Part shown: piece by piece, positions 1 to 64,000 of the stretch
Layout: each line of letters opens with the position of its first letter
Position numbering within the stretch: position 1 is the first letter of the stretch
Assembly: GCA_021822485.1 (NCBI GenBank)
Contig: JAKAQP010000001.1
Span: 47,506-111,505 of the forward strand
Reading direction: 5' to 3'
DNA: 64,000 nucleotides
DNA from: a bacterium
Lineage (GTDB): Bacteria; SZUA-79; Acidulodesulfobacterales; Acidulodesulfobacteraceae
Position numbers and translations under genes: made by a program
Notes under the pieces: model-generated
The model's database searches: none
What the model was told of the DNA's origin: nothing
The model's input: only the letters and a program-made list of their open reading frames with translations

Positions 1-1107
1 ATGGGATACTGTTCCGGTATAGAAAATTATTCGAGGCATTTGACGGGAAGAAAAAAAGGGGAACCGCCGCCTACGCTTTTGGATTATTTTCCTGAAGATT
101 TTATAATAATGATAGACGAATCCCACGTCAGCGTTCCGCAAATCAAGGGGATGTATAACGGAGATATTTCAAGAAAATCTACTTTAGTAGAATACGGTTT
201 CAGGCTGCCGTGCGCTTTAGATAACCGCCCGCTTAATTTCGAGGAATTTTCGTCGCATATAAAAAATCTTATTTTTGTTTCTGCGACTCCCGCAGACTAC
301 GAACTTAGCGTAAGTTCGCAGGTAGTAGAGCAGATAATACGGCCTACGGGATTAATAGACCCTGAAGTTGAAGTAAGACCCGAAACAAATCAGGTGGACG
401 ACATTATAGGGGAAATAAAAAAAACGGTCGCAGGAGGCGGCAGGGCGCTCGTTACCACGCTTACCAAAAGGATGTCGGAAGACCTTTCTGAATTTCTTAT
501 AGACAGCGGCATAAAGGCAAAATATCTTCACTCCGATATAGATTCGCTCGAAAGATTTAAAATCATAAGAGAGTTAAGGCTTGGAGAATTCGATGTGCTT
601 GTCGGCATAAACCTGCTGAGGGAGGGGCTGGATATTCCAGAAGTCGAATTGATCGGAATTTTAGACGCCGATAAAGAAGGTTTTTTGCGTTCCAAAACGT
701 CATTGATTCAGACTATAGGCAGGGCGGCAAGAAATATTAAGGGAAAAGTAATACTTTACGGGAATAATATCACCGATTCTATGAAATTTGCAATTTCCGA
801 AACGGAGCGAAGAAGGAAAATTCAGGAAACATTTAATAAAGAAAACAATATTACGCCGACAACTGTTAAAAAAAATATTGCCGGACTGTTGACTACGATA
901 TTTGAGCAGGACTACATAGATTTATCCGGCGGTTTCGACGAAAATTCGCCCTTGATAATAGACCCTAAAGAAGCCGAAAAGCTTATTAAAAATTTAACAA
1001 AAAAAATGAAAAAAGCCGTAAAGGAGCTTAATTTTGAAGAAGCGGCCCGCATTAGGGATGAAATTAATAATATCAAAAAAAATATGCTTTTAATGGATAA
1101 AGTTTAA
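1..1107 (+). CDS. uvrB: UvrABC excinuclease subunit B, C-terminal part (5' truncated by window edge)
   Basis: UvrB is the DNA-damage verification helicase of nucleotide excision repair; it takes damaged DNA from UvrA and recruits UvrC. The 368 visible residues carry the DEAD-like DESH motif, the [10 protein letters not shown] helicase motif, the QTIGRAARN motif VI and, at the extreme C-terminus, the UVR motif ([15 protein letters not shown]) that contacts UvrC. The family is normally about 660-680 residues, so roughly the first 300, including Walker A and the beta-hairpin, lie outside the window. The ATG at base 1 is therefore not the real start. uvrC follows on the same strand about 100 bases on, so both partners of the incision step are adjacent. 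Confidence 0.95.
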
Positions 1108-1210
1108 GTTTGGCATTATCATTATCTCAAAATTGCCGTTAGAAAATTATTTTTTTCTAATTGTGATTCAAAAGGATATATTATGTATATATTATCTGTA
1201 TTTTTTCATT

Positions 1211-3343
1211 ATGAACGAAAATTTACTTGCTAAGATTAAGGGTATTTCTGTATCGCCCGGCGTTTATATTATGAAAAATGCTAATGGCGACGTTATTTAC
1301 GTAGGTAAAGCAAAAAATTTAAAAAAAAGGGTTTCTCAGTATTTTTCAGGCAAAAACGCAGGCGTAAAAACGGAGCATTTAGTTTCAAAAATAAACGATA
1401 TAGAAACTATAATCTCCGGCAACGAATTGGAAGCATTTTTACTCGAAAACACCCTTATTAAGCAATATAAGCCTAAATACAACATAAGCCTTAAAGACGA
1501 TAAATCATACCCTTATATAAAAATAGCGGATTCTAAAACCGGTTTCCCATATATAATCAAAACGAGAAGTTTTAAAAAAGGCGACGGACTTTATTTCGGC
1601 CCTTATTCAAACGCTTTTGCCGTAAACGAAACCATAAAAACAGTCAACAGAATTTTTAAAATGCGGACATGTACCGACAATAAATTTAATTCCTGCGCCG
1701 CCAAGAAAAAACCTTGCCTTTATTATCAAATTAAAAGATGCTCCGGTCCCTGTTGCGGTTTTGCCGATATTAACGCCTACAAAAAATCTGTAGAAGGTAT
1801 AATTCTGCTTTTAAACGGCAAAAACAGAGAGTTAATAAAATCCATGAAAAAGTCCATGGATAAGCACGTCGAAGAGTTAAATTTTGAAGCGGCCATAAAA
1901 TTGAGGGATAAGATTAACGCCATTATAAAGATAAACGAAAAACAGGCGGTTGTGTTTAAAGAGGAAAAGGATATCGATGCAGTCGGGTATTATTCGCAAA
2001 ATGATAAATTGGATATAACCGTAGTAATTATAAGGAACGGCAGGGTCACCGGTACTAAAAATTTCTTTTTTAAAAATATCTATCTTAAAGACGACGAAAT
2101 GATTTCTGCTTTTTTAGACAGATATTATGCTAAAAATTTTGAAATTAACGCAGATATTCCCGATGAAATACTTGTTCCGATAAAAATAGGCGGAGAAAAT
2201 AAAAAAAGCCTTTTCGAATATGTTAAAAAATATTCAGGAAAGAAAGTTAAAATAATCGATCCCGATAGTTTAAAAAGAAATAAAAATAAGTATGATACCC
2301 TGATACAAATGGCTTTTGAAAATGCAAAAAAGAATTTTTTTGAGAAAGCAGGCGGAGATTTTGATTTAAACGATACAAATGAATTAATTAAAGAAAATGA
2401 GCATAACGGTAACGCTAATTTTAATGCTAATACTGATACTAATGCTGACGATAATATCAAAGCTATCGTCGGTGTTTATGCTAATGACGGTAGTAATGCT
2501 AATGTTAATATAAATGCTAATTGCGGCACGAATAACTACGCCGTAAATTCAAATAAATTAAAAATTTTAAAAGAAATTTTGCATTTAAGTAAAATTCCTA
2601 AAATTATAGAATGTTTCGATATTTCTAATATTTCCGGAACTTACGCCGTTGCATCCAAATCCGTTTTACGCAACGGAGTCAAAGATACTTCTTTATACCG
2701 GCGTTACAGGATTAAAACCAAAAATACTCCAGACGATTATGCTATGATGTATGAGGCTTTAAGCAGGCGTTTTAAGGGCGCAGCTTCGGGCAAAGACCCT
2801 CTTCCCGACGTTATTATGGTCGATGGAGGTAAGGGGCAACTTAACGTTCTTGTTAAAACAGCCGAAGAATTTATGAAAGTGGAAAAAATAAACGAAGCAT
2901 TCGACAAAGAAAATATCCCAGCGCTTATAGCGATAGCAAAGGCCAAAGATGTTTTTAAAAGAAACAGCGTGCGCAGAATAGGGCATGGCGGCGATAAAAA
3001 TACTGATCCTTATAAAAAAACAGAACTGGATAAACTTTACGTTTCGGGCAGGAAAAACGAAGTTAATTTTGGCAAAAACAAAGAGCCGATTTTAATGCTT
3101 ATGAGTTTAAGAGACGAGGCGCACAGGTTTGCCGTCTCTTATTTTTCTAAAATTAAGACGAAGTCTCTGATTACTTCAGATTTGCTAAATATAGACGGGG
3201 TAGGAAAAAGAATTTACGGCAATTTAATAAAAGAGTTTGAAAGCGTAGAAAATATAAAAAAATCTTCTATAGAAGAATTGACTGCGGTTGAAGGCGTAAA
3301 TAAAGCGACGGCAAAAAATATTTACGATTATTTTCATTCTTAA
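1211..3343 (+). CDS. uvrC: UvrABC excinuclease subunit C
   Basis: UvrC makes both incisions in nucleotide excision repair. The product has an N-terminal GIY-YIG nuclease domain (GVYIM...VIYVGKAKNLKKR, residues about 14-40), a UVR motif (VEELNFEAAIKLRD) near residue 220 that binds UvrB, an RNase-H-like endonuclease domain from about residue 460 (ECFDISNISG) and a C-terminal helix-hairpin-helix pair (LLNIDGVGKRIYGNL). The ATG at 1211 was chosen because the family N-terminus (LLAKIKGISVSPGVY) follows at once; an in-frame extension back to 1133 encodes an unconserved hydrophobic stretch. At 710 residues it is about 100 longer than usual. Much of the excess is an Asn/Ala/Asp-rich insertion at residues 395-445, between the UVR and RNase H domains. 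Confidence 0.95.
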   Translation: MNENLLAKIKGISVSPGVYIMKNANGDVIYVGKAKNLKKRVSQYFSGKNAGVKTEHLVSKINDIETIISGNELEAFLLENTLIKQYKPKYNISLKDDKSYPYIKIADSKTGFPYIIKTRSFKKGDGLYFGPYSNAFAVNETIKTVNRIFKMRTCTDNKFNSCAAKKKPCLYYQIKRCSGPCCGFADINAYKKSVEGIILLLNGKNRELIKSMKKSMDKHVEELNFEAAIKLRDKINAIIKINEKQAVVFKEEKDIDAVGYYSQNDKLDITVVIIRNGRVTGTKNFFFKNIYLKDDEMISAFLDRYYAKNFEINADIPDEILVPIKIGGENKKSLFEYVKKYSGKKVKIIDPDSLKRNKNKYDTLIQMAFENAKKNFFEKAGGDFDLNDTNELIKENEHNGNANFNANTDTNADDNIKAIVGVYANDGSNANVNINANCGTNNYAVNSNKLKILKEILHLSKIPKIIECFDISNISGTYAVASKSVLRNGVKDTSLYRRYRIKTKNTPDDYAMMYEALSRRFKGAASGKDPLPDVIMVDGGKGQLNVLVKTAEEFMKVEKINEAFDKENIPALIAIAKAKDVFKRNSVRRIGHGGDKNTDPYKKTELDKLYVSGRKNEVNFGKNKEPILMLMSLRDEAHRFAVSYFSKIKTKSLITSDLLNIDGVGKRIYGNLIKEFESVENIKKSSIEELTAVEGVNKATAKNIYDYFHS
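2400..2545 (+). repeat. Low-complexity Asn-rich coding repeat inside uvrC
   Basis: This stretch repeats the unit AATGCTAAT and close variants (GCTAATTTT, ACTAATGCT, GGTAGTAATGCTAAT) without breaking the reading frame. It encodes a hydrophilic linker of N, A, D, T and G. It lies between the UVR motif and the RNase-H-like domain, where an extended linker can be tolerated. Slippage expansion of a short triplet-compatible repeat is the simplest origin (inference). Confidence 0.75.
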
Positions 3344-3382
3344 ATTATATATATAAAATTATATATGCCGGTCAATTCAAAT

Positions 3383-4576
3383 TCAAATGTTTATTTTTTT
3401 TAACTGTCGTATAAAATAGTCGTTTTCCGATTTTTTTCTTACGGCTATCCTGAAATACTTGTCGTTTAAACATCTGTAGCCGCCGCAATTCTTTATTAAA
3501 ATACCGCATTCAAGAAAATAATTCTTCAGGTCTTCTGAATTTAATCTTTCATCGATTATTTTAATTAAAAAAAAGTTTGCCGAACCCGGTATTATTCTTA
3601 AAAACGGTATTTTTTTTAATTTATTTTCAAAATCTTTTCTTAATTTTTCAATTAACATTCTGGAGCGTAAAATATAATCGTTGTCAAATATTGACGAATA
3701 AGCTATCTGCTCGGATATAGACGTTATTTTCCAAGGAATGGATGTTTCCGAAAGAAGTTGCGTCAAAAACGGGTTTGCGAATGCGTAACCTATCCTTAGT
3801 CCCGGCATCGCAAAAAACTTAGTCATAGACCTTATTATTATTAAGTTTTCGAATTTATTTCTGCCGCTTGTTTCTTTATAATCCAAACTCGTTCCGGCAA
3901 TCAGATGTTTTGACGAAAAATCTTCACAAAAATCCATAAAAGATTCGTCTAATATTAAAAAAGCTTTTTTTTCTTTCAGTTTTTTCAGTATTTGTACTAT
4001 GGTTCGAAGCGGAGTTATATTTCCTGCGGGATTTGAAGGACTTGCTATAAATACCGCATCGTTTTCGCCGATGTTCTCGTTTATGCAGTTAATTAGCTTA
4101 GATAAACTTTTTTCTTTCAACTCAAAATTTTCCGATAAATACGTATTGATATGAAAAATTTTAGATTTTGGAATTTTTGAAAGAGCGGCTCTTTCATATT
4201 CGTAAAATGAAGGCTCTACTATGATTACGTTTTTAGAATTTAACTTGGCGGTAATATTAAATATAAGTTCGGAAGCTCCTGCGCCCTCGCAAATAAACTG
4301 TTTTTCTATGCCGTGATAGAACGATAAGGCATTGACGAAAAGTTCGGGATAGATTGTCGGATAATTTTCCGTAAAAAATTTTAATTTTTTAAAATCTTTT
4401 AAAATTTCGGATGCTTTTTGACTCAATCCGAGGGGGTTTATATTGGCAGAAAAGTCGATTATGCCGCATTCGTATCCGTAATCGATAATATTTCCGCCGT
4501 GGATTTCGTCGCATAACGGATTAACGCTAAAATTTTCATTTATTGAAATGAAAGTTTCGGAGTTTTTTTTTGACAC
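3383..4576 (-). CDS. Threonine-phosphate decarboxylase-like (CobD/HisC family) PLP enzyme
   Basis: Fold-type I PLP aminotransferase of the HisC/CobD group. The opening HGG followed by DFSANINPLG is the CobD-type signature; CobD decarboxylates L-threonine phosphate to the aminopropanol arm of cobalamin. Further family features are NYPTIYP, the substrate-loop SPSNPAGN, the LDESFMDF aspartate and SMTKFFAMPGLRIGY near residue 254, whose lysine forms the PLP Schiff base. Length 397, slightly above HisC. The gene is convergent with uvrC (39-base gap), and a phospholipase-C-like gene on the same strand lies 52 bases upstream. No other cobalamin genes are visible, so histidinol-phosphate aminotransferase activity cannot be excluded. 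Confidence 0.8.
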   Translation of the reverse strand: MSKKNSETFISINENFSVNPLCDEIHGGNIIDYGYECGIIDFSANINPLGLSQKASEILKDFKKLKFFTENYPTIYPELFVNALSFYHGIEKQFICEGAGASELIFNITAKLNSKNVIIVEPSFYEYERAALSKIPKSKIFHINTYLSENFELKEKSLSKLINCINENIGENDAVFIASPSNPAGNITPLRTIVQILKKLKEKKAFLILDESFMDFCEDFSSKHLIAGTSLDYKETSGRNKFENLIIIRSMTKFFAMPGLRIGYAFANPFLTQLLSETSIPWKITSISEQIAYSSIFDNDYILRSRMLIEKLRKDFENKLKKIPFLRIIPGSANFFLIKIIDERLNSEDLKNYFLECGILIKNCGGYRCLNDKYFRIAVRKKSENDYFIRQLKKINI

Positions 4577-4628
4577 TGTCGTTTATATATTTTTATACTT
4601 ATTATTTGCTTGTAGATATATTGCTTAT

Positions 4629-5330
4629 TTAATGCTTTTGCAGTTTCGCGGCTTTATTTGCGAAAAGTTCTATAAAACCTGCCGAAGTTTTTACTGCTTC
4701 GGGTAAAATTCGGCTCATTGCGTTAAAATATTCCAATTTAGTCTTTGCATAGAGCAACTCAGGCAAATAAAGAGAAGAATTGTGAGCGTTATAATCCACC
4801 CATCCGAAAGGATGTGCGTCTTTGTAATGCCCATTGAGAGGTTTAAACTTATATATACCTTTTTCTAATTTTAAATCTGTTTCCAAATAATTTGCCGACA
4901 TCCATCTTTCGAAAAGAACATGTTTTTTTAATGCAAGATTTGTAGTATGAAAAGGAATGCATAAATCCTGCACAAGATGAACGGCGCCTCCGAGATTTAT
5001 AAACGATTTTTTAAATCTGCCTTTCTCCCAATCTTTCAGGGCTATATTAAAAAGCTGAACGCATTTTGTTCCGGCGTCGGAAAAGCCGCTGATATATCCT
5101 GCATGCGAATGCGGATAAAGGTAATGCCCTCCGAACCAATGAACTCGAAGTTTTTTTATAGCAAGCCTGTCGATTATGTATGAGCCGTGATGCATTAGCC
5201 TGATTCTTTCTTCCGGTTTAATACCGCAAATGTTTTTATCGAGAAGGGAATTGATAACGTTTAATTTAGAATCGTTATAAAGAAGCTCAAACGTCTTATC
5301 TATACAATAGTTATGTAATTTTGGCTGCAT
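4629..5330 (-). CDS. Zinc-dependent phospholipase C-like protein
   Basis: A 233-residue protein of the zinc-dependent phospholipase C / S1-P1 nuclease superfamily. Supporting features are spaced His and Asp ligands: MHHG, HSHAGY, the central helix GGAVHLVQDLCIPFH giving H...D...H, then HVLFERWM with His and Glu. The family uses three zinc ions to cleave phosphodiesters, either phospholipids or nucleic acid. The usual N-terminal tryptophan of the mature secreted enzyme is not evident and no signal peptide is seen, so it may be cytoplasmic. The ATG at 5330 is the only good start. The next gene upstream is divergent, so it probably has its own promoter. Confidence 0.7.
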   Translation of the reverse strand: MQPKLHNYCIDKTFELLYNDSKLNVINSLLDKNICGIKPEERIRLMHHGSYIIDRLAIKKLRVHWFGGHYLYPHSHAGYISGFSDAGTKCVQLFNIALKDWEKGRFKKSFINLGGAVHLVQDLCIPFHTTNLALKKHVLFERWMSANYLETDLKLEKGIYKFKPLNGHYKDAHPFGWVDYNAHNSSLYLPELLYAKTKLEYFNAMSRILPEAVKTSAGFIELFANKAAKLQKH

Positions 5331-5383
5331 ATTATATTTATATCATATTTTTAAAAAAAATCAATAAATATTTGCATAAATAT

Positions 5384-5413
5384 TTGCAAAATAAGTATTA
5401 AAAATTGTATAAT
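5384..5413 (+). promoter_or_regulatory. Sigma-70-type promoter upstream of the selenoprotein gene
   Basis: TTGCAA (5384-5389) and a perfect TATAAT (5408-5413) are separated by 18 bases. The -10 lies about 45 bases before the ATG at 5459, which has a GGAG ribosome-binding site just upstream. Confidence 0.55.
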
Positions 5414-5458
5414 GTTAACTATAGCCTAAAATTTAGTAAATAAAAAAAAGGAGAAAAA

Positions 5459-6112
5459 ATGCCCCTATTAAGCGAACAGGACGCCGAGTTCCTGAAAAAA
5501 GATTTTAACGAAAAATTAAAAAATAACGTTAAGTTAATTTTTTTTAAAGCCGAAGATGCCTGCCTTTATTGCAAGGAAGTCAAAGATATACTTACCGAGG
5601 TTGCAGGGTTGAGCGATAAAATAACTTTGGATGAATACGACTTCGATAAAGATACCGATAAAGTTAAATTTTATGGTATAAAAAGAACTCCCGCTATAGT
5701 TATAGAAGGCGATAAAGATTACGGAGTAAGATTTTACGGCATGCCGGCAGGCCATGAATTTATGACTTTAGTTAACGGAATAATTAACGTCTCTACCAAG
5801 GATACCGGCTTGTCGGAAAAAACTATTGAAAAATTAAAAGAAATAACAAAACCTTATAACATTCAGGTATTTGTAACCCCTACCTGACCTCATTGTCCGC
5901 CGGCGGCGGTTCTTGCGCACAGTTTTGCTATAACTAACGAAAATATTACGTCAGACGTGATAGAAATTCAAGAATTTCCAAATCTTTCGGATAAATATGA
6001 GGTTTTCAGCGTGCCTAAAACGATTATGAATGAATCCGCTGAAGTTGTGGGTGCGGTTCCAGAAGCGGCTTTTCTCGGTAAAGTCATGGAAGGGTATGCT
6101 AATCGGCAATAA
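5459..6112 (+). CDS. Protein disulfide oxidoreductase (two-thioredoxin-fold PDO/glutaredoxin-like), probable selenoprotein with in-frame UGA
   Basis: The frame from ATG 5459 reaches a TGA at 5885-5887. Reading through it continues without interruption for 74 more codons to TAA at 6110-6112, giving 217 residues. The protein has two thioredoxin folds: an N-terminal site CLYC (residues 35-38) and a C-terminal site around the TGA reading VTPT-U-PHCPPAA, followed by the cis-Pro motif VPK. Archaeal and thermophile PDO proteins have the same layout with VTPTCPYC there, so the TGA replaces the first cysteine of CxxC exactly, the classic place for selenocysteine. A GC-rich self-complementary stretch begins 10 bases after the TGA and could serve as a bacterial SECIS. 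Role: cytoplasmic disulfide exchange. A sequencing error (TGT or TGC to TGA) is the main alternative. Own promoter and terminator. Confidence 0.85.
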
Positions 6113-6156
6113 AATTAAGATATAATTTATAGAATTAAATCTTATTGATGCATATA

Positions 6157-6200
6157 AAAATGGAGGTCGTAATGCATATTTTGTTTACGCCCTCCATTTT
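6157..6200. terminator. Bidirectional Rho-independent terminator
   Basis: A 17-bp stem with one mismatch (arms AAAATGGAGG... and ...CCTCCATTTT) around an 11-base loop, with A-rich sequence on one side and T-rich on the other. It lies between the selenoprotein gene and the convergent universal stress gene and can serve both. Confidence 0.8.
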
Positions 6201-6258
6201 ATTTATTTATTGTAGGATATTTAAAAATTTGTAAATATTTTCCGTAATTATTTTAACT

Positions 6259-6705
6259 TCAGCATTTTTCTCCGGTGCAATGGTATAAAAGTACCGGAAT
6301 TTGCGACTGCCTTACTATACTTTCAGCCATAGAACCCAGAACCAATCTCGTCAGCCCCTTTTTCCCGTGCGTTCCCATAACTATGAGGTCGAATCCCCCT
6401 TCTTTAATTTCGTTTAAAACTACGTTGACTGGTTCGCCGCGTGTCAAAACTGTATTAACTTTTATGCCGTTTTTTTCGGCTTCTTCTTTAAGCCTGCTTA
6501 ATACGGGCTTTTCTTCTGCAAGTAATAGGTCGATATCGTTTATGCCGCCTCCCGACAGATCTGCTATATTTTGCAGTGTTTGAATATCTAAAACGTGAAT
6601 AAACGTTAATTCCGCTTTAACTTCGGAAGCAAATTTAATTGCGTTATTTGCGGCACTCATTGACGTGTCGCTGAAATCGACGGGGCATAAAATTTTTTTA
6701 AACAT
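6259..6705 (-). CDS. Universal stress protein (UspA family)
   Basis: A 148-residue single-domain Usp. It starts with the characteristic KILCPVDFSD strand and ends with the ATP-binding signature GTHGKKGLTRLVLGSMAESI (G-x2-G-x9-GS), placing it in the nucleotide-binding branch. It is cytoplasmic, and its family responds to starvation, redox or respiratory stress. It is one of four Usp genes in the first 22 kb of this window (others at 14487 and 21033, the latter with two domains). A GGAG-type ribosome-binding site precedes the ATG, and the gene ends just beyond the shared terminator. Confidence 0.93.
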   Translation of the reverse strand: MFKKILCPVDFSDTSMSAANNAIKFASEVKAELTFIHVLDIQTLQNIADLSGGGINDIDLLLAEEKPVLSRLKEEAEKNGIKVNTVLTRGEPVNVVLNEIKEGGFDLIVMGTHGKKGLTRLVLGSMAESIVRQSQIPVLLYHCTGEKC

Positions 6706-6835
6706 TTAATCTCTCCTTTTTATTTAAAATTTGACTTATTTTATATCTTAATATTTATATATCTAATTCAAATATAAAGTCAAGAAAAATATTGACAACA
6801 GAAAAATATTGAAAAATATTGAAAAAATATAAAAA

Positions 6836-6865
6836 TTGATTTTTATCGTAAATAATGTATATAAT
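6836..6865 (+). promoter_or_regulatory. Sigma-70-type promoter upstream of the secreted basic protein gene
   Basis: TTGATT (6836-6841), an 18-base spacer and TATAAT (6860-6865). Just upstream the motif GAAAAATATTGA is repeated three times (about 6783-6821), which could be an operator or simply AT-rich drift. Confidence 0.5.
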
Positions 6866-6911
6866 AATTATACAAATATATAAAAATAAAATATTAAATT
6901 GAGGAGTTAAT

Positions 6912-7481
6912 ATGTATAAATACCGGGCGGAAAGATCCATAAAATATTTTTTTATGTTTTTTGCAGCTGCCGTATCCGTCTTTTTAATTTCGGCGGCATT
7001 TTATATTATGCCGTCCACGTGGTGTTCGGCATTTTCGGCTTCGGTATTAAAAGGAGGGCGTTTATTTGCGGTTAAGAAAAGCAAAAAAAATAGATATTAC
7101 ACTGAAGGAAAGATGTATATAAAGCTCAAAATATCTAAAAATTTAAAAGCATATATAAACAAAAAAAATCAAAAGATTTATTATTTTTATAAAAAAAAAT
7201 ATTATTACTGGGCTAATGGTATATGGTTTGAAGCAAGAAAAATTAACGGTATGTATGCTATCACTCCTCAAAAAGAGATACCGCTTCCCCTTAAGCACGG
7301 TCCGCTTTTGAGAGTTAAAAGAAAAAAGATTCCGGCAGGATTTGCCGCTTTAAAAGTGCCGCCAAGACCGGTTAAGAAAGGGCCGCCTAACGCCGCTACG
7401 GAACACTTATATAATCTTCCTCTTACCCTTCACGGACTTGTAATTTATCAAAAAAGCCTTAATTTTAACAAAATAAAATAG
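6912..7481 (+). CDS. Secreted or membrane-anchored basic protein of unknown function
   Basis: Not recognised. The 189-residue product has an N-terminal hydrophobic segment (about residues 12-36) preceded by Lys/Arg, so it is either a signal peptide or an anchor. The rest is strongly basic and rich in Tyr, Lys and Trp (KIYYFYKKKYYYWANGIWF), followed by a Pro-rich, Lys-rich region (VPPRPVKKGPP). The Tyr/Trp-rich block resembles short repeats in exported proteins that bind the cell envelope, but no family can be named. A clear GAGGAG ribosome-binding site and a good promoter support expression. def follows 44 bases downstream. Confidence 0.6.
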   Translation: MYKYRAERSIKYFFMFFAAAVSVFLISAAFYIMPSTWCSAFSASVLKGGRLFAVKKSKKNRYYTEGKMYIKLKISKNLKAYINKKNQKIYYFYKKKYYYWANGIWFEARKINGMYAITPQKEIPLPLKHGPLLRVKRKKIPAGFAALKVPPRPVKKGPPNAATEHLYNLPLTLHGLVIYQKSLNFNKIK

Positions 7482-7525
7482 GCGGTAAAAATATATATAA
7501 AGGAGGTTATGCGGTAATTTCGGCA

Positions 7526-8092
7526 ATGGAATTTTTAAATATCTTAAAATATCCCGACCCAAAATTGAGGGTTAAAGCAAGTCCTATTGAAATCTGCGAT
7601 ATTAAAAACAATATTCCTTTGATTAAGAGTTTGGTTTACACTATGTATAAAGCGGACGGCATCGGGCTTGCGGCTACGCAGACGGGTATAAATAAAAGGA
7701 TAATAATTTTAGACATCGCAAGAAAAAAAGATAAAGAAATATCTTTTGCGTTCGACGAAGATAATATTCTTACGGCGAATAAAGATTTAATAATAGCCGT
7801 AAATCCTGAAATAATATTTAAGGAAGGCAAAACGACCTATGAAGAAGGCTGCCTCTCCATACCTAATTTTAATGCAGATGTAGATAGATTTTTTGAAATA
7901 AAAGTCAGGGCATACGATATTTTCGGAAATGAGTTTGTAATGGATGCAAAAGACTTGCTTTCTATAGCTTTTCAGCATGAGATAGACCATCTCGATGGAA
8001 TTTTATTTATAGATAAAGTTTCTCCGCTAAAACGCTCCTTATATAACGCTTCGCTTAAGAAAAAAAAGAAATTAGAGCATGCTGCCTCTTAA
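7526..8092 (+). CDS. def: Peptide deformylase
   Basis: Removes the formyl group from the N-terminal methionine of nascent proteins. All three family motifs are present: GIGLAATQ, EEGCLS (metal-binding Cys) and QHEIDH (HExxH with two His ligands and the catalytic Glu). Length 188 is slightly above the usual 165-180. The ATG at 7526 gives the normal N-terminus (FLNILKYPDPKLR), but the strong AGGAGG (7501-7506) is about 19 bases away, longer than ideal. An in-frame ATT at 7517 would be better spaced, and an out-of-frame ATG at 7509 opens only a two-codon frame. fmt overlaps its 3' end by 14 bases, which couples removal of the formyl group to its addition. Confidence 0.97.
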   Translation: MEFLNILKYPDPKLRVKASPIEICDIKNNIPLIKSLVYTMYKADGIGLAATQTGINKRIIILDIARKKDKEISFAFDEDNILTANKDLIIAVNPEIIFKEGKTTYEEGCLSIPNFNADVDRFFEIKVRAYDIFGNEFVMDAKDLLSIAFQHEIDHLDGILFIDKVSPLKRSLYNASLKKKKKLEHAAS

Positions 8093-9209
8093 AACGGTTT
8101 TTATGGGGACGCCTAAAATTGCGTCACGTTCATTGCTTGATATGCTAATGTTTCAGGAAAACGGTATCGTTGATTTACAGGCAGTTTATACAAAGTCCCC
8201 GGTATGGGATTCTAAAAAAAAAGAATATATTGAATCGCCGGTCGAAAAAATTGCCCGTGAAAATCGCATTGATTTAAGAACCCCTAAAACCTTTAAAAAT
8301 AACAGGGAAGAAACCGATTTTTTAAAAACCCTTGCCCCCGACGTTATAATAGTCGTCGCTTTCGGACTCATTCTTACCCCTGATATTTTGAATATACCCG
8401 TATATGGAGTATTAAATCTGCATCCTTCCCTTTTGCCTGATTTAAGGGGTCCAAGCCCTATACACTATACGATATTAAAAATGATGAAATTCGGCGGCGT
8501 TACAATAATGGCTATGAATGAAGGCATAGATACCGGTCCTCTGGCGGCTCAGCAAAGAATTGCTTTAGATAAAAACGAAAACTTTTCCGGTCTTTACGAA
8601 AAATTGTCTTTAGCCGGTTCTCTCTTGCTTTCCGGAGTAGTAGAGACTGTATATAAACATAGAATAAATTTTTTTGAATGCGGATACGGTCAGGATTTAG
8701 CAAAAAAAGAAGGCAATAGGGCGCATGATTTAACTGCTTTAATAAAGCAGGAAGAACTGAGAATAGATTTTTCTAAGGACGAACCTGCCGTTATATATGC
8801 AAAAATAAGGGCTTTTTCTGAAGCGGGAGGAGCTTTTTTTATTTTAAAAAACAAAAACGTAAAAATATTAGAAGCAAAGTTAATAGTCGATGATGCATGC
8901 GAAAAAACGGAAATAGAAAGCGGGAAAACTAAAAACGGCGTTCAGCATGAAACATTTGAATATTCCGATTATTGCGGCGGTTTTTCGGATATTTATAAAA
9001 AAGAAATAGAAAAAGTATTTTCTAAATCCGATATTATTGCGGCGGGTACGGCCGTCGTTGCAAACAAAACCGGACTGCTTATTTCCACCGTTAAAAAAGG
9101 GGTTTATATACGGCTAATAAAGCTTAAGCCGGAAGGCAGAAACGTTATGGACTACAACGATATCGTCAACGGATTTAGAATTAAACAGGGCGATTTAATA
9201 TGTCCTTAA
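8079..9209 (+). CDS. fmt: Methionyl-tRNA formyltransferase
   Basis: Transfers formyl from 10-formyl-tetrahydrofolate to initiator Met-tRNA. Seen: N-terminal VFMGTPKIAS, the catalytic region LNLHPSLLPDLRGPSPI, GVTIMAMNEGIDTGP, and a C-terminal OB-like domain with the expected KIRAFSEAGGAFF and FRIKQGD. The usual FMGTPxFA appears as FMGTPKIA, a small departure. At 376 residues it exceeds the typical 310-320. The extra length is in the C-terminal half, a charged insertion around residues 270-310 (EKTEIESGKTKNG and onward). The start overlaps def by 14 bases and its 3' end overlaps the DUF116 gene by 10, indicating one tight operon. Confidence 0.95.
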   Translation: MLPLKTVFMGTPKIASRSLLDMLMFQENGIVDLQAVYTKSPVWDSKKKEYIESPVEKIARENRIDLRTPKTFKNNREETDFLKTLAPDVIIVVAFGLILTPDILNIPVYGVLNLHPSLLPDLRGPSPIHYTILKMMKFGGVTIMAMNEGIDTGPLAAQQRIALDKNENFSGLYEKLSLAGSLLLSGVVETVYKHRINFFECGYGQDLAKKEGNRAHDLTALIKQEELRIDFSKDEPAVIYAKIRAFSEAGGAFFILKNKNVKILEAKLIVDDACEKTEIESGKTKNGVQHETFEYSDYCGGFSDIYKKEIEKVFSKSDIIAAGTAVVANKTGLLISTVKKGVYIRLIKLKPEGRNVMDYNDIVNGFRIKQGDLICP

Positions 9210-9952
9210 AAAAAGAACATGTTTATTTTTTGAAGATAATATCGATTTCGCTTTTTGTTATTTTATCGGTATTTTTGCTTCTTTTCTGGATAATATCCGG
9301 CGGTTTGGAAAAAATAAGCCCATATTTGCCGTTGTATATTTTTTTCGCTTTAGATTTTATACTGCTTTCGGTTATTCTAATTTTTTTTGCGGGATTGACA
9401 GGCAGACGGAAAAACGGCGGTAAATCTTTTCTAGTTTATCCGGCACGGTATATTTTGATAAAAATTCTTTATCCGATGGCTTTTTTTATCACTTCCGTAT
9501 TCAGGATAAACAGGGACAAAATGCAGGCTTCATTTGTCGAAATAAACAATTTCCTTCTTTTCTCGTTAAATAAAAACGTAGCTTTTGACAGGATATTAAT
9601 ACTGCTTCCGCACTGCCTTCAGCTTCATAACTGCAAGGCTAAAATTACCGAAGATATAAATAACTGCTTGAATTGCGGAAAATGTAACATAAAAGAGCTT
9701 GCGGCGCTTTCCAAAAAGAAAGGCATATTTATGGCAGTTGCTACCGGAGGTACGCTTGCGCGCAGAGTTATAGAGGAGAAACGACCTAAAGCCGTTATAG
9801 CAGTCGCATGCGAAAGAGATTTAAGTTCGGGAATTATAGACAGCTTTCCGCTTTTTGTTTACGGTCTGCCCAATATGAGACCTAACGGACCTTGCAGAGA
9901 TACTCTTGTAGACGTAGGCGCGTTAGCAGAGCTTATAGAGAGGATTTCATAG
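9200..9952 (+). CDS. DUF116 membrane protein
   Basis: A 250-residue protein with two N-terminal membrane segments (about residues 12-34 and 42-66), then a soluble domain with a cysteine cluster (LPHCLQLHNC and NCLNCGKCNI) and VACERDLSSGI, the pattern of the uncharacterised DUF116 family. The four to five cysteines could bind a metal or Fe-S cluster (inference). The gene overlaps fmt by 10 bases, and the def-fmt-DUF116 arrangement recurs in anaerobes, but its role is unknown. Its 3' end overlaps the convergent ligase gene by 6 bases. Confidence 0.85.
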   Translation: MSLKKEHVYFLKIISISLFVILSVFLLLFWIISGGLEKISPYLPLYIFFALDFILLSVILIFFAGLTGRRKNGGKSFLVYPARYILIKILYPMAFFITSVFRINRDKMQASFVEINNFLLFSLNKNVAFDRILILLPHCLQLHNCKAKITEDINNCLNCGKCNIKELAALSKKKGIFMAVATGGTLARRVIEEKRPKAVIAVACERDLSSGIIDSFPLFVYGLPNMRPNGPCRDTLVDVGALAELIERIS

Positions 9953-11269
9953 TTTCTTCCTCAGGTCGTTTATTCTTTTGGCCTTGCCCTGACTTCTCTC
10001 GATAGTTTTAGGGGGGACGGCGGTTATTTTTGCCCTGATTCCGATAAGTTCGTATATTTTGTGGGATATTTCTTTCGTAACCGCTTCGATTTTAGCTTCG
10101 CCGCCGTTAAAAATTTCTTCTTTTGGTTCAACTATTATGTTCATTTTATCTAAAAGATTTTCGGTATATAATTCTATTAAATATATAGGTTCTAAATAAT
10201 CCAGTTTAAATAAAACTGATTCTATCTGAGACGGAAAAACGTTAACGCCTTTTAAAATTATCATGTCGTCTGTTCTTCCTTTTATCTTGTCCATCCTGAC
10301 GAAAGTTCTGCCGCATCTGCATTTTTCTCTCGTAAGCCTCGTTATATCTTTTGTCCTGAATCTTATTACCGGCATTGCCTCTCTATTGAGGCTGGTCAGC
10401 ACGAGTTCTCCTGTTTCCCCGTCTTTTAAAACTTCTCCTGTTTTTGGGTTTATTATTTCCGGAAAAAAATTATCTTCGTTTATATGAAGTCCGTCTTTGT
10501 AAATACATTCGTATGCTACGCCTGGGCCGATTATTTCGCTCAATCCGTATATATCGTAAGCATCTATGTTAAGCGAGCATTCTATTTTTTGTCTGAGTTC
10601 GTCAGACCATGGTTCCGCTCCGAAAATACCTTTTTTTAATTTAATATTTGATTTATCGATTATTTTTTTATTTATTTCCTCGGAGAGAAAAAGAGCGTAA
10701 GAAGGTGTACAGAAAAGAACAGTTGCGCCGACGTCCTGCATCATGGTAAGCTGTCTTTCCGTAAAACCGGTCGACATAGGAATAATCATTAAATCTAATT
10801 CCTGCGCCCCGTAATGAAACCCTAATCCTCCTGTGAAAAGTCCGTAACCGTAGGCATTCTGTGCTATATCTTTTTTAGAAATACCTGCGGCGCAAAAAAC
10901 TCTCGCCATTAACTTAGACCATATTTTAATATCGTTTTTTGTATATCCGGCTATAATAGGTTTTCCGGTAGTGCCTGACGATGCATGTATTCTTATTATT
11001 TTATTTAAAGGCTGAGAAAAAATTCCGAAGGGATAATTGTTTACGAGGTCGGATTTATAAGTAAACGGCATATTCTTTAACTCATCAATCGATTTTATTT
11101 TTTCGATATCGCCTAATTTTTTTATTCCATATTCTTTTAATTTTGTTTTTAAAAAACCGCCCCCGGAAAATATTAGTTTTAACGTTTTTTTCAATCTTTC
11201 AGTTTGAATCTGCGAAAGTCCGGAACGGTCCATAGTTTCGTATTTTTTTTCGTAATATTTTATATTCAT
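9947..11269 (-). CDS. Phenylacetate-CoA ligase-type adenylate-forming enzyme
   Basis: A 440-residue AMP-forming CoA ligase of the PaaK family. Seen: the phosphate loop HASSGTTGKPI, the YGLSEIIGPG adenylation motif, RFRTKDITRL, and the C-terminal KGVNVFPSQIE hinge with the late SQGKAKR lysine region. It activates arylacetates, typically phenylacetate or indoleacetate, to CoA thioesters. Its start overlaps the stop of iorB by 4 bases, so iorA, iorB and this ligase form one operon. In that setting it more likely works with the oxidoreductase in arylpyruvate/arylacetate metabolism than in aerobic phenylacetate breakdown. No ring-epoxidase genes are present. Confidence 0.88.
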   Translation of the reverse strand: MNIKYYEKKYETMDRSGLSQIQTERLKKTLKLIFSGGGFLKTKLKEYGIKKLGDIEKIKSIDELKNMPFTYKSDLVNNYPFGIFSQPLNKIIRIHASSGTTGKPIIAGYTKNDIKIWSKLMARVFCAAGISKKDIAQNAYGYGLFTGGLGFHYGAQELDLMIIPMSTGFTERQLTMMQDVGATVLFCTPSYALFLSEEINKKIIDKSNIKLKKGIFGAEPWSDELRQKIECSLNIDAYDIYGLSEIIGPGVAYECIYKDGLHINEDNFFPEIINPKTGEVLKDGETGELVLTSLNREAMPVIRFRTKDITRLTREKCRCGRTFVRMDKIKGRTDDMIILKGVNVFPSQIESVLFKLDYLEPIYLIELYTENLLDKMNIIVEPKEEIFNGGEAKIEAVTKEISHKIYELIGIRAKITAVPPKTIERSQGKAKRINDLRKKL

Positions 11270-11871
11270 AATGAATCTCTGCCTTTCATAAATGCATTAA
11301 TATTTAAATCTATCGTTTTTTCTGGAACGTTTGTTTCAATGGTTTTTAGCCAAATTTCTTCTTTTATATGCGTAAAAACTGATAAAGCTCCTATAAGTAT
11401 AATATTTGAAACTTTAATATTTCCGAGATTTTCCGCAATCAGTTTATCGTCCAAAAGAGTCAAAGATTTAAAATTATCTTTTAAAACCGAGGCTATGGAA
11501 TATATATCCGTAAAATTATTTTTGATTGTACCATTTTTGGTTTTAGATGTCCACGCCGGAGTTTTACCGTCGTTTGACGAAACTATTATCGTATTTATGT
11601 TTGCAAACTTGTCCGAATATCGTAAAGTTTCATAAATGTCGAAAGAAAGAATCGCCGTGGCGCCGTTTTTCGGTATTAGCGGGGAAAATATTTTTTTCCC
11701 GAATCTTATATGGGTTGAAACCGAACCTCCTCTCTGCGACATTCCGTGAACTTCCGACGTTTTAATATCCATGCCGCTTTCAAATGCCGCGTGGCTGATA
11801 ATCTTACCGGCAAGTACGACGCCCTGTCCTCCTATTCCGCAAATTAATATGTTTTGTGTTGAATCGCCCAT
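11266..11871 (-). CDS. iorB: Indolepyruvate:ferredoxin oxidoreductase, beta subunit
   Basis: The gamma-domain type subunit of 2-oxoacid:ferredoxin oxidoreductases, 201 residues. Seen: N-terminal ILICGIGGQGVVLAGKII and the following SEVHGMSQRGGSVSTHIR, both diagnostic of IorB/PorG. With IorA it oxidatively decarboxylates arylpyruvates to arylacetyl-CoA while reducing ferredoxin. It lies 51 bases downstream of iorA and overlaps the ligase gene by 4 bases. Cytoplasmic. Confidence 0.93.
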   Translation of the reverse strand: MGDSTQNILICGIGGQGVVLAGKIISHAAFESGMDIKTSEVHGMSQRGGSVSTHIRFGKKIFSPLIPKNGATAILSFDIYETLRYSDKFANINTIIVSSNDGKTPAWTSKTKNGTIKNNFTDIYSIASVLKDNFKSLTLLDDKLIAENLGNIKVSNIILIGALSVFTHIKEEIWLKTIETNVPEKTIDLNINAFMKGRDSL

Positions 11872-11922
11872 TTATTTTCGCAGTTTAAATTTAATTTATT
11901 TTTATATTTTAATTATCTTGAG

Positions 11923-13770
11923 TTAAGATTGACTTATTTCTTCGATAAAATTAAAAACGCATATATCTCGGCATATAGAACATCCTATGCAGGACGAATC
12001 TATAAAGGGAACAGGGTTTACTGCGCCGTTTTTTTCGTAAGGCAAGCGTATAGACGGACACCCGGTCTGCATACATAAATCGCATCCGGTACATCCGTCC
12101 GATATTTTAAATTTTCTTCCGGTATCTATTTTTTTGGGGTATAATACGCATGGCCTGTCGGTTATGACTGCGTTAAGATTATTTGAATCAAGCGCTTTTT
12201 TTAAAGTTTTAAACGTATCATTGTAATCGTATGGGTCTATTACGAAAATTTCTTCTATTCCTATTCCTTCTATAATTTTTTTAATATCTATTTTATTTGA
12301 AATTAATTGGTTGGAAGAAAGGTTTTTTCCCGTGCCTGGATGATCCTGTCCTCCGGTCATCGCCGTAGTGGAGTTGTCCAAAATAATAGCGGTAAATTTT
12401 GCGTTATTATATTTTGCGTCTATAAGAGAAGTTATGCCGGAATGAAAGAACGTAGAATCGCCCAAAATTCCTACTGTTTTTTTATGCGAAGATTTTGTAA
12501 GGGACAAACCTTGTGCAGCGCCGAAAGCAAGCCCCATCGAAATACAGCTGTCCATGGCGTTAAGAGGCGGCAGTGCTCCAAGAGTATAGCATCCTATATC
12601 GCCCATAACTGGAACTTTTAATTTTTTAAGAGCGTAAAATACCGAAGTGTGAGGGCATCCGCTGCACAAAGCCGGAAATCTCGGCGGCAGAGTATTGCGC
12701 AAACTAATGCGAAAGTCTTTATCCGCATCATTTTCTTTAGCGATATGTTTTTTGCCATTAAAAAAGCCGGCTTTTTGAAGTCCCGATAATACGATATCGG
12801 GATTAAATTCTCCGTCCTGCGGAAAATATTCTTTTCCTTTTAATTCTATGCCAAACGACGCTATTTCGTTTTGGATAAAAGGCTCTAATTCTTCAATTAT
12901 AACTATGTCTTTAACGTTTTTTACGAAATCTTTTATTAATAAATCCGGAAGCGGATAAGAAAAAGACAGTTTTAAAAAAGAAGCAAAAGGCGCAATTTCT
13001 TTAGCGTACTGATAAGAAATGCCGCTTGTTATTATGCCGAATTCTTTATCGTTATATTCAATCGAGTTTAATCCTGATCCGTTAGAAAAATCAATAAGCC
13101 GTTTTAACCTCTCTAAAGCGGTTTTATGTCTTTTTCTTGCATAAACTGGAACCATTACGAATTTTTCAATATCTTTTCTGTAAATATTTTTCGTGTTTTC
13201 AAGTTCTTCTGCCGGCGGAAATTTGCCGGAAAAAACGGCGACGCTTCTTGAATGGGATATTCTCGTAGTAGTTCTTAAAATAACCGGAGTATCGAATTCT
13301 TCGCTTACGTCGAAAGCTTTTGAAGTAAAATCTAAACATTCCTGGCTGTCGGAAGGTTCTAACATCGGTATTTTCGCAAATTTTGAATAAAGCCTGTTAT
13401 CCTGTTCGTTTTGAGAACTGTGCATTCCAGGGTCGTCGGCGGTAACTACGACTAATCCACCTCTTACTCCCGTAAGCGCGAGAGTCATAAGCGGGTCGGA
13501 AGCAACGTTTAAGCCGACGTGTTTAGTGGTAAACATTGCCCTTTTATAGCCTATAGACGTTCCTATCGCTATTTCTAACGCTGTTTTTTCATTGATAGAC
13601 CAGTTTACTATTGCGCTGCTGTTTAATTTAGATAAATAAGGAAGTATTTCCGAACTCGGCGTTCCGGGGTAGCCGACGGCGGTATAAACGCCTGCTTTTG
13701 CTCCGCCTAAAGCGATTGCTTCATTACCGGTAAGAAGTAATTTTGAATAGTCTGAAGTTTTATTAAGCAA
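11923..13770 (-). CDS. iorA: Indolepyruvate:ferredoxin oxidoreductase, alpha subunit
   Basis: TPP-dependent catalytic subunit of about 615 residues. Domains in order: pyrimidine-binding domain (LLLTGNEAIALGGAKAG, YPGTPSSEIL), transketolase C-like domain, TPP-binding domain (GDIGCYTLGALPP and LGDSTFFHSG), and two C-terminal [4Fe-4S] motifs (CTGCDLCMQTGCP and CIGCSICRDIC). The frame extends to an ATG at 13914, but that adds 48 strongly hydrophobic residues foreign to the family. The TTG at 13770 gives the expected N-terminus a few residues before KLLLTGNEA and is preferred, though no strong ribosome-binding site marks it. First gene of the iorA-iorB-ligase operon, transcribed away from the SRP RNA gene upstream. 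Confidence 0.93.
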   Translation of the reverse strand: MLNKTSDYSKLLLTGNEAIALGGAKAGVYTAVGYPGTPSSEILPYLSKLNSSAIVNWSINEKTALEIAIGTSIGYKRAMFTTKHVGLNVASDPLMTLALTGVRGGLVVVTADDPGMHSSQNEQDNRLYSKFAKIPMLEPSDSQECLDFTSKAFDVSEEFDTPVILRTTTRISHSRSVAVFSGKFPPAEELENTKNIYRKDIEKFVMVPVYARKRHKTALERLKRLIDFSNGSGLNSIEYNDKEFGIITSGISYQYAKEIAPFASFLKLSFSYPLPDLLIKDFVKNVKDIVIIEELEPFIQNEIASFGIELKGKEYFPQDGEFNPDIVLSGLQKAGFFNGKKHIAKENDADKDFRISLRNTLPPRFPALCSGCPHTSVFYALKKLKVPVMGDIGCYTLGALPPLNAMDSCISMGLAFGAAQGLSLTKSSHKKTVGILGDSTFFHSGITSLIDAKYNNAKFTAIILDNSTTAMTGGQDHPGTGKNLSSNQLISNKIDIKKIIEGIGIEEIFVIDPYDYNDTFKTLKKALDSNNLNAVITDRPCVLYPKKIDTGRKFKISDGCTGCDLCMQTGCPSIRLPYEKNGAVNPVPFIDSSCIGCSICRDICVFNFIEEISQS

Positions 13771-13947
13771 AAAATTAAGTCCGTATTTATTATTTGCGTT
13801 ATATATTTTATATAGCAATATAAGATAAGATGAATAAAAAAATAAAGGAAAAACTAAAGAATTATAATATATAAATGCGTATTTTACCGATAAAAATAAC
13901 AACAACAATAACAACCGTCGTCAATAAATGCAGCATATAATGACAAA

Positions 13948-14048
13948 AGAGTAATCCGATTAAATACGCGCACCTCGAATCGATACCGTTGCTTTCTTTC
14001 GAACCTGGCGGGGTTTTCGGCCTTAATGCCGTACTTTCGGATTACTCT
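13948..14048 (-). ncRNA. ffs: Signal recognition particle RNA, small bacterial type (4.5S)
   Basis: On the minus strand this 101-base segment starts and ends with a perfect 12-bp complementary pair (13948-13959 with 14037-14048). It contains the SRP domain IV core, CCAGGTTCGAAAGAAAGCAAC, facing the matching arm GGTATCGATTCGAGGTGCGCG. The usual core is CAGGUCCGGAAGGAAGCAGC; here the tetraloop is GAAA-like and the asymmetric AGCA loop is kept. A minus-strand TATAAT ends five bases before the predicted 5' end. Size and shape fit the short Gram-negative SRP RNA without an Alu domain. Confidence 0.88.
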
Positions 14049-14053
14049 ATAAG

Positions 14054-14059
14054 ATTATA
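14054..14059 (-). promoter_or_regulatory. -10 box of the SRP RNA promoter
   Basis: Perfect TATAAT on the minus strand, spaced five bases from the predicted RNA start at 14048. A weak TTTTAA-like -35 lies about 16 bases further upstream. Confidence 0.6.
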
Positions 14060-14092
14060 GCATAGACGTGCAGTTTTAAAAAGCATTATTTT

Positions 14093-14347
14093 TTAATCGT
14101 GATGAAGAAATTTGTCGTCCTGAACCTTGTCGTGTTTTCTTATATATTCCATAAGCATTGCGGCATGCTCTTTTTCTTCGTCTCTGTTATGCGCAAGAAT
14201 ATGTTTTAATTCTTCGTCGGCGGTGTATTCTATTCTTTCCTGATACCAGTTAATTGCTTGAAATTCTTCAATAAGCGATTGTCTTGCCATTTCTAAATTT
14301 CTGGTTTCTTCGCTTAAAGCGTCGTCTAAATGGTGTTCGTCGCACAT
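14093..14347 (-). CDS. Encapsulated-ferritin-like (EncFtn family) protein
   Basis: An 84-residue, two-helix ferritin-like protein. The segment EEFQAINWYQERIEYTADEE followed by LAHNRDEEKEHAAMLMEYI matches the EncFtn family closely, including the first-helix Glu and the second-helix ExxH (EKEH) that form the di-iron ferroxidase site at the interface of two subunits. EncFtn oxidises Fe(II) inside encapsulin shells. This copy ends in DDKFLHHD with no recognisable C-terminal encapsulin-targeting peptide, and no shell gene is in the window, so it may act free or be loaded in another way. A GGGGG-type ribosome-binding site lies about 8 bases before the ATG. Confidence 0.85.
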   Translation of the reverse strand: MCDEHHLDDALSEETRNLEMARQSLIEEFQAINWYQERIEYTADEELKHILAHNRDEEKEHAAMLMEYIRKHDKVQDDKFLHHD

Positions 14348-14486
14348 TTCGTTATCCCCCTTAATAATCGATTAATTTTTTTGTTAAATTTAATAAATTC
14401 TTCTTCCGTTTTTACAATTATAGCAAAACCCTGCATAAATTAAAAGCAGTCTTGAAAAAAACGCTTCAATCGTATAATATTATTAT

Positions 14487-14978
14487 ATGGAAAAAGAAAA
14501 AAAAATTCTTTTAGCGGTAGATTTAAATTTTGAAACGGGGTTCGTGCTTGCGTCTGCGGCATCTTTTTTCAGGGAATCCGCCGCGATATTTCAAATTTTG
14601 CACGTCATTCCTTACGATATTTTTTCTTTTTCCGGTAAAAAAAACTCTATAAAATCAAAAGCGGAGGAAGTACACGGGTCCATAGAGGATAAATTAAAAG
14701 AATCGGGTTTGTATTATTTAAATTACGAAATATCCGTATATACCGGCAATCCGCAGGAAGAGATTATCAATTTTGCAAAAAAAAACGCTTCCGATATAAT
14801 TGCTGTCGGAACTCACCAAAGGGTCGGAATCAAAGAGATAGTATCCGGTTCTGTTTCTTTTTACGTTGCAAAGCATTCCGTGTGTCCGGTGCTTTTAATT
14901 CCGCTTAAAAATACGGCGAAATTAACGGCAAAAGAGCTGATAAAAGAATCCGCCCTGTCTTTAATAAACCCTTCCTGA
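14487..14978 (+). CDS. Universal stress protein
   Basis: A 163-residue Usp: KEKKILLAVDLNFETGF at the start and the nucleotide-loop region VGTHQRVGIKEIVSGSVSFY near the end. The second half of the loop is GSVS rather than the usual GS-x-A-E, but the G-x2-G-x9-GS spacing is kept, so ATP binding is likely. A TATAAT at 14473-14478 lies only 8 bases before the ATG and no ribosome-binding site is seen, suggesting a leaderless transcript. The next gene follows after 12 bases. Confidence 0.88.
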   Translation: MEKEKKILLAVDLNFETGFVLASAASFFRESAAIFQILHVIPYDIFSFSGKKNSIKSKAEEVHGSIEDKLKESGLYYLNYEISVYTGNPQEEIINFAKKNASDIIAVGTHQRVGIKEIVSGSVSFYVAKHSVCPVLLIPLKNTAKLTAKELIKESALSLINPS

Positions 14979-14990
14979 CACGATGCCTAT

Positions 14991-16796
14991 ATGATTCTTA
15001 TTTATGATTTTAAAATACCGGTGAAAAGAAAAAATCCGGAAACGACAGAATTAGAAAAAGAGGAAGAAATTTTTTCTGATTATTTTCTGAAGTATTTTAA
15101 CGAAAAATCTTCCGAAGGAATAAACTATATAAAAAATTTTAGGCACAAAATAAAAATAATTAAAAAATCTCTTGATTTCAGGCAAAGAGAACCGAAAAAC
15201 GTTTATAAGGTTTTAATAAAATTCGACTTTTCGGGTAAAAATGAAGACGATATTATAAATATTTTAGCAGGTATAGGTATAAAAGCAAGAAAAGCAAGCT
15301 ATGAAGAAGAAAAACTTTTTTATGAAGAAAATTCGTTATATTTTGAAAACGGTAGGCAAAATGAAAATGCCGAAAAAACCGATAACAATAAAACTAAAAA
15401 AAATAACTGCAATAAACCGGCGGTTTTAATAACAGGCATGGGCCCGGCTGGTATTTTTGCCGCTGTATATTTGTTGAAACATGGCATAAGGCCAGTTTTA
15501 ATAGAAAAAGGAAAATGCGTAGAAGAAAGGATAAAAGACGTAAATGCCTTGCTAAATAAAGGAAAATTTAACAAAAAAAGCAACGTTGTTTTTGGAGAAG
15601 GCGGAGCGGGTACTTTTTCGGACGGAAAATTAACGACGAGAAAAGATGATGCGGCGGTGTCTTTCGTTTTAAATTTTTTGGTAAAAATGGGAGCGGACAA
15701 AAAAATTCTCGTAGAGCATAAACCCCATGTAGGCAGTGACATTCTTATAGATGTACTCAGAAATATAAGAAATTATCTTACAGACGGCGGAGCGCAAATT
15801 TTTTTTGGAGAAGAATTAAAAGATTTTGATACGGACGATAATAATCGTATAGTTTCGGCGGTAACCGACAAAAGAATTATTTCTGCGGATTTTTTAATTT
15901 TAGCCGCCGGTTCTAACAGCATAGACACTTATGAAATGCTGAAAAGGAAAAACGTATTTTTAGAGAACAAACCTTTTGCCGTAGGATTCAGGATAGAACA
16001 TAAGAGGAATTTTATAGATTCCCTGTTTTTTAAAGGCGGCAGAAACAAAAACGATTTAAAATTCAGCGGAGTGTATTACAATGTTTCTTCCAAGGAATAC
16101 GGCGGTTATTCTTTCTGTATGTGTCCGGGCGGAGTAGTGATAAATTCCAGTTCCGGCGAAAATATTCTGTCGGTTAACGGAATGAGTTATTCAAGCCGCG
16201 ATTTGGAAAATTCTAACAGCGCAATAGTAGCCGCCGTCAGAGCGGATATGGTAGCATTATTAGACAAAAAGGAATATTCTTTGGACGGCGGATTTCTTTC
16301 GTTTAGAAAAGATTTGGAAATTAAAGCCTTTAATGCCGGCGGAGGAGGCTACGGCGCACCTTATCAATACACGCCGGAATATATAGCGGACGTAATAGGT
16401 AAAACTGAAAAAGAAACAGGGTTTAATGTGAATTCCGCTTTAAAATCAGATAGCGGCATTAAAAGGGGAAATTTGATACCTGAGCCTTCTTATAAACCGT
16501 CTGTAAAATATTTTAATTTGTTCGAACTTATACCAGATTTTATTAATCGTTCTATTGCAGGCTCTCTTATTGAATTCGATAAAAAGTATAAGGGATTTGT
16601 TCCAAATTCGGTTTTAACCGCAATAGAGACCGGAACGTCGTCGGCGGTTAGAATTAAAAGAGGCAAAGATTACGAATCCTTATCCGTTAAAGGTTTATAT
16701 CCTTGCGGCGAAGGTTCCGGCTATTCCGGAGGCATAATAACAAGCGCTATAGACGGCATAAAATGCGCCGCCGCCGTTGCAAATAAAATTATTTAA
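14991..16796 (+). CDS. FAD-dependent oxidoreductase (COG2509-type NAD(FAD)-utilising dehydrogenase)
   Basis: A 601-residue flavoprotein. Residues 1-110 form a small N-terminal domain of the kind seen in this family (FRHKIKIIKKSLDFRQREP). A Rossmann FAD site follows, GMGPAGIFAAVYLLKHG near residue 148, then FGEGGAGTFSDGKLTTR, ILAAGSNSIDTYEML and a C-terminal FAD-contact GEGSGYSGGIITSAIDG. Related proteins are uncharacterised oxidoreductases sometimes annotated as thiazole-biosynthesis-like. A 20-residue Asn/Lys-rich linker (about 122-142) separates the first two parts. It is probably co-transcribed with the Usp upstream (12-base gap). Substrate unknown. Confidence 0.85.
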   Translation: MILIYDFKIPVKRKNPETTELEKEEEIFSDYFLKYFNEKSSEGINYIKNFRHKIKIIKKSLDFRQREPKNVYKVLIKFDFSGKNEDDIINILAGIGIKARKASYEEEKLFYEENSLYFENGRQNENAEKTDNNKTKKNNCNKPAVLITGMGPAGIFAAVYLLKHGIRPVLIEKGKCVEERIKDVNALLNKGKFNKKSNVVFGEGGAGTFSDGKLTTRKDDAAVSFVLNFLVKMGADKKILVEHKPHVGSDILIDVLRNIRNYLTDGGAQIFFGEELKDFDTDDNNRIVSAVTDKRIISADFLILAAGSNSIDTYEMLKRKNVFLENKPFAVGFRIEHKRNFIDSLFFKGGRNKNDLKFSGVYYNVSSKEYGGYSFCMCPGGVVINSSSGENILSVNGMSYSSRDLENSNSAIVAAVRADMVALLDKKEYSLDGGFLSFRKDLEIKAFNAGGGGYGAPYQYTPEYIADVIGKTEKETGFNVNSALKSDSGIKRGNLIPEPSYKPSVKYFNLFELIPDFINRSIAGSLIEFDKKYKGFVPNSVLTAIETGTSSAVRIKRGKDYESLSVKGLYPCGEGSGYSGGIITSAIDGIKCAAAVANKII

Positions 16797-16911
16797 AAAA
16801 AATAAAAACTCTTGCAATAAATTTTACAAAAATATAAAATTATTTCAAAGCAAATTATTTCTATATAATATTATAATTACTAACCTTATATCGTAAAAGC
16901 GGGTGCTTTAT

Positions 16912-17619
16912 ATGAAATTATTATCGAGCGGCGAATACAAGAAATTAATAGACGAAATCAATGAACTTAAGAAAAAAAATAGCGAACTTGAAGTTTATTT
17001 AAAACGGAAAGACGCCGATATCGCTTCGGCGGGCGACGGATTCAAAAAGGAAATCGAATCTTTAAGGTCTAAAGTAGCTTCGCTCGAAGAAGATATACGC
17101 AACAAAGATAATCTCTTAAATTCATGCGCAAGCGATTCCGAAGAGCTTCCAAAAATCAACGAACAATTTAATCGCTTTAAATCAAAATGCTTTGAATCTA
17201 AAACCGGAATCAAAAATTTCGTCGATTCGTTAAGCCATATGTATTCAAGTTCTTTTTCTACTCTGGAAAAGACTTATCAGGATTCCGTAGAGCTATACAA
17301 ATTGACTCTTTTTACCGACGAAATTTTAAGCGCAATAGTGTCTATTACCGACCAGATTAATCTGCTGGCGTTGAATGCCGCTATCGAAGCCGCAAGAGCG
17401 GGAGAAGCAGGAAGAGGCTTTGCAGTCGTTGCGGACGAAGTCAGGAAATTATCCGAAAAATCGTCAAGTTCTACTAAAGAAATATCCAACGTTCTTTTCG
17501 GAATAAGAAAAGTCAGTGCCAAACTTAACGACACACTGAGAATAGACAGCAAAATGAATGAAGGACTTATGAAAACTATAAAAAACATAGACAATAAAGT
17601 CAGCGATATATGCGTTTAG
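16912..17619 (+). CDS. Soluble methyl-accepting chemotaxis-type signalling protein
   Basis: A 235-residue cytoplasmic chemoreceptor. The N-terminal third is coiled coil ([16 protein letters not shown] onward). The rest is an MCP signalling hairpin with the conserved tip [20 protein letters not shown] followed by [18 protein letters not shown], which binds CheA and CheW. It has no transmembrane helix and no recognisable sensor domain, and the hairpin arms are short. ATG 16912 is preferred over an in-frame GTG at 16903; neither has a strong ribosome-binding site. The ODP-type di-iron gene 51 bases downstream is the probable sensor partner. No cheA or cheW is in the window. Confidence 0.88.
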
Positions 17620-17670
17620 CATCCATCCAGTATATAAATTTATATAAATTTATAAAGAGGTATCATAACC

Positions 17671-18432
17671 ATGGTGTCAGAAGTATTATACGAATCTCCA
17701 AATCATAAGTTCGTTTATATAGGAAAAGATGCCGACAGGCCTGATTATATAATTGATACCAACCAGTATCTGCTAGTTCACGATAAAATCGCGACGATTA
17801 TGGATCCGGGAGGAATAGAAATGTTTTCTTCGGTTTCCTCCGCTTTTGCCGGCGAAGTAAGGATGTCCGACGTAAAATTTATATTCTGCTCGCATCAGGA
17901 TCCCGATGTTAATTCCTCGCTTGCTTTATGGCTTTCGATCACCGACTCAAAAGTTATTATAGACAGAATATGGTCGACTTTTATTTCGCATTACGGCGCA
18001 AGACCGGAAAATATGATAATGATTGACGACGGTAATACCGCAAAGTTAAACATGACCAAAGATTATGCTTTCGATATTATTCCGGCGCACTATCTTCATT
18101 CGCCTGGACAGCTTAATTTATACGACCCGATATCGAAGATACTTTTTTCAGGCGATATAGGCGCCGCATTAGTGCCGAGAGAAGACTTTAAAAGTAAAAG
18201 GAAACCTAACGTATTTGTTCAAGATTTCGATTCTCATATAAAATATATGGAATATTTTCATAAAAGATGGATGCCTTCTAACGAACCTAAAAAAGTATGG
18301 ATAGACAGAGTGTCAAAAATGGATATCGAAATTCTGGCTCCGCAACACGGTCTTATTTTTAAAGGAAAAGAAATGATCGACAGGTTTTTAAACTGGTTCG
18401 ACGGTTTAAGCGTAGGACTTTATTCTAAATAA
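17671..18432 (+). CDS. ODP-type metallo-beta-lactamase-fold di-iron protein (oxygen/NO sensor candidate)
   Basis: A 253-residue beta-lactamase-fold protein of the ODP / flavodiiron N-domain type without a flavodoxin domain. Metal ligands can be placed: SHQDPDVN (H-x-x-x-D), IIPAHYLHSPGQ (His), LFSGDIGA (bridging Asp) and LAPQHGLIF (final His). In Treponema denticola an ODP protein binds O2 and NO at a di-iron centre and signals through a neighbouring MCP. Here the preceding gene, 51 bases away, is a sensorless MCP. The likely role is therefore aerotaxis or redox taxis (inference). A terminator follows at 18523-18556. Confidence 0.85.
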   Translation: MVSEVLYESPNHKFVYIGKDADRPDYIIDTNQYLLVHDKIATIMDPGGIEMFSSVSSAFAGEVRMSDVKFIFCSHQDPDVNSSLALWLSITDSKVIIDRIWSTFISHYGARPENMIMIDDGNTAKLNMTKDYAFDIIPAHYLHSPGQLNLYDPISKILFSGDIGAALVPREDFKSKRKPNVFVQDFDSHIKYMEYFHKRWMPSNEPKKVWIDRVSKMDIEILAPQHGLIFKGKEMIDRFLNWFDGLSVGLYSK

Positions 18433-18522
18433 AAAAATCAAAACTTATAAAATACTTAACAATTTAATAACCTCACTATAAGTTCTATAAATTATAAAAA
18501 AGGTTTTTAAAATTTTTTATAT

Positions 18523-18556
18523 AAGGGAGCCGGATTTTAAAGTCCGACTCCTTTTT
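18523..18556 (+). terminator. Rho-independent terminator after the MCP-ODP pair
   Basis: Imperfect stem with arms GGGAGCCGGA and TCCGACTCC around a TTTTAAAG loop, followed by a run of five T. It closes the chemotaxis pair and precedes scpB by about 40 bases. Confidence 0.75.
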
Positions 18557-18596
18557 ACGTTTTATAATAATATACGCATGGATATGGAACGTTTTT

Positions 18597-19229
18597 ATGA
18601 CAAGCCGAATACTGCTTAATAATTATAGCGACGATTTAGATTCTTTGGCTCCGGCTATCGAAGCCGTTATTTTTGCTTCGGAAGGACCCGTTTCGTTAAA
18701 GAAATTGGCGAATTTATTTAAAGTAAAAAAAGAAGAAGTATTAAAAGTTATAGAATCGATAAAACTGGAATTTAACGAAAAATCAAACCATGGCATATAT
18801 CTTTCCGTAAATGACAACGGCATAAGTTTTAAGACGAAGCCTGAATATTTCGATGCAATATCCGGCAGTTTGGAGATAAAACCTATAAAATTTACCGGTC
18901 CTCAGCTTGAAACGCTTTCTATTATAGCTTATAAACAACCAGTTACCAAAAATGAAATAGACGCCGTAAGGGGATTCGATTCGTTCGGCACGCTTAAATT
19001 TCTTCTTGAAAAAAACCTTATTAAAGTTGCCGGAAGAAAAGAGATTGTAGGAAGACCGTTAATATATAAAACCAGCGATTATTTTCTGGAAGCGTTTAAT
19101 CTTAAAAATCTTAACGATTTGCCTTCCGTTAAAGAAATGGACGATTTAGCAAAGAAAAACGTATTAGAAGCTCTAAGAGGCAACGATAACGACTCAAAAA
19201 CCTTAGAAGAACCTACTTTGTTTGAATAG
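18597..19229 (+). CDS. scpB: Segregation and condensation protein B
   Basis: ScpB is the winged-helix kleisin-associated subunit of the SMC-ScpAB condensin that organises the chromosome. The 210 residues hold two winged-helix domains; the family signatures AIEAVIFASEGPVS near the N-terminus and TLSIIAYKQPVTKNEID with VRGFDSFGTLKFLLEK are clear, as is GRPLIYKTSDYFLEAF at the end. scpA normally sits just upstream but is not present here. The ATG at 18597 is the first in frame and lacks a strong ribosome-binding site. Confidence 0.93.
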   Translation: MTSRILLNNYSDDLDSLAPAIEAVIFASEGPVSLKKLANLFKVKKEEVLKVIESIKLEFNEKSNHGIYLSVNDNGISFKTKPEYFDAISGSLEIKPIKFTGPQLETLSIIAYKQPVTKNEIDAVRGFDSFGTLKFLLEKNLIKVAGRKEIVGRPLIYKTSDYFLEAFNLKNLNDLPSVKEMDDLAKKNVLEALRGNDNDSKTLEEPTLFE

Positions 19230-19417
19230 TTTTATTATGTTTAGGTGTTTTTATTTTACGTTTTATGAATGGTTTAGGAGAATTAAATTTTTTTAAAAGT
19301 TTCATAGTATATAATAATTAACTGCATAAATTTGTGGTATAATTAATAAAAATAAATTGCTACGCTAATCAAATATTATTATATAAATAATAATAAATAT
19401 TTTACAAGGAGGAAAAA

Positions 19418-20068
19418 TTGAAAAAGATTGCGCCTTCGATATTATCGGGCGATATATTAAAACTTTCCGAAGAAATAAAACTGCTTGAAGAAGCAGGTGC
19501 GGATTTTTTACATATAGATATTATGGACGGCATATTTGTTCCCAATATTACCGCAGGATGGAATATCGTGGAAGCGATTAAAGCACGTACCGATATTCCC
19601 TTAGACGTTCATTTAATGATCGAACGTCCGGAAAGATATATAGAGCAGTTTGTCAAAAGTGGCGCAGATATATTAACTATTCATTTTGAGGGAACGACGC
19701 ATCTTCATAGGGCGGTTGAAAGAATCAGGGAACTGGAAGCAAGTCCCGGAGTAGCTATAAACCCCGCAACGCCGGTGGATTTTTTAAGTGAAATACTTCA
19801 TGATGTAGATCTCGTTCTTATTATGTCGGTCGATCCCGGCTTCAGCGGTCAAGAATTCATATATTCCTCTTTGTTTAAAATAGAAAAACTTCACGGCATA
19901 ATACAAAAAAGAGAACTCCAAACCCAAATTGAAGTCGACGGCGGTATAAAAGTAATAAACATAGCCGAAGCGGCTAATTCCGGTGCAGATATTTTAGTCA
20001 GCGGCTCCGGAATATTGGGAACGAAAAATTATACCGAAACTATTAACGAAATGCGCGAAAGAATTTAA
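19418..20068 (+). CDS. rpe: Ribulose-phosphate 3-epimerase
   Basis: Interconverts ribulose-5-phosphate and xylulose-5-phosphate in the pentose phosphate pathway. A 216-residue TIM barrel with IAPSILSGD, LHIDIMDGIFVPNIT (metal His and Asp), DVHLMIERPERYI, LIMSVDPGFSGQ (catalytic Asp region) and IEVDGGI near the end. The start is TTG at 19418, preceded at good spacing by AAGGAGG; the family N-terminus KKIAPSIL begins directly after it. A 188-base gap separates it from scpB, so it is probably transcribed separately. Confidence 0.96.
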   Translation: MKKIAPSILSGDILKLSEEIKLLEEAGADFLHIDIMDGIFVPNITAGWNIVEAIKARTDIPLDVHLMIERPERYIEQFVKSGADILTIHFEGTTHLHRAVERIRELEASPGVAINPATPVDFLSEILHDVDLVLIMSVDPGFSGQEFIYSSLFKIEKLHGIIQKRELQTQIEVDGGIKVINIAEAANSGADILVSGSGILGTKNYTETINEMRERI

Positions 20069-20158
20069 TTGCAAAAACAAAGATAAAGCAAAATAAAGCA
20101 AAAAATAATGGAAAAAAAATAAAATAAGTAATATAATAATATTTTATACACTTCATTT

Positions 20159-20235
20159 CGGGACGTAGCGCAGCTCGGTAGCGCACTTGCTTCGGGAGCA
20201 AGGGGTCGCTGGTTCAAATCCAGTCGTCCCGACCA
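20159..20235 (+). tRNA. tRNA-Pro (anticodon CGG)
   Basis: Full cloverleaf: 7-bp acceptor stem (CGGGACG with CGTCCCG), D arm, anticodon stem CTTGC/GCAAG with loop TTCGGGA giving CGG, T arm with TTCAAAT, discriminator A and encoded CCA. Confidence 0.95.
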
Positions 20236-20382
20236 CTCAAAATTATTAATAAATTGCCATATTTGATTTCCGTAATTTTATTAAAAGAAAATAAGCATAT
20301 CCTTTTCCTTCAGTTGTTTTCCTTCCATTTTACAATTTTTTGTTTTTATGATATAAATAAAGAACATGCAAGTATATAAAAA

Positions 20383-20458
20383 GCGGGCATAGCTCAGTTG
20401 GTAGAGTACAAGCTTCCCAAGCTTGGTGTCGCGGGTTCGAACCCCGTTGCCCGCTCCA
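20383..20458 (+). tRNA. tRNA-Gly (anticodon CCC)
   Basis: Acceptor stem GCGGGCA with TGCCCGC, anticodon stem CAAGC/GCTTG with loop TTCCCAA giving CCC, T loop TTCGAAC, discriminator T and encoded CCA. It lies 147 bases after tRNA-Pro. Confidence 0.95.
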
Positions 20459-21032
20459 TTCAAAACCGCAGTAAATCAGGTGACTAGGGCAATTCCAAAA
20501 TTGCAGATAGAAAATTATTTTTCTGCATAAACGGCAAGCGTTTATATCTAAATTACGCAGGAATGACTTTGTAGGTTTTAGGTCTTCGTCCAACGGGTGT
20601 CATTCCCGCGTAGACGGGTGCGGTTCAGAGCCGTCGGTATTTAGACGGCTCATCCATGTTCATATAACTTTCAATCCGTTTTAACGATTTCTATCGGCAA
20701 TTTTGGGCAAACGGGGTATATTTATTTTACCTTTTTGTGTGACATAATTTTTCATATCGATATCATCCTGGGTTAGTTATTATATTGACCTAGATATCAA
20801 TCATTATAACATATTCAGGAAGTTATTTGTTATTTAATTGCTGGATTAAAGATAAACATAAAAAACATAATCATTACCGAATGTAAAATAAAGTAGAATA
20901 AAGTTTCGTTTATAGAGTTTGTTTGTTGACACCTTATAATACAAGATAGTATAATTAAATTAAATATTTAGAATATTTGGAAAACGAAAATTATACATAT
21001 ATATACTATAAATAAAATAAGGATTTGCAAGT
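20459..21032. other. Intergenic region downstream of tRNA-Gly with a degenerate ATTCCC repeat
   Basis: 574 bases with no credible gene. An inverted pair, ACGCAGGAATGAC near 20555 and GTCATTCCCGCGT near 20600, matches the arms of the repeat found between shdrC1 and shdrB1 and before aroC, in a more decayed form. The remainder is AT-rich, with one GATATC-containing stretch near 20758-20800 of no clear meaning. The sequence next to a tRNA 3' end could be an old integration site, but no attachment duplication was found. Confidence 0.5.
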
Positions 21033-21956
21033 ATGTTTAACACAGCCATGTATGCTATAAATTTTGGAGATTTTTATTACGAAAATCTTGATTGTTTCGC
21101 AAACTATTCGAAAATAGGCTTAAAAGAAATAGTACTTATACATGTAATAGACCCTTCCGTTTTTCACCACGGTCTTTATTCCGTTTACAAAAAAGAAGAC
21201 GAAGATAAAATAAGGAAATTTGCGGAAATAAAGCTTGAAGATATTAAAAAATATTTAGAAAAGTCGGGGTTCGGCGTCAGATATGTTATAAGGGTAGGCA
21301 ATATAGCCGATGAGATTGCCGATGAAGCGAGAGCGGAAAATATAGATTTTGTAGTTTTAGATAAAAAAGCGGATGCAAAAAAAGGGTACTTTTCTTTTTA
21401 CGGTTCTCCTTTATACGATATAATTATAAAAACGGAAAAACCGATACTTATTATGAAAAGGGTTTTGTTTCATTCTTCGAGCGATTTTAAGAACGATGCT
21501 AAAACGAGCTGTGGAGTTCTGTTCGACGATATAGTGTTTGCTACCGATTTTTCCGATTTTTCGCTTAAATCCATTCCATTAATTTTGAAAATACCAGATG
21601 ACGTAGTTAAACTCCTCACCATTCTGCACGTTATAGACGAAAAATTAATTAGAGGACTAAATAATTCTACTAAAGCCGAATTAGAAAATTATGAAAAAAA
21701 TCTTGCCGATAAATTTGAATCCGTAATGCGAGGACTTAATTACAGGTTTGCAAAGGAAAAGTCCAATATTGCTATTGTCGTCAAAAAAGGCGCTCCTTGC
21801 AAAGAAATAATTGATTTTATAGAAGAAACAGGCAACAAACTATTAATTTTAGGCTTTAAAGGGAGAGATAAAGAAGGAATAAAAGAAATTCTTTTTGGAA
21901 GTACCGCTGAAAGGATAATAAGCGCCTTGCCTTGCTCGATATTTATCGTTAAATGA
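21033..21956 (+). CDS. Tandem-domain universal stress protein
   Basis: 307 residues holding two Usp domains. The first (AMYAINFGDFYYENL) is divergent in its nucleotide loop. The second (DIVFATDFSDFSLKSIP) ends in LGFKGRDKEGIKEILFGSTA, a good G-x2-G-x9-GS-type ATP-binding loop. Two-domain Usp proteins fold like a Usp dimer. It stands alone: 574 bases of intergenic sequence before it and a convergent MFS gene after. AAGGATTTG is a weak ribosome-binding site. Confidence 0.88.
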   Translation: MFNTAMYAINFGDFYYENLDCFANYSKIGLKEIVLIHVIDPSVFHHGLYSVYKKEDEDKIRKFAEIKLEDIKKYLEKSGFGVRYVIRVGNIADEIADEARAENIDFVVLDKKADAKKGYFSFYGSPLYDIIIKTEKPILIMKRVLFHSSSDFKNDAKTSCGVLFDDIVFATDFSDFSLKSIPLILKIPDDVVKLLTILHVIDEKLIRGLNNSTKAELENYEKNLADKFESVMRGLNYRFAKEKSNIAIVVKKGAPCKEIIDFIEETGNKLLILGFKGRDKEGIKEILFGSTAERIISALPCSIFIVK

Positions 21957-22042
21957 AATAAAAATTGAAATAATTTAAATAAATAAAGAACAAAAATTAA
22001 CAACGATAATGTTATGCAATATTACGAAAATATTATTCATTT

Positions 22043-23416
22043 TTAATCTGCAACGACAGTAGTAGTCGTATTTGTATTATTATACGATTTTGCAAAAAAT
22101 CCGAATAAAACCGTGGCAAAAATCACTATAAAGGCAACTAAAATATATGCATTTATATAATTAAAATAATCAAACACCGCTCCTACCGCAACAGGTCCAA
22201 GGACAAAACCGAAATCGCTTAACGTCCTGTAAATGCCTATTGCCTCGTCGTAACGGTTTTTATCTACGCTGTCCATTAAATAAAGGTTTCTTGCAGGACC
22301 TGAAAATCCGCCGCCGGCACTTAATAAAATAATAGATAATCCGAACGATATCAGGTTTTTAAATATTATAAAGCTTAAAACTCCTATGGCCGTAATAATG
22401 AAAGAGGTTATTATAGATTTTTTAACTCCCATAACATTTATAACTCTGTCGGAATAATATGTAAGAACGACGCCGATTACGGCCGATACAGAAACAAGCA
22501 GTCCTATGTCCGCTTTATTTAAGCCCATTATGCTGTATCCTACTAAAGGCACCAGTTCCCTTCTCGAACCTATTCTTGAAAAGAAAAAAGTAAACGTTAA
22601 AAAACATAATGCGATAAAATTAAAATTATACAGAAGCGCAAAATATTTTTTACGTGTATTAATGCCGATATTTTTATCTGCATCGGCAGTTTTGATAGAA
22701 GTTTTGCCGTCGGTATCGATGCTGATATTTTCTATGAAATTATCTTCCGTGTCTGTTTTTATTTTTATGTTTTCTTTTACGTTTTCCGCGTTGTCTTGCA
22801 AGGATGTTTTGTCTATAGTATTTATGCTGTTTAGGAATTTTTTATTATAAAAAGCTATTATTACTCCTACGGCCATTATTAAAGCATAAAGCAAAAATGC
22901 AGCTTTATCGGAAAATTCGTAAGCGACTACGGCTCCGATAAACGGCGCAGACCCCATAGAAAGCCTTCTTGCTATCATATACCTGCTTAAAACCTTGGCT
23001 CTCTTTTCTTCTTTATAAAGGCGTTTAGTCAGGATTATCATCGAAGAGGTGTTGATTATGCCGGAGCCGAATCCTTCGAGAAATCTAAATAAGAAAAGCT
23101 GATAATATGAAGTTGAAAGCAGGTATCCTACTGCGCCCAGAAAAATAGACAGTATTCCTATGTGTATATATTGCGCGTTCAGTTTTTTGCTTATAATGCT
23201 TATAGGAATATTTACGAATATGCGGGCTAGCCCGAAAGATGCGATTATTAAACCGATAGTGATTATGCTTGCGCCGAGGCTTTTCGCATAAAGAGGAAGC
23301 ACGACGGTATTTAATCCAAGTCCGAAATCGGCAAGGGCTATTGTAGAAAGTATGGCAATTAAAAGGCTTTTTGTAGATACTGGTTTTGTGGATACGGGCG
23401 TAGGTTTCGGTTCCAT
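22043..23416 (-). CDS. Major facilitator superfamily transporter
   Basis: A 457-residue, 12-helix MFS protein. The first half holds the motif-A-like region (GLARIFVNIPISIISKKLNA). A 60-residue hydrophilic, Asp/Lys/Thr-rich loop (DKTSLQDNAENVKENIK onward) joins helices 6 and 7. The second half (FFFSRIGSRRELVPLVGY) completes the bundle. Inner-membrane proton-driven efflux or uptake is expected; the substrate cannot be told. It is convergent with the Usp gene and divergent from the ferritin-FNT gene. Confidence 0.88.
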   Translation of the reverse strand: MEPKPTPVSTKPVSTKSLLIAILSTIALADFGLGLNTVVLPLYAKSLGASIITIGLIIASFGLARIFVNIPISIISKKLNAQYIHIGILSIFLGAVGYLLSTSYYQLFLFRFLEGFGSGIINTSSMIILTKRLYKEEKRAKVLSRYMIARRLSMGSAPFIGAVVAYEFSDKAAFLLYALIMAVGVIIAFYNKKFLNSINTIDKTSLQDNAENVKENIKIKTDTEDNFIENISIDTDGKTSIKTADADKNIGINTRKKYFALLYNFNFIALCFLTFTFFFSRIGSRRELVPLVGYSIMGLNKADIGLLVSVSAVIGVVLTYYSDRVINVMGVKKSIITSFIITAIGVLSFIIFKNLISFGLSIILLSAGGGFSGPARNLYLMDSVDKNRYDEAIGIYRTLSDFGFVLGPVAVGAVFDYFNYINAYILVAFIVIFATVLFGFFAKSYNNTNTTTTVVAD

Positions 23417-23519
23417 AAGCAGTTATTTTACAGCATAATGACTTTTTAGTCAATTATTGCCTTGCTTTTTGCCCTGCTTTTTCTCAGCTTTATTGTCTTC
23501 TTGCATATGTTCTTGCATG

Positions 23520-23548
23520 TTGTCAAATTAATAGACTTGATATATAAT
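23520..23548 (+). promoter_or_regulatory. Sigma-70-type promoter giving a leaderless transcript
   Basis: TTGTCA (23520-23525), a 17-base spacer and TATAAT (23543-23548). The ATG of the ferritin-FNT gene begins 7 bases after the -10, at the expected transcription start, and no ribosome-binding site is present. Confidence 0.6.
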
Positions 23549-23555
23549 TAATACC

Positions 23556-25001
23556 ATGACGGACTTATATTTAAAAAGCGATGAACGCGAAAGCGGTTCA
23601 AGTCTCGGACATTCTAAAAATACCAAAGCCGTACAGGATACTATTGCCCTGCTTCAAAAATATCTTGCCGCCGAGATAGCGGGCAGGGACCTTTACGTCG
23701 AGCAGGCTAAAACCCTCAAAGACCCTATTTTAGTTCAGGCGTTAAAATCTTTTGCGTCCACAGAAAGCGGGCACATCATAAACATTAGGGAAAAAATAAT
23801 CGAACTCGGCGGAACGCCTAATACTTTAAATTCTATAAGAGAAGCTCAGAAGGGTGTGAGCGAGGCATCTCATCAGGTCGCTGCGCCTCTCGATATGCTT
23901 AGAATCGATTTAAAAATAGAAGAAAACGCAATTAACGATTATACCGCCGGATTAGAAGTAATAGACGACCCCGGAGTAAGGGCGCTTATAGAAAACAATC
24001 TTGCCGAGGAAATTCACCATTCTTTATACTTGTCGAAAAGAATAAACGAAATTTTAGAAGCTACCAAGGCTCGTATTGGCGCCATTAAAGGAATAGAAAA
24101 GCCTGGAGGGAAAGAGGCTTCCGAAATTTTTAAGGCTTCGGTCGAAGTAGGACAGGCAAGGCTAAATCGAAGCTGGCTTGAAATGTCTATGTCGGGTCTT
24201 ATAGCCGGCATGAACGTTACTTTCGGCATAATTGCTTCTTCGTACGTTGCAGGGGCAACCGCTCCTTTAGTCGGCGCTAATATATCGAAAATATTCGGCG
24301 CACTGTTTTTTCCTATAGGTTTCATGTTTTTAATGATAGGTAAAAGCGAGCTTTTTACGGAAAATTTTTTAGTTCCAGTAACCGCGGTCATCGCAAAAAA
24401 AGGCAAAATATTAGAACTTTTAAAATTGTGGTCGCTTACGCTTATAGGAAATATGGCGGGAATTTTTATTTTTGCGCTTGTAATAGCAGGTTCGTTAAAT
24501 CAGATTGTTCCGTCTTTCGTCGTTGAGCATATACACGGCGTTGCAAACAGTTATATGGATAGAACACCCTTCGTCATGATTTTAAGCGCTATATTTGCTG
24601 GTTGGCTGATTACCCTTATGACATGGCTCTTAATAGCGTCAAGCGGAACGTTAGCTAGGATTTTTATTATATGGGTTGTAGGCTTTATGATTTATCTAAA
24701 CTCTTTCAGTCATATCGTGGTGGCGTCGTCGGAAATTTTAATAGCTATAAATACAGGTTCGCATATTTCATATTTTTCATGGCTTTATAGTTACGTACCC
24801 TTAACTCTGGTCGGCAATATGATAGGCGGTTTATTTTTCGTTACTATTCTGCAGTATTTACAAATTTTGCACTCCGTGCCCACGGCTCCGGACGAACATT
24901 TTTACGCTTCTTCGTCCGAACTTGATATGATGGGCGGCGTAAACGGCAGGGCAAAGTATGACGCAATGGAAAACGTCGAAAATATAGAAGACAAGATTTG
25001 A
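23556..25001 (+). CDS. Ferritin-like di-iron domain fused to an FNT (formate/nitrite transporter) family channel
   Basis: A 481-residue fusion. Residues about 25-170 form a four-helix ferritin-like domain with two E...ExxH pairs: EIAGRDLY with STESGHII, then IEENAINDY with LAEEIHHSL. Residues about 205-460 form an FNT-type channel (WLEMSMSGLIAGMNVTFG, IGKSELFTENFLVPV, LIGNMAGIFIF, VGNMIGGLFF) of the YfdC branch, with six membrane spans. FNT proteins pass formate, nitrite, hydrosulfide and other small anions. A ferritin-like domain joined to a membrane transporter is known for MbfA iron exporters, but those use a different membrane domain. The cytoplasmic di-iron unit may sense oxygen or peroxide, or handle iron; substrate unknown. 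Confidence 0.85.
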   Translation: MTDLYLKSDERESGSSLGHSKNTKAVQDTIALLQKYLAAEIAGRDLYVEQAKTLKDPILVQALKSFASTESGHIINIREKIIELGGTPNTLNSIREAQKGVSEASHQVAAPLDMLRIDLKIEENAINDYTAGLEVIDDPGVRALIENNLAEEIHHSLYLSKRINEILEATKARIGAIKGIEKPGGKEASEIFKASVEVGQARLNRSWLEMSMSGLIAGMNVTFGIIASSYVAGATAPLVGANISKIFGALFFPIGFMFLMIGKSELFTENFLVPVTAVIAKKGKILELLKLWSLTLIGNMAGIFIFALVIAGSLNQIVPSFVVEHIHGVANSYMDRTPFVMILSAIFAGWLITLMTWLLIASSGTLARIFIIWVVGFMIYLNSFSHIVVASSEILIAINTGSHISYFSWLYSYVPLTLVGNMIGGLFFVTILQYLQILHSVPTAPDEHFYASSSELDMMGGVNGRAKYDAMENVENIEDKI

Positions 25002-25056
25002 AAATTCCTTTAATAAGCAATTGTTAAATAAAATTGTTAGTAAATTGTTAGTAAAT

Positions 25057-25084
25057 TTGACATTTTTATTTATTGTGTTATTAT
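25057..25084 (+). promoter_or_regulatory. Probable promoter of the sHdr operon
   Basis: Consensus TTGACA (25057-25062), a 16-base spacer and TATTAT (25079-25084), about 75 bases before the shdrC1 ATG, which has a GGAG ribosome-binding site. The untranslated leader shows no obvious regulatory fold. Confidence 0.5.
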
Positions 25085-25158
25085 TAATATAATTAAGTAA
25101 TTTTGAAATTATTTATTGATAGCCGATATAAACGAAAACGGTAAAGCAGGAGATCTTT

Positions 25159-25836
25159 ATGGAATATGATGAAAATGGAGTAAGTATAGTTCCCGCCGAT
25201 TTAAAAAAAGAGATTTTCGAAGAAGCAAGAAAAGATTTCCGGTACGAAGAATATGTCAGAGGTTGTTTAAACTGCGGCGTCTGTACTGGCGGATGTCCGC
25301 CCCACAGATTTTTTGATTTTTCTCCGCGTATAGTCTTGCAAAAAATGAAATCGAAAGACCCTGAGCTTATCTGGACAATGATGGACGAATATGTATGGGC
25401 TTGTTTTCAGTGTTTTACATGCGCGATGATTTGCCCGTTTTTAAACAGCCCCGGAGGCGTCATAGCTATATTAAGGGAAATTGCCGTACGAAGAGGATTT
25501 GAATCGGCGAAAAAAGTTTTAAAACCTTATTCGCGCGTGCTTTTAAAACTCACCGCATACGGCAATCAGCTTTCTCCCGACATGATACAGCCGGACTTCT
25601 TTCCGGACTGGGGTCCGCATATAGGATACGCTTCGACGGACCTTTCCGTAAAAAGAAAGGCTATTCCTATGCCGACCCTTCAGGTTACCAATTTGGCATG
25701 GGACGTCGCTCCCGAAACGATGAAAGAATTATACGATATATTTGACGAAGCCGGAGTTTTTAAAATAATAGAATCTGTCGACCCTTCGCTTTACGAAATA
25801 ATCCAGGATATAGTGGACGACGTTAGGAGTTCTTAA
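25159..25836 (+). CDS. hdrC1: sHdr complex iron-sulfur subunit HdrC1
   Basis: A 225-residue HdrC-like protein with two [4Fe-4S] motifs, CLNCGVCTGGCP (from residue 36) and CFQCFTCAMICP (about residue 84), in a helical domain. It is the first gene of the order C1-B1-A-hyp-C2-B2, which is the core of the sulfur-oxidising heterodisulfide-reductase-like complex; in methanogens HdrC passes electrons to the CoM-CoB disulfide site in HdrB. In sHdr the substrate is thought to be sulfane sulfur on a lipoate-binding protein. No lbpA, dsrE or tusA gene is in the window. A 178-base gap with an inverted-repeat element separates it from hdrB1. Confidence 0.92.
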   Translation: MEYDENGVSIVPADLKKEIFEEARKDFRYEEYVRGCLNCGVCTGGCPPHRFFDFSPRIVLQKMKSKDPELIWTMMDEYVWACFQCFTCAMICPFLNSPGGVIAILREIAVRRGFESAKKVLKPYSRVLLKLTAYGNQLSPDMIQPDFFPDWGPHIGYASTDLSVKRKAIPMPTLQVTNLAWDVAPETMKELYDIFDEAGVFKIIESVDPSLYEIIQDIVDDVRSS

Positions 25837-25868
25837 CGGGAAGCGATAATTAGTCTTAATTTATATAG

Positions 25869-25997
25869 TCTGGATTCCCGCCTGCGCAGGAATGACAAAA
25901 TAAGCATGGGGGAATAATAAAGAAAAGACGGGAATTATAAAATAAGGTAAATATTTAAATTAAAGTTTAGTCATTCCCGCGCAGGCGGGAATCCAGA
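25869..25997. repeat. MITE-like element with inverted ATTCCC-N8-GGGAAT arms between hdrC1 and hdrB1
   Basis: Two arms of 28 bases face each other, 25869-25896 (starting TCTGGATTCCCGCCTGCG) and 25970-25997 (ending GGCGGGAATCCAGA), around a 73-base AT-rich core. Each arm is itself nearly palindromic. The right arm has the form ATTCCC-N8-GGGAAT, the same shape as the dRS3 repeats of Neisseria; related copies occur at 20555-20612 and 37908-37934 here. The element lies between two subunits of one complex and could fold in the mRNA. Confidence 0.8.
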
Positions 25998-26014
25998 AAT
26001 AAGGAGACATAGAT

Positions 26015-27217
26015 ATGGCTATAGAAATTAGCAACAGGCTCGGTCTTGCAAACGTTAAATCGGATTTTATCCACACTGCCGGAAGAAAACTTGAAGATAT
26101 ACATGAAAGACTTCTCGAACTTGAAGCAAAAGGAGAGGTTAAGGTAATACATATAAAAGAAGAGAATAAACCCATAGAAGCCGAAACCCTGCTTGGATGG
26201 AAGAAAAAAATTCCTACCAATAAATTATGGCATCACAAATCATGCGGACAGTGCGGCAATATTCCAGGATATCCAGTGTCTTTACTGTGGTTTATGAATC
26301 AGATGGGCATCGAATACGTAGATGAAAGAAACCAGACGTCATGCACCGCTTGGAATTACCATGGGTCTGGAACGTCCAATCCCGTCGGGCTTGCCGCAGT
26401 CGCCGTAAGAAACTGGCACAGGGCATACGAATTAGGTTTATTTCCGCTTTTTCACTGTGCTACTACTTTCGGCGACTATAAAGAGATGAGAAATTTGCTC
26501 GTCGAAAATAAAGAATTGCGCGACGAAGTGCGCAGAATTATGCATAAAATAGGCAGGGATTTAGTCATCCCCGAATATATAGTACATTATAGCGAATGGG
26601 TACACGTTATGCGGTTTGAAATAGCAAAGTTAAAAAAATACGACTTAAGCAGCGTCATAGCGACCGTCCATCCGGCCTGCCATACATATAAAATGATTCC
26701 GGAAGACTGTATTTACGACAAAGACATATACGCCGGAAAAAGAACGGCTGTTTCTACGGGAGTAATGCTTGCTCTCGGCGCGCAGGTGGCTGATTATTCT
26801 ACATGGTACGATTGCTGCGGTTTTGGTTTCAGGCATATATTGACTGAAAGAGAAGCATCCAGGTCTTTCGTAATGGACAGAAAAATAAGGCCGATGGTCA
26901 GAGAGGCTCATTCCGACGTTTGTATTACGCAGGATACAGGATGTACGACTACCTTGGATAAAAACCAGTGGATAGGAAAAGCTATGGGCTATACCGAACA
27001 GGTTCCAGTTATGGCGGATGTTATGTTTGCGGCATTAGTCTGCGGAGCGGACGTTTTTAAAATCGTTCAGCTTCAATGGCATACTACGGATTGGAGGCCT
27101 CTATGCGAAAAAATAGGAATAGACTGGAAAAAATCTGAACAAGAATATAACGCGTATCTCGAAGAACTTAAAGCGGGCGGTAAAACCGTTAATTTATACG
27201 AGTATCCAAAAAGTTAA
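26015..27217 (+). CDS. hdrB1: sHdr complex subunit HdrB1
   Basis: A 400-residue HdrB-like protein with two cysteine-rich CCG-type domains. The first is atypical (SCGQCGNIPG, TSCTAWNYHG, FHCATTFGDY). The second reads HPACHTYK, YDCCGFGFR and ITQDTGCTTTLD. In HdrB these cysteines hold noncubane [4Fe-4S] clusters that split disulfides. B1 and B2 in the same cluster are not equivalent, and the altered first domain of B1 suggests that one of its sites is structural or binds differently (inference). The start at 26015 has AAGGAG ten bases upstream, at the edge of the inverted-repeat element. Cytoplasmic. Confidence 0.92.
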   Translation: MAIEISNRLGLANVKSDFIHTAGRKLEDIHERLLELEAKGEVKVIHIKEENKPIEAETLLGWKKKIPTNKLWHHKSCGQCGNIPGYPVSLLWFMNQMGIEYVDERNQTSCTAWNYHGSGTSNPVGLAAVAVRNWHRAYELGLFPLFHCATTFGDYKEMRNLLVENKELRDEVRRIMHKIGRDLVIPEYIVHYSEWVHVMRFEIAKLKKYDLSSVIATVHPACHTYKMIPEDCIYDKDIYAGKRTAVSTGVMLALGAQVADYSTWYDCCGFGFRHILTEREASRSFVMDRKIRPMVREAHSDVCITQDTGCTTTLDKNQWIGKAMGYTEQVPVMADVMFAALVCGADVFKIVQLQWHTTDWRPLCEKIGIDWKKSEQEYNAYLEELKAGGKTVNLYEYPKS

Positions 27218-27275
27218 AAAGAAATAAAAGCAAGATAATAAAATTATAACACGGCGATTTAATGGAGGATGTTTT

Positions 27276-28319
27276 ATGTCTGAAAATATTTTAGTGATAG
27301 GCGGAGGTCCGGCAGGCTTGAATGCGGCCATCATGCTTTCCGAATTGGGAGTTAACGTAGCTTTGGTCGAAAGGGATTCATTTCTAGGCGGCAACCCTAA
27401 AAAATTCAAATATAAATTTTTGTTTCCCGATATGCAGCCGGCCGACAACGTAATAGGAGAGCTTATTAAAAAAGCCGAGTCCGGCGGTAACATCAAAGTT
27501 TATTATTCTTCCGAAGTTTCGGATTTTAAAGAAAACGGAAAAAAATTCGACGCCGTTATAAAGTCTGCATCGGGAAGCGAAACTAAAACATTCGATTCCG
27601 TTATCGTTGCTACGGGTTTTGAGCATTTCGACCCGGCAAGGGATGCAAAGTATTCTTATCAGCTTTTCGACGACGTTATAGATATAAAAGACCTCGAAAG
27701 AATGATGGGAGAGAATAATTTCGTAAGGCCGTCAAACGGCAAGCCGCCCAAAAAAGTAGCGTTTATTCTATGTGTAGGTTCAAGGGACAGGCATGTCGGA
27801 AACCAGTATTGTTCTAGGGTATGCTGTACGGTTTCCGTAAAACAGGCTATTGAAATGAGAGAGCATTTTCCGGACTGCGAAGCGTATATATTTTACATGG
27901 ATATAAGGACGTACGGTTTTTTTGAGGATTTATACTGGAAAGCTATGGAAGAACATGACGTGCAGATAGTTAAAGGCAGAATTGCGGAAATTACTTCAGG
28001 ACCGGACAATACGGTCGTATGCAAAGGCGAAGACACGCTTTTAAGGGGACCGTTCGAAATTCCCTTCGATATGGTAGTTCTTGCTTCCGGTATGGAAGGC
28101 GGACCGCAGTCTCCCGAAATATCGAGCAAGCTTGGCATCGAACTTGACGAACACGGTTTTTTAAAGCCGGAAAACGTTACGCTTTCCCCGTTTAAATCTA
28201 ATAAACCCGGAGTTTTTTTGGCAGGCGCGTGTACAGGGCCTAAGGCTATTTCCGATTCTATTACCGAAGGTGCCGCCGCCGCTATGAATGCTTATACTTA
28301 TGCCGTAAAAAACAGGTAA
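27276..28319 (+). CDS. hdrA: sHdr complex flavoprotein HdrA
   Basis: A 347-residue FAD protein with the nucleotide-binding motif ILVIGGGPAGLNAA at the N-terminus, the cysteine region CVGSRDRHVGNQYCSRVCC that holds an Fe-S cluster, and a C-terminal GVFLAGACTGPKAISDSITEG FAD-contact motif. It is about half the length of methanogen HdrA and lacks the extra ferredoxin domains, as expected for sHdrA. It is the central electron-transfer subunit linking the B and C subunits, possibly to NAD+ (inference). The ribosome-binding site GGAGG precedes the ATG, and the next gene starts 2 bases after its stop. Confidence 0.93.
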   Translation: MSENILVIGGGPAGLNAAIMLSELGVNVALVERDSFLGGNPKKFKYKFLFPDMQPADNVIGELIKKAESGGNIKVYYSSEVSDFKENGKKFDAVIKSASGSETKTFDSVIVATGFEHFDPARDAKYSYQLFDDVIDIKDLERMMGENNFVRPSNGKPPKKVAFILCVGSRDRHVGNQYCSRVCCTVSVKQAIEMREHFPDCEAYIFYMDIRTYGFFEDLYWKAMEEHDVQIVKGRIAEITSGPDNTVVCKGEDTLLRGPFEIPFDMVVLASGMEGGPQSPEISSKLGIELDEHGFLKPENVTLSPFKSNKPGVFLAGACTGPKAISDSITEGAAAAMNAYTYAVKNR

Positions 28320-28320
28320 A

Positions 28321-29091
28321 ATGCCTTATATACTAAAAAATAACAAAATAGATAAAAGATACGAAGAAAAATTTTTCGAGATAGTAAGAGAAAATTTACC
28401 GGATGAAAAAATAGAACTTTTTAATTATCTTTTGAAATTTAAAACGGAAATTATAAAGGAGTTTTTATCAGATGTCATAAACGCATCGAAAACCGGCGGC
28501 AAATTAGAAAAAGAAAGACTTGATAAAATATTATCCATGATTTTTTCGATTAGAAGGCATAAGGAAAAAATTTTAAACGGCGTAAGCGAAGAAACTTTAA
28601 AAAATTCGTTAGCGGTGCTTTCAGATTTTAAAAAGTCGGCCGAAATAAGAATAGGACGTTTTTTAGAATTGTTTTTATATGATGACGTTATAGTTAAAAG
28701 AGACATAGCTTTAGAGCTTTTGCATTTTTACGAACCGGATAAGAATGTTTTTTGGACTTCATGGGTTTACAGGCAGGATAACGGTACTGGGTGTCTGCCT
28801 TATATGGCCGATTTTTTAAAAAGGACGTGGGACGGCAATCCCTATATTATGCCTTTCAGTATTAGGGAAATGAAAGACGAAATCGATTATCTTTACGAAC
28901 TGTCCTGCAAAAACGGGCTTAATTTGGAACGTCCTTACGGTGCGGATATTCTGCTAAGCTATATGTATTCGGATTACGTTTATAAAATGGTGTACTCGGA
29001 ATCTAAGTCTTTGTCTGTCGGCGTTCCGGATGGATTTACTTTAATGAAAAAACTTCTCGGTGTAGAAAAGTTAGAACCGGCAATAAAATAG
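28321..29091 (+). CDS. Conserved hypothetical protein of sHdr clusters
   Basis: A 256-residue soluble, mostly helical protein with no cofactor motif that can be recognised. A gene of this size lies between hdrA and hdrC2 in sHdr clusters of sulfur oxidisers, so its position rather than its sequence gives the assignment. Landmarks are WTSWVYRQDNGTGCLPYMADF near the middle and an Asp/Tyr-rich C-terminal third (GADILLSYMYSDYVYKM). It begins 2 bases after hdrA and ends 10 bases before hdrC2, so it is translated with the complex. A structural or assembly role is possible. Confidence 0.75.
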   Translation: MPYILKNNKIDKRYEEKFFEIVRENLPDEKIELFNYLLKFKTEIIKEFLSDVINASKTGGKLEKERLDKILSMIFSIRRHKEKILNGVSEETLKNSLAVLSDFKKSAEIRIGRFLELFLYDDVIVKRDIALELLHFYEPDKNVFWTSWVYRQDNGTGCLPYMADFLKRTWDGNPYIMPFSIREMKDEIDYLYELSCKNGLNLERPYGADILLSYMYSDYVYKMVYSESKSLSVGVPDGFTLMKKLLGVEKLEPAIK

Positions 29092-29101
29092 GAGGAAAAA
29101 T

Positions 29102-29890
29102 ATGGCTCTGGAAAAGCATGATAACAAAAATTTGGGCGGCGGCAGACCCGTTGCCGAAAAAGGCGAACATATAGTAGCAAGACATCTTATTGAAGACGAC
29201 AATATTAAAGAAGAAAAAAATTTAGTTATAGACGGCGTAGATGTCTCCGGCCGCTGGAATACCTTCATTATTTCACGCGTGAATTCCGATTTCGACAGAA
29301 GTTTTTTTGAAGAAATTAAGAAAACAGTAGTCGGTTCAAGAATAAACAGATGCTGGCAGTGCGGGATGTGTACCGCAAGCTGTACCGTGACGCCTTTATA
29401 TAGAAGATTTAATCCAAGGGCGTTTATTTATATGATGCAGTTGGGCAACTTAAAAGAACTGAAGAAATATATTGACGTTGCATGGAGATGCGTGGGTTGC
29501 TATAAATGTTCCCAGAGATGTCCAAAACAGGTAAATCCTGCAGAAATGATGGAAGCTCTCGCGCTTGTTATAAAAAAATATTTTCAGGAAGAGGTTAAAA
29601 CTAAATTAAAACTTGACGAGGAAGTAAAAAAAATATATGAAGATATGATAATAGGACATGGAAGACTGGATCTCGCCAAACTTCATACGTCAGCAATGCA
29701 AAAATCAGGAAAAACAAAGGAACTTTTTGGAAAAATTGAAAGAGGCGCTATTCTTAAAATGCTTAAAGACGGCAGGGCATTTTCCGTATTAAGGCTGGGC
29801 AAGCCTCATAACTGGAGCAGTTCCAAAGAAGCGATAGAAAATTATTTACATAAATTAAATACTATTGAAAACAGCGAAGCGGGGGTTTAG
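29102..29890 (+). CDS. hdrC2: sHdr complex iron-sulfur subunit HdrC2
   Basis: A 262-residue HdrC paralogue with motifs CWQCGMCTASC (about residue 84) and CVGCYKCSQRCP (about residue 130), followed by a long helical tail (KKIYEDMIIGHGRLDLAK). The first 60 residues are hydrophilic and less conserved. The second motif has the full CxxCxxCxxxCP pattern; the first also carries four cysteines. Good ribosome-binding site (AGGAGG) 7 bases before the ATG. hdrB2 begins 4 bases after its stop. It should pair with HdrB2, as HdrC1 does with HdrB1. Confidence 0.92.
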   Translation: MALEKHDNKNLGGGRPVAEKGEHIVARHLIEDDNIKEEKNLVIDGVDVSGRWNTFIISRVNSDFDRSFFEEIKKTVVGSRINRCWQCGMCTASCTVTPLYRRFNPRAFIYMMQLGNLKELKKYIDVAWRCVGCYKCSQRCPKQVNPAEMMEALALVIKKYFQEEVKTKLKLDEEVKKIYEDMIIGHGRLDLAKLHTSAMQKSGKTKELFGKIERGAILKMLKDGRAFSVLRLGKPHNWSSSKEAIENYLHKLNTIENSEAGV

Positions 29891-29894
29891 ATAA

Positions 29895-30818
29895 ATGGAT
29901 AAATTAAAGGAAAATCAAGCTGCTTATTATCCGGGCTGCGCCTTATTGACTATAGACAGAGCCTACAATAACAGTTCAAAGTTGGTTTCAAAAAAAATGG
30001 GCATTGAACTTGTAGAAATACCGGATTATAACTGCTGCGGAATAGGAGAAATGAAATCGAAAGGTGCGGCTTCTATGTATATGCCCCTTAGAAATATGAT
30101 GATTGCTAAAAACAAGCTCGGCTCTAAAAACTTAATTATGGCCTGTTCGGTATGCTATCACGAATTTTCCAGGTCTATTACCAGAGTTAAGGAAAATCAA
30201 AACGAACTTTCTGCCGTCAACGCAATATTTAAAGAAGCGGGCGAATTTAACGAGGAATATATTCCGGACGGCGAAGCAAGACACATTCTTGAGTTTTTGT
30301 ATAACGAAAAAGGCGTAGAAGAAGTAAAAAAGAACGTCGTTAAACCTCTTAAAGGACTTAAAGTAGCTCCTTATTACGGATGCCTTTATTCAAGACCTTC
30401 AATGTACACGTTCACGGATAAAAAACCTAAAATGGATAATTCAGAAAGACCCCGTTTCATGCATGAATTTTTGGAAGCTTTAGGTGCGGAAACTGTTTTT
30501 TACGGCAATGAAGTGCAGTGCTGCGGCGGTAGGAACGTAGTTCAGGATGAGGAAACATCATTTGCCTTATGTTCGCAGACTATTTCAAAGGCTAAAAAAG
30601 CCGGAGCCGACGTTATCGCTCTTATATGCCCTAAATGCGCCGGCGCATTAGACGTTAATCAGCCTAAGATAGTCGAGAAATTCGGAAAGGATTCCAAGCT
30701 TCCGATTGTTTATCTGACGCAGTTAATGGCATTAGCGTTCGGCTTTTCAAAAAAAGAAGCGGAATTCAGCGATATGATTTCGGAACCGTTAAAAGTTCTT
30801 AACGAAAAAGGCTTTTAA
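29895..30818 (+). CDS. hdrB2: sHdr complex subunit HdrB2
   Basis: A 307-residue HdrB with two canonical CCG domains: YYPGCALL, PDYNCCGIGE and ACSVCYHEF, then YYGCLYSRP, EVQCCGGRN and CPKCAGALD. The spacing C...CC...CxxC matches the noncubane cluster sites of the catalytic subunit of heterodisulfide reductase, and unlike HdrB1 both sets are complete. This is the likely site of sulfur chemistry. Last gene of the six-gene operon; the convergent glycosyltransferase begins 8 bases beyond its stop and no terminator hairpin is visible. Confidence 0.93.
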   Translation: MDKLKENQAAYYPGCALLTIDRAYNNSSKLVSKKMGIELVEIPDYNCCGIGEMKSKGAASMYMPLRNMMIAKNKLGSKNLIMACSVCYHEFSRSITRVKENQNELSAVNAIFKEAGEFNEEYIPDGEARHILEFLYNEKGVEEVKKNVVKPLKGLKVAPYYGCLYSRPSMYTFTDKKPKMDNSERPRFMHEFLEALGAETVFYGNEVQCCGGRNVVQDEETSFALCSQTISKAKKAGADVIALICPKCAGALDVNQPKIVEKFGKDSKLPIVYLTQLMALAFGFSKKEAEFSDMISEPLKVLNEKGF

Positions 30819-30826
30819 ATTTTAAA

Positions 30827-32383
30827 TTAAAATTCCTTAGACGAGAATTTTATAAACATATATTTATCTTTGTAAAGAAAATCTTGTAATATATAAAATT
30901 TTACCGTTCTGATTTTTTGGCCGAATTTATTTTTTATTACGGTTTTCTTAACGAGCGAACAGCTCTTAAAATTTTCGCATAAGCTTTTTTCTAAGTCGCT
31001 TCCGTATTTTGTATCTATCACGTAAAGAAAATTCCGTCCTTTTTTGTTTTTAAAATTATTCCATAGCGAATATTCGTTGTTTCTCATAAAATAGTTAAAC
31101 GAGTATGTCTGCGGTCTTCCTTTAACGTAATATGCAAGTTCGCTTGCAGTTTGAAATCTTCTTGCGGCTATAAGAAGCCGGTCTTTTTTGTATTTATTTA
31201 AAATAAAATCTGCATCTTTGCCAATATTTTTCCATCCTAGCATATCCCTTAAAGGACTTTTGCTTATCTTAACGTTAAACAGTTTTCCTACCGCAGGATA
31301 ATAAGGGGAAATAAAAATAATAACCGAAAACAGAATGCCGGTAAAAAACGAAAGGCCGTAAAAATAAACGATTATTTTTTTTATTTTCTTATTAGAAGTT
31401 TCATAAAGTCTATAAGTTACAAGGGCAGCAAGCAGGAATGCTGGAAAATATAAAAAAACAGGCCAGTTGGGCTGCACCGTAGTTTTTGTGCATTGATATA
31501 AAAAATATAAGAAAGGTATTATAGATGCCGAGGAAAGGACTAAATAAACGTCGTTCTTTTCCTTTAAGGCGATGTATAAGCCGGCAAATATAGAAACCAT
31601 CATTATTAAAAATAAAAACGGAGAAATAATACCCGCCTGCGATCCTATAAATAAAGTAAGGTTTTTTAAAAATATATCGAAACTTTTATATCCGCCCGAC
31701 AGCGTCATAAGATGTTTGAAAGATACGAAATCGTTAAGGCTGTTCCAAACTATTACGGGAGCAAATATAATTACCGATATTAAAAACGCTATATAAGGCT
31801 CTTTTTTAAAAAGATATTTTCTGTGTTTTTGGCTTAAAAGAATAAAAGCTAAAACTATAGGGTAAATAAATGCCGCCGTGTATTTACTCAGCAAAGCAAG
31901 TCCTGTGGATATTCCGATTAAATACCAGTAAAAATCTTTGCCGGAAATAATAAAATAAATCAATAACAGAACGGTTAAGGAAAAAAACAGCATCTGCAAA
32001 TTTCCGTAAACTATCAGAATAGAACCTATATTTAATATCGGGACCGCGTTTAATAAAACCGCCCATATTAATGAAGGCAAAGTTTTCCCCGTTATTTTTT
32101 TTAAAGCCGAATATACAAATAAAGACAAAAGCAAAGAAATTACCGGGGCGGCAAATCTGACGAAAAATTGGGAATTAAATCTGCCGAAAAAAGTAGTTAA
32201 CGCAATAGTATAGGCAACCATAGGAGACATATCGTAATATGAAAGAGCAAGATGCCTCGACCATTGCCAGTAATAAGTTTCTTCGGGTATGAGATCTATT
32301 TTGGTTATTAATATAAGCCTGGCGGCGAATAAAATAACTAAGATCAAAGAAAGAGAGTAAGCAATTATTTTGTTTTTATTCAT
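30827..32383 (-). CDS. Polytopic GT39-type (ArnT/PMT-like) glycosyltransferase
   Basis: A 518-residue membrane protein with about 11-12 hydrophobic segments and the GT39 signature near the N-terminus, PEETYYWQWSRHLALSYYDM, where the acidic residues bind the polyprenyl-phosphate sugar. It then has a soluble C-terminal region of about 150 residues (DADFILNKYKKDRLLIAARR). Such enzymes sit in the inner membrane and transfer a sugar from undecaprenyl phosphate onto lipid A or a protein on the periplasmic side. It is far from the flagellar island and convergent with the sHdr operon, so its target cannot be inferred from context. Confidence 0.85.
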   Translation of the reverse strand: MNKNKIIAYSLSLILVILFAARLILITKIDLIPEETYYWQWSRHLALSYYDMSPMVAYTIALTTFFGRFNSQFFVRFAAPVISLLLSLFVYSALKKITGKTLPSLIWAVLLNAVPILNIGSILIVYGNLQMLFFSLTVLLLIYFIISGKDFYWYLIGISTGLALLSKYTAAFIYPIVLAFILLSQKHRKYLFKKEPYIAFLISVIIFAPVIVWNSLNDFVSFKHLMTLSGGYKSFDIFLKNLTLFIGSQAGIISPFLFLIMMVSIFAGLYIALKEKNDVYLVLSSASIIPFLYFLYQCTKTTVQPNWPVFLYFPAFLLAALVTYRLYETSNKKIKKIIVYFYGLSFFTGILFSVIIFISPYYPAVGKLFNVKISKSPLRDMLGWKNIGKDADFILNKYKKDRLLIAARRFQTASELAYYVKGRPQTYSFNYFMRNNEYSLWNNFKNKKGRNFLYVIDTKYGSDLEKSLCENFKSCSLVKKTVIKNKFGQKIRTVKFYILQDFLYKDKYMFIKFSSKEF

Positions 32384-32476
32384 AGTGTTATTAATTTTTT
32401 TAGAAACATTATACGATTTTTAGAGTTAAAATAAAATCAAAAATATTATAATTTTTATAAAAAATAATAAAAATAC

Positions 32477-32505
32477 TTGACATTTAATTTAATTAAAGGT
32501 ATTTT
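32477..32505 (+). promoter_or_regulatory. Probable promoter of the pilMNOPQ operon
   Basis: TTGACA (32477-32482), a 17-base spacer and TATTTT (32500-32505), about 110 bases before pilM. The surrounding 200 bases are very AT-rich, which weakens confidence in the -10. Confidence 0.4.
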
Positions 32506-32613
32506 ATATTTATATACTCAAGTTTTATAAAAAATAAAACTTAAAAAATAATTTAATATTTATATAAAGTTTTGCATATACATTGCCGATTTATTTAATA
32601 AAGTGAGGTTTTC

Positions 32614-33666
32614 ATGGCGCTTAAATTTGGAATAGGTTCGAAAAAGAGCGTGGGTATAGACATTGGATGCAGTTCTATTAAAGTGCTTGAACTTTCTAAA
32701 AGCGGACATAAATATTATATAGACGTTTTAGACAAAATAGACCTTCCTTCCGGAGCTGTAGGCGGGGGTATTATAAATGATGCCGCTTCTGCCGCTTCAT
32801 ACCTAAAAACTTCTCTTGCGAAACATGGCGTAAACGAAAAAAAAATAGTAATCGGAATACCGTGTAAACACGTAATAATTAAAACAATAGAAATGCCTAA
32901 AATGAAACCGTCGGAACTTGAATCTTCGATTTATTACGAAGCTCAAAGATATATAACATACGACATGAACGAAGTATCTTTAGATTACGTTGTTCTAGGA
33001 GATTCGCCGTCGGAGCCTTCAAACGATGCGGTAATGATAATTGCGGGCAAAAAAGATATAATAGAAAACCAGTCAAATTTCTTTCATGAGTGCGGTTTAA
33101 ATCCTTATATAATAGACGTGGACTGTATAGCTTTAGAAAATATGTTTAATTTTAATTATCCCGAAGAATTAGACGAACTTATATCTATTGTAAAAATAGG
33201 AGCGTCGGAAACAAACGTCCACATAATCCAAAAAGGGACTAATTTATTCAGAAGGGATATACCTATCGGTGGAATCAACATAACGGAAGAGATATCCAAA
33301 AAATTTCAAATGAATTTTAACGAGGCAGAAAATATTAAAACCGGAAATATGGGGAACAGAAGCGAAGATTTTAAATCGGAATTCAATATATATTTAGATA
33401 TGATTTTGACCAGGGTTATTTCCGAAATTCACAGGACGATAGACTATTTTGCGGCAAATAACGACAAGCAGTATCCTAAAAAAATTTATTTGACGGGCGG
33501 TTCTGCGCTGCACGGCAATATATTGCAGGAAATAGAGAATAAGATTAACATTCCTGCATCAAATTTAAATCCTTTTAAAAATTTATTTTTTAAGCATGAA
33601 TTATCCGACGATATTCACGATTTTTTCGGAGTAGCCGTCGGTCTTGCGTTAAGGGGAGCGAAATAA
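32614..33666 (+). CDS. pilM: Type IV pilus assembly protein PilM
   Basis: A 350-residue actin-like ATPase, cytoplasmic partner of PilN in the type IV pilus alignment complex. Seen: VGIDIGCSSIKVLELSKSG (phosphate-1), the VVIGIPCKHVIIKTIEMPKM region, IVKIGASETNVHII (phosphate-2) and IYLTGGSALHGNI (adenosine motif). GTGAGG precedes the ATG. It heads pilMNOPQ: pilN starts 1 base after its stop. Pilus motors and pilin genes are not in the window. Confidence 0.94.
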   Translation: MALKFGIGSKKSVGIDIGCSSIKVLELSKSGHKYYIDVLDKIDLPSGAVGGGIINDAASAASYLKTSLAKHGVNEKKIVIGIPCKHVIIKTIEMPKMKPSELESSIYYEAQRYITYDMNEVSLDYVVLGDSPSEPSNDAVMIIAGKKDIIENQSNFFHECGLNPYIIDVDCIALENMFNFNYPEELDELISIVKIGASETNVHIIQKGTNLFRRDIPIGGINITEEISKKFQMNFNEAENIKTGNMGNRSEDFKSEFNIYLDMILTRVISEIHRTIDYFAANNDKQYPKKIYLTGGSALHGNILQEIENKINIPASNLNPFKNLFFKHELSDDIHDFFGVAVGLALRGAK

Positions 33667-33667
33667 A

Positions 33668-34249
33668 TTGGTTAAAATCAATTTAAATAAAAAACCTAAA
33701 AAAGTAAAAATTTCCATAGAAGCCGGAAGTTTGCGAAATATGCTTATCTTTTTAATAATTCCTGTTATAGCGGGCGGAATCGTTATTTTTTTAATGCAGT
33801 CTTCTATAGAAAGTAAAATAAACGATATAAATAAAAATATAAAAATCTATAATGCAAAAACGGTTGTGTTAATGCCGCAAGTTGAAAAAGTTAACGCTCT
33901 GAAAGCAAAGGATGCCCAAATATTGCAAAAGATTAACATTATTAAAACGTTAAAAAAAGCACAGATGGGTCCGTTGGGATATATATATTACATTACTGCT
34001 GTAATTCCAAGGTTTTCATGGATTAATTCTTTAAAATCCAATAATGGCGTTATATCCGTTTCCGGAACCGCATTAGACGGGCAGGTCGAGTCTATATTTA
34101 TGAACAATTTAAGTAAAACGGGTTTCTTTAACGATGTAAGTTTAATACAGACTTCCGAAACAAAAAAACAAGGGCTGAAACTGCAAAATTTCAGCATGAC
34201 TATGAACGTAAAAGGCGAAGCATTGTCTAAAAATGCTTTAAAAAAATAA
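33668..34249 (+). CDS. pilN: Type IV pilus assembly protein PilN
   Basis: A 193-residue bitopic inner-membrane protein. The short cytoplasmic N-terminus begins VKINLNKKPKK, a form of the INLLP-type motif that PilM binds, followed by one membrane helix (about residues 26-44), a coiled coil and a small ferredoxin-like periplasmic domain (WINSLKSNNGVISVSGTA). The start is TTG at 33668, directly after the pilM stop; no other start gives the conserved N-terminus. Position between pilM and pilO confirms the assignment. Confidence 0.9.
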   Translation: MVKINLNKKPKKVKISIEAGSLRNMLIFLIIPVIAGGIVIFLMQSSIESKINDINKNIKIYNAKTVVLMPQVEKVNALKAKDAQILQKINIIKTLKKAQMGPLGYIYYITAVIPRFSWINSLKSNNGVISVSGTALDGQVESIFMNNLSKTGFFNDVSLIQTSETKKQGLKLQNFSMTMNVKGEALSKNALKK

Positions 34250-34250
34250 T

Positions 34251-34877
34251 ATGAATATAGAATCTGTAAAATCTAAAATCGATTTAAAAAATCCTAAAGT
34301 TTTGGGAGTAATTATAAGTATAGTTTTGTTTATAATTATTATAGGCGTTTACTATTATTTTATATATTCTGGATTAAAATCGAAAGAAACGCAAAAACAA
34401 AATACGTTAAATGCCGCAACGTCTAAATATAATTCGTATTTGTCGTTAGCAAGGAGCTATCCCGTTATAGTAAAACAGGATAAAAAGTTAAATAAGGAAT
34501 TTGCAGGTTTAGTCTTAGAACTTCCTTCTAAGAAAAATATACCTCAGCTTTTAATGAAAATTGCAAACTACGAAAAAGTTTTAAATCTTAATTTAAATAT
34601 GTTTAAACCGGATAAAGGAATGACTAAAGGTTTTTACGAAACCGTTCCTTTTTCGATGAATATAAGCGGAAATTTTTATAACGTATATAAGTTTTTTTAT
34701 AAACTGGCATCTATGAAAAGAATAGTTGACGTCCACGACGTTTCTATTTCAAAGAAAGCTAAGGGCGGTAAAGTCTCGGTTTCTTTTCAGGGAACGACTT
34801 TCTCGTTCATAGGAGCTGTAAAGCCGAAGTTTCCGGTAAAGCCGGCGCAAAAACCGACGGCGGTAAAGAAACCATAG
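34251..34877 (+). CDS. pilO: Type IV pilus assembly protein PilO
   Basis: A 208-residue bitopic protein: membrane helix at about residues 18-38, coiled coil, then a periplasmic ferredoxin-like fold (LVLELPSKKNIPQLLMKIANY, NISGNFYNVYKFFYKLASM). It forms a heterodimer with PilN linking the inner-membrane platform to PilP and the secretin. The C-terminus is a Pro/Lys-rich tail (PKFPVKPAQKPTAVKKP). ATG directly follows the pilN stop. Confidence 0.92.
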   Translation: MNIESVKSKIDLKNPKVLGVIISIVLFIIIIGVYYYFIYSGLKSKETQKQNTLNAATSKYNSYLSLARSYPVIVKQDKKLNKEFAGLVLELPSKKNIPQLLMKIANYEKVLNLNLNMFKPDKGMTKGFYETVPFSMNISGNFYNVYKFFYKLASMKRIVDVHDVSISKKAKGGKVSVSFQGTTFSFIGAVKPKFPVKPAQKPTAVKKP

Positions 34878-34910
34878 AAATAAGCAGGCAATGAGTTAAA
34901 GAGGTATAAA

Positions 34911-35480
34911 ATGGCAATTATTAATAAACCACCGATAAATAATACAAACGATATGGCTGAAAATTTAATTAAAAAAATAAAACAGGGGAAACGGTTTAAG
35001 TTTATTTTTGAATTTTCATCGCTTACCGTAGTTTTAGTTTTATTAGCCGGCTTAATTTTTTATGCACCTTCTTGTTATGCCGGCAGCGTTAATAATAGCG
35101 GAACGCATAATAAAAGTAAACCCGTTAAAAAAATAAAAAGCAGCAATATCGCCTATCCTTATTATTTAAAGAGGGATCCGTTCCAGACTTTTTTATATAC
35201 ACAAAGGCCGACAACGTCATTTAAATCAGGAGAATTGCCGTTATTCCAGTACGCCGTTTCATCCCTGAAAGTCGTCGGCATTATGAGTAGAAGAGGAAAA
35301 TATTTTGCTATGGTTCAGACGCCGGGCGGAAGGTCTTATATAGTTACCGACGGTTCTTTGGTAGGCGTAAGCAGGGCAAAAGTTGTTTCCATTACATCTA
35401 ACGCCGTAAATTTAGTAGAAAGAACTTATAATATATTAGGTCAAATGCGGTCCATGAATTTAGTTATGCCGCTACAATAG
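34911..35480 (+). CDS. pilP: Type IV pilus assembly protein PilP
   Basis: A 189-residue protein with an N-terminal hydrophobic segment (about residues 34-56). A cysteine at the end of that segment (SCYAGS) could be a lipobox-type site, fitting the lipoprotein nature of PilP, although the unusually long, charged stretch before it is atypical. The C-terminal half (YPYYLKRDPFQTFLY, LKVVGIMSRRGKYFAMVQTP, TDGSLVG) matches the PilP beta-domain that binds the N0 domain of PilQ. Spacing to pilO is 33 bases. Confidence 0.85.
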   Translation: MAIINKPPINNTNDMAENLIKKIKQGKRFKFIFEFSSLTVVLVLLAGLIFYAPSCYAGSVNNSGTHNKSKPVKKIKSSNIAYPYYLKRDPFQTFLYTQRPTTSFKSGELPLFQYAVSSLKVVGIMSRRGKYFAMVQTPGGRSYIVTDGSLVGVSRAKVVSITSNAVNLVERTYNILGQMRSMNLVMPLQ

Positions 35481-35546
35481 AGCAATAACAATAAAAATAA
35501 AACAATGCGATAGTTATTAAATTTTATTAGCTATGGAGAACATAAT

Positions 35547-36911
35547 ATGAGAACGAGAAAATTATTATTTATGCCTTTTATATTTATATTATTCTTTATT
35601 GTATCCGCAGGTATTACTTTATCGTCGGCTTATGCGGGACAAAGTACAGGCGGGGGAAACGGCAGCGGAGTCAAAAAATTTTTCGTAGATCCTTCCGATA
35701 TGAGAGTCAGCTTCAATTTTCAGAATGCTAACGTTTCCGACGTAATAAGAATGATAGCGAAAGTTTCCGATATGAACGTTTTGATAGGCTCAAACGTGAA
35801 AGGAACGGTTACTATGAAAATGAAAGACGTTCCGCTAAAAAATATATTGTCGCTGATATTAGAGGCTTACGGTCTCGGCATGATAAAAAAGGATGGGATT
35901 TATTATATAAATTCGACCGGGACGATAGCAACGGTAGTTTCCGCCGAAAAAAGGTCGAGGGCTATTTCCGAACGCAAGGTTACGAAACTTGTTCCCGTTA
36001 ATTATGTTTCGGCAAGCGGGCTGATGGCAAAAGTAAAATCGGTCTTAAGTTCGCAGGGCAGGGTTATTTACGACAAGTCCCTTCATTCTTTGCTCATTAC
36101 CGATATTCCAAACCGCGTCGCGAGAGCTATAAGATTAGTAAAAATGCTGGATAAAAGAACTCCCGAAGTCGAGATTGTCGCAAAAATGGTCGAGGTAAGC
36201 AAAAGTTATTCAAACGAGCTTGGTATAAGCTGGAACGGCAGCTATCTCGGCGCCGCCCCGACGTCTTCAAACGCTGCCGTTACGCCTAATTATTTTAGCA
36301 GTTATAGCGGCGTAGCTTCTGGAGTTCCTGCAGGACCAGGTTTGAGCCCGACCCTTACTACTCAAGCGGCGGCAGGAGCGTTCACCGTCGGCATAATAAA
36401 CTCTTATGCAAGTATTAACGCTACGCTGGCGGCTTTAGAAAGCCTGTCGAGAGCAAAATCTATTGCTTCTCCAAAGGTAGTCGTTCTTAATAATCAGACT
36501 GCCACAATAGAAAAAGGTGAGACGCTTTATCTGCCCGGTGTTGCAGGAGTCGGCGCAACGGCGGCTCCTCAGGCTATAACGGCGCAAATTTCGCTTCAAA
36601 TAACCCCACATATAATGGCAAACGGAAACGTCAAACTTGTCATTAACTCAACTAATAATACGGTCGCTCCTCCCGTTTCCGGCGCTCAGGCTGCGCTTGA
36701 CACGGAAAGCGCCAATTCCACCGTTATAATTAAAAACGGACAGACGGTAGTTATAGGCGGCGTTTATCAGATGAGCAAAACCGTTCTTAATAGTGGAATT
36801 CCGGGACTTATGAGCATTCCGCTTCTCGGCTGGCTTTTCAAAACAAGAAGCATCAGCTATTCAAAAGACGAACTTATGATATTTATAACGCCGCGAATAA
36901 TTAACGGTTAA
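35547..36911 (+). CDS. pilQ: Type IV pilus secretin PilQ (short form)
   Basis: A 454-residue outer-membrane secretin. Signal peptide at about 1-28 (ending SSAYAGQ), a secretin-TonB N-terminal domain (VSFNFQNANVSDVIRMIAKV), one N1-type domain (LVPVNYVSASGLMAKVKSVL) and the secretin pore domain (VEIVAKMVEVSKSYSNELGI through IPLLGWLFKTRSISYSKDE). Many PilQ proteins are 600-750 residues with peptidoglycan-binding AMIN domains at the front; none is present here. The final ELMIFITPRII is typical. folE2 begins 44 bases downstream. Confidence 0.93.
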   Translation: MRTRKLLFMPFIFILFFIVSAGITLSSAYAGQSTGGGNGSGVKKFFVDPSDMRVSFNFQNANVSDVIRMIAKVSDMNVLIGSNVKGTVTMKMKDVPLKNILSLILEAYGLGMIKKDGIYYINSTGTIATVVSAEKRSRAISERKVTKLVPVNYVSASGLMAKVKSVLSSQGRVIYDKSLHSLLITDIPNRVARAIRLVKMLDKRTPEVEIVAKMVEVSKSYSNELGISWNGSYLGAAPTSSNAAVTPNYFSSYSGVASGVPAGPGLSPTLTTQAAAGAFTVGIINSYASINATLAALESLSRAKSIASPKVVVLNNQTATIEKGETLYLPGVAGVGATAAPQAITAQISLQITPHIMANGNVKLVINSTNNTVAPPVSGAQAALDTESANSTVIIKNGQTVVIGGVYQMSKTVLNSGIPGLMSIPLLGWLFKTRSISYSKDELMIFITPRIING

Positions 36912-36955
36912 CGTCAAGGCTTTTAATTATTCCGTTTTTTTGATAAAATTAAGCA

Positions 36956-37891
36956 ATGTTGACAGACGTTCAAAATTCAAAAGACGGAAGAGGTATAGCC
37001 ATAGATAAGGTCGGCATAAAAAACCTGCATTATCCTATATCGGTTCTCGATAAAGCAAAATCATTCCAGCATACCGTGGCAGACATAAATATGTACGTCG
37101 ACCTTCCGCATTATTTCAAAGGGACGCATATGAGCCGCTTCTTAGAAGTTTTAAACGAGCACAGGGGCGAAATAAGCATAGTTAATTTTCCCGATATTTT
37201 AAGAAAAATAAAGAAAGTTTTAAACGCGGGTTCAGCATCCGTTGAAATTGAATTCCCGTATTTTATAGAAAAAACCGCTCCGGTAAGCGGAAAGAAAAGC
37301 CTGATGGAGTATATTTGCTATTATAATGGAACTATAAAAGACGGAAAAGCAGCTGCGCCGAAACAGGAAAAAGCAGAAATAAATGAAATAAAGAGGTCGG
37401 CAGCAATAAAGGGGTCAGAAATAAAGATGTCGGCAATAAAGGGGTCAGAATTCAATTCTGACCCCTTTATTGCCGATAAGAAAGAGTCCACCTACGCTCC
37501 CTGCACCGATGATGAAAGTTTAATAATAGTCGGCGTCAAGGTGCCTATAAACACTCTTTGTCCATGTTCTAAAGAGATATCGAAATACGGAGCGCACAAT
37601 CAGAGAGGCATCGTTTCGGTTTCGATAGAGTTCGATAAACTGATATGGTTCGAGGATATAATAGCCGATGTGGAATCGTGCGCAAGCTCCCCTATTTATT
37701 CGCTGTTAAAGAGGGAAGACGAGAGGTTTTTGACCGAACATGCTTATGAAAATCCTATGTTTGTCGAGGATGTGACAAGGTGCGTAGCGGGAATACTCAA
37801 AAAGAATAAAAATATTAAATGGTTCAGGGTGGAAGCGGAAAACTTCGAAAGCATACATAATCATAATGCGTATGCGATGATAGAGGGTTGA
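36956..37891 (+). CDS. folE2: GTP cyclohydrolase FolE2 with a palindrome-encoded insertion
   Basis: First enzyme of folate/pterin (and sometimes queuosine) synthesis, the zinc-independent type IB form. Seen: family N-terminus (IDKVGIKNLHYPISVLDKA), the metal-site motif TLCPCSKEISKYGAHNQRG near residue 201, and the final FRVEAENFESIHNHNAYA. At 311 residues it is about 50 longer than typical. Residues about 147-174 are an insertion (SAAIKGSEIKMSAIKGSE and onward), encoded by a 45-base perfect palindrome and a partial copy before it. The insertion precedes the catalytic motif by some 25 residues, and the frame is intact on both sides, so the enzyme is probably active with a surface loop. Confidence 0.93.
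   Translation: MLTDVQNSKDGRGIAIDKVGIKNLHYPISVLDKAKSFQHTVADINMYVDLPHYFKGTHMSRFLEVLNEHRGEISIVNFPDILRKIKKVLNAGSASVEIEFPYFIEKTAPVSGKKSLMEYICYYNGTIKDGKAAAPKQEKAEINEIKRSAAIKGSEIKMSAIKGSEFNSDPFIADKKESTYAPCTDDESLIIVGVKVPINTLCPCSKEISKYGAHNQRGIVSVSIEFDKLIWFEDIIADVESCASSPIYSLLKREDERFLTEHAYENPMFVEDVTRCVAGILKKNKNIKWFRVEAENFESIHNHNAYAMIEG
37398..37475. repeat. In-frame palindromic element in folE2 (partial plus complete copy)
   Basis: A perfect odd palindrome of 45 bases (37431-37475; two 22-base arms around C37453) with core GGGGTCAGAATT-C-AATTCTGACCCC. A diverged half copy (37398-37420) with the same CGGC..AATAAAGGGGTCAGAA stands just upstream. Both are read in frame, giving GSEI and GSEFNSDPF. Confidence 0.9.
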
Positions 37892-37907
37892 AGGGAAACA
37901 GAGGTTT

Positions 37908-37965
37908 GTCATTCCCGCGAAAGCGGGAATCCAGAAAGGTGTCAGAATTGAATTCTGACACCTTT
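37908..37965. repeat. Composite repeat: ATTCCC-N8-GGGAAT plus odd palindrome upstream of aroC
   Basis: Bases 37908-37934 are GTCATTCCCGCGAAAGCG followed by GGAATCCAG, a dRS3-shaped repeat. It runs straight into a 31-base perfect palindrome (37935-37965; arms AAAGGTGTCAGAATT around G37950). The core differs from the folE2 copy by one compensated base pair (GGTGTC/GACACC). The aroC ribosome-binding site (GAGGAGGT) starts 6 bases after it, so the hairpin could affect aroC translation. Confidence 0.88.
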
Positions 37966-37989
37966 ATTTCTGAGGAGGTAATAATTAAA

Positions 37990-39219
37990 ATGCTTAGATT
38001 TTTGACGGCGGGGGAGTCGCACGGCAAGGGGCTCGTTACCATAATAGACAACTTTCCTGCGGGCGTTAAAATAGACGAAGATTTCATAAACGACAAGCTG
38101 AGGCTTAGGCAGTCGGGTTACGGAAGGGGCGCAAGGCAGAAGATAGAAACCGACAAGATAGAGTTTTTATCAGGCGTCAGGGGAGGCTTAACTACCGGTT
38201 CGCCAATCTCGTTTTTTATAAAAAACAAGGATTACGAAAACTGGCGGGACAGGATGGACCCCTATAAATCCGTTCCCGAAGAAAGCAAAATCCATACTCC
38301 GAGGCCGGGGCATGCGGATTTTGCAGGTTCTATAAAATTTGGATTAGACGATATAAGAAATGTCCTTGAACGTTCGAGCGCAAGGGAAACTGCGTCGAGG
38401 GTTGCGGTCGGGGCGATTTGCCAGATACTTCTGAAAAATTTCGGCATCGAGTTTGCTTCGGCTGTACTTAACATTGGCGGGGTAGGAGTTGAGGCGGATG
38501 AAATTTCTGGGGAGAAAAAGAAAAAGGGGTCAGAATTAAATTCTGACCCCTTTGCCCTTAATCTTATCGACCTTTTCGACGAAGTTATAAGTAGAAATAT
38601 AAAAAACTCCGAACTCCGCATGCTTTATTCCGAACATGAAGAAAAGGCAAAGGCGTTTATCGACAAGATGAAAGCCGAAGGCGATACAGTCGGAGGACTG
38701 ATAACCGCCCAGGTAAAAGGCGTGCCGGTGGGTCTCGGCAGTTTTACACAGTGGGACGAGAAATTAGACGCCCAAATAGCGATGTCCGTAATGAGCATTC
38801 AGGCTATTAAAAGCGTAGAAATCGGCGCCGGAGTAAAATCCGCCTATCTAAAAGGTTCGGAGTGTCACGATTCGATATATTGCGGCAGCAGCGGCAGCTT
38901 TTATAGAAAAACCGACAATGCCGGCGGTATAGAAGGCGGAATGTCCAACGGAGAAATAATAAGCGTAACATGCGCCATGAAACCCATACCCACTTTAATG
39001 AAGCCCTATCTCGACACCGTAGATTTAAATACCTGCGAAGCAAAAAAAGCATTTCTTGAAAGGTCAGACGTATGCGCCGTTCCTGCCGCGTCCATCGTCG
39101 TCGAATCAGCCGTCGCTTTTTCGATATGCTATTTTTTCCTTAAAAAATTTGGCGGCGACGGTTTTGCCGAGATTAAAAGAAACTATGACGGGTATTGCAA
39201 AAATGAAAATAAGAACTAA
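37990..39219 (+). CDS. aroC: Chorismate synthase with a palindrome-encoded insertion
   Basis: Makes chorismate from EPSP using reduced FMN, the last step of the shikimate pathway. Seen: N-terminal MLRFLTAGESHGKGLVTII, RQSGYGRGARQKIE, RPGHADFAGSIKF, ERSSARETASRVAVG and GGIEGGMSNGE, all family signatures. ATG 37990 follows a strong GAGGAGGT; an in-frame upstream extension encodes only repeat (SFPRKRESRK) and is rejected. At 409 residues it exceeds the usual 360-390. Residues about 175-190 (KKKGSELNSDPFALN) are encoded by a palindromic repeat, set in a variable loop before the DLFDEVI helix. aroK overlaps its 3' end by 17 bases. Confidence 0.96.
   Translation: MLRFLTAGESHGKGLVTIIDNFPAGVKIDEDFINDKLRLRQSGYGRGARQKIETDKIEFLSGVRGGLTTGSPISFFIKNKDYENWRDRMDPYKSVPEESKIHTPRPGHADFAGSIKFGLDDIRNVLERSSARETASRVAVGAICQILLKNFGIEFASAVLNIGGVGVEADEISGEKKKKGSELNSDPFALNLIDLFDEVISRNIKNSELRMLYSEHEEKAKAFIDKMKAEGDTVGGLITAQVKGVPVGLGSFTQWDEKLDAQIAMSVMSIQAIKSVEIGAGVKSAYLKGSECHDSIYCGSSGSFYRKTDNAGGIEGGMSNGEIISVTCAMKPIPTLMKPYLDTVDLNTCEAKKAFLERSDVCAVPAASIVVESAVAFSICYFFLKKFGGDGFAEIKRNYDGYCKNENKN
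38522..38552. repeat. In-frame palindromic element in aroC
   Basis: A perfect 31-base odd palindrome with arms AAAGGGGTCAGAATT around A38537, the same core as the element in folE2 but with A at the centre. It is translated in the same frame as in folE2, giving GSELNSDPF against GSEFNSDPF. Confidence 0.9.
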
Positions 39220-39784
39220 TATCGTGTTAATAGGTTTTATGGGAGCGGGGAAAACCGAAGTAGGGAAGATTCTGGCAAAAAATAAAGGGTTTAATTTCAT
39301 AGATTTGGACTGTTTAATAGAAACTCAAGAAGGTATGAATATAACAGAAATATTTAAACAAAAAGGCGAAAGTTATTTTAGAAACCTCGAAACCGAAATT
39401 TTAAAAAAAATAGAAAAATATAAATCCGATATATATAAAATAATTGGAAAGTATAAAACAATAAACAACAATGAAATTAAAAATGAAGTTAAAAACTGGG
39501 TAATATCAACCGGAGGCGGAATGTCTGCCTTTAACGGAAATCTTAAACTTATCAAAAATATCGGAACGACGCTCTATCTGAAAGCCGATGCAAAGACTAT
39601 TTACGAAAGGATAAAATCCGAAACGCACAGGCCGGTTTTAGGCGAAAAAGGTTTTACCGAAAGGTCTGTTTCCGATAAACTTAAAGAAAGAGAGAAATTT
39701 TACGGGCAGGCCGATATAACAATATATACCGAAGGGTTGACGGCACCGGCAGTAGCGGAAGAAATAGGTATTTTTATTAATTGA
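39203..39784 (+). CDS. aroK: Shikimate kinase
   Basis: Phosphorylates shikimate. A 193-residue P-loop kinase: NIVLIGFMGAGKTEVGKIL (Walker A), FIDLDCLIETQEGMNITEIF (substrate Asp), GESYFRNLETE, the glycine-rich STGGGMS, and the lid ERIKSETHRPVLG. A 20-25 residue Lys/Asn-rich stretch (KYKSDIYKIIGKYKTINNN) is inserted between the shikimate-binding helix and the GGG motif, making it longer than the usual 170. ATG 39203 overlaps the aroC end; ATG 39185 is an alternative that adds six residues. The run pilMNOPQ then aro genes recalls the pilMNOPQ-aroKB order of other Proteobacteria. Confidence 0.93.
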   Translation: MKIRTNIVLIGFMGAGKTEVGKILAKNKGFNFIDLDCLIETQEGMNITEIFKQKGESYFRNLETEILKKIEKYKSDIYKIIGKYKTINNNEIKNEVKNWVISTGGGMSAFNGNLKLIKNIGTTLYLKADAKTIYERIKSETHRPVLGEKGFTERSVSDKLKEREKFYGQADITIYTEGLTAPAVAEEIGIFIN

Positions 39785-39818
39785 TGAACCACTCCTGCAG
39801 AAGAAGTAAAATAAAAAT

Positions 39819-39846
39819 TAAAGTTTTTAAATAGTCGTGACGATTA
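39819..39846 (+). promoter_or_regulatory. Candidate sigma-28 flagellar promoter
   Basis: TAAAGTTT (39819-39826), 12 bases, then GACGATTA (39839-39846), against the sigma-28 consensus TAAAGTTT-N11-GCCGATAA. It lies about 220 bases before flagellin. The leader between contains GGAGGTGAATATTTAA near 39910 (a three-codon frame) and a CGGCAT/ATGCCG hairpin at 40031-40044. No gene is seen in 39785-40072. Confidence 0.4.
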
Positions 39847-40072
39847 ATTTACAAAGGGATAGGTTAAGCATCTAAAAAGTTTAGAAGATACAAGATAAAC
39901 AATTTTTAAGGAGGTGAATATTTAAGGTTTTTAATTATTTAGTCGATGTTTTTCTAAAAGCGAGGGTCATTAATCTATTCAATAAAATATGTTTTAAAAA
40001 ATAAAGCAAAAGTAATTTAATTTAACAATTTCGGCATGGATGCCGGAATAATTTATCACGGAGGATAAAAAA

Positions 40073-40981
40073 ATGTATAATGGTCTATTTATCAATTCAA
40101 ACCAATCAGCCATCATTGCAACGGACAATCTTCAAAACACCAACAATTCTTTAGGACAGGCTTTAAACGAACTTTCCAGCGGTTTACAGATAACCGGAGC
40201 GTGGGTCAATCCTGCGGGTTACGAAATAGCGCAGAGTTTAAACGCAACGACTCTTGGTATTAATCAGGCAACGTCAAACGCTAACAACGGAAATTCCTTA
40301 ATTAACATCGCTTCCGGCGCTCTTTCAACTATTCAGGGAATGTTGGGCACGATGCAGACTCTTGCTACAAACGCAGCAAACGGAACTAACAGTACGCAAA
40401 ACTTAGCAGCGTTAAACAGCGAGTTTCAACAGCTTCAGTCTGAAATTACGCAGATTGCTAATTCTACGACATTTAACGGACTGCATCTTTTGAATGCAGC
40501 GGCATCGGGAAGTGTAGTGGCCAGCGCAGTAAGCGCATTTTCGTTTCAAATAGGACCTAATTCTAATACTATAAATAATCAGATTTCCGTATCTATTCAA
40601 GGAGTAGCTGCATCATTGCTGGGATTGACTTCTAGCGGGAAAATAGTTTCATCTCTATCATCGGTTAAACTGTCAGGTACAACAACCGCTTCCGGTAACG
40701 CAAATGCATTAGTAGCTCTTTCGGCAGTTCAGGCGGCTATAACTCAGGTAGCCGGTATAAGCGGACAGTTAGGTTCTTATCAGAACAGGGTTACCCAGAT
40801 ACTTGGAAACCTTCAGACTGAAGGAACGAACACTCAGGCTGCATATAACAACATTATGGACGTAAATTTTGCGCAGGAAATGTCCCAGTTTACATTGCTT
40901 TCTACTCTGGCTCAGTCCGGCGAAGCTATGCTTTCTCAGGCTTCTATGGTTCCGCAGGGACTTTTAACCCTGTTGAAGTAA
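40073..40981 (+). CDS. fliC: Flagellin (short form)
   Basis: Major filament protein, 302 residues. The N-terminal D0/D1 (NTNNSLGQALNELSSGLQIT, SNANNGNSLINIASGALSTI) and C-terminal D1/D0 (LGSYQNRVTQILGNLQ, NIMDVNFAQEMSQFTLLSTL, ending VPQGLLTLLK) are clear. The central region is only about 60 residues, Ser/Thr/Ala-rich, with no real D2/D3 domains, so surface variation would have to come from modification. One oddity is INSNQSAIIATDNLQ in place of the usual NTNxxSLxAQxNL. Ribosome-binding site GGAGGAT 9 bases upstream. It heads a run of flaG, fliD, fliS and glycan genes, which implies that it is the glycosylation target. Confidence 0.95.
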   Translation: MYNGLFINSNQSAIIATDNLQNTNNSLGQALNELSSGLQITGAWVNPAGYEIAQSLNATTLGINQATSNANNGNSLINIASGALSTIQGMLGTMQTLATNAANGTNSTQNLAALNSEFQQLQSEITQIANSTTFNGLHLLNAAASGSVVASAVSAFSFQIGPNSNTINNQISVSIQGVAASLLGLTSSGKIVSSLSSVKLSGTTTASGNANALVALSAVQAAITQVAGISGQLGSYQNRVTQILGNLQTEGTNTQAAYNNIMDVNFAQEMSQFTLLSTLAQSGEAMLSQASMVPQGLLTLLK

Positions 40982-41003
40982 AATTTTTATGATTTAGCAT
41001 GTT

Positions 41004-41030
41004 CGGGGACAGATTTTAAATCTGTCCCCG
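41004..41030. repeat. Odd palindrome between flagellin and flaG
   Basis: A perfect 27-base palindrome with 13-base arms (CGGGGACAGATTT) around T41017. Its core (GGGGACAGA/TCTGTCCCC) is a variant of the folE2/aroC palindromes. It may also end or attenuate the flagellin transcript, although the following T run is weak. Confidence 0.82.
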
Positions 41031-41067
41031 ATTTCTATAACTTCCATATAAAAAGAAGTGATATATC

Positions 41068-41475
41068 ATGAACAATATATCGTTAAACTTAAATGTGATA
41101 AATATTAATAACGACAATAATAATACGAATTCGGCGACGTCTAATAATGTAAATAATAAATTAAACTTGAATTCGAATAATAATGTCGCAAATAAATCGG
41201 CAAATATATTTTCAAACCAGACTAAGTCGGCAAATTCGGCGGAAAGCAACACCGAAAAACAGAAAGAATTGAGCAAGCAGATAGAGTCTAATCTTAATCC
41301 GCCGCCTATGCTTTCTCAGGCAATGCTTTTTAAATGGGATGCAAGCGCCGGCGGAGCAGTTATTAACGTAGTAGATTTTAAAACCGGAAAAGTTCTGGCG
41401 CAGATTCCGCCTAATTCGGTTTTAAAAATGATGTCTAATTATCAGAAAGGAACTCTATACAGCAGTAAATTATAA
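41068..41475 (+). CDS. flaG: FlaG family protein
   Basis: A 135-residue FlaG-like protein. The first 65 residues are Asn-rich and low in complexity. The C-terminal domain (LFKWDASAGGAVINVVDFKT, GKVLAQIPPNSVLKMM) is the FlaG signature (INVVDxxTGKVIxQIPP). FlaG influences filament length in several bacteria, and the gene commonly lies between flagellin and fliD, as it does here. ATG is preceded by a weak AGAAGTG. Confidence 0.9.
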   Translation: MNNISLNLNVININNDNNNTNSATSNNVNNKLNLNSNNNVANKSANIFSNQTKSANSAESNTEKQKELSKQIESNLNPPPMLSQAMLFKWDASAGGAVINVVDFKTGKVLAQIPPNSVLKMMSNYQKGTLYSSKL

Positions 41476-41536
41476 AGTTAATTAAGGATAATGCCGGCAG
41501 AATTAATTCCCCCTGCATTATCAGAGGTAATATAAA

Positions 41537-43000
41537 ATGTCTATATCTTCAACAGGCAGCAGTTTGACGCCTAGTTCATATCCGAATCAAGGTCTTATAG
41601 TTATGGGAACCGGCCCTGAATCGGGAATTAATTATACGGCCATATTGAATGCTCTTGATAAAGCTCTATCTGCTCCTATTACAATGATGCAGGCGCAGGA
41701 AACGCCTCTTAATAATCAGCTTTCCGCATGGCAAGCCATAGGTTCGGATATTTCTACTTTAAGTTCGTCTGCAGCTGCCCTCGGTCAACCATCATTGTTT
41801 CAATCGTATACGGCGACTTCAAGCGATGCTTCCGTTGCAACCGCGCAGGCTTCTTCCTCGGCTATTCCGGGAACATACAATGTAACCGTTTCAAGTCTTG
41901 CTACTGCGGGAGTAATTGCTTCGCATGGCGTAGCGGCGACTTCCACCGCCGTGGCAAGCTCTAGTACGACTGGAACATTTAATATAACGGTTAACGGAAC
42001 TACGACCGATGTAGCATTGAATTCCACTACAGGTTATACCTTAGCCGATTTAGCGCAGGCAATAAATAATGCCAACGCAGGCGTAAGCGCTTCCATTATT
42101 AATAATGGAGGAAGTTCTACCGATCCTTATCAGCTTGTTTTGACGAGTAATAATACCGGAACGGATTATGCTCCTTCGGTTACGGACAATCTTACGGGAG
42201 GGACGGCTCTTACTTTTACCACAACTCAATCAGCGGCAAATGCAACATTAAATTATGAAGGCATTAATATTGCAAGTCAGTCCAATACTATTAAAAACGT
42301 CATCCCCGGCGTTACGTTAAGCCTTGGTTCAAAAGGCTCGACTACTATAACGGTAGGTTTAGATACGCAGACTATAGATAACGCCGTAAACAGTTTTATT
42401 TCTGCGTATAATAAAGTAATAGGCGATGTGTCCGCACAGAATACCGTAACTTCGAGCGGTTCCGGAAATACAAAGTCGGAAACTCTAGGTCCGCTTGGCG
42501 GCAACGTTTCTTTGAATAATTTGGTAAATAATCTTTATAGCTTTATAGGAAGCGAAGCCCCTGGTCTTTCCGGAAATGCCGGTCTTGCTTCTACTTACGG
42601 AATTACCCAGAGTTCAAGCGGCTCGGGAAAACTTCAGCTTAACACGACGGAGCTAAACAATATGCTGACGTCTGATCCTCAGCAAGTTCAGCAATTTTTC
42701 AGCGCGCTTGTAAACGGTTCGCCCACTGCTGACGGTGCTTCTCAACCCGGCGGCATGACTAATTTTTTAAATACATATACAAATCCTGCAAACGGAGTTA
42801 TACAGTTCAGCGAACAGGATATAAACGACCAGATTACTGCTATGAATAATCAGATTTCTCTACAGCAGGCTTTGGTGCAGGACCAGATGGGTATGTACAC
42901 GAAACAGTTTTCAAGTTTGGAGTCTTACATAGGGCAGATGCAAACTACAAATTCGGCTATGACCAGCAGTATAAAGCAGATGATTGCACAAGGCGCTTAG
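41537..43000 (+). CDS. fliD: Flagellar filament cap protein FliD
   Basis: A 487-residue FliD. The N-terminal coiled region (NALDKALSAPITMMQAQETP and LNNQLSAWQAIGSDISTL), the central Ser/Thr/Ala-rich domain containing the FliD-N pattern YNVTVSSLATAGVIAS, and the C-terminal FliD-C domain (INDQITAMNNQISLQQALVQ, YTKQFSSLESYIGQMQ) are all present. It caps the growing filament and guides flagellin folding. Its chaperone gene fliS follows after 44 bases. Confidence 0.95.
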   Translation: MSISSTGSSLTPSSYPNQGLIVMGTGPESGINYTAILNALDKALSAPITMMQAQETPLNNQLSAWQAIGSDISTLSSSAAALGQPSLFQSYTATSSDASVATAQASSSAIPGTYNVTVSSLATAGVIASHGVAATSTAVASSSTTGTFNITVNGTTTDVALNSTTGYTLADLAQAINNANAGVSASIINNGGSSTDPYQLVLTSNNTGTDYAPSVTDNLTGGTALTFTTTQSAANATLNYEGINIASQSNTIKNVIPGVTLSLGSKGSTTITVGLDTQTIDNAVNSFISAYNKVIGDVSAQNTVTSSGSGNTKSETLGPLGGNVSLNNLVNNLYSFIGSEAPGLSGNAGLASTYGITQSSSGSGKLQLNTTELNNMLTSDPQQVQQFFSALVNGSPTADGASQPGGMTNFLNTYTNPANGVIQFSEQDINDQITAMNNQISLQQALVQDQMGMYTKQFSSLESYIGQMQTTNSAMTSSIKQMIAQGA

Positions 43001-43044
43001 CTATAAAGGTATATGAATAAACTTTAAGGAGGATAAATTTTATT

Positions 43045-43497
43045 ATGGATGCAATTTCAAAATACGAAAATATAAACGTTAATACAGTTGACCAGGGAAC
43101 GCTTATAATAATGGCTTATGAAGGCGCTATAAATTTTATAAAAGAAGCAAAAGAAAGACTTACGCAAAACGATTATGCAGGCAAGTCTATAAATATATCA
43201 AATGCGGTTTCCATTATTAACGAACTTAATGCCCGTTTAAATATGGAAAAAGGCGGGGAAACGGCAAAAAATTTGAACAAACTTTATACTTTTTTGTCAA
43301 TCCATCTGACGACAGCAAATCTTAAGAAAGATGCGCATAAACTTGACGAGTCGCTTAATATATTGCAAAACCTTTTAAACGGTTGGAAGATTATAATAGA
43401 AAAAGACAGGAAACAGAATCAAAATATCGCGCTTTCAAACGTTAATGCAAGTATTTCTAATAAACCGGTTTCAGGCGGTATTGCAGTATCCGCTTAA
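43045..43497 (+). CDS. fliS: Flagellin export chaperone FliS
   Basis: A 150-residue helical chaperone that binds the C-terminus of flagellin. Family features: KYENINVNTVDQGTLIIMAY, EGAINFIKEAKERLTQNDYA, SNAVSIINELNARLNMEKGG and LLNGWKIIIEKDR. The last 20 residues are an Asn/Ser-rich tail. Good ribosome-binding site (AAGGAGG), and the first glycosyltransferase gene begins 37 bases beyond the stop on the same strand. Confidence 0.95.
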   Translation: MDAISKYENINVNTVDQGTLIIMAYEGAINFIKEAKERLTQNDYAGKSINISNAVSIINELNARLNMEKGGETAKNLNKLYTFLSIHLTTANLKKDAHKLDESLNILQNLLNGWKIIIEKDRKQNQNIALSNVNASISNKPVSGGIAVSA

Positions 43498-43534
43498 TGT
43501 GATATGTCCTCTTGATGAATGAATAATATACTTA

Positions 43535-45148
43535 ATGAATATTTTTATATTCCAAACGAGACGAATAGGCGATTTTTTTCAATCGGTTCCGCTTATCGAT
43601 TCTTTAGCCTCTGCAGACGGAGACGAAGCAAAAAAAATTGATATACTGATAGACGAAAGTATATACGGCATAAAAAATATTTTTAATACAGAAATAAATT
43701 TTATTACTTACGAAAGCCTCTTGAATCCCCTCGGTATTTCCGTAAAATGCTTAAATAAATTTGATAAATTTTTATTAGATTTAACTTCTGAACACGAACT
43801 TGCCGTAAACTTAAACTATGATTTTGCTAATTCCCTTTTTTTAAATTTTTTTAAAAATCAAAAGAAAGGTTTTATTGTTTTAAATAAATCAAAAAAAACC
43901 GCAGAATCAATTTCAAGAAGCGGTCCCGCAAACTATCTTTTTAATATCGTAAAAAACCGAAGCCTAAACAGGATAAATATTACCGATATATATTCTCTTA
44001 TAGGCAGCGAAAAGACGGCTGAAATAAAAACTTCGTACGGCATTATAAAATTAAAAAAGAAAAACGAAAGCAAAAAAAAACGGTTAAGCGGCGAACCCGT
44101 TAGGATTTGCATTTCTATAGGAGCAACGCATCAGAAAAGAATCTGGCAATCCGAAAATTACGCAAAGTTGATAAGTCTGCTTTCTCTAAATTTAAACTGC
44201 GAAATAATAATCGTAGGAACGGCTGAAGAATCGTCCGCCGCCGAAGAAATAAAACAAAAACTGCCGGAAGGCTTAAATATTATCGATTTGACCGGAAAGA
44301 CCAACCTAAACGAACTTATTTATCTTATAAAAGACTTCGATTTAATTATCGCGTCGGATACCGGAACTTTGCATATCGCGCAGATTTTTAACGTTCCGTC
44401 CGTTTCTTTATATACCGGCAACGCCAATTTTTACGAAACCGGCCCTCATGTAGAAAATTCTTACGTGATTCACTCCGTTATACAATGTTATCCGTGCATG
44501 CAGCATGAATCTTGCCGTTTTAATTATGCTTGCAAAAACGATATAAATCCCGAAGACATTTTTAATCTTGCGCTTATGCAGATAATCAAAAATAAACTGC
44601 ATTATTCTTTTAAAGAACAAGGAATTAAATTTTCCGACGTTAAAAGAAGAGTTATCGCAAACGTAAAAAAAGGAAATTTTTCGGTTGCCGTTTGTAAGCA
44701 TTTAAACTCGGTCCATTTTTATCCGTTATATAAAAGAAAAATATCCAAAAACGAATTTGCTTCGGAAATATTAAAATTCTGCTGGATTAACGTACTTTCA
44801 AAAAATAGCGTAAAAATTGATAAAAATAATGTTTTGAGATATACGAACAAATATTATAAAATAGACAAAAGTTTCCTTAATTCTTTAATAAAGGAAATTG
44901 ACTTTATAAAAGGCGTTTTTGAAAATGCCTCTAAATCATTTAATAAAGAAGATAAAAATGATAAATACGCCGCTTTATATTTTGAAAAATTCAAAAACTC
45001 CGTGAAATCTCTCGGTTTAAACTATAGTTATTTTAAACTTGCATGCGATTATTTTATAGATGAATTAAATTTTTCCGGAGCGCAGAAAAGTTTTAACGAT
45101 ATAATTTTGCTTTTAGATAATGCTATAGATATTTTAAAAATGTTTTAA
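43535..45148 (+). CDS. GT9 (heptosyltransferase-type) glycosyltransferase with C-terminal helical extension
   Basis: A 537-residue GT-B enzyme of family 9. N-terminal QTRRIGDFFQSVPLIDSL is the family's GDxxQSxPxL motif. The second Rossmann domain holds ISIGATHQKRIWQSENYAKL, DLTGKTNLNELIYLI and ASDTGTLHIAQIFNVPSVSLY, with the conserved GT9 DTGxxHiA motif. Residues after about 360 form a helical extension of unknown role. A second, separate gene of the same layout lies at 46996. The position directly after fliS suggests action on flagellin glycan. Confidence 0.88.
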   Translation: MNIFIFQTRRIGDFFQSVPLIDSLASADGDEAKKIDILIDESIYGIKNIFNTEINFITYESLLNPLGISVKCLNKFDKFLLDLTSEHELAVNLNYDFANSLFLNFFKNQKKGFIVLNKSKKTAESISRSGPANYLFNIVKNRSLNRINITDIYSLIGSEKTAEIKTSYGIIKLKKKNESKKKRLSGEPVRICISIGATHQKRIWQSENYAKLISLLSLNLNCEIIIVGTAEESSAAEEIKQKLPEGLNIIDLTGKTNLNELIYLIKDFDLIIASDTGTLHIAQIFNVPSVSLYTGNANFYETGPHVENSYVIHSVIQCYPCMQHESCRFNYACKNDINPEDIFNLALMQIIKNKLHYSFKEQGIKFSDVKRRVIANVKKGNFSVAVCKHLNSVHFYPLYKRKISKNEFASEILKFCWINVLSKNSVKIDKNNVLRYTNKYYKIDKSFLNSLIKEIDFIKGVFENASKSFNKEDKNDKYAALYFEKFKNSVKSLGLNYSYFKLACDYFIDELNFSGAQKSFNDIILLLDNAIDILKMF

Positions 45149-45162
45149 GAAAATATAAATAT

Positions 45163-46989
45163 ATGAATAATTCAAATATGAGCCGTAACGATTTAAATTT
45201 CGAGATAGTTCAAACCAAAATCGCATCCGCACCGTCTTTTAAGATTAACGGAATAACCGTCCATTCGGTTTACGACCCTATTTCAGAAGCTCAGAAATGG
45301 GCGGCTCAGGTTATGGACAGGATTGATTCGGAAGGGATACCGGATAAAATTATGTTTTTTGGTTTTGGAGCGGGTTATCACATAAAAGCATTAATTGATT
45401 TTTTAAAAAAAGGTAATAAAGAAATAAAAATAGAAGTCATAGAACCGGCTAAAGAATCCCTCGAATTTATCAAAAGCAATTTTGACGTTTCCGAGTTGGC
45501 GTCCAAAATAAATATTATAGCCTTAGACCGTATAAGCGAAAAATCATATTCAGACGCTTCCGTCGTTTCCAAAGAACTTGAACTTGAACCGGATAAAGGC
45601 ATTATAATGTTTTGTGAACTGCCGCCGTATAAAAAAATATTTTCCGAAGAATATGCGCTTATACATAAACTTCACGGAATTAATCAGTTTTTTACGCCGT
45701 CTTCTTTCAGAGTTTTAGTAGTTCAGCCGATGTACGGCGGTTCTTCCACTATAGGCAACTATCTGTATTCGGCTCTTTTAAGCCTCGGCTACGACGCAAA
45801 AATACTTGATTTTTCAAAATTTTACGACGCATATAAATATATGGGCGAATTTACCCCCAACGAAGACCATGTAAATTCATTAAAGCAGAGCCTTTTTGAC
45901 CTCATGTCCGAAGCCCTTCTTTCTTCCGTTTTTAACGAAGCACCTGACTTGGTTATTTTTATGGCGCAGTCTCCGGCAAGCGAAAGAACTTTGCTTAAGC
46001 TTAGGAGCATGGGAATTAAAACTGCATACTGGTTCGTAGAAGATTTCAGGACGCTTACATATTGGAATACCATAGTAAAGAACGTAGATTATTTCTTTAC
46101 CATTCAAAAAGACGATTTTTTTGCGGAACTTAAAGATATCGGCGCAGACAACTATTATTATCTTCCTTTAGCATGCCTTCCGGATTTTCATAAAAAAATT
46201 AACGAAATAAATGAAGACGACAGGATAAAATACGGTTCCGACGTAAGTTTTGCCGGAATGGGTTATTATAACAGAAAAAACGTCTTTGCCCAGCTTGTCG
46301 ATTTTAATTTTAAAATATGGGGAGCCGACTGGTATGTAGGACTTCCTTTAAGTTTGTTAATTCAGGACGGCGGCAAAAGGTTTACCGAAGAAGAAGCTGT
46401 CAAAATTTATAACTATTCCAAAATCAATATCAACCTTCATTCTTCTATGTGGCACTGGGACATAAATCCCAACGGCGATTTCTTAAATCCGAGGGTTTAC
46501 GAAATCTTAGCATGCGAAGGTTTTCAGTTAGTGGACAGGCGCAAGTATATGGATGGAGTTTTTGAAGACGGAAAAGATTTGGTTGTTTTTGATACGGTGG
46601 ACGACTTAAGAAAAAAAATTAAATACTATCTTGCAAACGAAGAGGAAAGGTTGTCTATAGCCGCTCACGGCAGGGAAACGGTAGTTAAAAATCATACTTA
46701 CGAACGCCGCGTCCGCGAGATGATGAATATAATACTCTTAAATTCATACGAACAGATAAAATCTAAACTTGAAACCAGAAAACAAAATATTTCGGAACTG
46801 TTGAAAGAAACCGAAGGAAATAAAGAGCTTCACGACCTTATTATGCAGTTTTCCGACAAGAAATCGCTTTCCATAAGAGATATGGCAGAGAGCATAAAAA
46901 GCGGTAAAGGCAGGTTGTCGAAATCGGAAGCTATGATTTTAATGCTATGGGCGATAAAAACAAAATTAGTAAAACTCGAAGGGCTGTAA
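45163..46989 (+). CDS. Maf-like N-domain fused to CgeB-type glycosyltransferase
   Basis: A 608-residue protein. Residues 1-170 include HSVYDPISEAQKWAAQVMD and IMFFGFGAGYHIKALIDFL, the start of the Rossmann domain found in motility accessory factors (Maf), which glycosylate flagellin. The middle and end (LVVQPMYGGSSTIGNYLYSA, KTAYWFVEDFRTLTYWN, NINLHSSMWHWDINPNGDFL, NPRVYEILACEGFQL) match CgeB/DUF3880-type GT-B enzymes, with the last motif binding the nucleotide sugar. A helical tail follows. It starts 14 bases after the first GT9 gene and ends 6 bases before the second. The Maf-like front supports flagellin as target; the domain assignment rests on motif resemblance only. Confidence 0.8.
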   Translation: MNNSNMSRNDLNFEIVQTKIASAPSFKINGITVHSVYDPISEAQKWAAQVMDRIDSEGIPDKIMFFGFGAGYHIKALIDFLKKGNKEIKIEVIEPAKESLEFIKSNFDVSELASKINIIALDRISEKSYSDASVVSKELELEPDKGIIMFCELPPYKKIFSEEYALIHKLHGINQFFTPSSFRVLVVQPMYGGSSTIGNYLYSALLSLGYDAKILDFSKFYDAYKYMGEFTPNEDHVNSLKQSLFDLMSEALLSSVFNEAPDLVIFMAQSPASERTLLKLRSMGIKTAYWFVEDFRTLTYWNTIVKNVDYFFTIQKDDFFAELKDIGADNYYYLPLACLPDFHKKINEINEDDRIKYGSDVSFAGMGYYNRKNVFAQLVDFNFKIWGADWYVGLPLSLLIQDGGKRFTEEEAVKIYNYSKININLHSSMWHWDINPNGDFLNPRVYEILACEGFQLVDRRKYMDGVFEDGKDLVVFDTVDDLRKKIKYYLANEEERLSIAAHGRETVVKNHTYERRVREMMNIILLNSYEQIKSKLETRKQNISELLKETEGNKELHDLIMQFSDKKSLSIRDMAESIKSGKGRLSKSEAMILMLWAIKTKLVKLEGL

Positions 46990-46995
46990 TAAGCG

Positions 46996-48708
46996 ATGAA
47001 AAATATAATTATACTGAATCTTACCCGAATGGGCGACCTTATTCAGTCCACCGCTCTTTTTAAAAAAATTAAACTATTCTATCCGGAAAGCCGAGTTAAA
47101 CTTATAATTTCTAAAGAATTTGCGGAAATTACCCCTTTTCTTCCGTATGTCGATGAGATTAAACCTATAGACGTTACCGGACTATCCGAACTTTTAAAAG
47201 CAAATAATTTCGACTTAACTATAGATGTTTTAAAAGCTTTAGGCGACATGTTCGACGGTATCTTGCAAGTAAATTACGACCTTGCGGTAAACCTTTCCCA
47301 CGATGAATTTAGCGTTTATTTCCTTTATATTTTAAATTCGCTAAAAAATATAGGCATTTCTGTAAACCGCGAAGGAATTATAATATCTAACGACGAAATG
47401 ATAGCTTATATATTTTCTGCAGTTAAAAACAGAAAAGTAAGCGTTTTAAATCTCGTCGATCTATACGAAAGAACTATCAAAACGAATAAAACCCAAAATA
47501 AACAACACGTCAATAAAATTTATTTAGATACAAAAAAAATCGATGAAGAACATAATGGAAATAAGGAGTTTGAAGTTTTAAAAAAATACGGTATAGAAGA
47601 AAGCGATAATATCGTTTCTTTTGCCATAGGAGCATCGACTGAGCTAAAAAAATGGCGTTACGACTATTTTGCGGAACTGGCTAAGATGTTTTTAAACGGC
47701 GACATTAAAACTAAAGTAGTTTTACTCGGAGCAAAATATGACGTTAAAACAGGCGGTTTTATAGAAAGCATAGTCGCAAGCGAAAGACTTATTAATCTTA
47801 CCGGTAAAACCTCCGTTTCCGACCTTGTTTACGTCGTTCGGCGCTCAAATCTTCTGATAACCCACGATACCGGAACAATGCATATAGGGGTTGCCGTCGA
47901 GACTAAATTAATGGTTATCTATACCGGAAACGTCGGTTTTTTAGAAACGGGACCATATGCCGAAAACCGTTTGCTCGTAATTCCCGATATTGGATGTTTT
48001 CCATGCGATTTTAATCTAAAATGTTTAAATCCGGTTTGTCAGGGATTAATTAAACCTGAATATATTTACGATATGTCTTTAATGCTCTTAAAAAATGAAA
48101 CCGGTTATACCGAAAAACTTTACAAATACAAAAATACCGGCATCGTTCCTTATTTATCCCGTTTTGATTCTAAAAAATTTATCGACTATTTGCCGGCGGT
48201 GAAAATTAAGTTAAATTTTAAAGATTTGAAACTTAAAATACTAAAATTAGCGCTAGAACATTATTACGAAGGAGATTTTTGGATCATAGACAAAAACGAA
48301 ATTCAACTTTTTCTTGACTGTTTTGAGGGCATAGAATATAATCTTAGCTTAGATATCGAGGAAGAATTAAAGTCAGTTGAAAACCTTATAGTTTTATGTA
48401 AAAGAGGTATGTCGGAGACTAAAAAAATGATAAATCTTGCCCTTCAAGATCCTTTTAATTCTGATAGGATAGAAGAATATACAGGAAATATCAAATCAAT
48501 AGATTTTGAATTAAAATATATCTCTTCGGTTTACGACGACCTGTCTTTATTTAATCAGATTTATGTTATAAACCAGAATAGTTCCGTTAGCTACGATTTA
48601 TTCGGTCTTGCCCTTGATTCCCTTAAATGCTACTCAAAATATAAAATTCAATTAAATATTTTTAAAAAAGTTTCGTTAATTTTTTTAGATAAAATTAAAA
48701 ATTTATAA
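46996..48708 (+). CDS. GT9 glycosyltransferase, second copy, with C-terminal extension
   Basis: A 570-residue GT9 enzyme: LNLTRMGDLIQSTALFKKIK at the N-terminus, SFAIGASTELKKWRYDYFAEL, LTGKTSVSDLVYVVRRSNLL and THDTGTMHIGVAVETKLMVIY. The cysteine segment IGCFPCDFNLKCLNPVCQG parallels one in the first GT9 gene (IQCYPCMQHESCRFNYACK), so the two are paralogues from local duplication with later divergence. The C-terminal 180 residues are helical and unlike known domains. Begins 6 bases after the CgeB-like gene. Confidence 0.88.
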   Translation: MKNIIILNLTRMGDLIQSTALFKKIKLFYPESRVKLIISKEFAEITPFLPYVDEIKPIDVTGLSELLKANNFDLTIDVLKALGDMFDGILQVNYDLAVNLSHDEFSVYFLYILNSLKNIGISVNREGIIISNDEMIAYIFSAVKNRKVSVLNLVDLYERTIKTNKTQNKQHVNKIYLDTKKIDEEHNGNKEFEVLKKYGIEESDNIVSFAIGASTELKKWRYDYFAELAKMFLNGDIKTKVVLLGAKYDVKTGGFIESIVASERLINLTGKTSVSDLVYVVRRSNLLITHDTGTMHIGVAVETKLMVIYTGNVGFLETGPYAENRLLVIPDIGCFPCDFNLKCLNPVCQGLIKPEYIYDMSLMLLKNETGYTEKLYKYKNTGIVPYLSRFDSKKFIDYLPAVKIKLNFKDLKLKILKLALEHYYEGDFWIIDKNEIQLFLDCFEGIEYNLSLDIEEELKSVENLIVLCKRGMSETKKMINLALQDPFNSDRIEEYTGNIKSIDFELKYISSVYDDLSLFNQIYVINQNSSVSYDLFGLALDSLKCYSKYKIQLNIFKKVSLIFLDKIKNL

Positions 48709-48740
48709 ACATCATATAACCACATAACGGAGGATTTATC

Positions 48741-49379
48741 ATGAAACTATATATCGACGGACATTTAAACGATTCCGTTTTTAGCGCTGGCAGTATGTAC
48801 GACATTTTATACGGCGGCAGCATAAAAAGTTTTATTACGGAAGGCAAAGTAATAAAAAGCATAGCGATAAACGGAACTCAATACGACGATTTAATGTTGG
48901 ACGCCGACAAATCAAAAGCATTTAACCTTGGGGATTCCGACGAAATTAAAATAACTACTATGAGCCAGCTTGAACTTATAAACGGTTCGTTAAACGCTGC
49001 CATAACGTTTTTAAACGAATTTAAAGCAGGAATCGTAAAAACTACGGATGAAATAAGATGGGGAAACAGTAATGCAGGATTTAAAAATTTTTCGGCATAC
49101 CTAAGCGGACTTACTATGTTTATCCAGATTATGGAAAAAATATCCCAGTTTTTAAAAATTGATTATAACAACCTTGTCTATGACGGCAAAAGCGTCCAGT
49201 CTTATTTTAACGACCTTGAAAAAATTCTTGCTTCCGTTCTTTCTACCCAGGTGGAACAGGATTACGTTCTTCTTGCCGACATAGTCGAGTTCGAACTTAA
49301 ACCCAATATCGAAATGTTTGAAAATATTTTAAAAGATATGTCCCTTAAAATCAATAATAATCAGACGCCTATAAATTAA
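48741..49379 (+). CDS. Conserved-looking small protein of unknown function in the glycan island
   Basis: Not recognised. A 212-residue acidic, soluble protein. The first 75 residues alternate short strands and turns (MKLYIDGHLNDSVF, KVIKSIAINGTQYDDL, DEIKITTMS), resembling a small beta-rich domain such as a beta-grasp. The rest is a helical bundle (LNAAITFLNEFKAGIV, YLSGLTMFIQIMEKISQFL). No signal peptide or membrane helix. It has a strong GGAGG ribosome-binding site. It sits between a GT9 gene and the sulfotransferase gene, starting 32 bases after one and ending 4 bases before the other, so it is probably translated with them. It may be an adaptor or chaperone, but that is a guess. Confidence 0.65.
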   Translation: MKLYIDGHLNDSVFSAGSMYDILYGGSIKSFITEGKVIKSIAINGTQYDDLMLDADKSKAFNLGDSDEIKITTMSQLELINGSLNAAITFLNEFKAGIVKTTDEIRWGNSNAGFKNFSAYLSGLTMFIQIMEKISQFLKIDYNNLVYDGKSVQSYFNDLEKILASVLSTQVEQDYVLLADIVEFELKPNIEMFENILKDMSLKINNNQTPIN

Positions 49380-49383
49380 TAAA

Positions 49384-50358
49384 ATGGTGACGGCAGATAA
49401 ATACAAAAATAAACGCATAATAGCCGTTACGGGTGTTCCCAGAAGCGGTACAAGCGCAATTACAAGAGGACTGAAAGTTTTAGGCGTTAATCTCGGGACG
49501 TCTCTTGAGCCTGCAGATTTTGGTAACGAAAAGGGTTATTTTGAAGATTCGGATATCAATAACCTTAATTACGGTTTTTTAAAACTGCTGTTTGAAAGAC
49601 CCGATTACGCTATATTAGTCGATTTAAAAAAAATACCTCAGAATGTTATAAATGCTTTTAAAATATCGGCAAAAGTATTTATCGAAAAACGGCTTGACGA
49701 ATACGATATTTTTGGTTTTAAAGACCCTTTTATGAGTAAAATTTTGCCTATCTGGAAAGATATTTTTGCAGAAATCGGCGCAAATACTTCTTATGTAATT
49801 CCTTGTAGAAATCCTTTAAGCGTGGCAAGGTCGATCAATAAAAAGGGGAAAATAGATTATATTATTGCTTATTATATATGGTTCAGCGGTATGCTTTCAG
49901 CAATAATATACTTGGCCGGAGAAAAAGTAGTTTTCGTCGATTACGACGATATTATCGCTAATCCCGAAAAACAACTTCAAAGAATTTCCGAATATCTTTC
50001 TCTTTCATTTAATCCTAATGGTCCTGAATTTTTAGAATTCAGCAGTGAATTTTTGGAAGAATCCTTAAGGCATGGATGTTTCAGTATGGAAGATTTAGAA
50101 ACTAATACGGAAGTGCCTCCAAAAATAGTAGAATTTTATAAACTACTCAGAAAATTATGCTTAGACGAATTAAAAATAAACGATATAGAAGTTATTGCAA
50201 AAATTAAAAAATTCGTCAACTGGATGTCCGAATTACGCTCGACTATATTTTACATGGAATCTACAATGGAAGCTATGACAAAGCTCAATAATATGCTTAT
50301 AGAAAAGAATGCAAAAATAGACGAATTAAATAAAATGCTTCAAAATACAAGTAAATAA
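49384..50358 (+). CDS. Sulfotransferase family protein
   Basis: A 324-residue P-loop sulfotransferase. IIAVTGVPRSGTSAITRGLK holds the 5'-phosphosulfate loop (PRSGT). YVIPCRNPLSVARSINKKGK supplies the 3'-phosphate-binding RNPxxVxxS motif, and VFVDYDDIIANPEKQLQRI is the usual LxYEDLxxxP equivalent. These enzymes move sulfate from PAPS to a sugar or other hydroxyl. The gene directly downstream, 7 bases on, encodes APS kinase, which makes PAPS, so donor synthesis and transfer are paired. The C-terminal 60 residues are coiled coil (TMEAMTKLNNMLIEKNAKID). Confidence 0.88.
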   Translation: MVTADKYKNKRIIAVTGVPRSGTSAITRGLKVLGVNLGTSLEPADFGNEKGYFEDSDINNLNYGFLKLLFERPDYAILVDLKKIPQNVINAFKISAKVFIEKRLDEYDIFGFKDPFMSKILPIWKDIFAEIGANTSYVIPCRNPLSVARSINKKGKIDYIIAYYIWFSGMLSAIIYLAGEKVVFVDYDDIIANPEKQLQRISEYLSLSFNPNGPEFLEFSSEFLEESLRHGCFSMEDLETNTEVPPKIVEFYKLLRKLCLDELKINDIEVIAKIKKFVNWMSELRSTIFYMESTMEAMTKLNNMLIEKNAKIDELNKMLQNTSK

Positions 50359-50365
50359 ATTAAGT

Positions 50366-50980
50366 ATGCCTTCAATAAACAATCGTGATTCCTGCATAGT
50401 TTGGCACGAACATAAAATAAAAAGGAGCGACAGGGAAAAACTTAAAAACCAGAAAGGGTGCGTTTTATGGCTTACCGGGCTCAGCGGATGCGGAAAAAGC
50501 ACCATTGCAAATATGCTTGAAGAACGGTTGAACGGAAAAGGTTACCATACCTATCTTTTAGACGGCGACAATATAAGGCACGGGCTCAGCAGGGGACTGG
50601 GATTTTCCGAAGAAGACAGATTAGAAAACATAAAAAGAGTCGCCGAAGCCGCCAAACTTTTCGTAGATGCCGGAATTATCGTTATTGCATCCTTTATTTC
50701 GCCTTTAAAGAAGCACAGGCAGACGGCAAAGGAAATAATAGGCTCCGGCGATTTCGTCGAAATTTTTATAGATACGCCTTTTCACGAATGCGTTAAAAGG
50801 GATGCTAAGGGCTGGTATAAAAAGGCGCTTAACGGAGAAATAGAAAGCTATACCGGCGTCGATTCTCCTTACGAAAAGCCGGAAAAGCCGGATATTAAAA
50901 TAAATACAAATGAGATAAAATCTGAAGCTTATATTGAAAAAATTATAAAAATTTTGGAAGAAAATTATGTAATATTGTAG
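50366..50980 (+). CDS. cysC: Adenylylsulfate (APS) kinase
   Basis: Phosphorylates APS to PAPS. A 204-residue P-loop kinase: LWLTGLSGCGKSTIANMLE (Walker A), YLLDGDNIRHGLSRGLGFSE, EDRLENIKRVAEAAKLF, VIASFISPLKKHRQTAKEII, and the lid and APS-contact region (CVKRDAKGWYKKALNGEIES, YTGVDSPYEKPE). All catalytic residues are visible. Its place in a glycan island beside a sulfotransferase, rather than with sulfate-assimilation genes, points to PAPS for glycan sulfation. No ATP sulfurylase is in the window; APS would come from central sulfur metabolism. Confidence 0.95.
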   Translation: MPSINNRDSCIVWHEHKIKRSDREKLKNQKGCVLWLTGLSGCGKSTIANMLEERLNGKGYHTYLLDGDNIRHGLSRGLGFSEEDRLENIKRVAEAAKLFVDAGIIVIASFISPLKKHRQTAKEIIGSGDFVEIFIDTPFHECVKRDAKGWYKKALNGEIESYTGVDSPYEKPEKPDIKINTNEIKSEAYIEKIIKILEENYVIL

Positions 50981-51044
50981 AGTTTTTATAGATTTATGAA
51001 TATTTCATTTAACTGATAAATATAAAAATACAGGAGGGTTGATT

Positions 51045-51935
51045 TTGGAAAAATCAAATGACTTATCGGTATTAAATAAATTTGAAGATAATAATAGGCC
51101 TACAATATCTGCGGTAATAAATACATTAAACGAAGAAAAAAACATTTCATTTGTTTTGCGGTCTGTAAAATCGTGGGTCGATGAAATAATTTTGGTCGAC
51201 ATGCACAGCGAGGATAAAACCGTGGAGATAGCAAAAGGATTCGGAGCCGAAATTTATTATTACGAAAGAACGATATCGTTCGAGAAAGCAAGGGCATACG
51301 CGGTTTCTAAGGCGACAAAAGACTGGATTGTTATGATAGATGCGGATGAACTTATTCCGTTTAATTTGAGCAAAAGATTGATAGATATAGCAACAAAAGA
51401 CGAAGCTGATATAGTATCTATTCCAAGGGTAAATTATCTTTTAGGAACAAGAATATTGCATACCGGATGGGACCCCGAACAGGACAGGCAGATGAGATTT
51501 TTCAAGAACGGTTTTCTTGAAATAGAAATAAAACTGCACCATGTTAATATACCGAAATACGGAGCAAGAGTCGTATTTCTTCCTTATAAGGAAGACGAAG
51601 CGATGGTTCATTTTAATTACACAAATTCCTTTCATTTTATTGAAAAACTTAATAAATACACAACGCTTCATGCGCACCAGATGCATGAACAGGGTGTTAA
51701 AAGCAACACAACGGCTGCTTTGCTGGGCATGATAGACGGTTTTATGCATCGTTATTATCGCAACAATGGCTACTTGGACGGATGGAGAGGACTTTACTTA
51801 TCTTTATTTATGGGTTTTTATAATCTTACAATTCAGGCAAAGTTGAATGAGCTTGAAACGATAGGCGAAGAAGAAAATATAAAAGAAATTTATATCAAAA
51901 GAGCGGAATCTTTATTAAAAGAATATGAATCATAA
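51045..51935 (+). CDS. GT2 family glycosyltransferase (LgtF/WaaE-like)
   Basis: A 296-residue inverting GT-A enzyme: ISAVINTLNEEKNISFVLRS (nucleotide-binding strand), VDEIILVDMHSEDKTVEIAK, DWIVMIDADELIPFNLSKRL (the D-x-D metal site) and the acceptor region LGTRILHTGWDPEQDRQMRF. The layout matches the WaaE/KdtX group that adds a sugar to lipopolysaccharide core or related glycans. The start is TTG at 51045, seven bases after AGGAGG; an earlier in-frame TTG at 51039 is too close to that site. Confidence 0.85.
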   Translation: MEKSNDLSVLNKFEDNNRPTISAVINTLNEEKNISFVLRSVKSWVDEIILVDMHSEDKTVEIAKGFGAEIYYYERTISFEKARAYAVSKATKDWIVMIDADELIPFNLSKRLIDIATKDEADIVSIPRVNYLLGTRILHTGWDPEQDRQMRFFKNGFLEIEIKLHHVNIPKYGARVVFLPYKEDEAMVHFNYTNSFHFIEKLNKYTTLHAHQMHEQGVKSNTTAALLGMIDGFMHRYYRNNGYLDGWRGLYLSLFMGFYNLTIQAKLNELETIGEEENIKEIYIKRAESLLKEYES

Positions 51936-51959
51936 TGGGATATAGGTATATTTGGTAAA

Positions 51960-54071
51960 ATGACAAATAAAAGAGTATGCATTGTAACCAACGGAATTTT
52001 CGGAGTGCCTTACGACAGCGAAATAAGCATTTATTATAGCGAATTGGCGCTTTTTTTAAATTCATCAGGGTATGATGTTTCTATTTTATTTGCGAATAAA
52101 AATATTGAACAATATAAAGAAAAAATAAGCATTATTAATTCATTTTGCATTAGCCTTAATCTTAAGTTATTTTTATTAATATCCTCTGGAGACGATAAAT
52201 ATTTTTCGGATAGATTAGCCAATGAAAATCTTGTTAGTTCATATAAAATTTATAATTGGTTTAAATCTCAGCCAAATTTCGACATTATATTTTTCAGCGA
52301 TTATGAAGGATTTGGCTTTTATTCATTACTTGCAAAAAATCAGGGGCTGATGTTTCAAAATTCAAAAATAATAGTTAAAGTTTTTCATCCGACAAGATGG
52401 AAACTTTTTGCTAATAAGACGGACTTTGATTCTCTCGATTATATTGCAATCGATTATATAGAAAAAAAATCAATAGAATTATGTGATGTCTTGTTGGTCT
52501 CGTCGAATTATATCGTGAACTGGATTAAAGACAACGATTGGCAAATCCCGAGTGAAGTATATATGATTTGGGATATAATTTACGACGGCGTCAATGAAAT
52601 TATTAACATCGGCAATAACAAGAGTAATATATTAGAGAAAGAAAATAAAAGAAAGCACTTAATTAATGAATTGGTTTATTACGGAAATTTTGAAAAGCAA
52701 AAAAATATAGATATATTTATCGATGCAATAGATATTTTTAATATAAAATACTCCATGTTACATAGAAATTTAGTTGTATCTTTTATATTTTCAGGCGATA
52801 AACCAGATGAAGATTCGATGAAAAATTTACATAATAGAATTAAACACTGGAATTTTAAGATAAACATAATAGATAGTTTTGATTTTAATCAATCGGTCAA
52901 ATACCTTTTGCAAGATAACGGGAAACTTTTGATTCTGCCATATTTATTGGAAAATACACCTTATATAATTACAAAATGCTTGTATTATGATATACCTTTT
53001 ATAGTTTCGGATAAGATTGCATCTTTAGAATATATAGAAGCAGAAGATGTTGCAAACCGCAGTTTTGTTCTAAATAAATTTATTTTAGCCGATAAGATAC
53101 ACGATTACATGATAAACGGAATTACGCCCACCAAATCTAATTATAGCATAGACAAAGTAAAAAAAGATCTAATTAAATGCATCGAAGAATTATCTTTTGA
53201 TTTAAAATCTAGCGCGGATTTATCTTTAAAACCAAAAGTTTCGGTTTGTCTCGTGCATCACGAAAGACCTCATTTATTGAAATATGCCGTAGATTCTTTA
53301 AGAAAACAAGATTATACAAACTATGAAGTTATTTTAGTCGACGATGGCAGTAGAGATAGAGAATCCTATAATTATTTAAACAGTTTAAGCGAAGAATTTA
53401 ATGACAGAGGTTGGAAGATTATTATGCAACCAAATCTTCATTCAAGTGCTGCAAGAAATAGGGCGGCAAAAGAAGCTTCAGGCGAATATATTGTTTTTTT
53501 AGATGACGACGATTATGTAAAGCCTTATAATATAAGTACTTTTATTAAAGCAATGATAAATAGCAAGGCGGATGTGTTGACTTGTTTCCCTCTTGTATTC
53601 AATAGTAACGTTGAGCCAAAAGATGAAGATGTGACGCAAATATGGATTTTTACGGGAGATCCTGCATCAGGTATATTTGAGAATTCTTATGGGCCTATAA
53701 ATGCAATGTTCAAAAAAAACGTGTTTTTTGAGTTAGGGGGATTCACTGAATTAAAAGGTTTAGGATTAGAAGACTGGGAAATATTTGCCAATGCGGTTTT
53801 GAACGGCTATAAACTTGAAGTTATACCAGAGCCTTTATTTTATTATCGCATAATAAAAAACAGTAAAAATAACGTTAATACTTCTACTGATATTTATTAT
53901 AATAATCAGAGAGTTTTAAAACCTTATTTGAATGCATTTGGAGCCGATATGGCATCTGCGGTAATGTATTTGAAAAATATGAAAAAATTACATTATGAAA
54001 GATTATATATCAATAATTATATTTTAACATTAAAGCAAAATTTAAAAGATAAGTTTAATATAATTATATAG
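51960..54071 (+). CDS. Two-domain glycosyltransferase: GT4-like plus GT2
   Basis: 703 residues with two catalytic units. Residues 1-410 form a GT-B (GT4-like) unit: CIVTNGIFGVPYDSEISIYY, YYGNFEKQKNIDIFIDAIDI and LLQDNGKLLILPYLLENTPY. From about residue 424 a GT-A (GT2) unit follows: PKVSVCLVHHERPHLLKYAV, EVILVDDGSRDRESYNYLN, GEYIVFLDDDDYVKPYN (DxD) and LEDWEIFANAVLNGYKLE. Two linked transferases would add consecutive sugars. The C-terminal 85 residues recur as a broken copy after the insertion sequence (55880-56143). Base composition is more AT-rich than the preceding genes. Confidence 0.85.
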   Translation: MTNKRVCIVTNGIFGVPYDSEISIYYSELALFLNSSGYDVSILFANKNIEQYKEKISIINSFCISLNLKLFLLISSGDDKYFSDRLANENLVSSYKIYNWFKSQPNFDIIFFSDYEGFGFYSLLAKNQGLMFQNSKIIVKVFHPTRWKLFANKTDFDSLDYIAIDYIEKKSIELCDVLLVSSNYIVNWIKDNDWQIPSEVYMIWDIIYDGVNEIINIGNNKSNILEKENKRKHLINELVYYGNFEKQKNIDIFIDAIDIFNIKYSMLHRNLVVSFIFSGDKPDEDSMKNLHNRIKHWNFKINIIDSFDFNQSVKYLLQDNGKLLILPYLLENTPYIITKCLYYDIPFIVSDKIASLEYIEAEDVANRSFVLNKFILADKIHDYMINGITPTKSNYSIDKVKKDLIKCIEELSFDLKSSADLSLKPKVSVCLVHHERPHLLKYAVDSLRKQDYTNYEVILVDDGSRDRESYNYLNSLSEEFNDRGWKIIMQPNLHSSAARNRAAKEASGEYIVFLDDDDYVKPYNISTFIKAMINSKADVLTCFPLVFNSNVEPKDEDVTQIWIFTGDPASGIFENSYGPINAMFKKNVFFELGGFTELKGLGLEDWEIFANAVLNGYKLEVIPEPLFYYRIIKNSKNNVNTSTDIYYNNQRVLKPYLNAFGADMASAVMYLKNMKKLHYERLYINNYILTLKQNLKDKFNIII

Positions 54072-54140
54072 TTGCGAAGATTTATATTTTATATTTATAA
54101 ATAAAAAATATTTAAAAAAAGTATATTCGGACTAAAAAAA

Positions 54141-54192
54141 ATGCTCAAAAATGGACGGGGCGAAAGGTCGAAAATTTCTATCGGCAAATTTG
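54141..54192 (+). mobile_element. Remnant right end of an IS1380-type element
   Basis: This 52-base segment (from ATGCTCAAAAATGG to TTTCTATCGGCAAATTTG) aligns with the right end of the intact insertion sequence (55831-55881), sharing AAAAATGG, GCGAA and the terminal repeat in the same orientation. It lies 73 bases before the left end of the intact copy, so an earlier insertion or a tandem copy left only its end. Confidence 0.7.
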
Positions 54193-54391
54193 AGATAATT
54201 ATGCTTCTATATTAGAAACTAATAAAATGTTAGAATTATCATCTCAAAAATATAAATATCTATAATTTGCCGATAGAAATTTAACCAAAAACTAAAAAAC
54301 TCCTTTGTTTATCTGTCTTTCAGTGATATAATTATTGCTAATTATATTTCACCCGTCAGGTGAAAAACAAATAAACAAGGAGATTAATAAT

Positions 54392-55666
54392 ATGTTAAAA
54401 CAATTAGAATTAAATTTCAAGCCGGGAATCACGAAAGAGAAAATAACGCCGAGATCGGGCATTGCAATCTATGCCGAATTTCTAAGTAAACTCGGCATAG
54501 ATTCAATGGCAGATAAAGACATGCCTTTCCCTGGTTCTAACAGGGGCTATAAATCATCCTCCTATATAATACCTCTTATGCTTTTGTTATTCGGCGGCGG
54601 CAGACATATAGAAGATTTAAAAGAAATAATAGAAGATAAAACTATCAGAGAACTTATTAAAATTAAAATCCCCTCTCCTTCGACCTTCGGGGACTGGCTA
54701 AGAAGAATAGGAAGAACCGGGCTAAGCCGGTTCAAAAATATCATACGCGAAATAAACAAAACAGCCCTGTCTTTAGACAAAAATACCGAATACACCCTTT
54801 TTATAGACCCTACCATAATAGAAGCGGATAAATTCGATGCTCATAAAACCTATTTAGGCTTTAAAGGTTACAGACCGATAATAGCTACGTTAAACGAGAT
54901 TCCTATAATATTATTCCACGAGTTTAAAGACAGTAATGCATCTGGCTCAGACGTAGAAGCCCTGAAAGAGATATTCCGTCTTGCATATCTTTCCGGCAAA
55001 AGAATAAAACACGTATCCATAGATTCCGAATTTTATTCTTCCTCCGTAATAGAATACTTAAACTCTAAAAACGTTACGTTTACCATATCTTCGGTTAAAA
55101 CTTCTCCTATGATAGAAACGGTTAAAAGAATAGATAACTGGTCTATTTTTAAAACCAAAGACTCTATCGCAACGGATAGATTAATAGGTGAAGGCGTGTA
55201 CTGCTTAAATAACGAAGCATTCAGAATAGTCGTATTAAAATGGATTAAAAAAGAGGCTAACCTGTTTGAAACAGATCCTTACTGCTACCACGTAATAGCG
55301 ACTAATCTCGATATACCCAAAGAAGAAGTAATCTACGAATATAATAAAAGAGTATCCATAGAAGGCGTAATAAAAGAACTAAAAATAGGAATAGGCTTAG
55401 AAGATATTCCAACTGGAGATTATTATGCCAATTCCCTGTTTTTTGCCATAGGGGTTTTAGTTTATAATACTACGGTAATAATGAAAGAGCACCTGCTTCC
55501 TGAAGAATACAGAACAAAAACCATAGAAACTATAAGATGGTCTATCGTGAACATAGCGGGCAGGCTGATAAACCACGGAAGAAGGTCAGTCCTCCTCCTT
55601 GCTTCTACCGTGGATAAACTTATGCTATATGAACGCATGAGGGATAGTTGTTTTATATTCGCATAA
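54392..55666 (+). CDS. IS1380-family transposase
   Basis: 424 residues, DDE transposase group 1. Seen: RGYKSSSYIIPLMLLLFGGG and RHIEDLKEI (typical N-terminal region), LFIDPTIIEADKFDAHKTY (first Asp), HVSIDSEFYSSSVIEYL (second Asp) and YNKRVSIEGVIKELKIGIGL (Glu region). Intact and full length, with AAGGAG 10 bases upstream of ATG 54392, so the element may still be mobile. An in-frame upstream start at 54335 adds 19 unconserved residues and was not used. Confidence 0.93.
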   Translation: MLKQLELNFKPGITKEKITPRSGIAIYAEFLSKLGIDSMADKDMPFPGSNRGYKSSSYIIPLMLLLFGGGRHIEDLKEIIEDKTIRELIKIKIPSPSTFGDWLRRIGRTGLSRFKNIIREINKTALSLDKNTEYTLFIDPTIIEADKFDAHKTYLGFKGYRPIIATLNEIPIILFHEFKDSNASGSDVEALKEIFRLAYLSGKRIKHVSIDSEFYSSSVIEYLNSKNVTFTISSVKTSPMIETVKRIDNWSIFKTKDSIATDRLIGEGVYCLNNEAFRIVVLKWIKKEANLFETDPYCYHVIATNLDIPKEEVIYEYNKRVSIEGVIKELKIGIGLEDIPTGDYYANSLFFAIGVLVYNTTVIMKEHLLPEEYRTKTIETIRWSIVNIAGRLINHGRRSVLLLASTVDKLMLYERMRDSCFIFA

Positions 55667-55863
55667 ATAGCATTGAATATTTATAATTAAAAGCAAACAG
55701 GAAAGCCTTGTCTTAAAAACTGCTATTTTTGTATAAAATTGTATAATTACGGCTTATTTTTTAAAAAAAGATGATTTCTATAAAAATGTGAAATTATTTT
55801 TTACAAAAAATTAATTTTATTTAAAAAAATCCCTTAAAAATGGGTCAGGATAGAGGCGAATGG
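55667..55863. other. 3' non-coding part of the insertion sequence
   Basis: About 200 AT-rich bases between the transposase stop and the right terminal repeat. It includes AAAAATGGGTCAGGATAG, shared in diverged form with the remnant end at 54141-54192. No gene or strong hairpin is seen. Confidence 0.6.
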
Positions 55864-55879
55864 TTTCTATCGGCAAATT

Positions 55880-56143
55880 TGGGGATATATTGATTCTCAA
55901 TTGTCTTTACATTATAATGTTCAAGTTGTACCCGAAGAATTGTTTTATTACCGTATGTTAGATATAAATAAGAATAATGTAAACAAGTCAACAGATCCAT
56001 ATTATAACGAACAAAAAGTTTTAAATGCATATGTCGAAGAATTTGATGAAAACATGTCTTCCGCTTTTATGTATTTAAGAAATATAGGCAAACTTAATTA
56101 TAGGATTTATTATTTAAATAATTATATTGCCAACTTAAAATAA
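55880..56143 (+). pseudogene. Truncated glycosyltransferase (C-terminal fragment)
   Basis: Starting at the right end of the insertion sequence, one frame reads WGYIDSQLSLHYNVQVVPEE and LFYYRMLDINKNNVNKSTDP and continues to LNNYIANLK. It matches, residue for residue in many places, the last 85 residues of the two-domain glycosyltransferase upstream (VIPEPLFYYRI, NNVNTSTDIYYNNQRVL, LNNYI-like end). The 5' part is missing, and a TAA replaces the codon after LK while the homology (LKDKFGIII) continues beyond it. It is the tail of a former second glycosyltransferase gene, cut by the element or by recombination between two copies of it. Confidence 0.8.
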
Positions 56144-56229
56144 ACATTAAAAGATAAATTCGGTATAATAATAAACAATATTTAAATCGATAATTAATTT
56201 CAAAGTATAAATAACTAACATAATATTTT

Positions 56230-59200
56230 ATGGACTATTATATTTCACCCCCTGGTGAACTATCCCGCACGGCAGTTATAGATGTTGGACTAAAATGCAC
56301 GCATTCCTGTAAGTTTTGTTATTATGCTTATTTAGATAAAACTGACAATCCGTTTTCAGGTATGAGAAAAGCAAATTTTAGGCCGCTTGAAGACATTAAA
56401 ACAATCATTGCCGGATTAAAATCTAATGGATTTAAATGTATAGATATAACAGGAGGAGAACCCACGCTTCATCCGGATATAGTTGAAATTGTCAGATTCG
56501 CTGAAAAAGATGCTGACCTAAGAGTTAGAATTATAACATTAGGTCAATTTCTGACAAAAAATGTTAAATATTTTATTAAGCATGGAAAAAATTTATTGGA
56601 GAGGTTAATTGATGCTGGAGTTACAAATTTTTTATTCAGCTTGCACGCCCATAATGAAGATTTATTTAGGGAATTGACCGGCGAATCTTTGAATAGACAG
56701 TTAGAAGCCCATAATTATTTAAAAAATATAGGTTTTCAATTTACTACAAATACCGCTATTGTTAAAGATAATTATAAATACCTTCCAGATATAGCTAAAA
56801 TAGTTGTAAAAAGCGGAAGCTATATGCATAATTTCATTTTTATGAATGCTTATTACGAGTGGAATAAAGGTCAAAGATCATCTGTTATACAAAGTAAATA
56901 TAAAGATGCCAAGCCATATCTCGAAGAAGCCGTTTCAATTTTAGAAGAAGAAAGTATAGCTTGTAATATAAGATATTTACCTTTATGTCAAGCAGGAAGT
57001 TTGTCTAAATATGTTGTTGGTGTCGTAGGTGTTAGATATGATCCTTATGAATGGATGAACACCGAATCTCATTCTTTATCTTTTAACGTAAAACAATCTT
57101 CTTCTTTGATAAATATCAAAAAAGGTCAAGTTGAGCCTTATTTTGCTTTGTTAAAACTGGAAGGAGAAATAAACGGTATAAAAATTGTTGCCGTTCGTGG
57201 TGAAAATATAGTTAAAGTTTTCCCTGAAGTTTGCAAAAATTGTTTTAATATAATTAATTGCGATGGTTACGATCCTAAATACATAATGAATCACGGTATC
57301 GATGAAATAACTCCAATGCAAATAGAATCAAAAAGCGGTCATGTTTTACTTAATGATAGATTAAAATATATGCTTGCGCATGTCGTTAAATATTCTCAAT
57401 ATGTAAATATCAAAGATATTAATAAAAGATTGCTAGGCAAATTTCCGCTAAACTATAATCCGTTAGTTTCTATAATTATAGTTAATTTTAATTATAAAGA
57501 TTTCGTCTTTTTGGCGTTAAAATCTGTTTTATCCCAATCTTATATCAACAAAGAAATAATTATAGTTGACGATAATAGTACTGACGGTTCATTTGATATT
57601 TTATCTATGCTGCCTGAAGTTAAAAGCGGTAAAATTAGACTTGTTAAAACAAGCGGTTTTGGGCAACCTGCACTATCGAGAAATTTTGGTCGTACCTTTG
57701 CAAAAGGGGATTTACTATGTTTTCTTGATGCCGACGATGAGATTAAACCGAATTATATAGCCGAAGCGGTAAAATTGCTAAACAAAAATTCAGATATATA
57801 TATAGCATATCCTGATTCTGTTTTCAGTAAAGACGGTTACATGAGAGCGCCGGAATATGATTATGCCGTTCTTATTTATAGTAATCAACTTGTGTATTGT
57901 TCGGTTATGAGAAAAGAAGTTTTTGATGCTGTCGGCGGTTTTAGAGATAACGTCAGAGGGGTGGAGGATTGGGATTTTTGGATAGCGGCAGGAGCAAGAG
58001 GTTTTTTTGCAAAAAGGATTCCGCAGGCTTTCTTGTTTTATAGGCAAAAAGATGATGGAATATATGAAAAAGAAGTGAAATGCAATATCGATAAAAAGTT
58101 TGCGCAGATTATTCTTAATAACAGGGAGATTTACGGAGAAGAATCTATAAGGAATTCCTGCAAAGTACTCGGTATAGATTATTATAAATATAATTTTTTA
58201 TCGAATATGGAGAACCTTATAGCTAATACGAATGATTTTGAAAATTTAAAAGCCATAATAAAACAATCCGGGTTTTTCGACGAAGAATATTATCTATCTA
58301 ATTATGTCGATATTAGGTTAAGAGGAATGGACCCCTTAGGGCACTATCTTATTTTTGGATGGAGGGAAGGAAAAAACCCTTCACCTCTATTCAGCACGGA
58401 TTTATATTTGTTAGAAAATTCCGATGTCAAGGATGCGAATATCAATCCTCTCTTACATTATATTTTATATGGACAGAAAGAGAGCAGAAAATCGAAGATG
58501 TCCGAATACGATTTCAAAAATAATAATTTGGAAAGGATTAAAAAAATAAAAGAAGATATAGATAACAATATAAAAACCGACAATAAAACCATTTTAATTG
58601 TACGCATGGGGGGCGGCATCGGAGATTATATTCTGTTTAGAAATTTTATTAAAATATTAAAAGATGATGAACATTACAGAGACTATAGGATTACTTTTTT
58701 AGGTAATCCGAAATGTAAGAATATTGCCGAGGAATTAGATGGCGATATTATAGACAATTTTATCTGGATAGGGAACAAACAATTGGTCGACATTTTTTAT
58801 TACCGTCAAACTCTTATAGATATTGTCAAGGGAAAAAGTAGCTATGAAATTATCATAAACCCTATTTACGACAGGGAAGATGATATGATTTATTTAATGA
58901 TAGACAATTTAATTTGGCTTTTAAAAGCCAGAGAAAAGATAGCCGGCAGTGCCAAATTATATTTGAACGGAAAACTCGGCGATATTGCAGTAAATAATAA
59001 CCATTATTATACAAAATTGATAAAATATGATGAAAAAGCTAAATTTGAATTTTACAGATATAAAGAGTTTTTTGAAAAATTTCTCTGCAAAAAGATTAAT
59101 ATATATAAGCCGGAAATACAACCGGAGAGCATCAACGATTACGCAAAACTATCATATAAATTGCCAGAAAAGTTTGTATTATTATTTATCGGGGCAGGTG

Positions 59201-59682
59201 ACGACTTTAGGAAATGGTCAATAGAAAGTTTTGCTAGAATTGGAGAATATATTAAAGAAAAGTATAATTTGCCTATAGTGTTATGCGGAGGAGTAGAAGA
59301 CGTATTGAAAACGGAAATGTTTTCTAACCTTTTTGGAGGGGGCTTTTTGAACCTAGTTGGAAAAACCTCAATAAAAAATTTAATTTACTTAGCTTCCAGA
59401 GCCCATTTAATTATTTCAAACGAAACTTCGTTTGTTCATTTGGCAGTTGCCGTGAATGCAAAAAATATAATAGTAATTTCTAATGGCAATAATATTGCTA
59501 GGTTTGTTCCGTATCCTAAAGAATTATTGAACGGAACTAATTATCATGTCGTTTTTCATCCAGAAATAGAAAGTAATCTTGATGATTATATATATAAATA
59601 TGGCGGTGGTAGAAGCAAACTTGATATAAACCAAATAGGTATTGATGTCGTTATTGAAAAAGTGAAGTTATGTTTGACATAG
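56230..59682 (+). CDS. Radical SAM - GT2 - repeat - GT9 fusion protein
   Basis: A 1150-residue protein with at least four parts. Residues 1-360: radical SAM domain with CTHSCKFC (Cys 23, 27, 30) binding the [4Fe-4S] cluster and SAM, DITGGEPTLHPDI, and a Cys-pair segment near residue 338 (VCKNCFNIINC) of auxiliary-cluster type. About 410-620: GT2 (PLVSIIIVNFNYKDFVFLAL, IIIVDDNSTDGSF, CFLDADDEIKP). About 670-755: two short repeats (EEYYLSNYVDI, GHYLIFGWREGKNPSP). About 785-1150: GT9 (GGGIGDYILFRNFI, GKTSIKNLIYLASRAHLIIS, NETSFVHLAVAV). No other such fusion comes to mind. It could modify a sugar or peptide by radical chemistry and then extend it. A TAT-rich leader with a weak ribosome-binding site precedes it. 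Confidence 0.85.
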   Translation: MDYYISPPGELSRTAVIDVGLKCTHSCKFCYYAYLDKTDNPFSGMRKANFRPLEDIKTIIAGLKSNGFKCIDITGGEPTLHPDIVEIVRFAEKDADLRVRIITLGQFLTKNVKYFIKHGKNLLERLIDAGVTNFLFSLHAHNEDLFRELTGESLNRQLEAHNYLKNIGFQFTTNTAIVKDNYKYLPDIAKIVVKSGSYMHNFIFMNAYYEWNKGQRSSVIQSKYKDAKPYLEEAVSILEEESIACNIRYLPLCQAGSLSKYVVGVVGVRYDPYEWMNTESHSLSFNVKQSSSLINIKKGQVEPYFALLKLEGEINGIKIVAVRGENIVKVFPEVCKNCFNIINCDGYDPKYIMNHGIDEITPMQIESKSGHVLLNDRLKYMLAHVVKYSQYVNIKDINKRLLGKFPLNYNPLVSIIIVNFNYKDFVFLALKSVLSQSYINKEIIIVDDNSTDGSFDILSMLPEVKSGKIRLVKTSGFGQPALSRNFGRTFAKGDLLCFLDADDEIKPNYIAEAVKLLNKNSDIYIAYPDSVFSKDGYMRAPEYDYAVLIYSNQLVYCSVMRKEVFDAVGGFRDNVRGVEDWDFWIAAGARGFFAKRIPQAFLFYRQKDDGIYEKEVKCNIDKKFAQIILNNREIYGEESIRNSCKVLGIDYYKYNFLSNMENLIANTNDFENLKAIIKQSGFFDEEYYLSNYVDIRLRGMDPLGHYLIFGWREGKNPSPLFSTDLYLLENSDVKDANINPLLHYILYGQKESRKSKMSEYDFKNNNLERIKKIKEDIDNNIKTDNKTILIVRMGGGIGDYILFRNFIKILKDDEHYRDYRITFLGNPKCKNIAEELDGDIIDNFIWIGNKQLVDIFYYRQTLIDIVKGKSSYEIIINPIYDREDDMIYLMIDNLIWLLKAREKIAGSAKLYLNGKLGDIAVNNNHYYTKLIKYDEKAKFEFYRYKEFFEKFLCKKINIYKPEIQPESINDYAKLSYKLPEKFVLLFIGAGDDFRKWSIESFARIGEYIKEKYNLPIVLCGGVEDVLKTEMFSNLFGGGFLNLVGKTSIKNLIYLASRAHLIISNETSFVHLAVAVNAKNIIVISNGNNIARFVPYPKELLNGTNYHVVFHPEIESNLDDYIYKYGGGRSKLDINQIGIDVVIEKVKLCLT

Positions 59683-59726
59683 TTTTAGCAATAACTTATT
59701 AATTAAATTATTCGAGGTGGCTAATT

Positions 59727-60755
59727 ATGCAGCAATTAGATTATTTTAAGATACTTGTAGGCAAATCTGGACTTTTTGATAAGAATTTTTATCTTTTTAT
59801 TAATCAAGACGTTAAAAAAGCTAATATGGATCCAATCGTTCATTATTTGGTTTACGGTTGGCGAGAAGGTAGAAACCCTTCTCCTAAATTTAATACCAAC
59901 TTGTATTTAGATGCATATCCCGATGTTAAAAAAGCAGGTATAAATCCGCTACTTCATTATGTTTTATATGGCAGGAATGAGGGCAGAGAAATATTTGGAC
60001 ATGTTTACACTATACATGGATTTTCTTTTATATCCTATTCTGAATTTAATTGCGAAAGAGATGATAGTTTGAATGGCTCCGAAGTTCTTGAATTTAATTA
60101 TAATGATAAAACTTATAAAATAATAGGCTTTGGAGCCAGAGGTATAGGAACAAATGGCGATATGAAAATTTTTTTAGATGATGAGTATGGGTTCCTTAAT
60201 GTCAACAATAAAACTGTTATCGATATAGGTGCAAATATAGGTGATTCGGCAATATATTTTTTGATGATGGGCGCAGAAAAGGTAATTTCGTTGGAACCAT
60301 ATCCTTATGCATGCAATGTAATGCGTAAAAATCTTGAAATAAACAACTTGATGCATAAAGTGACTCTTTTAAATGCAGGCTATGGAGGCGATAGAATAAT
60401 AAAAATAGATACCGAATACAAAAATCATCTCGGTTCGCCATTGAAAGCTACTTCCGAAGGTGAAGAAATTGAGATACATTCATTGAATACCCTTGTTAAA
60501 CAATACAATATTGAAGAAGGTGTATTAAAAATAGACTGCGAAGGATGCGAATATTATCTTTTAGAAGAAAAAGAGGAAATATTAAGAAAGTTTAAGCTGA
60601 TACAGATAGAATACCATTATGGCTATGGTGAATTAAAAACTAAGTTAGAAAGCTCTGGGTTCACGGTAAGTATTACTGAGCCAGTTTATTGTCTTAATAA
60701 TGAATGGTCACCGAAAGATATGTACATCGGGTTTATATATGCCACCAGGAACTAA
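59727..60755 (+). CDS. FkbM-type methyltransferase with N-terminal repeat module
   Basis: 342 residues. The first 95 hold the same repeat module as the fusion upstream: KNFYLFINQDVKKANMDP, IVHYLVYGWREGRNPSP, TNLYLDAYPDVKKAGINP, LLHYVLYGRNEG. The remainder is an FkbM SAM-dependent methyltransferase (KTVIDIGANIGDSAIYFLMM, AEKVISLEPYPYACNVMRKN, GVLKIDCEGCEYYLLEE). FkbM enzymes O-methylate sugars and polyketides; here a glycan hydroxyl is the likely target. GAGGTGG precedes the ATG. Last intact gene of the glycan island. Confidence 0.88.
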   Translation: MQQLDYFKILVGKSGLFDKNFYLFINQDVKKANMDPIVHYLVYGWREGRNPSPKFNTNLYLDAYPDVKKAGINPLLHYVLYGRNEGREIFGHVYTIHGFSFISYSEFNCERDDSLNGSEVLEFNYNDKTYKIIGFGARGIGTNGDMKIFLDDEYGFLNVNNKTVIDIGANIGDSAIYFLMMGAEKVISLEPYPYACNVMRKNLEINNLMHKVTLLNAGYGGDRIIKIDTEYKNHLGSPLKATSEGEEIEIHSLNTLVKQYNIEEGVLKIDCEGCEYYLLEEKEEILRKFKLIQIEYHYGYGELKTKLESSGFTVSITEPVYCLNNEWSPKDMYIGFIYATRN

Positions 60756-60824
60756 TTAATCGAATTATAGCGGTATGAATTTTCACTGAATTAATAATAA
60801 TGGTGAAATAATGGTAAATAATGA

Positions 60825-60962
60825 TGCCAGATTTATTTAAAGGATTTAATAAAATTAAATTCCGCAGTAAATAATTTTAAACCGGAAATAATATTTCATC
60901 TTGCGGCACAGCCGTTAGCAAGGGAGTCTTATAAAATACCTCTTGAGACGTTACAAGAATGA
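60825..60962 (+). pseudogene. Remnant of an NDP-sugar 4,6-dehydratase (RfbG-like SDR)
   Basis: One frame encodes KDLIKLNSAVNNFKPEIIFH followed by LAAQPLARESYKIPLETLQE and a stop. KPEIIFHLAAQPLxRxSY is the hallmark of CDP-glucose 4,6-dehydratases, normally about residue 70 of a 360-residue protein. A stop lies just upstream in frame and everything before and after is gone. The homology ends within 4 bases of the primase-helicase gene, so the arrival of that gene, or an associated deletion, probably destroyed the dehydratase. Confidence 0.7.
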
Positions 60963-60965
60963 CCC

Positions 60966-63500
60966 TTAACCGCAAATATTATAATCCAGCAGGTTATAAG
61001 TTTTAATCCGTTTCTTGTGCATTGCAGTTAAAAGCGGAACATTTTCGTCCAAATAATCATAAATGTAAATATTTTGTTTATCTTTATAATTTCGGGATAA
61101 TCTTCCCGTATATTGAACTATTCTCCCCTTGAAAGATACCGGCATGGCCAAAAACAGAGCATTTAATTCGGGTTCGTCGAAACCTTCGCCTATATAGGAG
61201 CCGGTAGAAAGAACAAGTCTTTTCGAGTCTTTGGAAGAGTTCTTTAACCTATTCAGTGTTTCTTTGTTTATTTTATGTCCTGCTCCGCCGTGAAAAGTCG
61301 CTATAAAATCAGTTTCATCCTTCAGCATGTCTGCTAAAATATCGATGTGTTTTTTTCTTTCCGTTAATACAAGCGGAAAAAGCCCTTTCTTTAAAGCGCA
61401 GGCAATATCTTCGACGATTAGCCGATTTCTATCCTCATCTTCGATTAATTTGTTCCACAGGTCGTTGATGTTCATTATATCCGTATTTTTAATGTTTTCA
61501 GCGGGCGGGGCGCATCCGTTCAATATAGGCGCATACGAAAATTCCGTTTTTTTAATAATAACATCAACCTTTAAAAAATCTTCTTTTATATCTTTTTGTT
61601 TAATTTCATGGCATATTTTGCCGCACTGCATATTGATTATCGCTTCATGACCGTCTTTACGGTAAGGAGTTGCGGTAAGGCCTAAGATATATTTGGCGGC
61701 AGTCTGGTTTAATACTTTTTCGAAAGAAAAAGCCCCAATATGGTGGCATTCGTCTATAATAATAAAACCGTAACGCGATATATGATTATTATCGCCCATA
61801 CGGGAGTTTAAACTTTGGATAGTAGCGACATCTATATTTCCGGTCAGGTTATTTTTCCCGCCGCCTATTATGCCTATTTCTTTTTTATTTATTCCGAGCA
61901 GGGTGGATATTTGCAGCCGCCACTGTTCCATTAAAGGTTTCCGGTGGACAAGTATTAACGTCGATGTTTTTCGTTTTGCAACAGCGGCTATAGCTATCAC
62001 CGTTTTTCCGATTCCCGGAGGGGCTACTAATATTCCTGAATCGGTTTTTAAGATAGAGTTAAGAGCGTTTTGCTGAATGTCGGTAAGCATTCCATTAAAA
62101 ACCGCTTTTATCTTTTTTCCTTTAAATCGTTTATCGTGATTATTTAATTTAACGTTATAATCTTTTAAAATTGATTCGATGCCTTCTAAACATCCTCTCG
62201 GCAAAGAAAGGTATTCGTTCGTTAATTCGGCGCAGCAGATTATGCGCGGCGTAGAATAGGTCGATAATCTTAACTTCTGTTTTTTGTAAAATTCAGGATT
62301 TTGAAAAGAGGCGAGGTTTTTTAGACTGCTCAGTAACGGGGACGGCATGCCGACGGATTTGATATATATGCGGTTAGACTGAATACTTTCGACATATTCC
62401 GGAAGATTTTCGATAGTTTTAAGTTTTTTAATTTTTGCTTTTTCCGATTTTAAATTTAATATATTTAACGTATTCCAAGATTCTCCTTCAGAAACAGAGC
62501 TGTTGTTTATTTCGATAATATTGTCCGTTTCTTTCACTTTGTTTAATATTTCCAGTACATCCTCAAGACTTATCTTTTTAACGGAACTTAAAAAATTCCA
62601 TTGATTGTCGTAGGGTGAGCAATTTTCATCTATAAATACACTGTTGCCGTTTAATACAGCTTCTTTTTGAAAAGGCAATGCTATTAAATTACCGAAGCCT
62701 CCTTCAGGCATTGTATCCTGGTTCGGAAACATCCGGTCGTAGCTTTTCATATCGAATTTAAAATTTTTAGAGATTGTTTTCGTTATAATATATGTTCCCA
62801 GCTTCCTTGCGGTGACAGCAGGTATCTTTTCCTTAAAAAATATCCAGAGATGCCCTCCTTCACCGGAGCGCGATCTCTCGATTGCGGAATGAAGATTTTC
62901 TTCTAAGCATGTCGTTTTTAGGGAAACGGCGTCCTCAAACCAGTTATCCCCGTCAAAATCGAATGATAGAAAATAACATTTTTCGTCTTTAGTCAGAGGA
63001 TATATGCCTGCGATATGTTTTCCGGTAAGGTGCATCTTCACAGCGGAATAATCATACGGCAAAAATTCCCTATTGGAACAGTTCGCACATTTTACCTTCG
63101 GTTTACGACAAAGAGCCGAAACCCACTCGTTTCCGCATACGGGACTGTATCCCTGCTTTCCGGTTTTATTACTTTTCCATAAACGGGCATACAAATCGTC
63201 TCTGCCCATAAAATAATTTTTAAAAATATTAATTTTTTCGTCTGCGGTTAAAAAATTTTTTAAAGCTGAAGATGAAACGGCGGAATCTGAAGAATGGCAG
63301 GCGTAGCCGATAGACGAGTCTGAAGAAGATATAGTACTTTCCGCACTTTTATTTACTATAAGATTTAATTTATTTATATATTTTGTTTTTAATTCGGTCA
63401 ATAAAGCAATTTGTATATCAAGCTTTTTAATCTTTTTTTCGATAATCTGTATTTCTTCGCCAGCGTTTAAAATTGTTTCCGTTTCAGGTACAAATTCCAT
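60966..63500 (-). CDS. AEP primase-superfamily II helicase fusion (TOTE-like)
   Basis: 844 residues. Residues 10-50 are coiled coil (EEIQIIEKKIKKLDIQIALL). About 88-300 is an archaeo-eukaryotic primase-type domain with a Cys motif (CGNEW, CANC), the metal DxD in FLSFDFDGDNW and SRSGEGGHLWIFF. From about 460 is an SF2 helicase: LVAPPGIGKTVIAIAA (Walker A), IIDECHHIGAF (DECH), LGLTATPYRKDG and VQYTGRLSRNYKDKQ (motif VI). This pairing matches proteins listed in Pfam as TOTE conflict-system primases, thought to act in replication of mobile elements or defence. It has no nuclease domain that I can recognise. It is the only gene of its strand in the region and lies at a genome breakpoint. Confidence 0.85.
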   Translation of the reverse strand: MEFVPETETILNAGEEIQIIEKKIKKLDIQIALLTELKTKYINKLNLIVNKSAESTISSSDSSIGYACHSSDSAVSSSALKNFLTADEKINIFKNYFMGRDDLYARLWKSNKTGKQGYSPVCGNEWVSALCRKPKVKCANCSNREFLPYDYSAVKMHLTGKHIAGIYPLTKDEKCYFLSFDFDGDNWFEDAVSLKTTCLEENLHSAIERSRSGEGGHLWIFFKEKIPAVTARKLGTYIITKTISKNFKFDMKSYDRMFPNQDTMPEGGFGNLIALPFQKEAVLNGNSVFIDENCSPYDNQWNFLSSVKKISLEDVLEILNKVKETDNIIEINNSSVSEGESWNTLNILNLKSEKAKIKKLKTIENLPEYVESIQSNRIYIKSVGMPSPLLSSLKNLASFQNPEFYKKQKLRLSTYSTPRIICCAELTNEYLSLPRGCLEGIESILKDYNVKLNNHDKRFKGKKIKAVFNGMLTDIQQNALNSILKTDSGILVAPPGIGKTVIAIAAVAKRKTSTLILVHRKPLMEQWRLQISTLLGINKKEIGIIGGGKNNLTGNIDVATIQSLNSRMGDNNHISRYGFIIIDECHHIGAFSFEKVLNQTAAKYILGLTATPYRKDGHEAIINMQCGKICHEIKQKDIKEDFLKVDVIIKKTEFSYAPILNGCAPPAENIKNTDIMNINDLWNKLIEDEDRNRLIVEDIACALKKGLFPLVLTERKKHIDILADMLKDETDFIATFHGGAGHKINKETLNRLKNSSKDSKRLVLSTGSYIGEGFDEPELNALFLAMPVSFKGRIVQYTGRLSRNYKDKQNIYIYDYLDENVPLLTAMHKKRIKTYNLLDYNICG

Positions 63501-63689
63501 ATTTATCTATAGTATAGAAAGGTGCATAATTTATGATTCATCAATTATACTGCGCCGTTTTAATTATAAATTAGAAACGAATTAGTTGTTAATTATATAT
63601 TATGATATAATTTTTTTGAATTTAAAACAAAATAAAATAAAGAATAGTGGCAGAAAAATTAGATTGTGAATAATAAGCGTGAACAAAAA
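63501..63689. other. Intergenic region upstream of the primase-helicase
   Basis: About 190 AT-rich bases holding the presumed minus-strand promoter (a TATACT about 10 bases before the ATG) and the degenerate tail of the nucleotidyltransferase remnant. No ribosome-binding site is evident for the primase-helicase. Confidence 0.4.
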
Positions 63690-63847
63690 GAATTTTGCCT
63701 GATATTATTAATAAATCGATGTCGCCTCCTTTTTTTTGATTCATCGGTTATGGAGCCGAATAAAAAAATAGCCGCATTTTTATCGAAACCGTAAATCGTG
63801 TCGGAAATGGTCTTAATTTCTTCGGGGGCAAGCCTTATCGCCGTATT
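63690..63847 (-). pseudogene. Frameshifted MNT-type nucleotidyltransferase fragment
   Basis: On the minus strand one frame reads TAIRLAPEEIKTISDTIYGF then AAIFLFGSITDESKK. At a run of eight A (63730-63737) a one-base shift is needed to continue into GGDIDLLIISGK. LFGS...GGDIDL is the active-site signature (GSx10-12DxD) of the minimal nucleotidyltransferase family, which includes MntA antitoxins of HEPN-MNT pairs. No ATG precedes it and no HEPN partner is present. A nine-A run would restore the frame. Confidence 0.65.
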
Positions 63848-63870
63848 TTATATTTTATTTATTATTTTCT

Positions 63871-63912
63871 ATAGGTAATTTCGGGATATTTGCATATTCC
63901 GAGATTACCTAT
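63871..63912. repeat. Long imperfect hairpin near the window end
   Basis: Arms ATAGGTAATTTCGGGATAT and ATATTCCGAGATTACCTAT pair over 19 bases with two mismatches around a 4-base loop. It is followed by no T run, so a terminator role is weak. The remaining bases to 64000 show no gene. Confidence 0.6.
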
Positions 63913-64000
63913 GAAGGTTGTATTAATTTATTGGAAAATTATACAAACCACCCTTTGGAATTATAAACTCTTTGTATTTGACTTTATATAGACCATCCTA

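Follow-up and report, generated by a model that had tools for sequence, protein, structure and literature searches.

Transposon-end-like palindromes in frame in the neighbouring folE2 and aroC genes of Acidulodesulfobacteraceae, probably kept symmetric by template switching

The genes folE2 and aroC are adjacent in the window, a stretch of 64,000 nucleotides from a MAG of 1.6 Mb in 95 contigs (G000). For comparison, a set of 30 genomes of the family was used, labelled G000 upward, all of which are fragmented MAGs. Both genes were assigned by NCBIfam matches above the respective cut-off (Table 1). Database homologues bear the names Candidatus Acidulodesulfobacterium and Acididesulfobacter. Two folE2-aroC loci are present in G010, which may be a mixed MAG.

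Table 1. Genes, palindromes and related repeats at the folE2-aroC locus (positions in the window)
Feature	Position	Strand	Remarks
folE2, GTP cyclohydrolase FolE2, 311 aa	36956..37891	+	NCBIfam NF010200, 271.8 bits (cut-off 215); long variable loop at residues 132-183
Older partial left arm gcagcaataaaggggtcagaa	37401..37425	+	Upstream of the folE2 palindrome; 18-nt direct copy of the arm
30-nt in-frame insertion in folE2 relative to G004	37423..37452 (approximate)	+	In G010, right arm plus flank repeated as reverse complement in the last 23 nt
Perfect odd palindrome in folE2, 47 bp, arms of 23 bp	37430..37476	.	Centre C at 37453; GSEFNSDPF at residues 163-171
Unrelated short inverted repeat CATTCCCGCGAAAGCGGGAATCC	37910..37932	.	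Directly left of the third palindrome; read from the sequence
Third palindrome GGTGTCAGAATT-G-AATTCTGACACC, GGTGTC type, arms of 15 bp	37935..37965	.	Intergenic, between folE2 and aroC
aroC, chorismate synthase, 409 aa	37990..39219 (ATG 37990 to stop)	+	NCBIfam TIGR00033, 368.9 bits (cut-off 212.2); variable loop at residues 170-190
Perfect odd palindrome in aroC, 31 bp, arms of 15 bp	38523..38553	.	Centre A at 38538; GSELNSDPF at residues 180-188

Each of the two coding sequences contains a perfect odd palindrome that keeps the reading frame and encodes a nonapeptide, as stated in the original prediction. The full symmetry described there was found as well, while the arms, given as extending to 22 bases, reach 23 bp in folE2 and 15 bp in aroC. 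The number of copies exceeds the earlier count, since a third palindrome, in which GGTGTC replaces GGGGTC, is located in the intergenic region just upstream of the aroC start. Copies resembling it were found between folE2 and aroC in G010 and G004 as well. A matching palindrome was obtained in none of 100 dinucleotide shuffles, and arms in 20 first-order Markov sequences of 64 kb reached 11 at most, compared to 23, 15 and 15 in the window. The predicted RNA folding energies of the three palindromes are -37.5, -18.3 and -21.7 kcal/mol. The two inserts are indeed read in the same frame, as noted earlier. As read from the sequence, AAAGGGGTCAGAATTNAATTCTGACCCCTTT necessarily contains TGA in one frame and has a stop codon in another if N is A or G; only the frame in use stays open whatever the base. 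The agreement in frame therefore follows mostly from stop codons, carries little evidential weight and was dropped as an argument.

The loops encoded around the palindromes (Table 1) are the sole segments of at least three residues with a pLDDT below 50 in the predicted structures of FolE2 and AroC, and both are predicted to be disordered. In the FolE2 model, the palindrome falls between two long strands. That both proteins are longer than their families by about the insert, as suggested earlier, is only partly so: the excess of FolE2 is far larger than the palindrome (61 residues where PDB 2r5r has 6), and the AroC alignment spans 403 residues compared to 388 of 1q1l. Both loops vary widely in relatives, where intact palindromes, decayed ones, other palindromes, low-complexity stretches and a short loop were found. 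The reading of the palindromes as in-frame inserts at length-tolerant sites is supported. In folE2 of other genera, a palindrome GGTGTCAGATTT-n-AAATCYGACACC is located in the loop. G007 harbors a long inverted repeat of one type in both loops, and in relatives palindromes with different arm sequences are present in both corresponding loops. Decayed palindromes were detected in aroC of G015 and in folE2 of G002 and G013. The remainder of FolE2 shows little variation (median end branch of 0.012 changes per column, in a tree of 21 of 26 rows with 13 of 18 inner branches open). The loops were also recovered from several assemblies with separate titles and from protein clusters that draw on several sources. 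Among the loops that could be cut (69 of 120 for FolE2 and 93 of 120 for AroC), the peptide motif was found in 31 and 43, respectively. Residues derived from complementary codons (G..P, V..T, A..A) pair in 26 of 30 distinct contexts in FolE2 and 26 of 32 in AroC, counted at free positions only because part of the motif was predetermined by the search expression; A..T, V..A and G..A are among the exceptions.

Dispersal of this palindrome type throughout the genome, as implied by the original prediction, was not found in G000. With up to three mismatches, palindromes with GTCAG in both arms are confined to the three window sites in G000 and to the three corresponding sites in G004, while GTCAG in one arm was detected at two further sites, one in each of these genomes. 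The exact core is found nowhere else in G000, an outcome listed in the original prediction as counting against it, but its single arm is dispersed there (23 copies), and relatives carry the palindrome at other sites (G008, G003, G002 and G006). The sequence GTCAGAWTTnAAWTCTGAC occurs 34 times in 10 of the 30 family genomes, a count that does not reflect independent events, because many copies are inherited orthologues. Eighteen of these sites are located at folE2-aroC, 13 in frame in the two genes and five between or upstream of them. Only two of the 16 sites elsewhere are in frame, in a gene for a sigma-54-type regulator (G003) and a ribonucleotide-reductase-like gene (G008), both named from the translation only. 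In a collection of 84,980 species, the exact core was found in 14 stretches: four folE2-aroC loci of relatives, one other site of one of those MAGs, seven sequences with gammaproteobacterial titles and two titled as Desulfuromonadales or Desulfobacteraceae.

A dispersed palindrome of a different type accounts for most CAGAATTnAATTCTG sites, of which there are 35 in G000 (three of them at the folE2-aroC locus) and 49 each in G004 and G011. It consists of GGGGACAGAATT-n-AATTCTGTCCCC with TTGTGAC on one side, often in tandem. This tagged type is essentially intergenic. Among the sites listed, those in stop-to-stop frames of more than 165 codons fall in the first 60 or last 15 codons; the exceptions are the sites in aroC of G004 and G011 and in folE2 of G004.

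The arm of the GTCAG palindromes resembles a repeat that is found beside transposase genes. AATAAAGGTGTCAGATTTATTTATT, or the GGGGACAG form of this repeat, adjoins Y1 transposase genes of the genus (PF01797, above cut-off). In G008, three copies of AATAAAGGTGTCAGATTTATTTATT are located upstream of the Y1 gene and four copies of the reverse complement downstream, and an inverted repeat copy is present downstream of the Y1 genes of G000, G004 and G005, of which that of G000 is cut by a contig end. The repeats near the Y1 gene of G002 and G003 have the same orientation and are not inverted, and beside the Y1 gene of G014 no repeat was found. The palindrome arm corresponds to the outer 15 bases of the flanking repeat, AAAGGTGTCAGATTT, with 15 of 15 bases identical in the GATTT (sister) palindromes and 14 of 15 in the GAATT-type arms of the window. 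The one-armed repeat is present in 27 of the 30 family genomes. Among 49 distinct one-armed copies in the DNA examined, many run on into a common longer end, and the copies show little symmetry (stem of 5.08 vs 4.40 in shuffled sequences, largest shuffle 4.94). The best NCBIfam match of the Y1 proteins is REP_Tyr_transpos (75.2 and 64.3 bits), a few bits under the cut-off of 80. The relevance of a RAYT, suggested in the original prediction, is supported by the match of the arm to repeats flanking apparently RAYT-like Y1 genes. From this match we infer that the palindromes arose from transposon ends; the Y1 transposase of the genus is a candidate for mobilising the repeats.

A simple insertion of a palindrome should leave a symmetry that stops at the palindrome edge. 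This is the case for the TTGTGAC-tagged type, where the extension past position 14 amounts to 0.64 bp vs 1.23 bp in shuffled sequences (44 of 70 sites, those with arms of at least 14). The arms of the GTCAG type mirror the locus-specific flank for 5.27 bp past position 15 vs 0.98 bp in shuffled sequences, the largest of 5000 shuffles reaching 2.39. This test comprised 33 of 42 sites, those with arms of at least 15, of which 31 are from the genus and two from gammaproteobacterial records. Seven of the nine sites with shorter arms belong to other phyla and have arms of only 12 to 14 bp, so that the mirrored flank, which most copies in other phyla lack, is mainly a property of the genus. It is not restricted to the folE2-aroC locus: at 15 GTCAG sites away from it (one tagged site of G013 was left out of 16), the extension was 5.53 bp vs 1.75 bp when shuffled, with 3.67 bp in the largest shuffle. 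Several of these extensions consist of A and T only, others do not (tgcgggaat, tctgcaga). Symmetry that runs into unique gene flank and differs between orthologues points to copying from arm to arm and not to ready-made insertion alone.

Changes on both sides of a stem were found in two alignments of loops. The first (A3, 67 columns) comprises the four alignable orthologous folE2 loops of G003, G026, G019 and G020. Two-sided changes affect two stem pairs (C-G to T-A; A-T to G-C and to T-A), where one cell is unpaired, and pairs have been lost from the outer stem of G020. The second (A4) comprises five loops of the window kind out of seven that were cut, leaving out G002 with imperfect arms and the first locus of G010, which is close to G000; it contains three pairs with two-sided changes, and 99 of its 100 cells are paired. 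For A3, 13 of 500 shuffles attained the covariation score, for A4 none of 500. A concerted change of the arms is supported by these alignments, short of proof, because at least as many two-sided pair changes occurred in 170 and 106 of the 500 shuffles, respectively, and the rows are related and chosen. Fourfold-site divergence among the genes of the seven loops ranges from 0.09 to 0.52; the palindromes have therefore been retained or formed anew over a long period, with decay of some of them.

A templated insertion is suggested by the folE2 loops of G010 and G000, which contain 30 extra nucleotides in frame compared to G004. The boundaries of this insertion are approximate because of the repeats. 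When it is removed from the G010 sequence, 75 of 82 positions match G004. The last 23 nt of the G010 insertion, TATCGGCAATAAAGGGGTCAGAA, correspond exactly, as reverse complement, to the right arm together with seven flank bases beyond AATAAAGG; direct matches to the left side do not exceed 9. G000 deviates at one flank base, and its arms measure 23 instead of 25. In this genome, the older partial arm and the new one also share a direct match of 18 nt, so that the argument for templating is carried by the flank bases; a direct duplication with later change may instead have produced the new arm of G000. A similar arrangement was found in G008, where an old left half is followed by a new left arm mirroring the right arm over 21 bases. 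The second locus of G010 showed only a 10-nt reverse-complement match when compared to G002.

Taken together, the in-frame palindromes probably derive from the ends of RAYT-like transposons (Y1, HUH-type) and were probably kept symmetric by template switching during replication. A transposon end, or a head-to-head pair of ends, would land in the lysine-rich DNA of a loop, and a hairpin at the replication fork would make the polymerase copy one arm from the other. Such copying could mend mismatches, carry flank into the new arm and sometimes leave the old arm beside it. Only stop-free, in-frame products would survive, tolerated by the loop, and this tolerance and survival would explain the frame; a role of the peptide would not be needed. 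Mirrored flank, paired changes and templated insertion are all likely due to template switching, although these events are read from genome comparison and no mutation was observed. A more specific version, in which the palindromes were born in place, is possible and put forward tentatively: a single transposon end in a disordered loop would have folded back and been copied together with gene flank into a perfect palindrome, in a cycle that repeats itself.

Template switching would be unnecessary if a ready-made palindromic mini-element, i.e. two ends fused head to head as a minimal MITE, inserted repeatedly and completely into tolerant loops and A-rich intergenic sites. The presence of the core at other sites of four relatives, the short arms at seven of the nine sites in other phyla and the plain dispersal of the one-armed repeat are in line with such an element. 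It leaves unexplained, however, why arms mirror unique flank and why orthologous copies show paired changes, and no copy of the GTCAG type exists outside the locus in G000 and G004; we consider this explanation unlikely. Paired substitutions would also be expected if an mRNA or DNA structure (attenuator, operator or protein site) tuned folE2 and aroC and was kept by compensatory mutation, and the strong predicted hairpins and three copies within 1.1 kb fit such a role. Copies are, however, decayed or missing in close relatives (aroC of G015, folE2 of G011), no terminator-like site was found at the palindromes on the coding strand, and no Rfam family reached its gathering score there, the best matches being weak microRNA models. 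A terminator, riboswitch or sRNA is therefore unsupported by these searches. Selection alone would neither copy flank nor make templated insertions. We consider a selected hairpin still less probable than the mini-element.

Recombination of whole loops, by which palindromes were transferred among folE2, aroC and the gap or across species with their symmetry inherited, would account for the same type of long inverted repeat in both loops of G007, for the same core in folE2 and aroC of G000 and for the small differences between the A3 loops, whose genes differ at 31-58% of fourfold sites. It could move palindromes but not create arms that match their new flank, and is very improbable as the explanation. 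An assembly artefact or chance is hardly credible at all: the genomes are fragmented MAGs throughout and hairpins can disturb assembly, but the shuffle and Markov controls exclude chance, and the recurrence of the loops in separately titled assemblies and in protein clusters speaks against an artefact.

Several features of the palindromes are shared with known systems. Di Nocera et al. described RAYT-like genes flanked by inverted repeats sharing GGGGWSAS and named them TIRYTs (TIR-associated tyrosine transposases; PMC3733652). The repeats studied here are likewise located beside Y1 genes that are apparently RAYT-like, with an inverted pair in G008, and some TIRYT repeat families are self-complementary, too. 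Both GGGGTCAG (folE2, aroC) and GGGGACAG fit GGGGWSAS, whereas the GGTGTCAG variant of the GGTGTC copy does not. The available text of that paper describes neither mirrored flank nor arm conversion for TIRYTs, and in-frame palindromes at two fixed loops of many relatives set the present case apart. The same source reports intragenic REPs (GTAG/CGTC), short palindromes in genes that are read through in frame and thought to lie in loops or linkers. Unlike these, the three window copies have no GTAG or CGTC tag beside them and their arm matches transposon ends.

The likeness to the protein-coding palindromes of Rickettsia drawn in the original prediction is apt as far as in-frame inserts are concerned. 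Rickettsia palindromic elements (RPEs) are in-frame palindromic repeats in unrelated genes with a recurrent peptide, but are about 150 bp long (PMC10969869), compared to 31-47 bp in the window. The repeats of RPEs reportedly become less identical over time (PMC6649704), whereas the palindromes described here mostly stay symmetric. In this respect they are similar to coding palindromes in mitochondria of Nematomorpha, perfect inverted repeats in protein genes whose identity is apparently kept by repeat conversion, for which template switching was proposed (PMC6649704). According to that paper, which contrasts such maintained palindromes with the identity-losing RPEs, the mechanism remains to be established. 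The Nematomorpha palindromes are up to 284 bp long and located in conserved protein regions, and no mobile source is given in the accessible text, in contrast to the variable loops and known repeat found here. The present case thus looks like material of the RPE type behaving like the maintained kind of Nematomorpha.

Copying of one arm from the other at hairpins of the fork is the basis of reporters in E. coli (PMC7202029), and template switching was inferred in yeast genes (PMC8604942) and RNA genes (PMC8794818). As in these quasipalindromes, an arm appears to be copied from the opposite arm, the repeat perfected and several changes made at once. New sequence that is the reverse complement of the opposite arm was found here over 23 nt including flank in G010 and as mirrored flank at many sites. 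The cases published in these sources concern reporters, yeast strains and RNA genes, while the palindromes of this study would be transposon-derived, coding and extended into flank. Intragenic REPs, RPEs, TIR repeats and template switching are each known separately. In the literature searched, which covered few subscription papers, no match was found to the string GGGGTCAGAATT, nor a report of bacterial in-frame palindromes that match transposon ends, extend into the flank of the gene and are formed anew in two adjacent loops.

Of the earlier interpretation as a whole, the tolerated in-frame inserts, the likeness to Rickettsia and the link to a RAYT-like transposase hold, while the dispersal in G000 and the argument from the frame do not. 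The findings address how palindromic elements enter genes in frame and why some of them stay perfect. Template switching can be put to the test by sequence comparison and with a reporter, because the two loops offer intermediates, paired changes and a templated insertion in orthologues whose neighbours are known. The palindromes would represent a concrete route from transposon ends to new protein segments, and they are a warning that paired substitutions in stems need not mean selection for a structure. If the palindromes were indeed born in place, segments of FolE2 and AroC would have been written by DNA copying itself backwards, and two stretches of one protein would evolve as a single linked unit.

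Two further inverted repeats of the window are listed below. Three close copies of the palindrome type found after the flagellin-like gene are present in G004, another genome of the family. G010 carries other DNA at the position of the short inverted repeat.

Further inverted repeats in the window
Feature	Sequence	Positions	Arms	Location
Fourth perfect palindrome	TCGGGGACAGATTTTAAATCTGTCCCCGA	41003-41031	14	directly after flagellin-like gene
Short inverted repeat	CATTCCCGCGAAAGCGGGAATCC	37910-37932		adjoins the third palindrome (GGTGTC type) on its left; differs from it

The dispersed palindrome tagged with TTGTGAC on one side is found in tandem arrays with a spacing of approximately 37-41 bp (L233, L243 and L248 of G004; L209 of the window's own genome, G000).

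The variable loops of FolE2 and AroC also harbor repeats of other types. In G007 (L089), a longer inverted repeat, translated as KGTDLFF...SVPF, is located in both loops, one repeat type being common to the two genes, as with the core in folE2 and aroC of the window. In G027, which belongs to another genus, the AroC loop is occupied by a tandem repeat, NINKDNINSIN... (L072; also P0207 and P0208). Judged by protein sequences only, some FolE2/AroC loops (P0022, P0034, P0160 and P0162) presumably resemble translations of dispersed palindromic repeats of other kinds, e.g. NHRHSSESRNLDY and SLRAKRSNLE. G010 encodes the folE2-aroC locus twice (C13 and C75) with differing loops, reflecting either a duplication or a mixed bin.

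Since the 29-bp arms of a palindrome in a gammaproteobacterial record (L035, centre 1469) include a mirrored older half copy, the proposed arm-to-arm copying into the flank may not be confined to the genus of the window.
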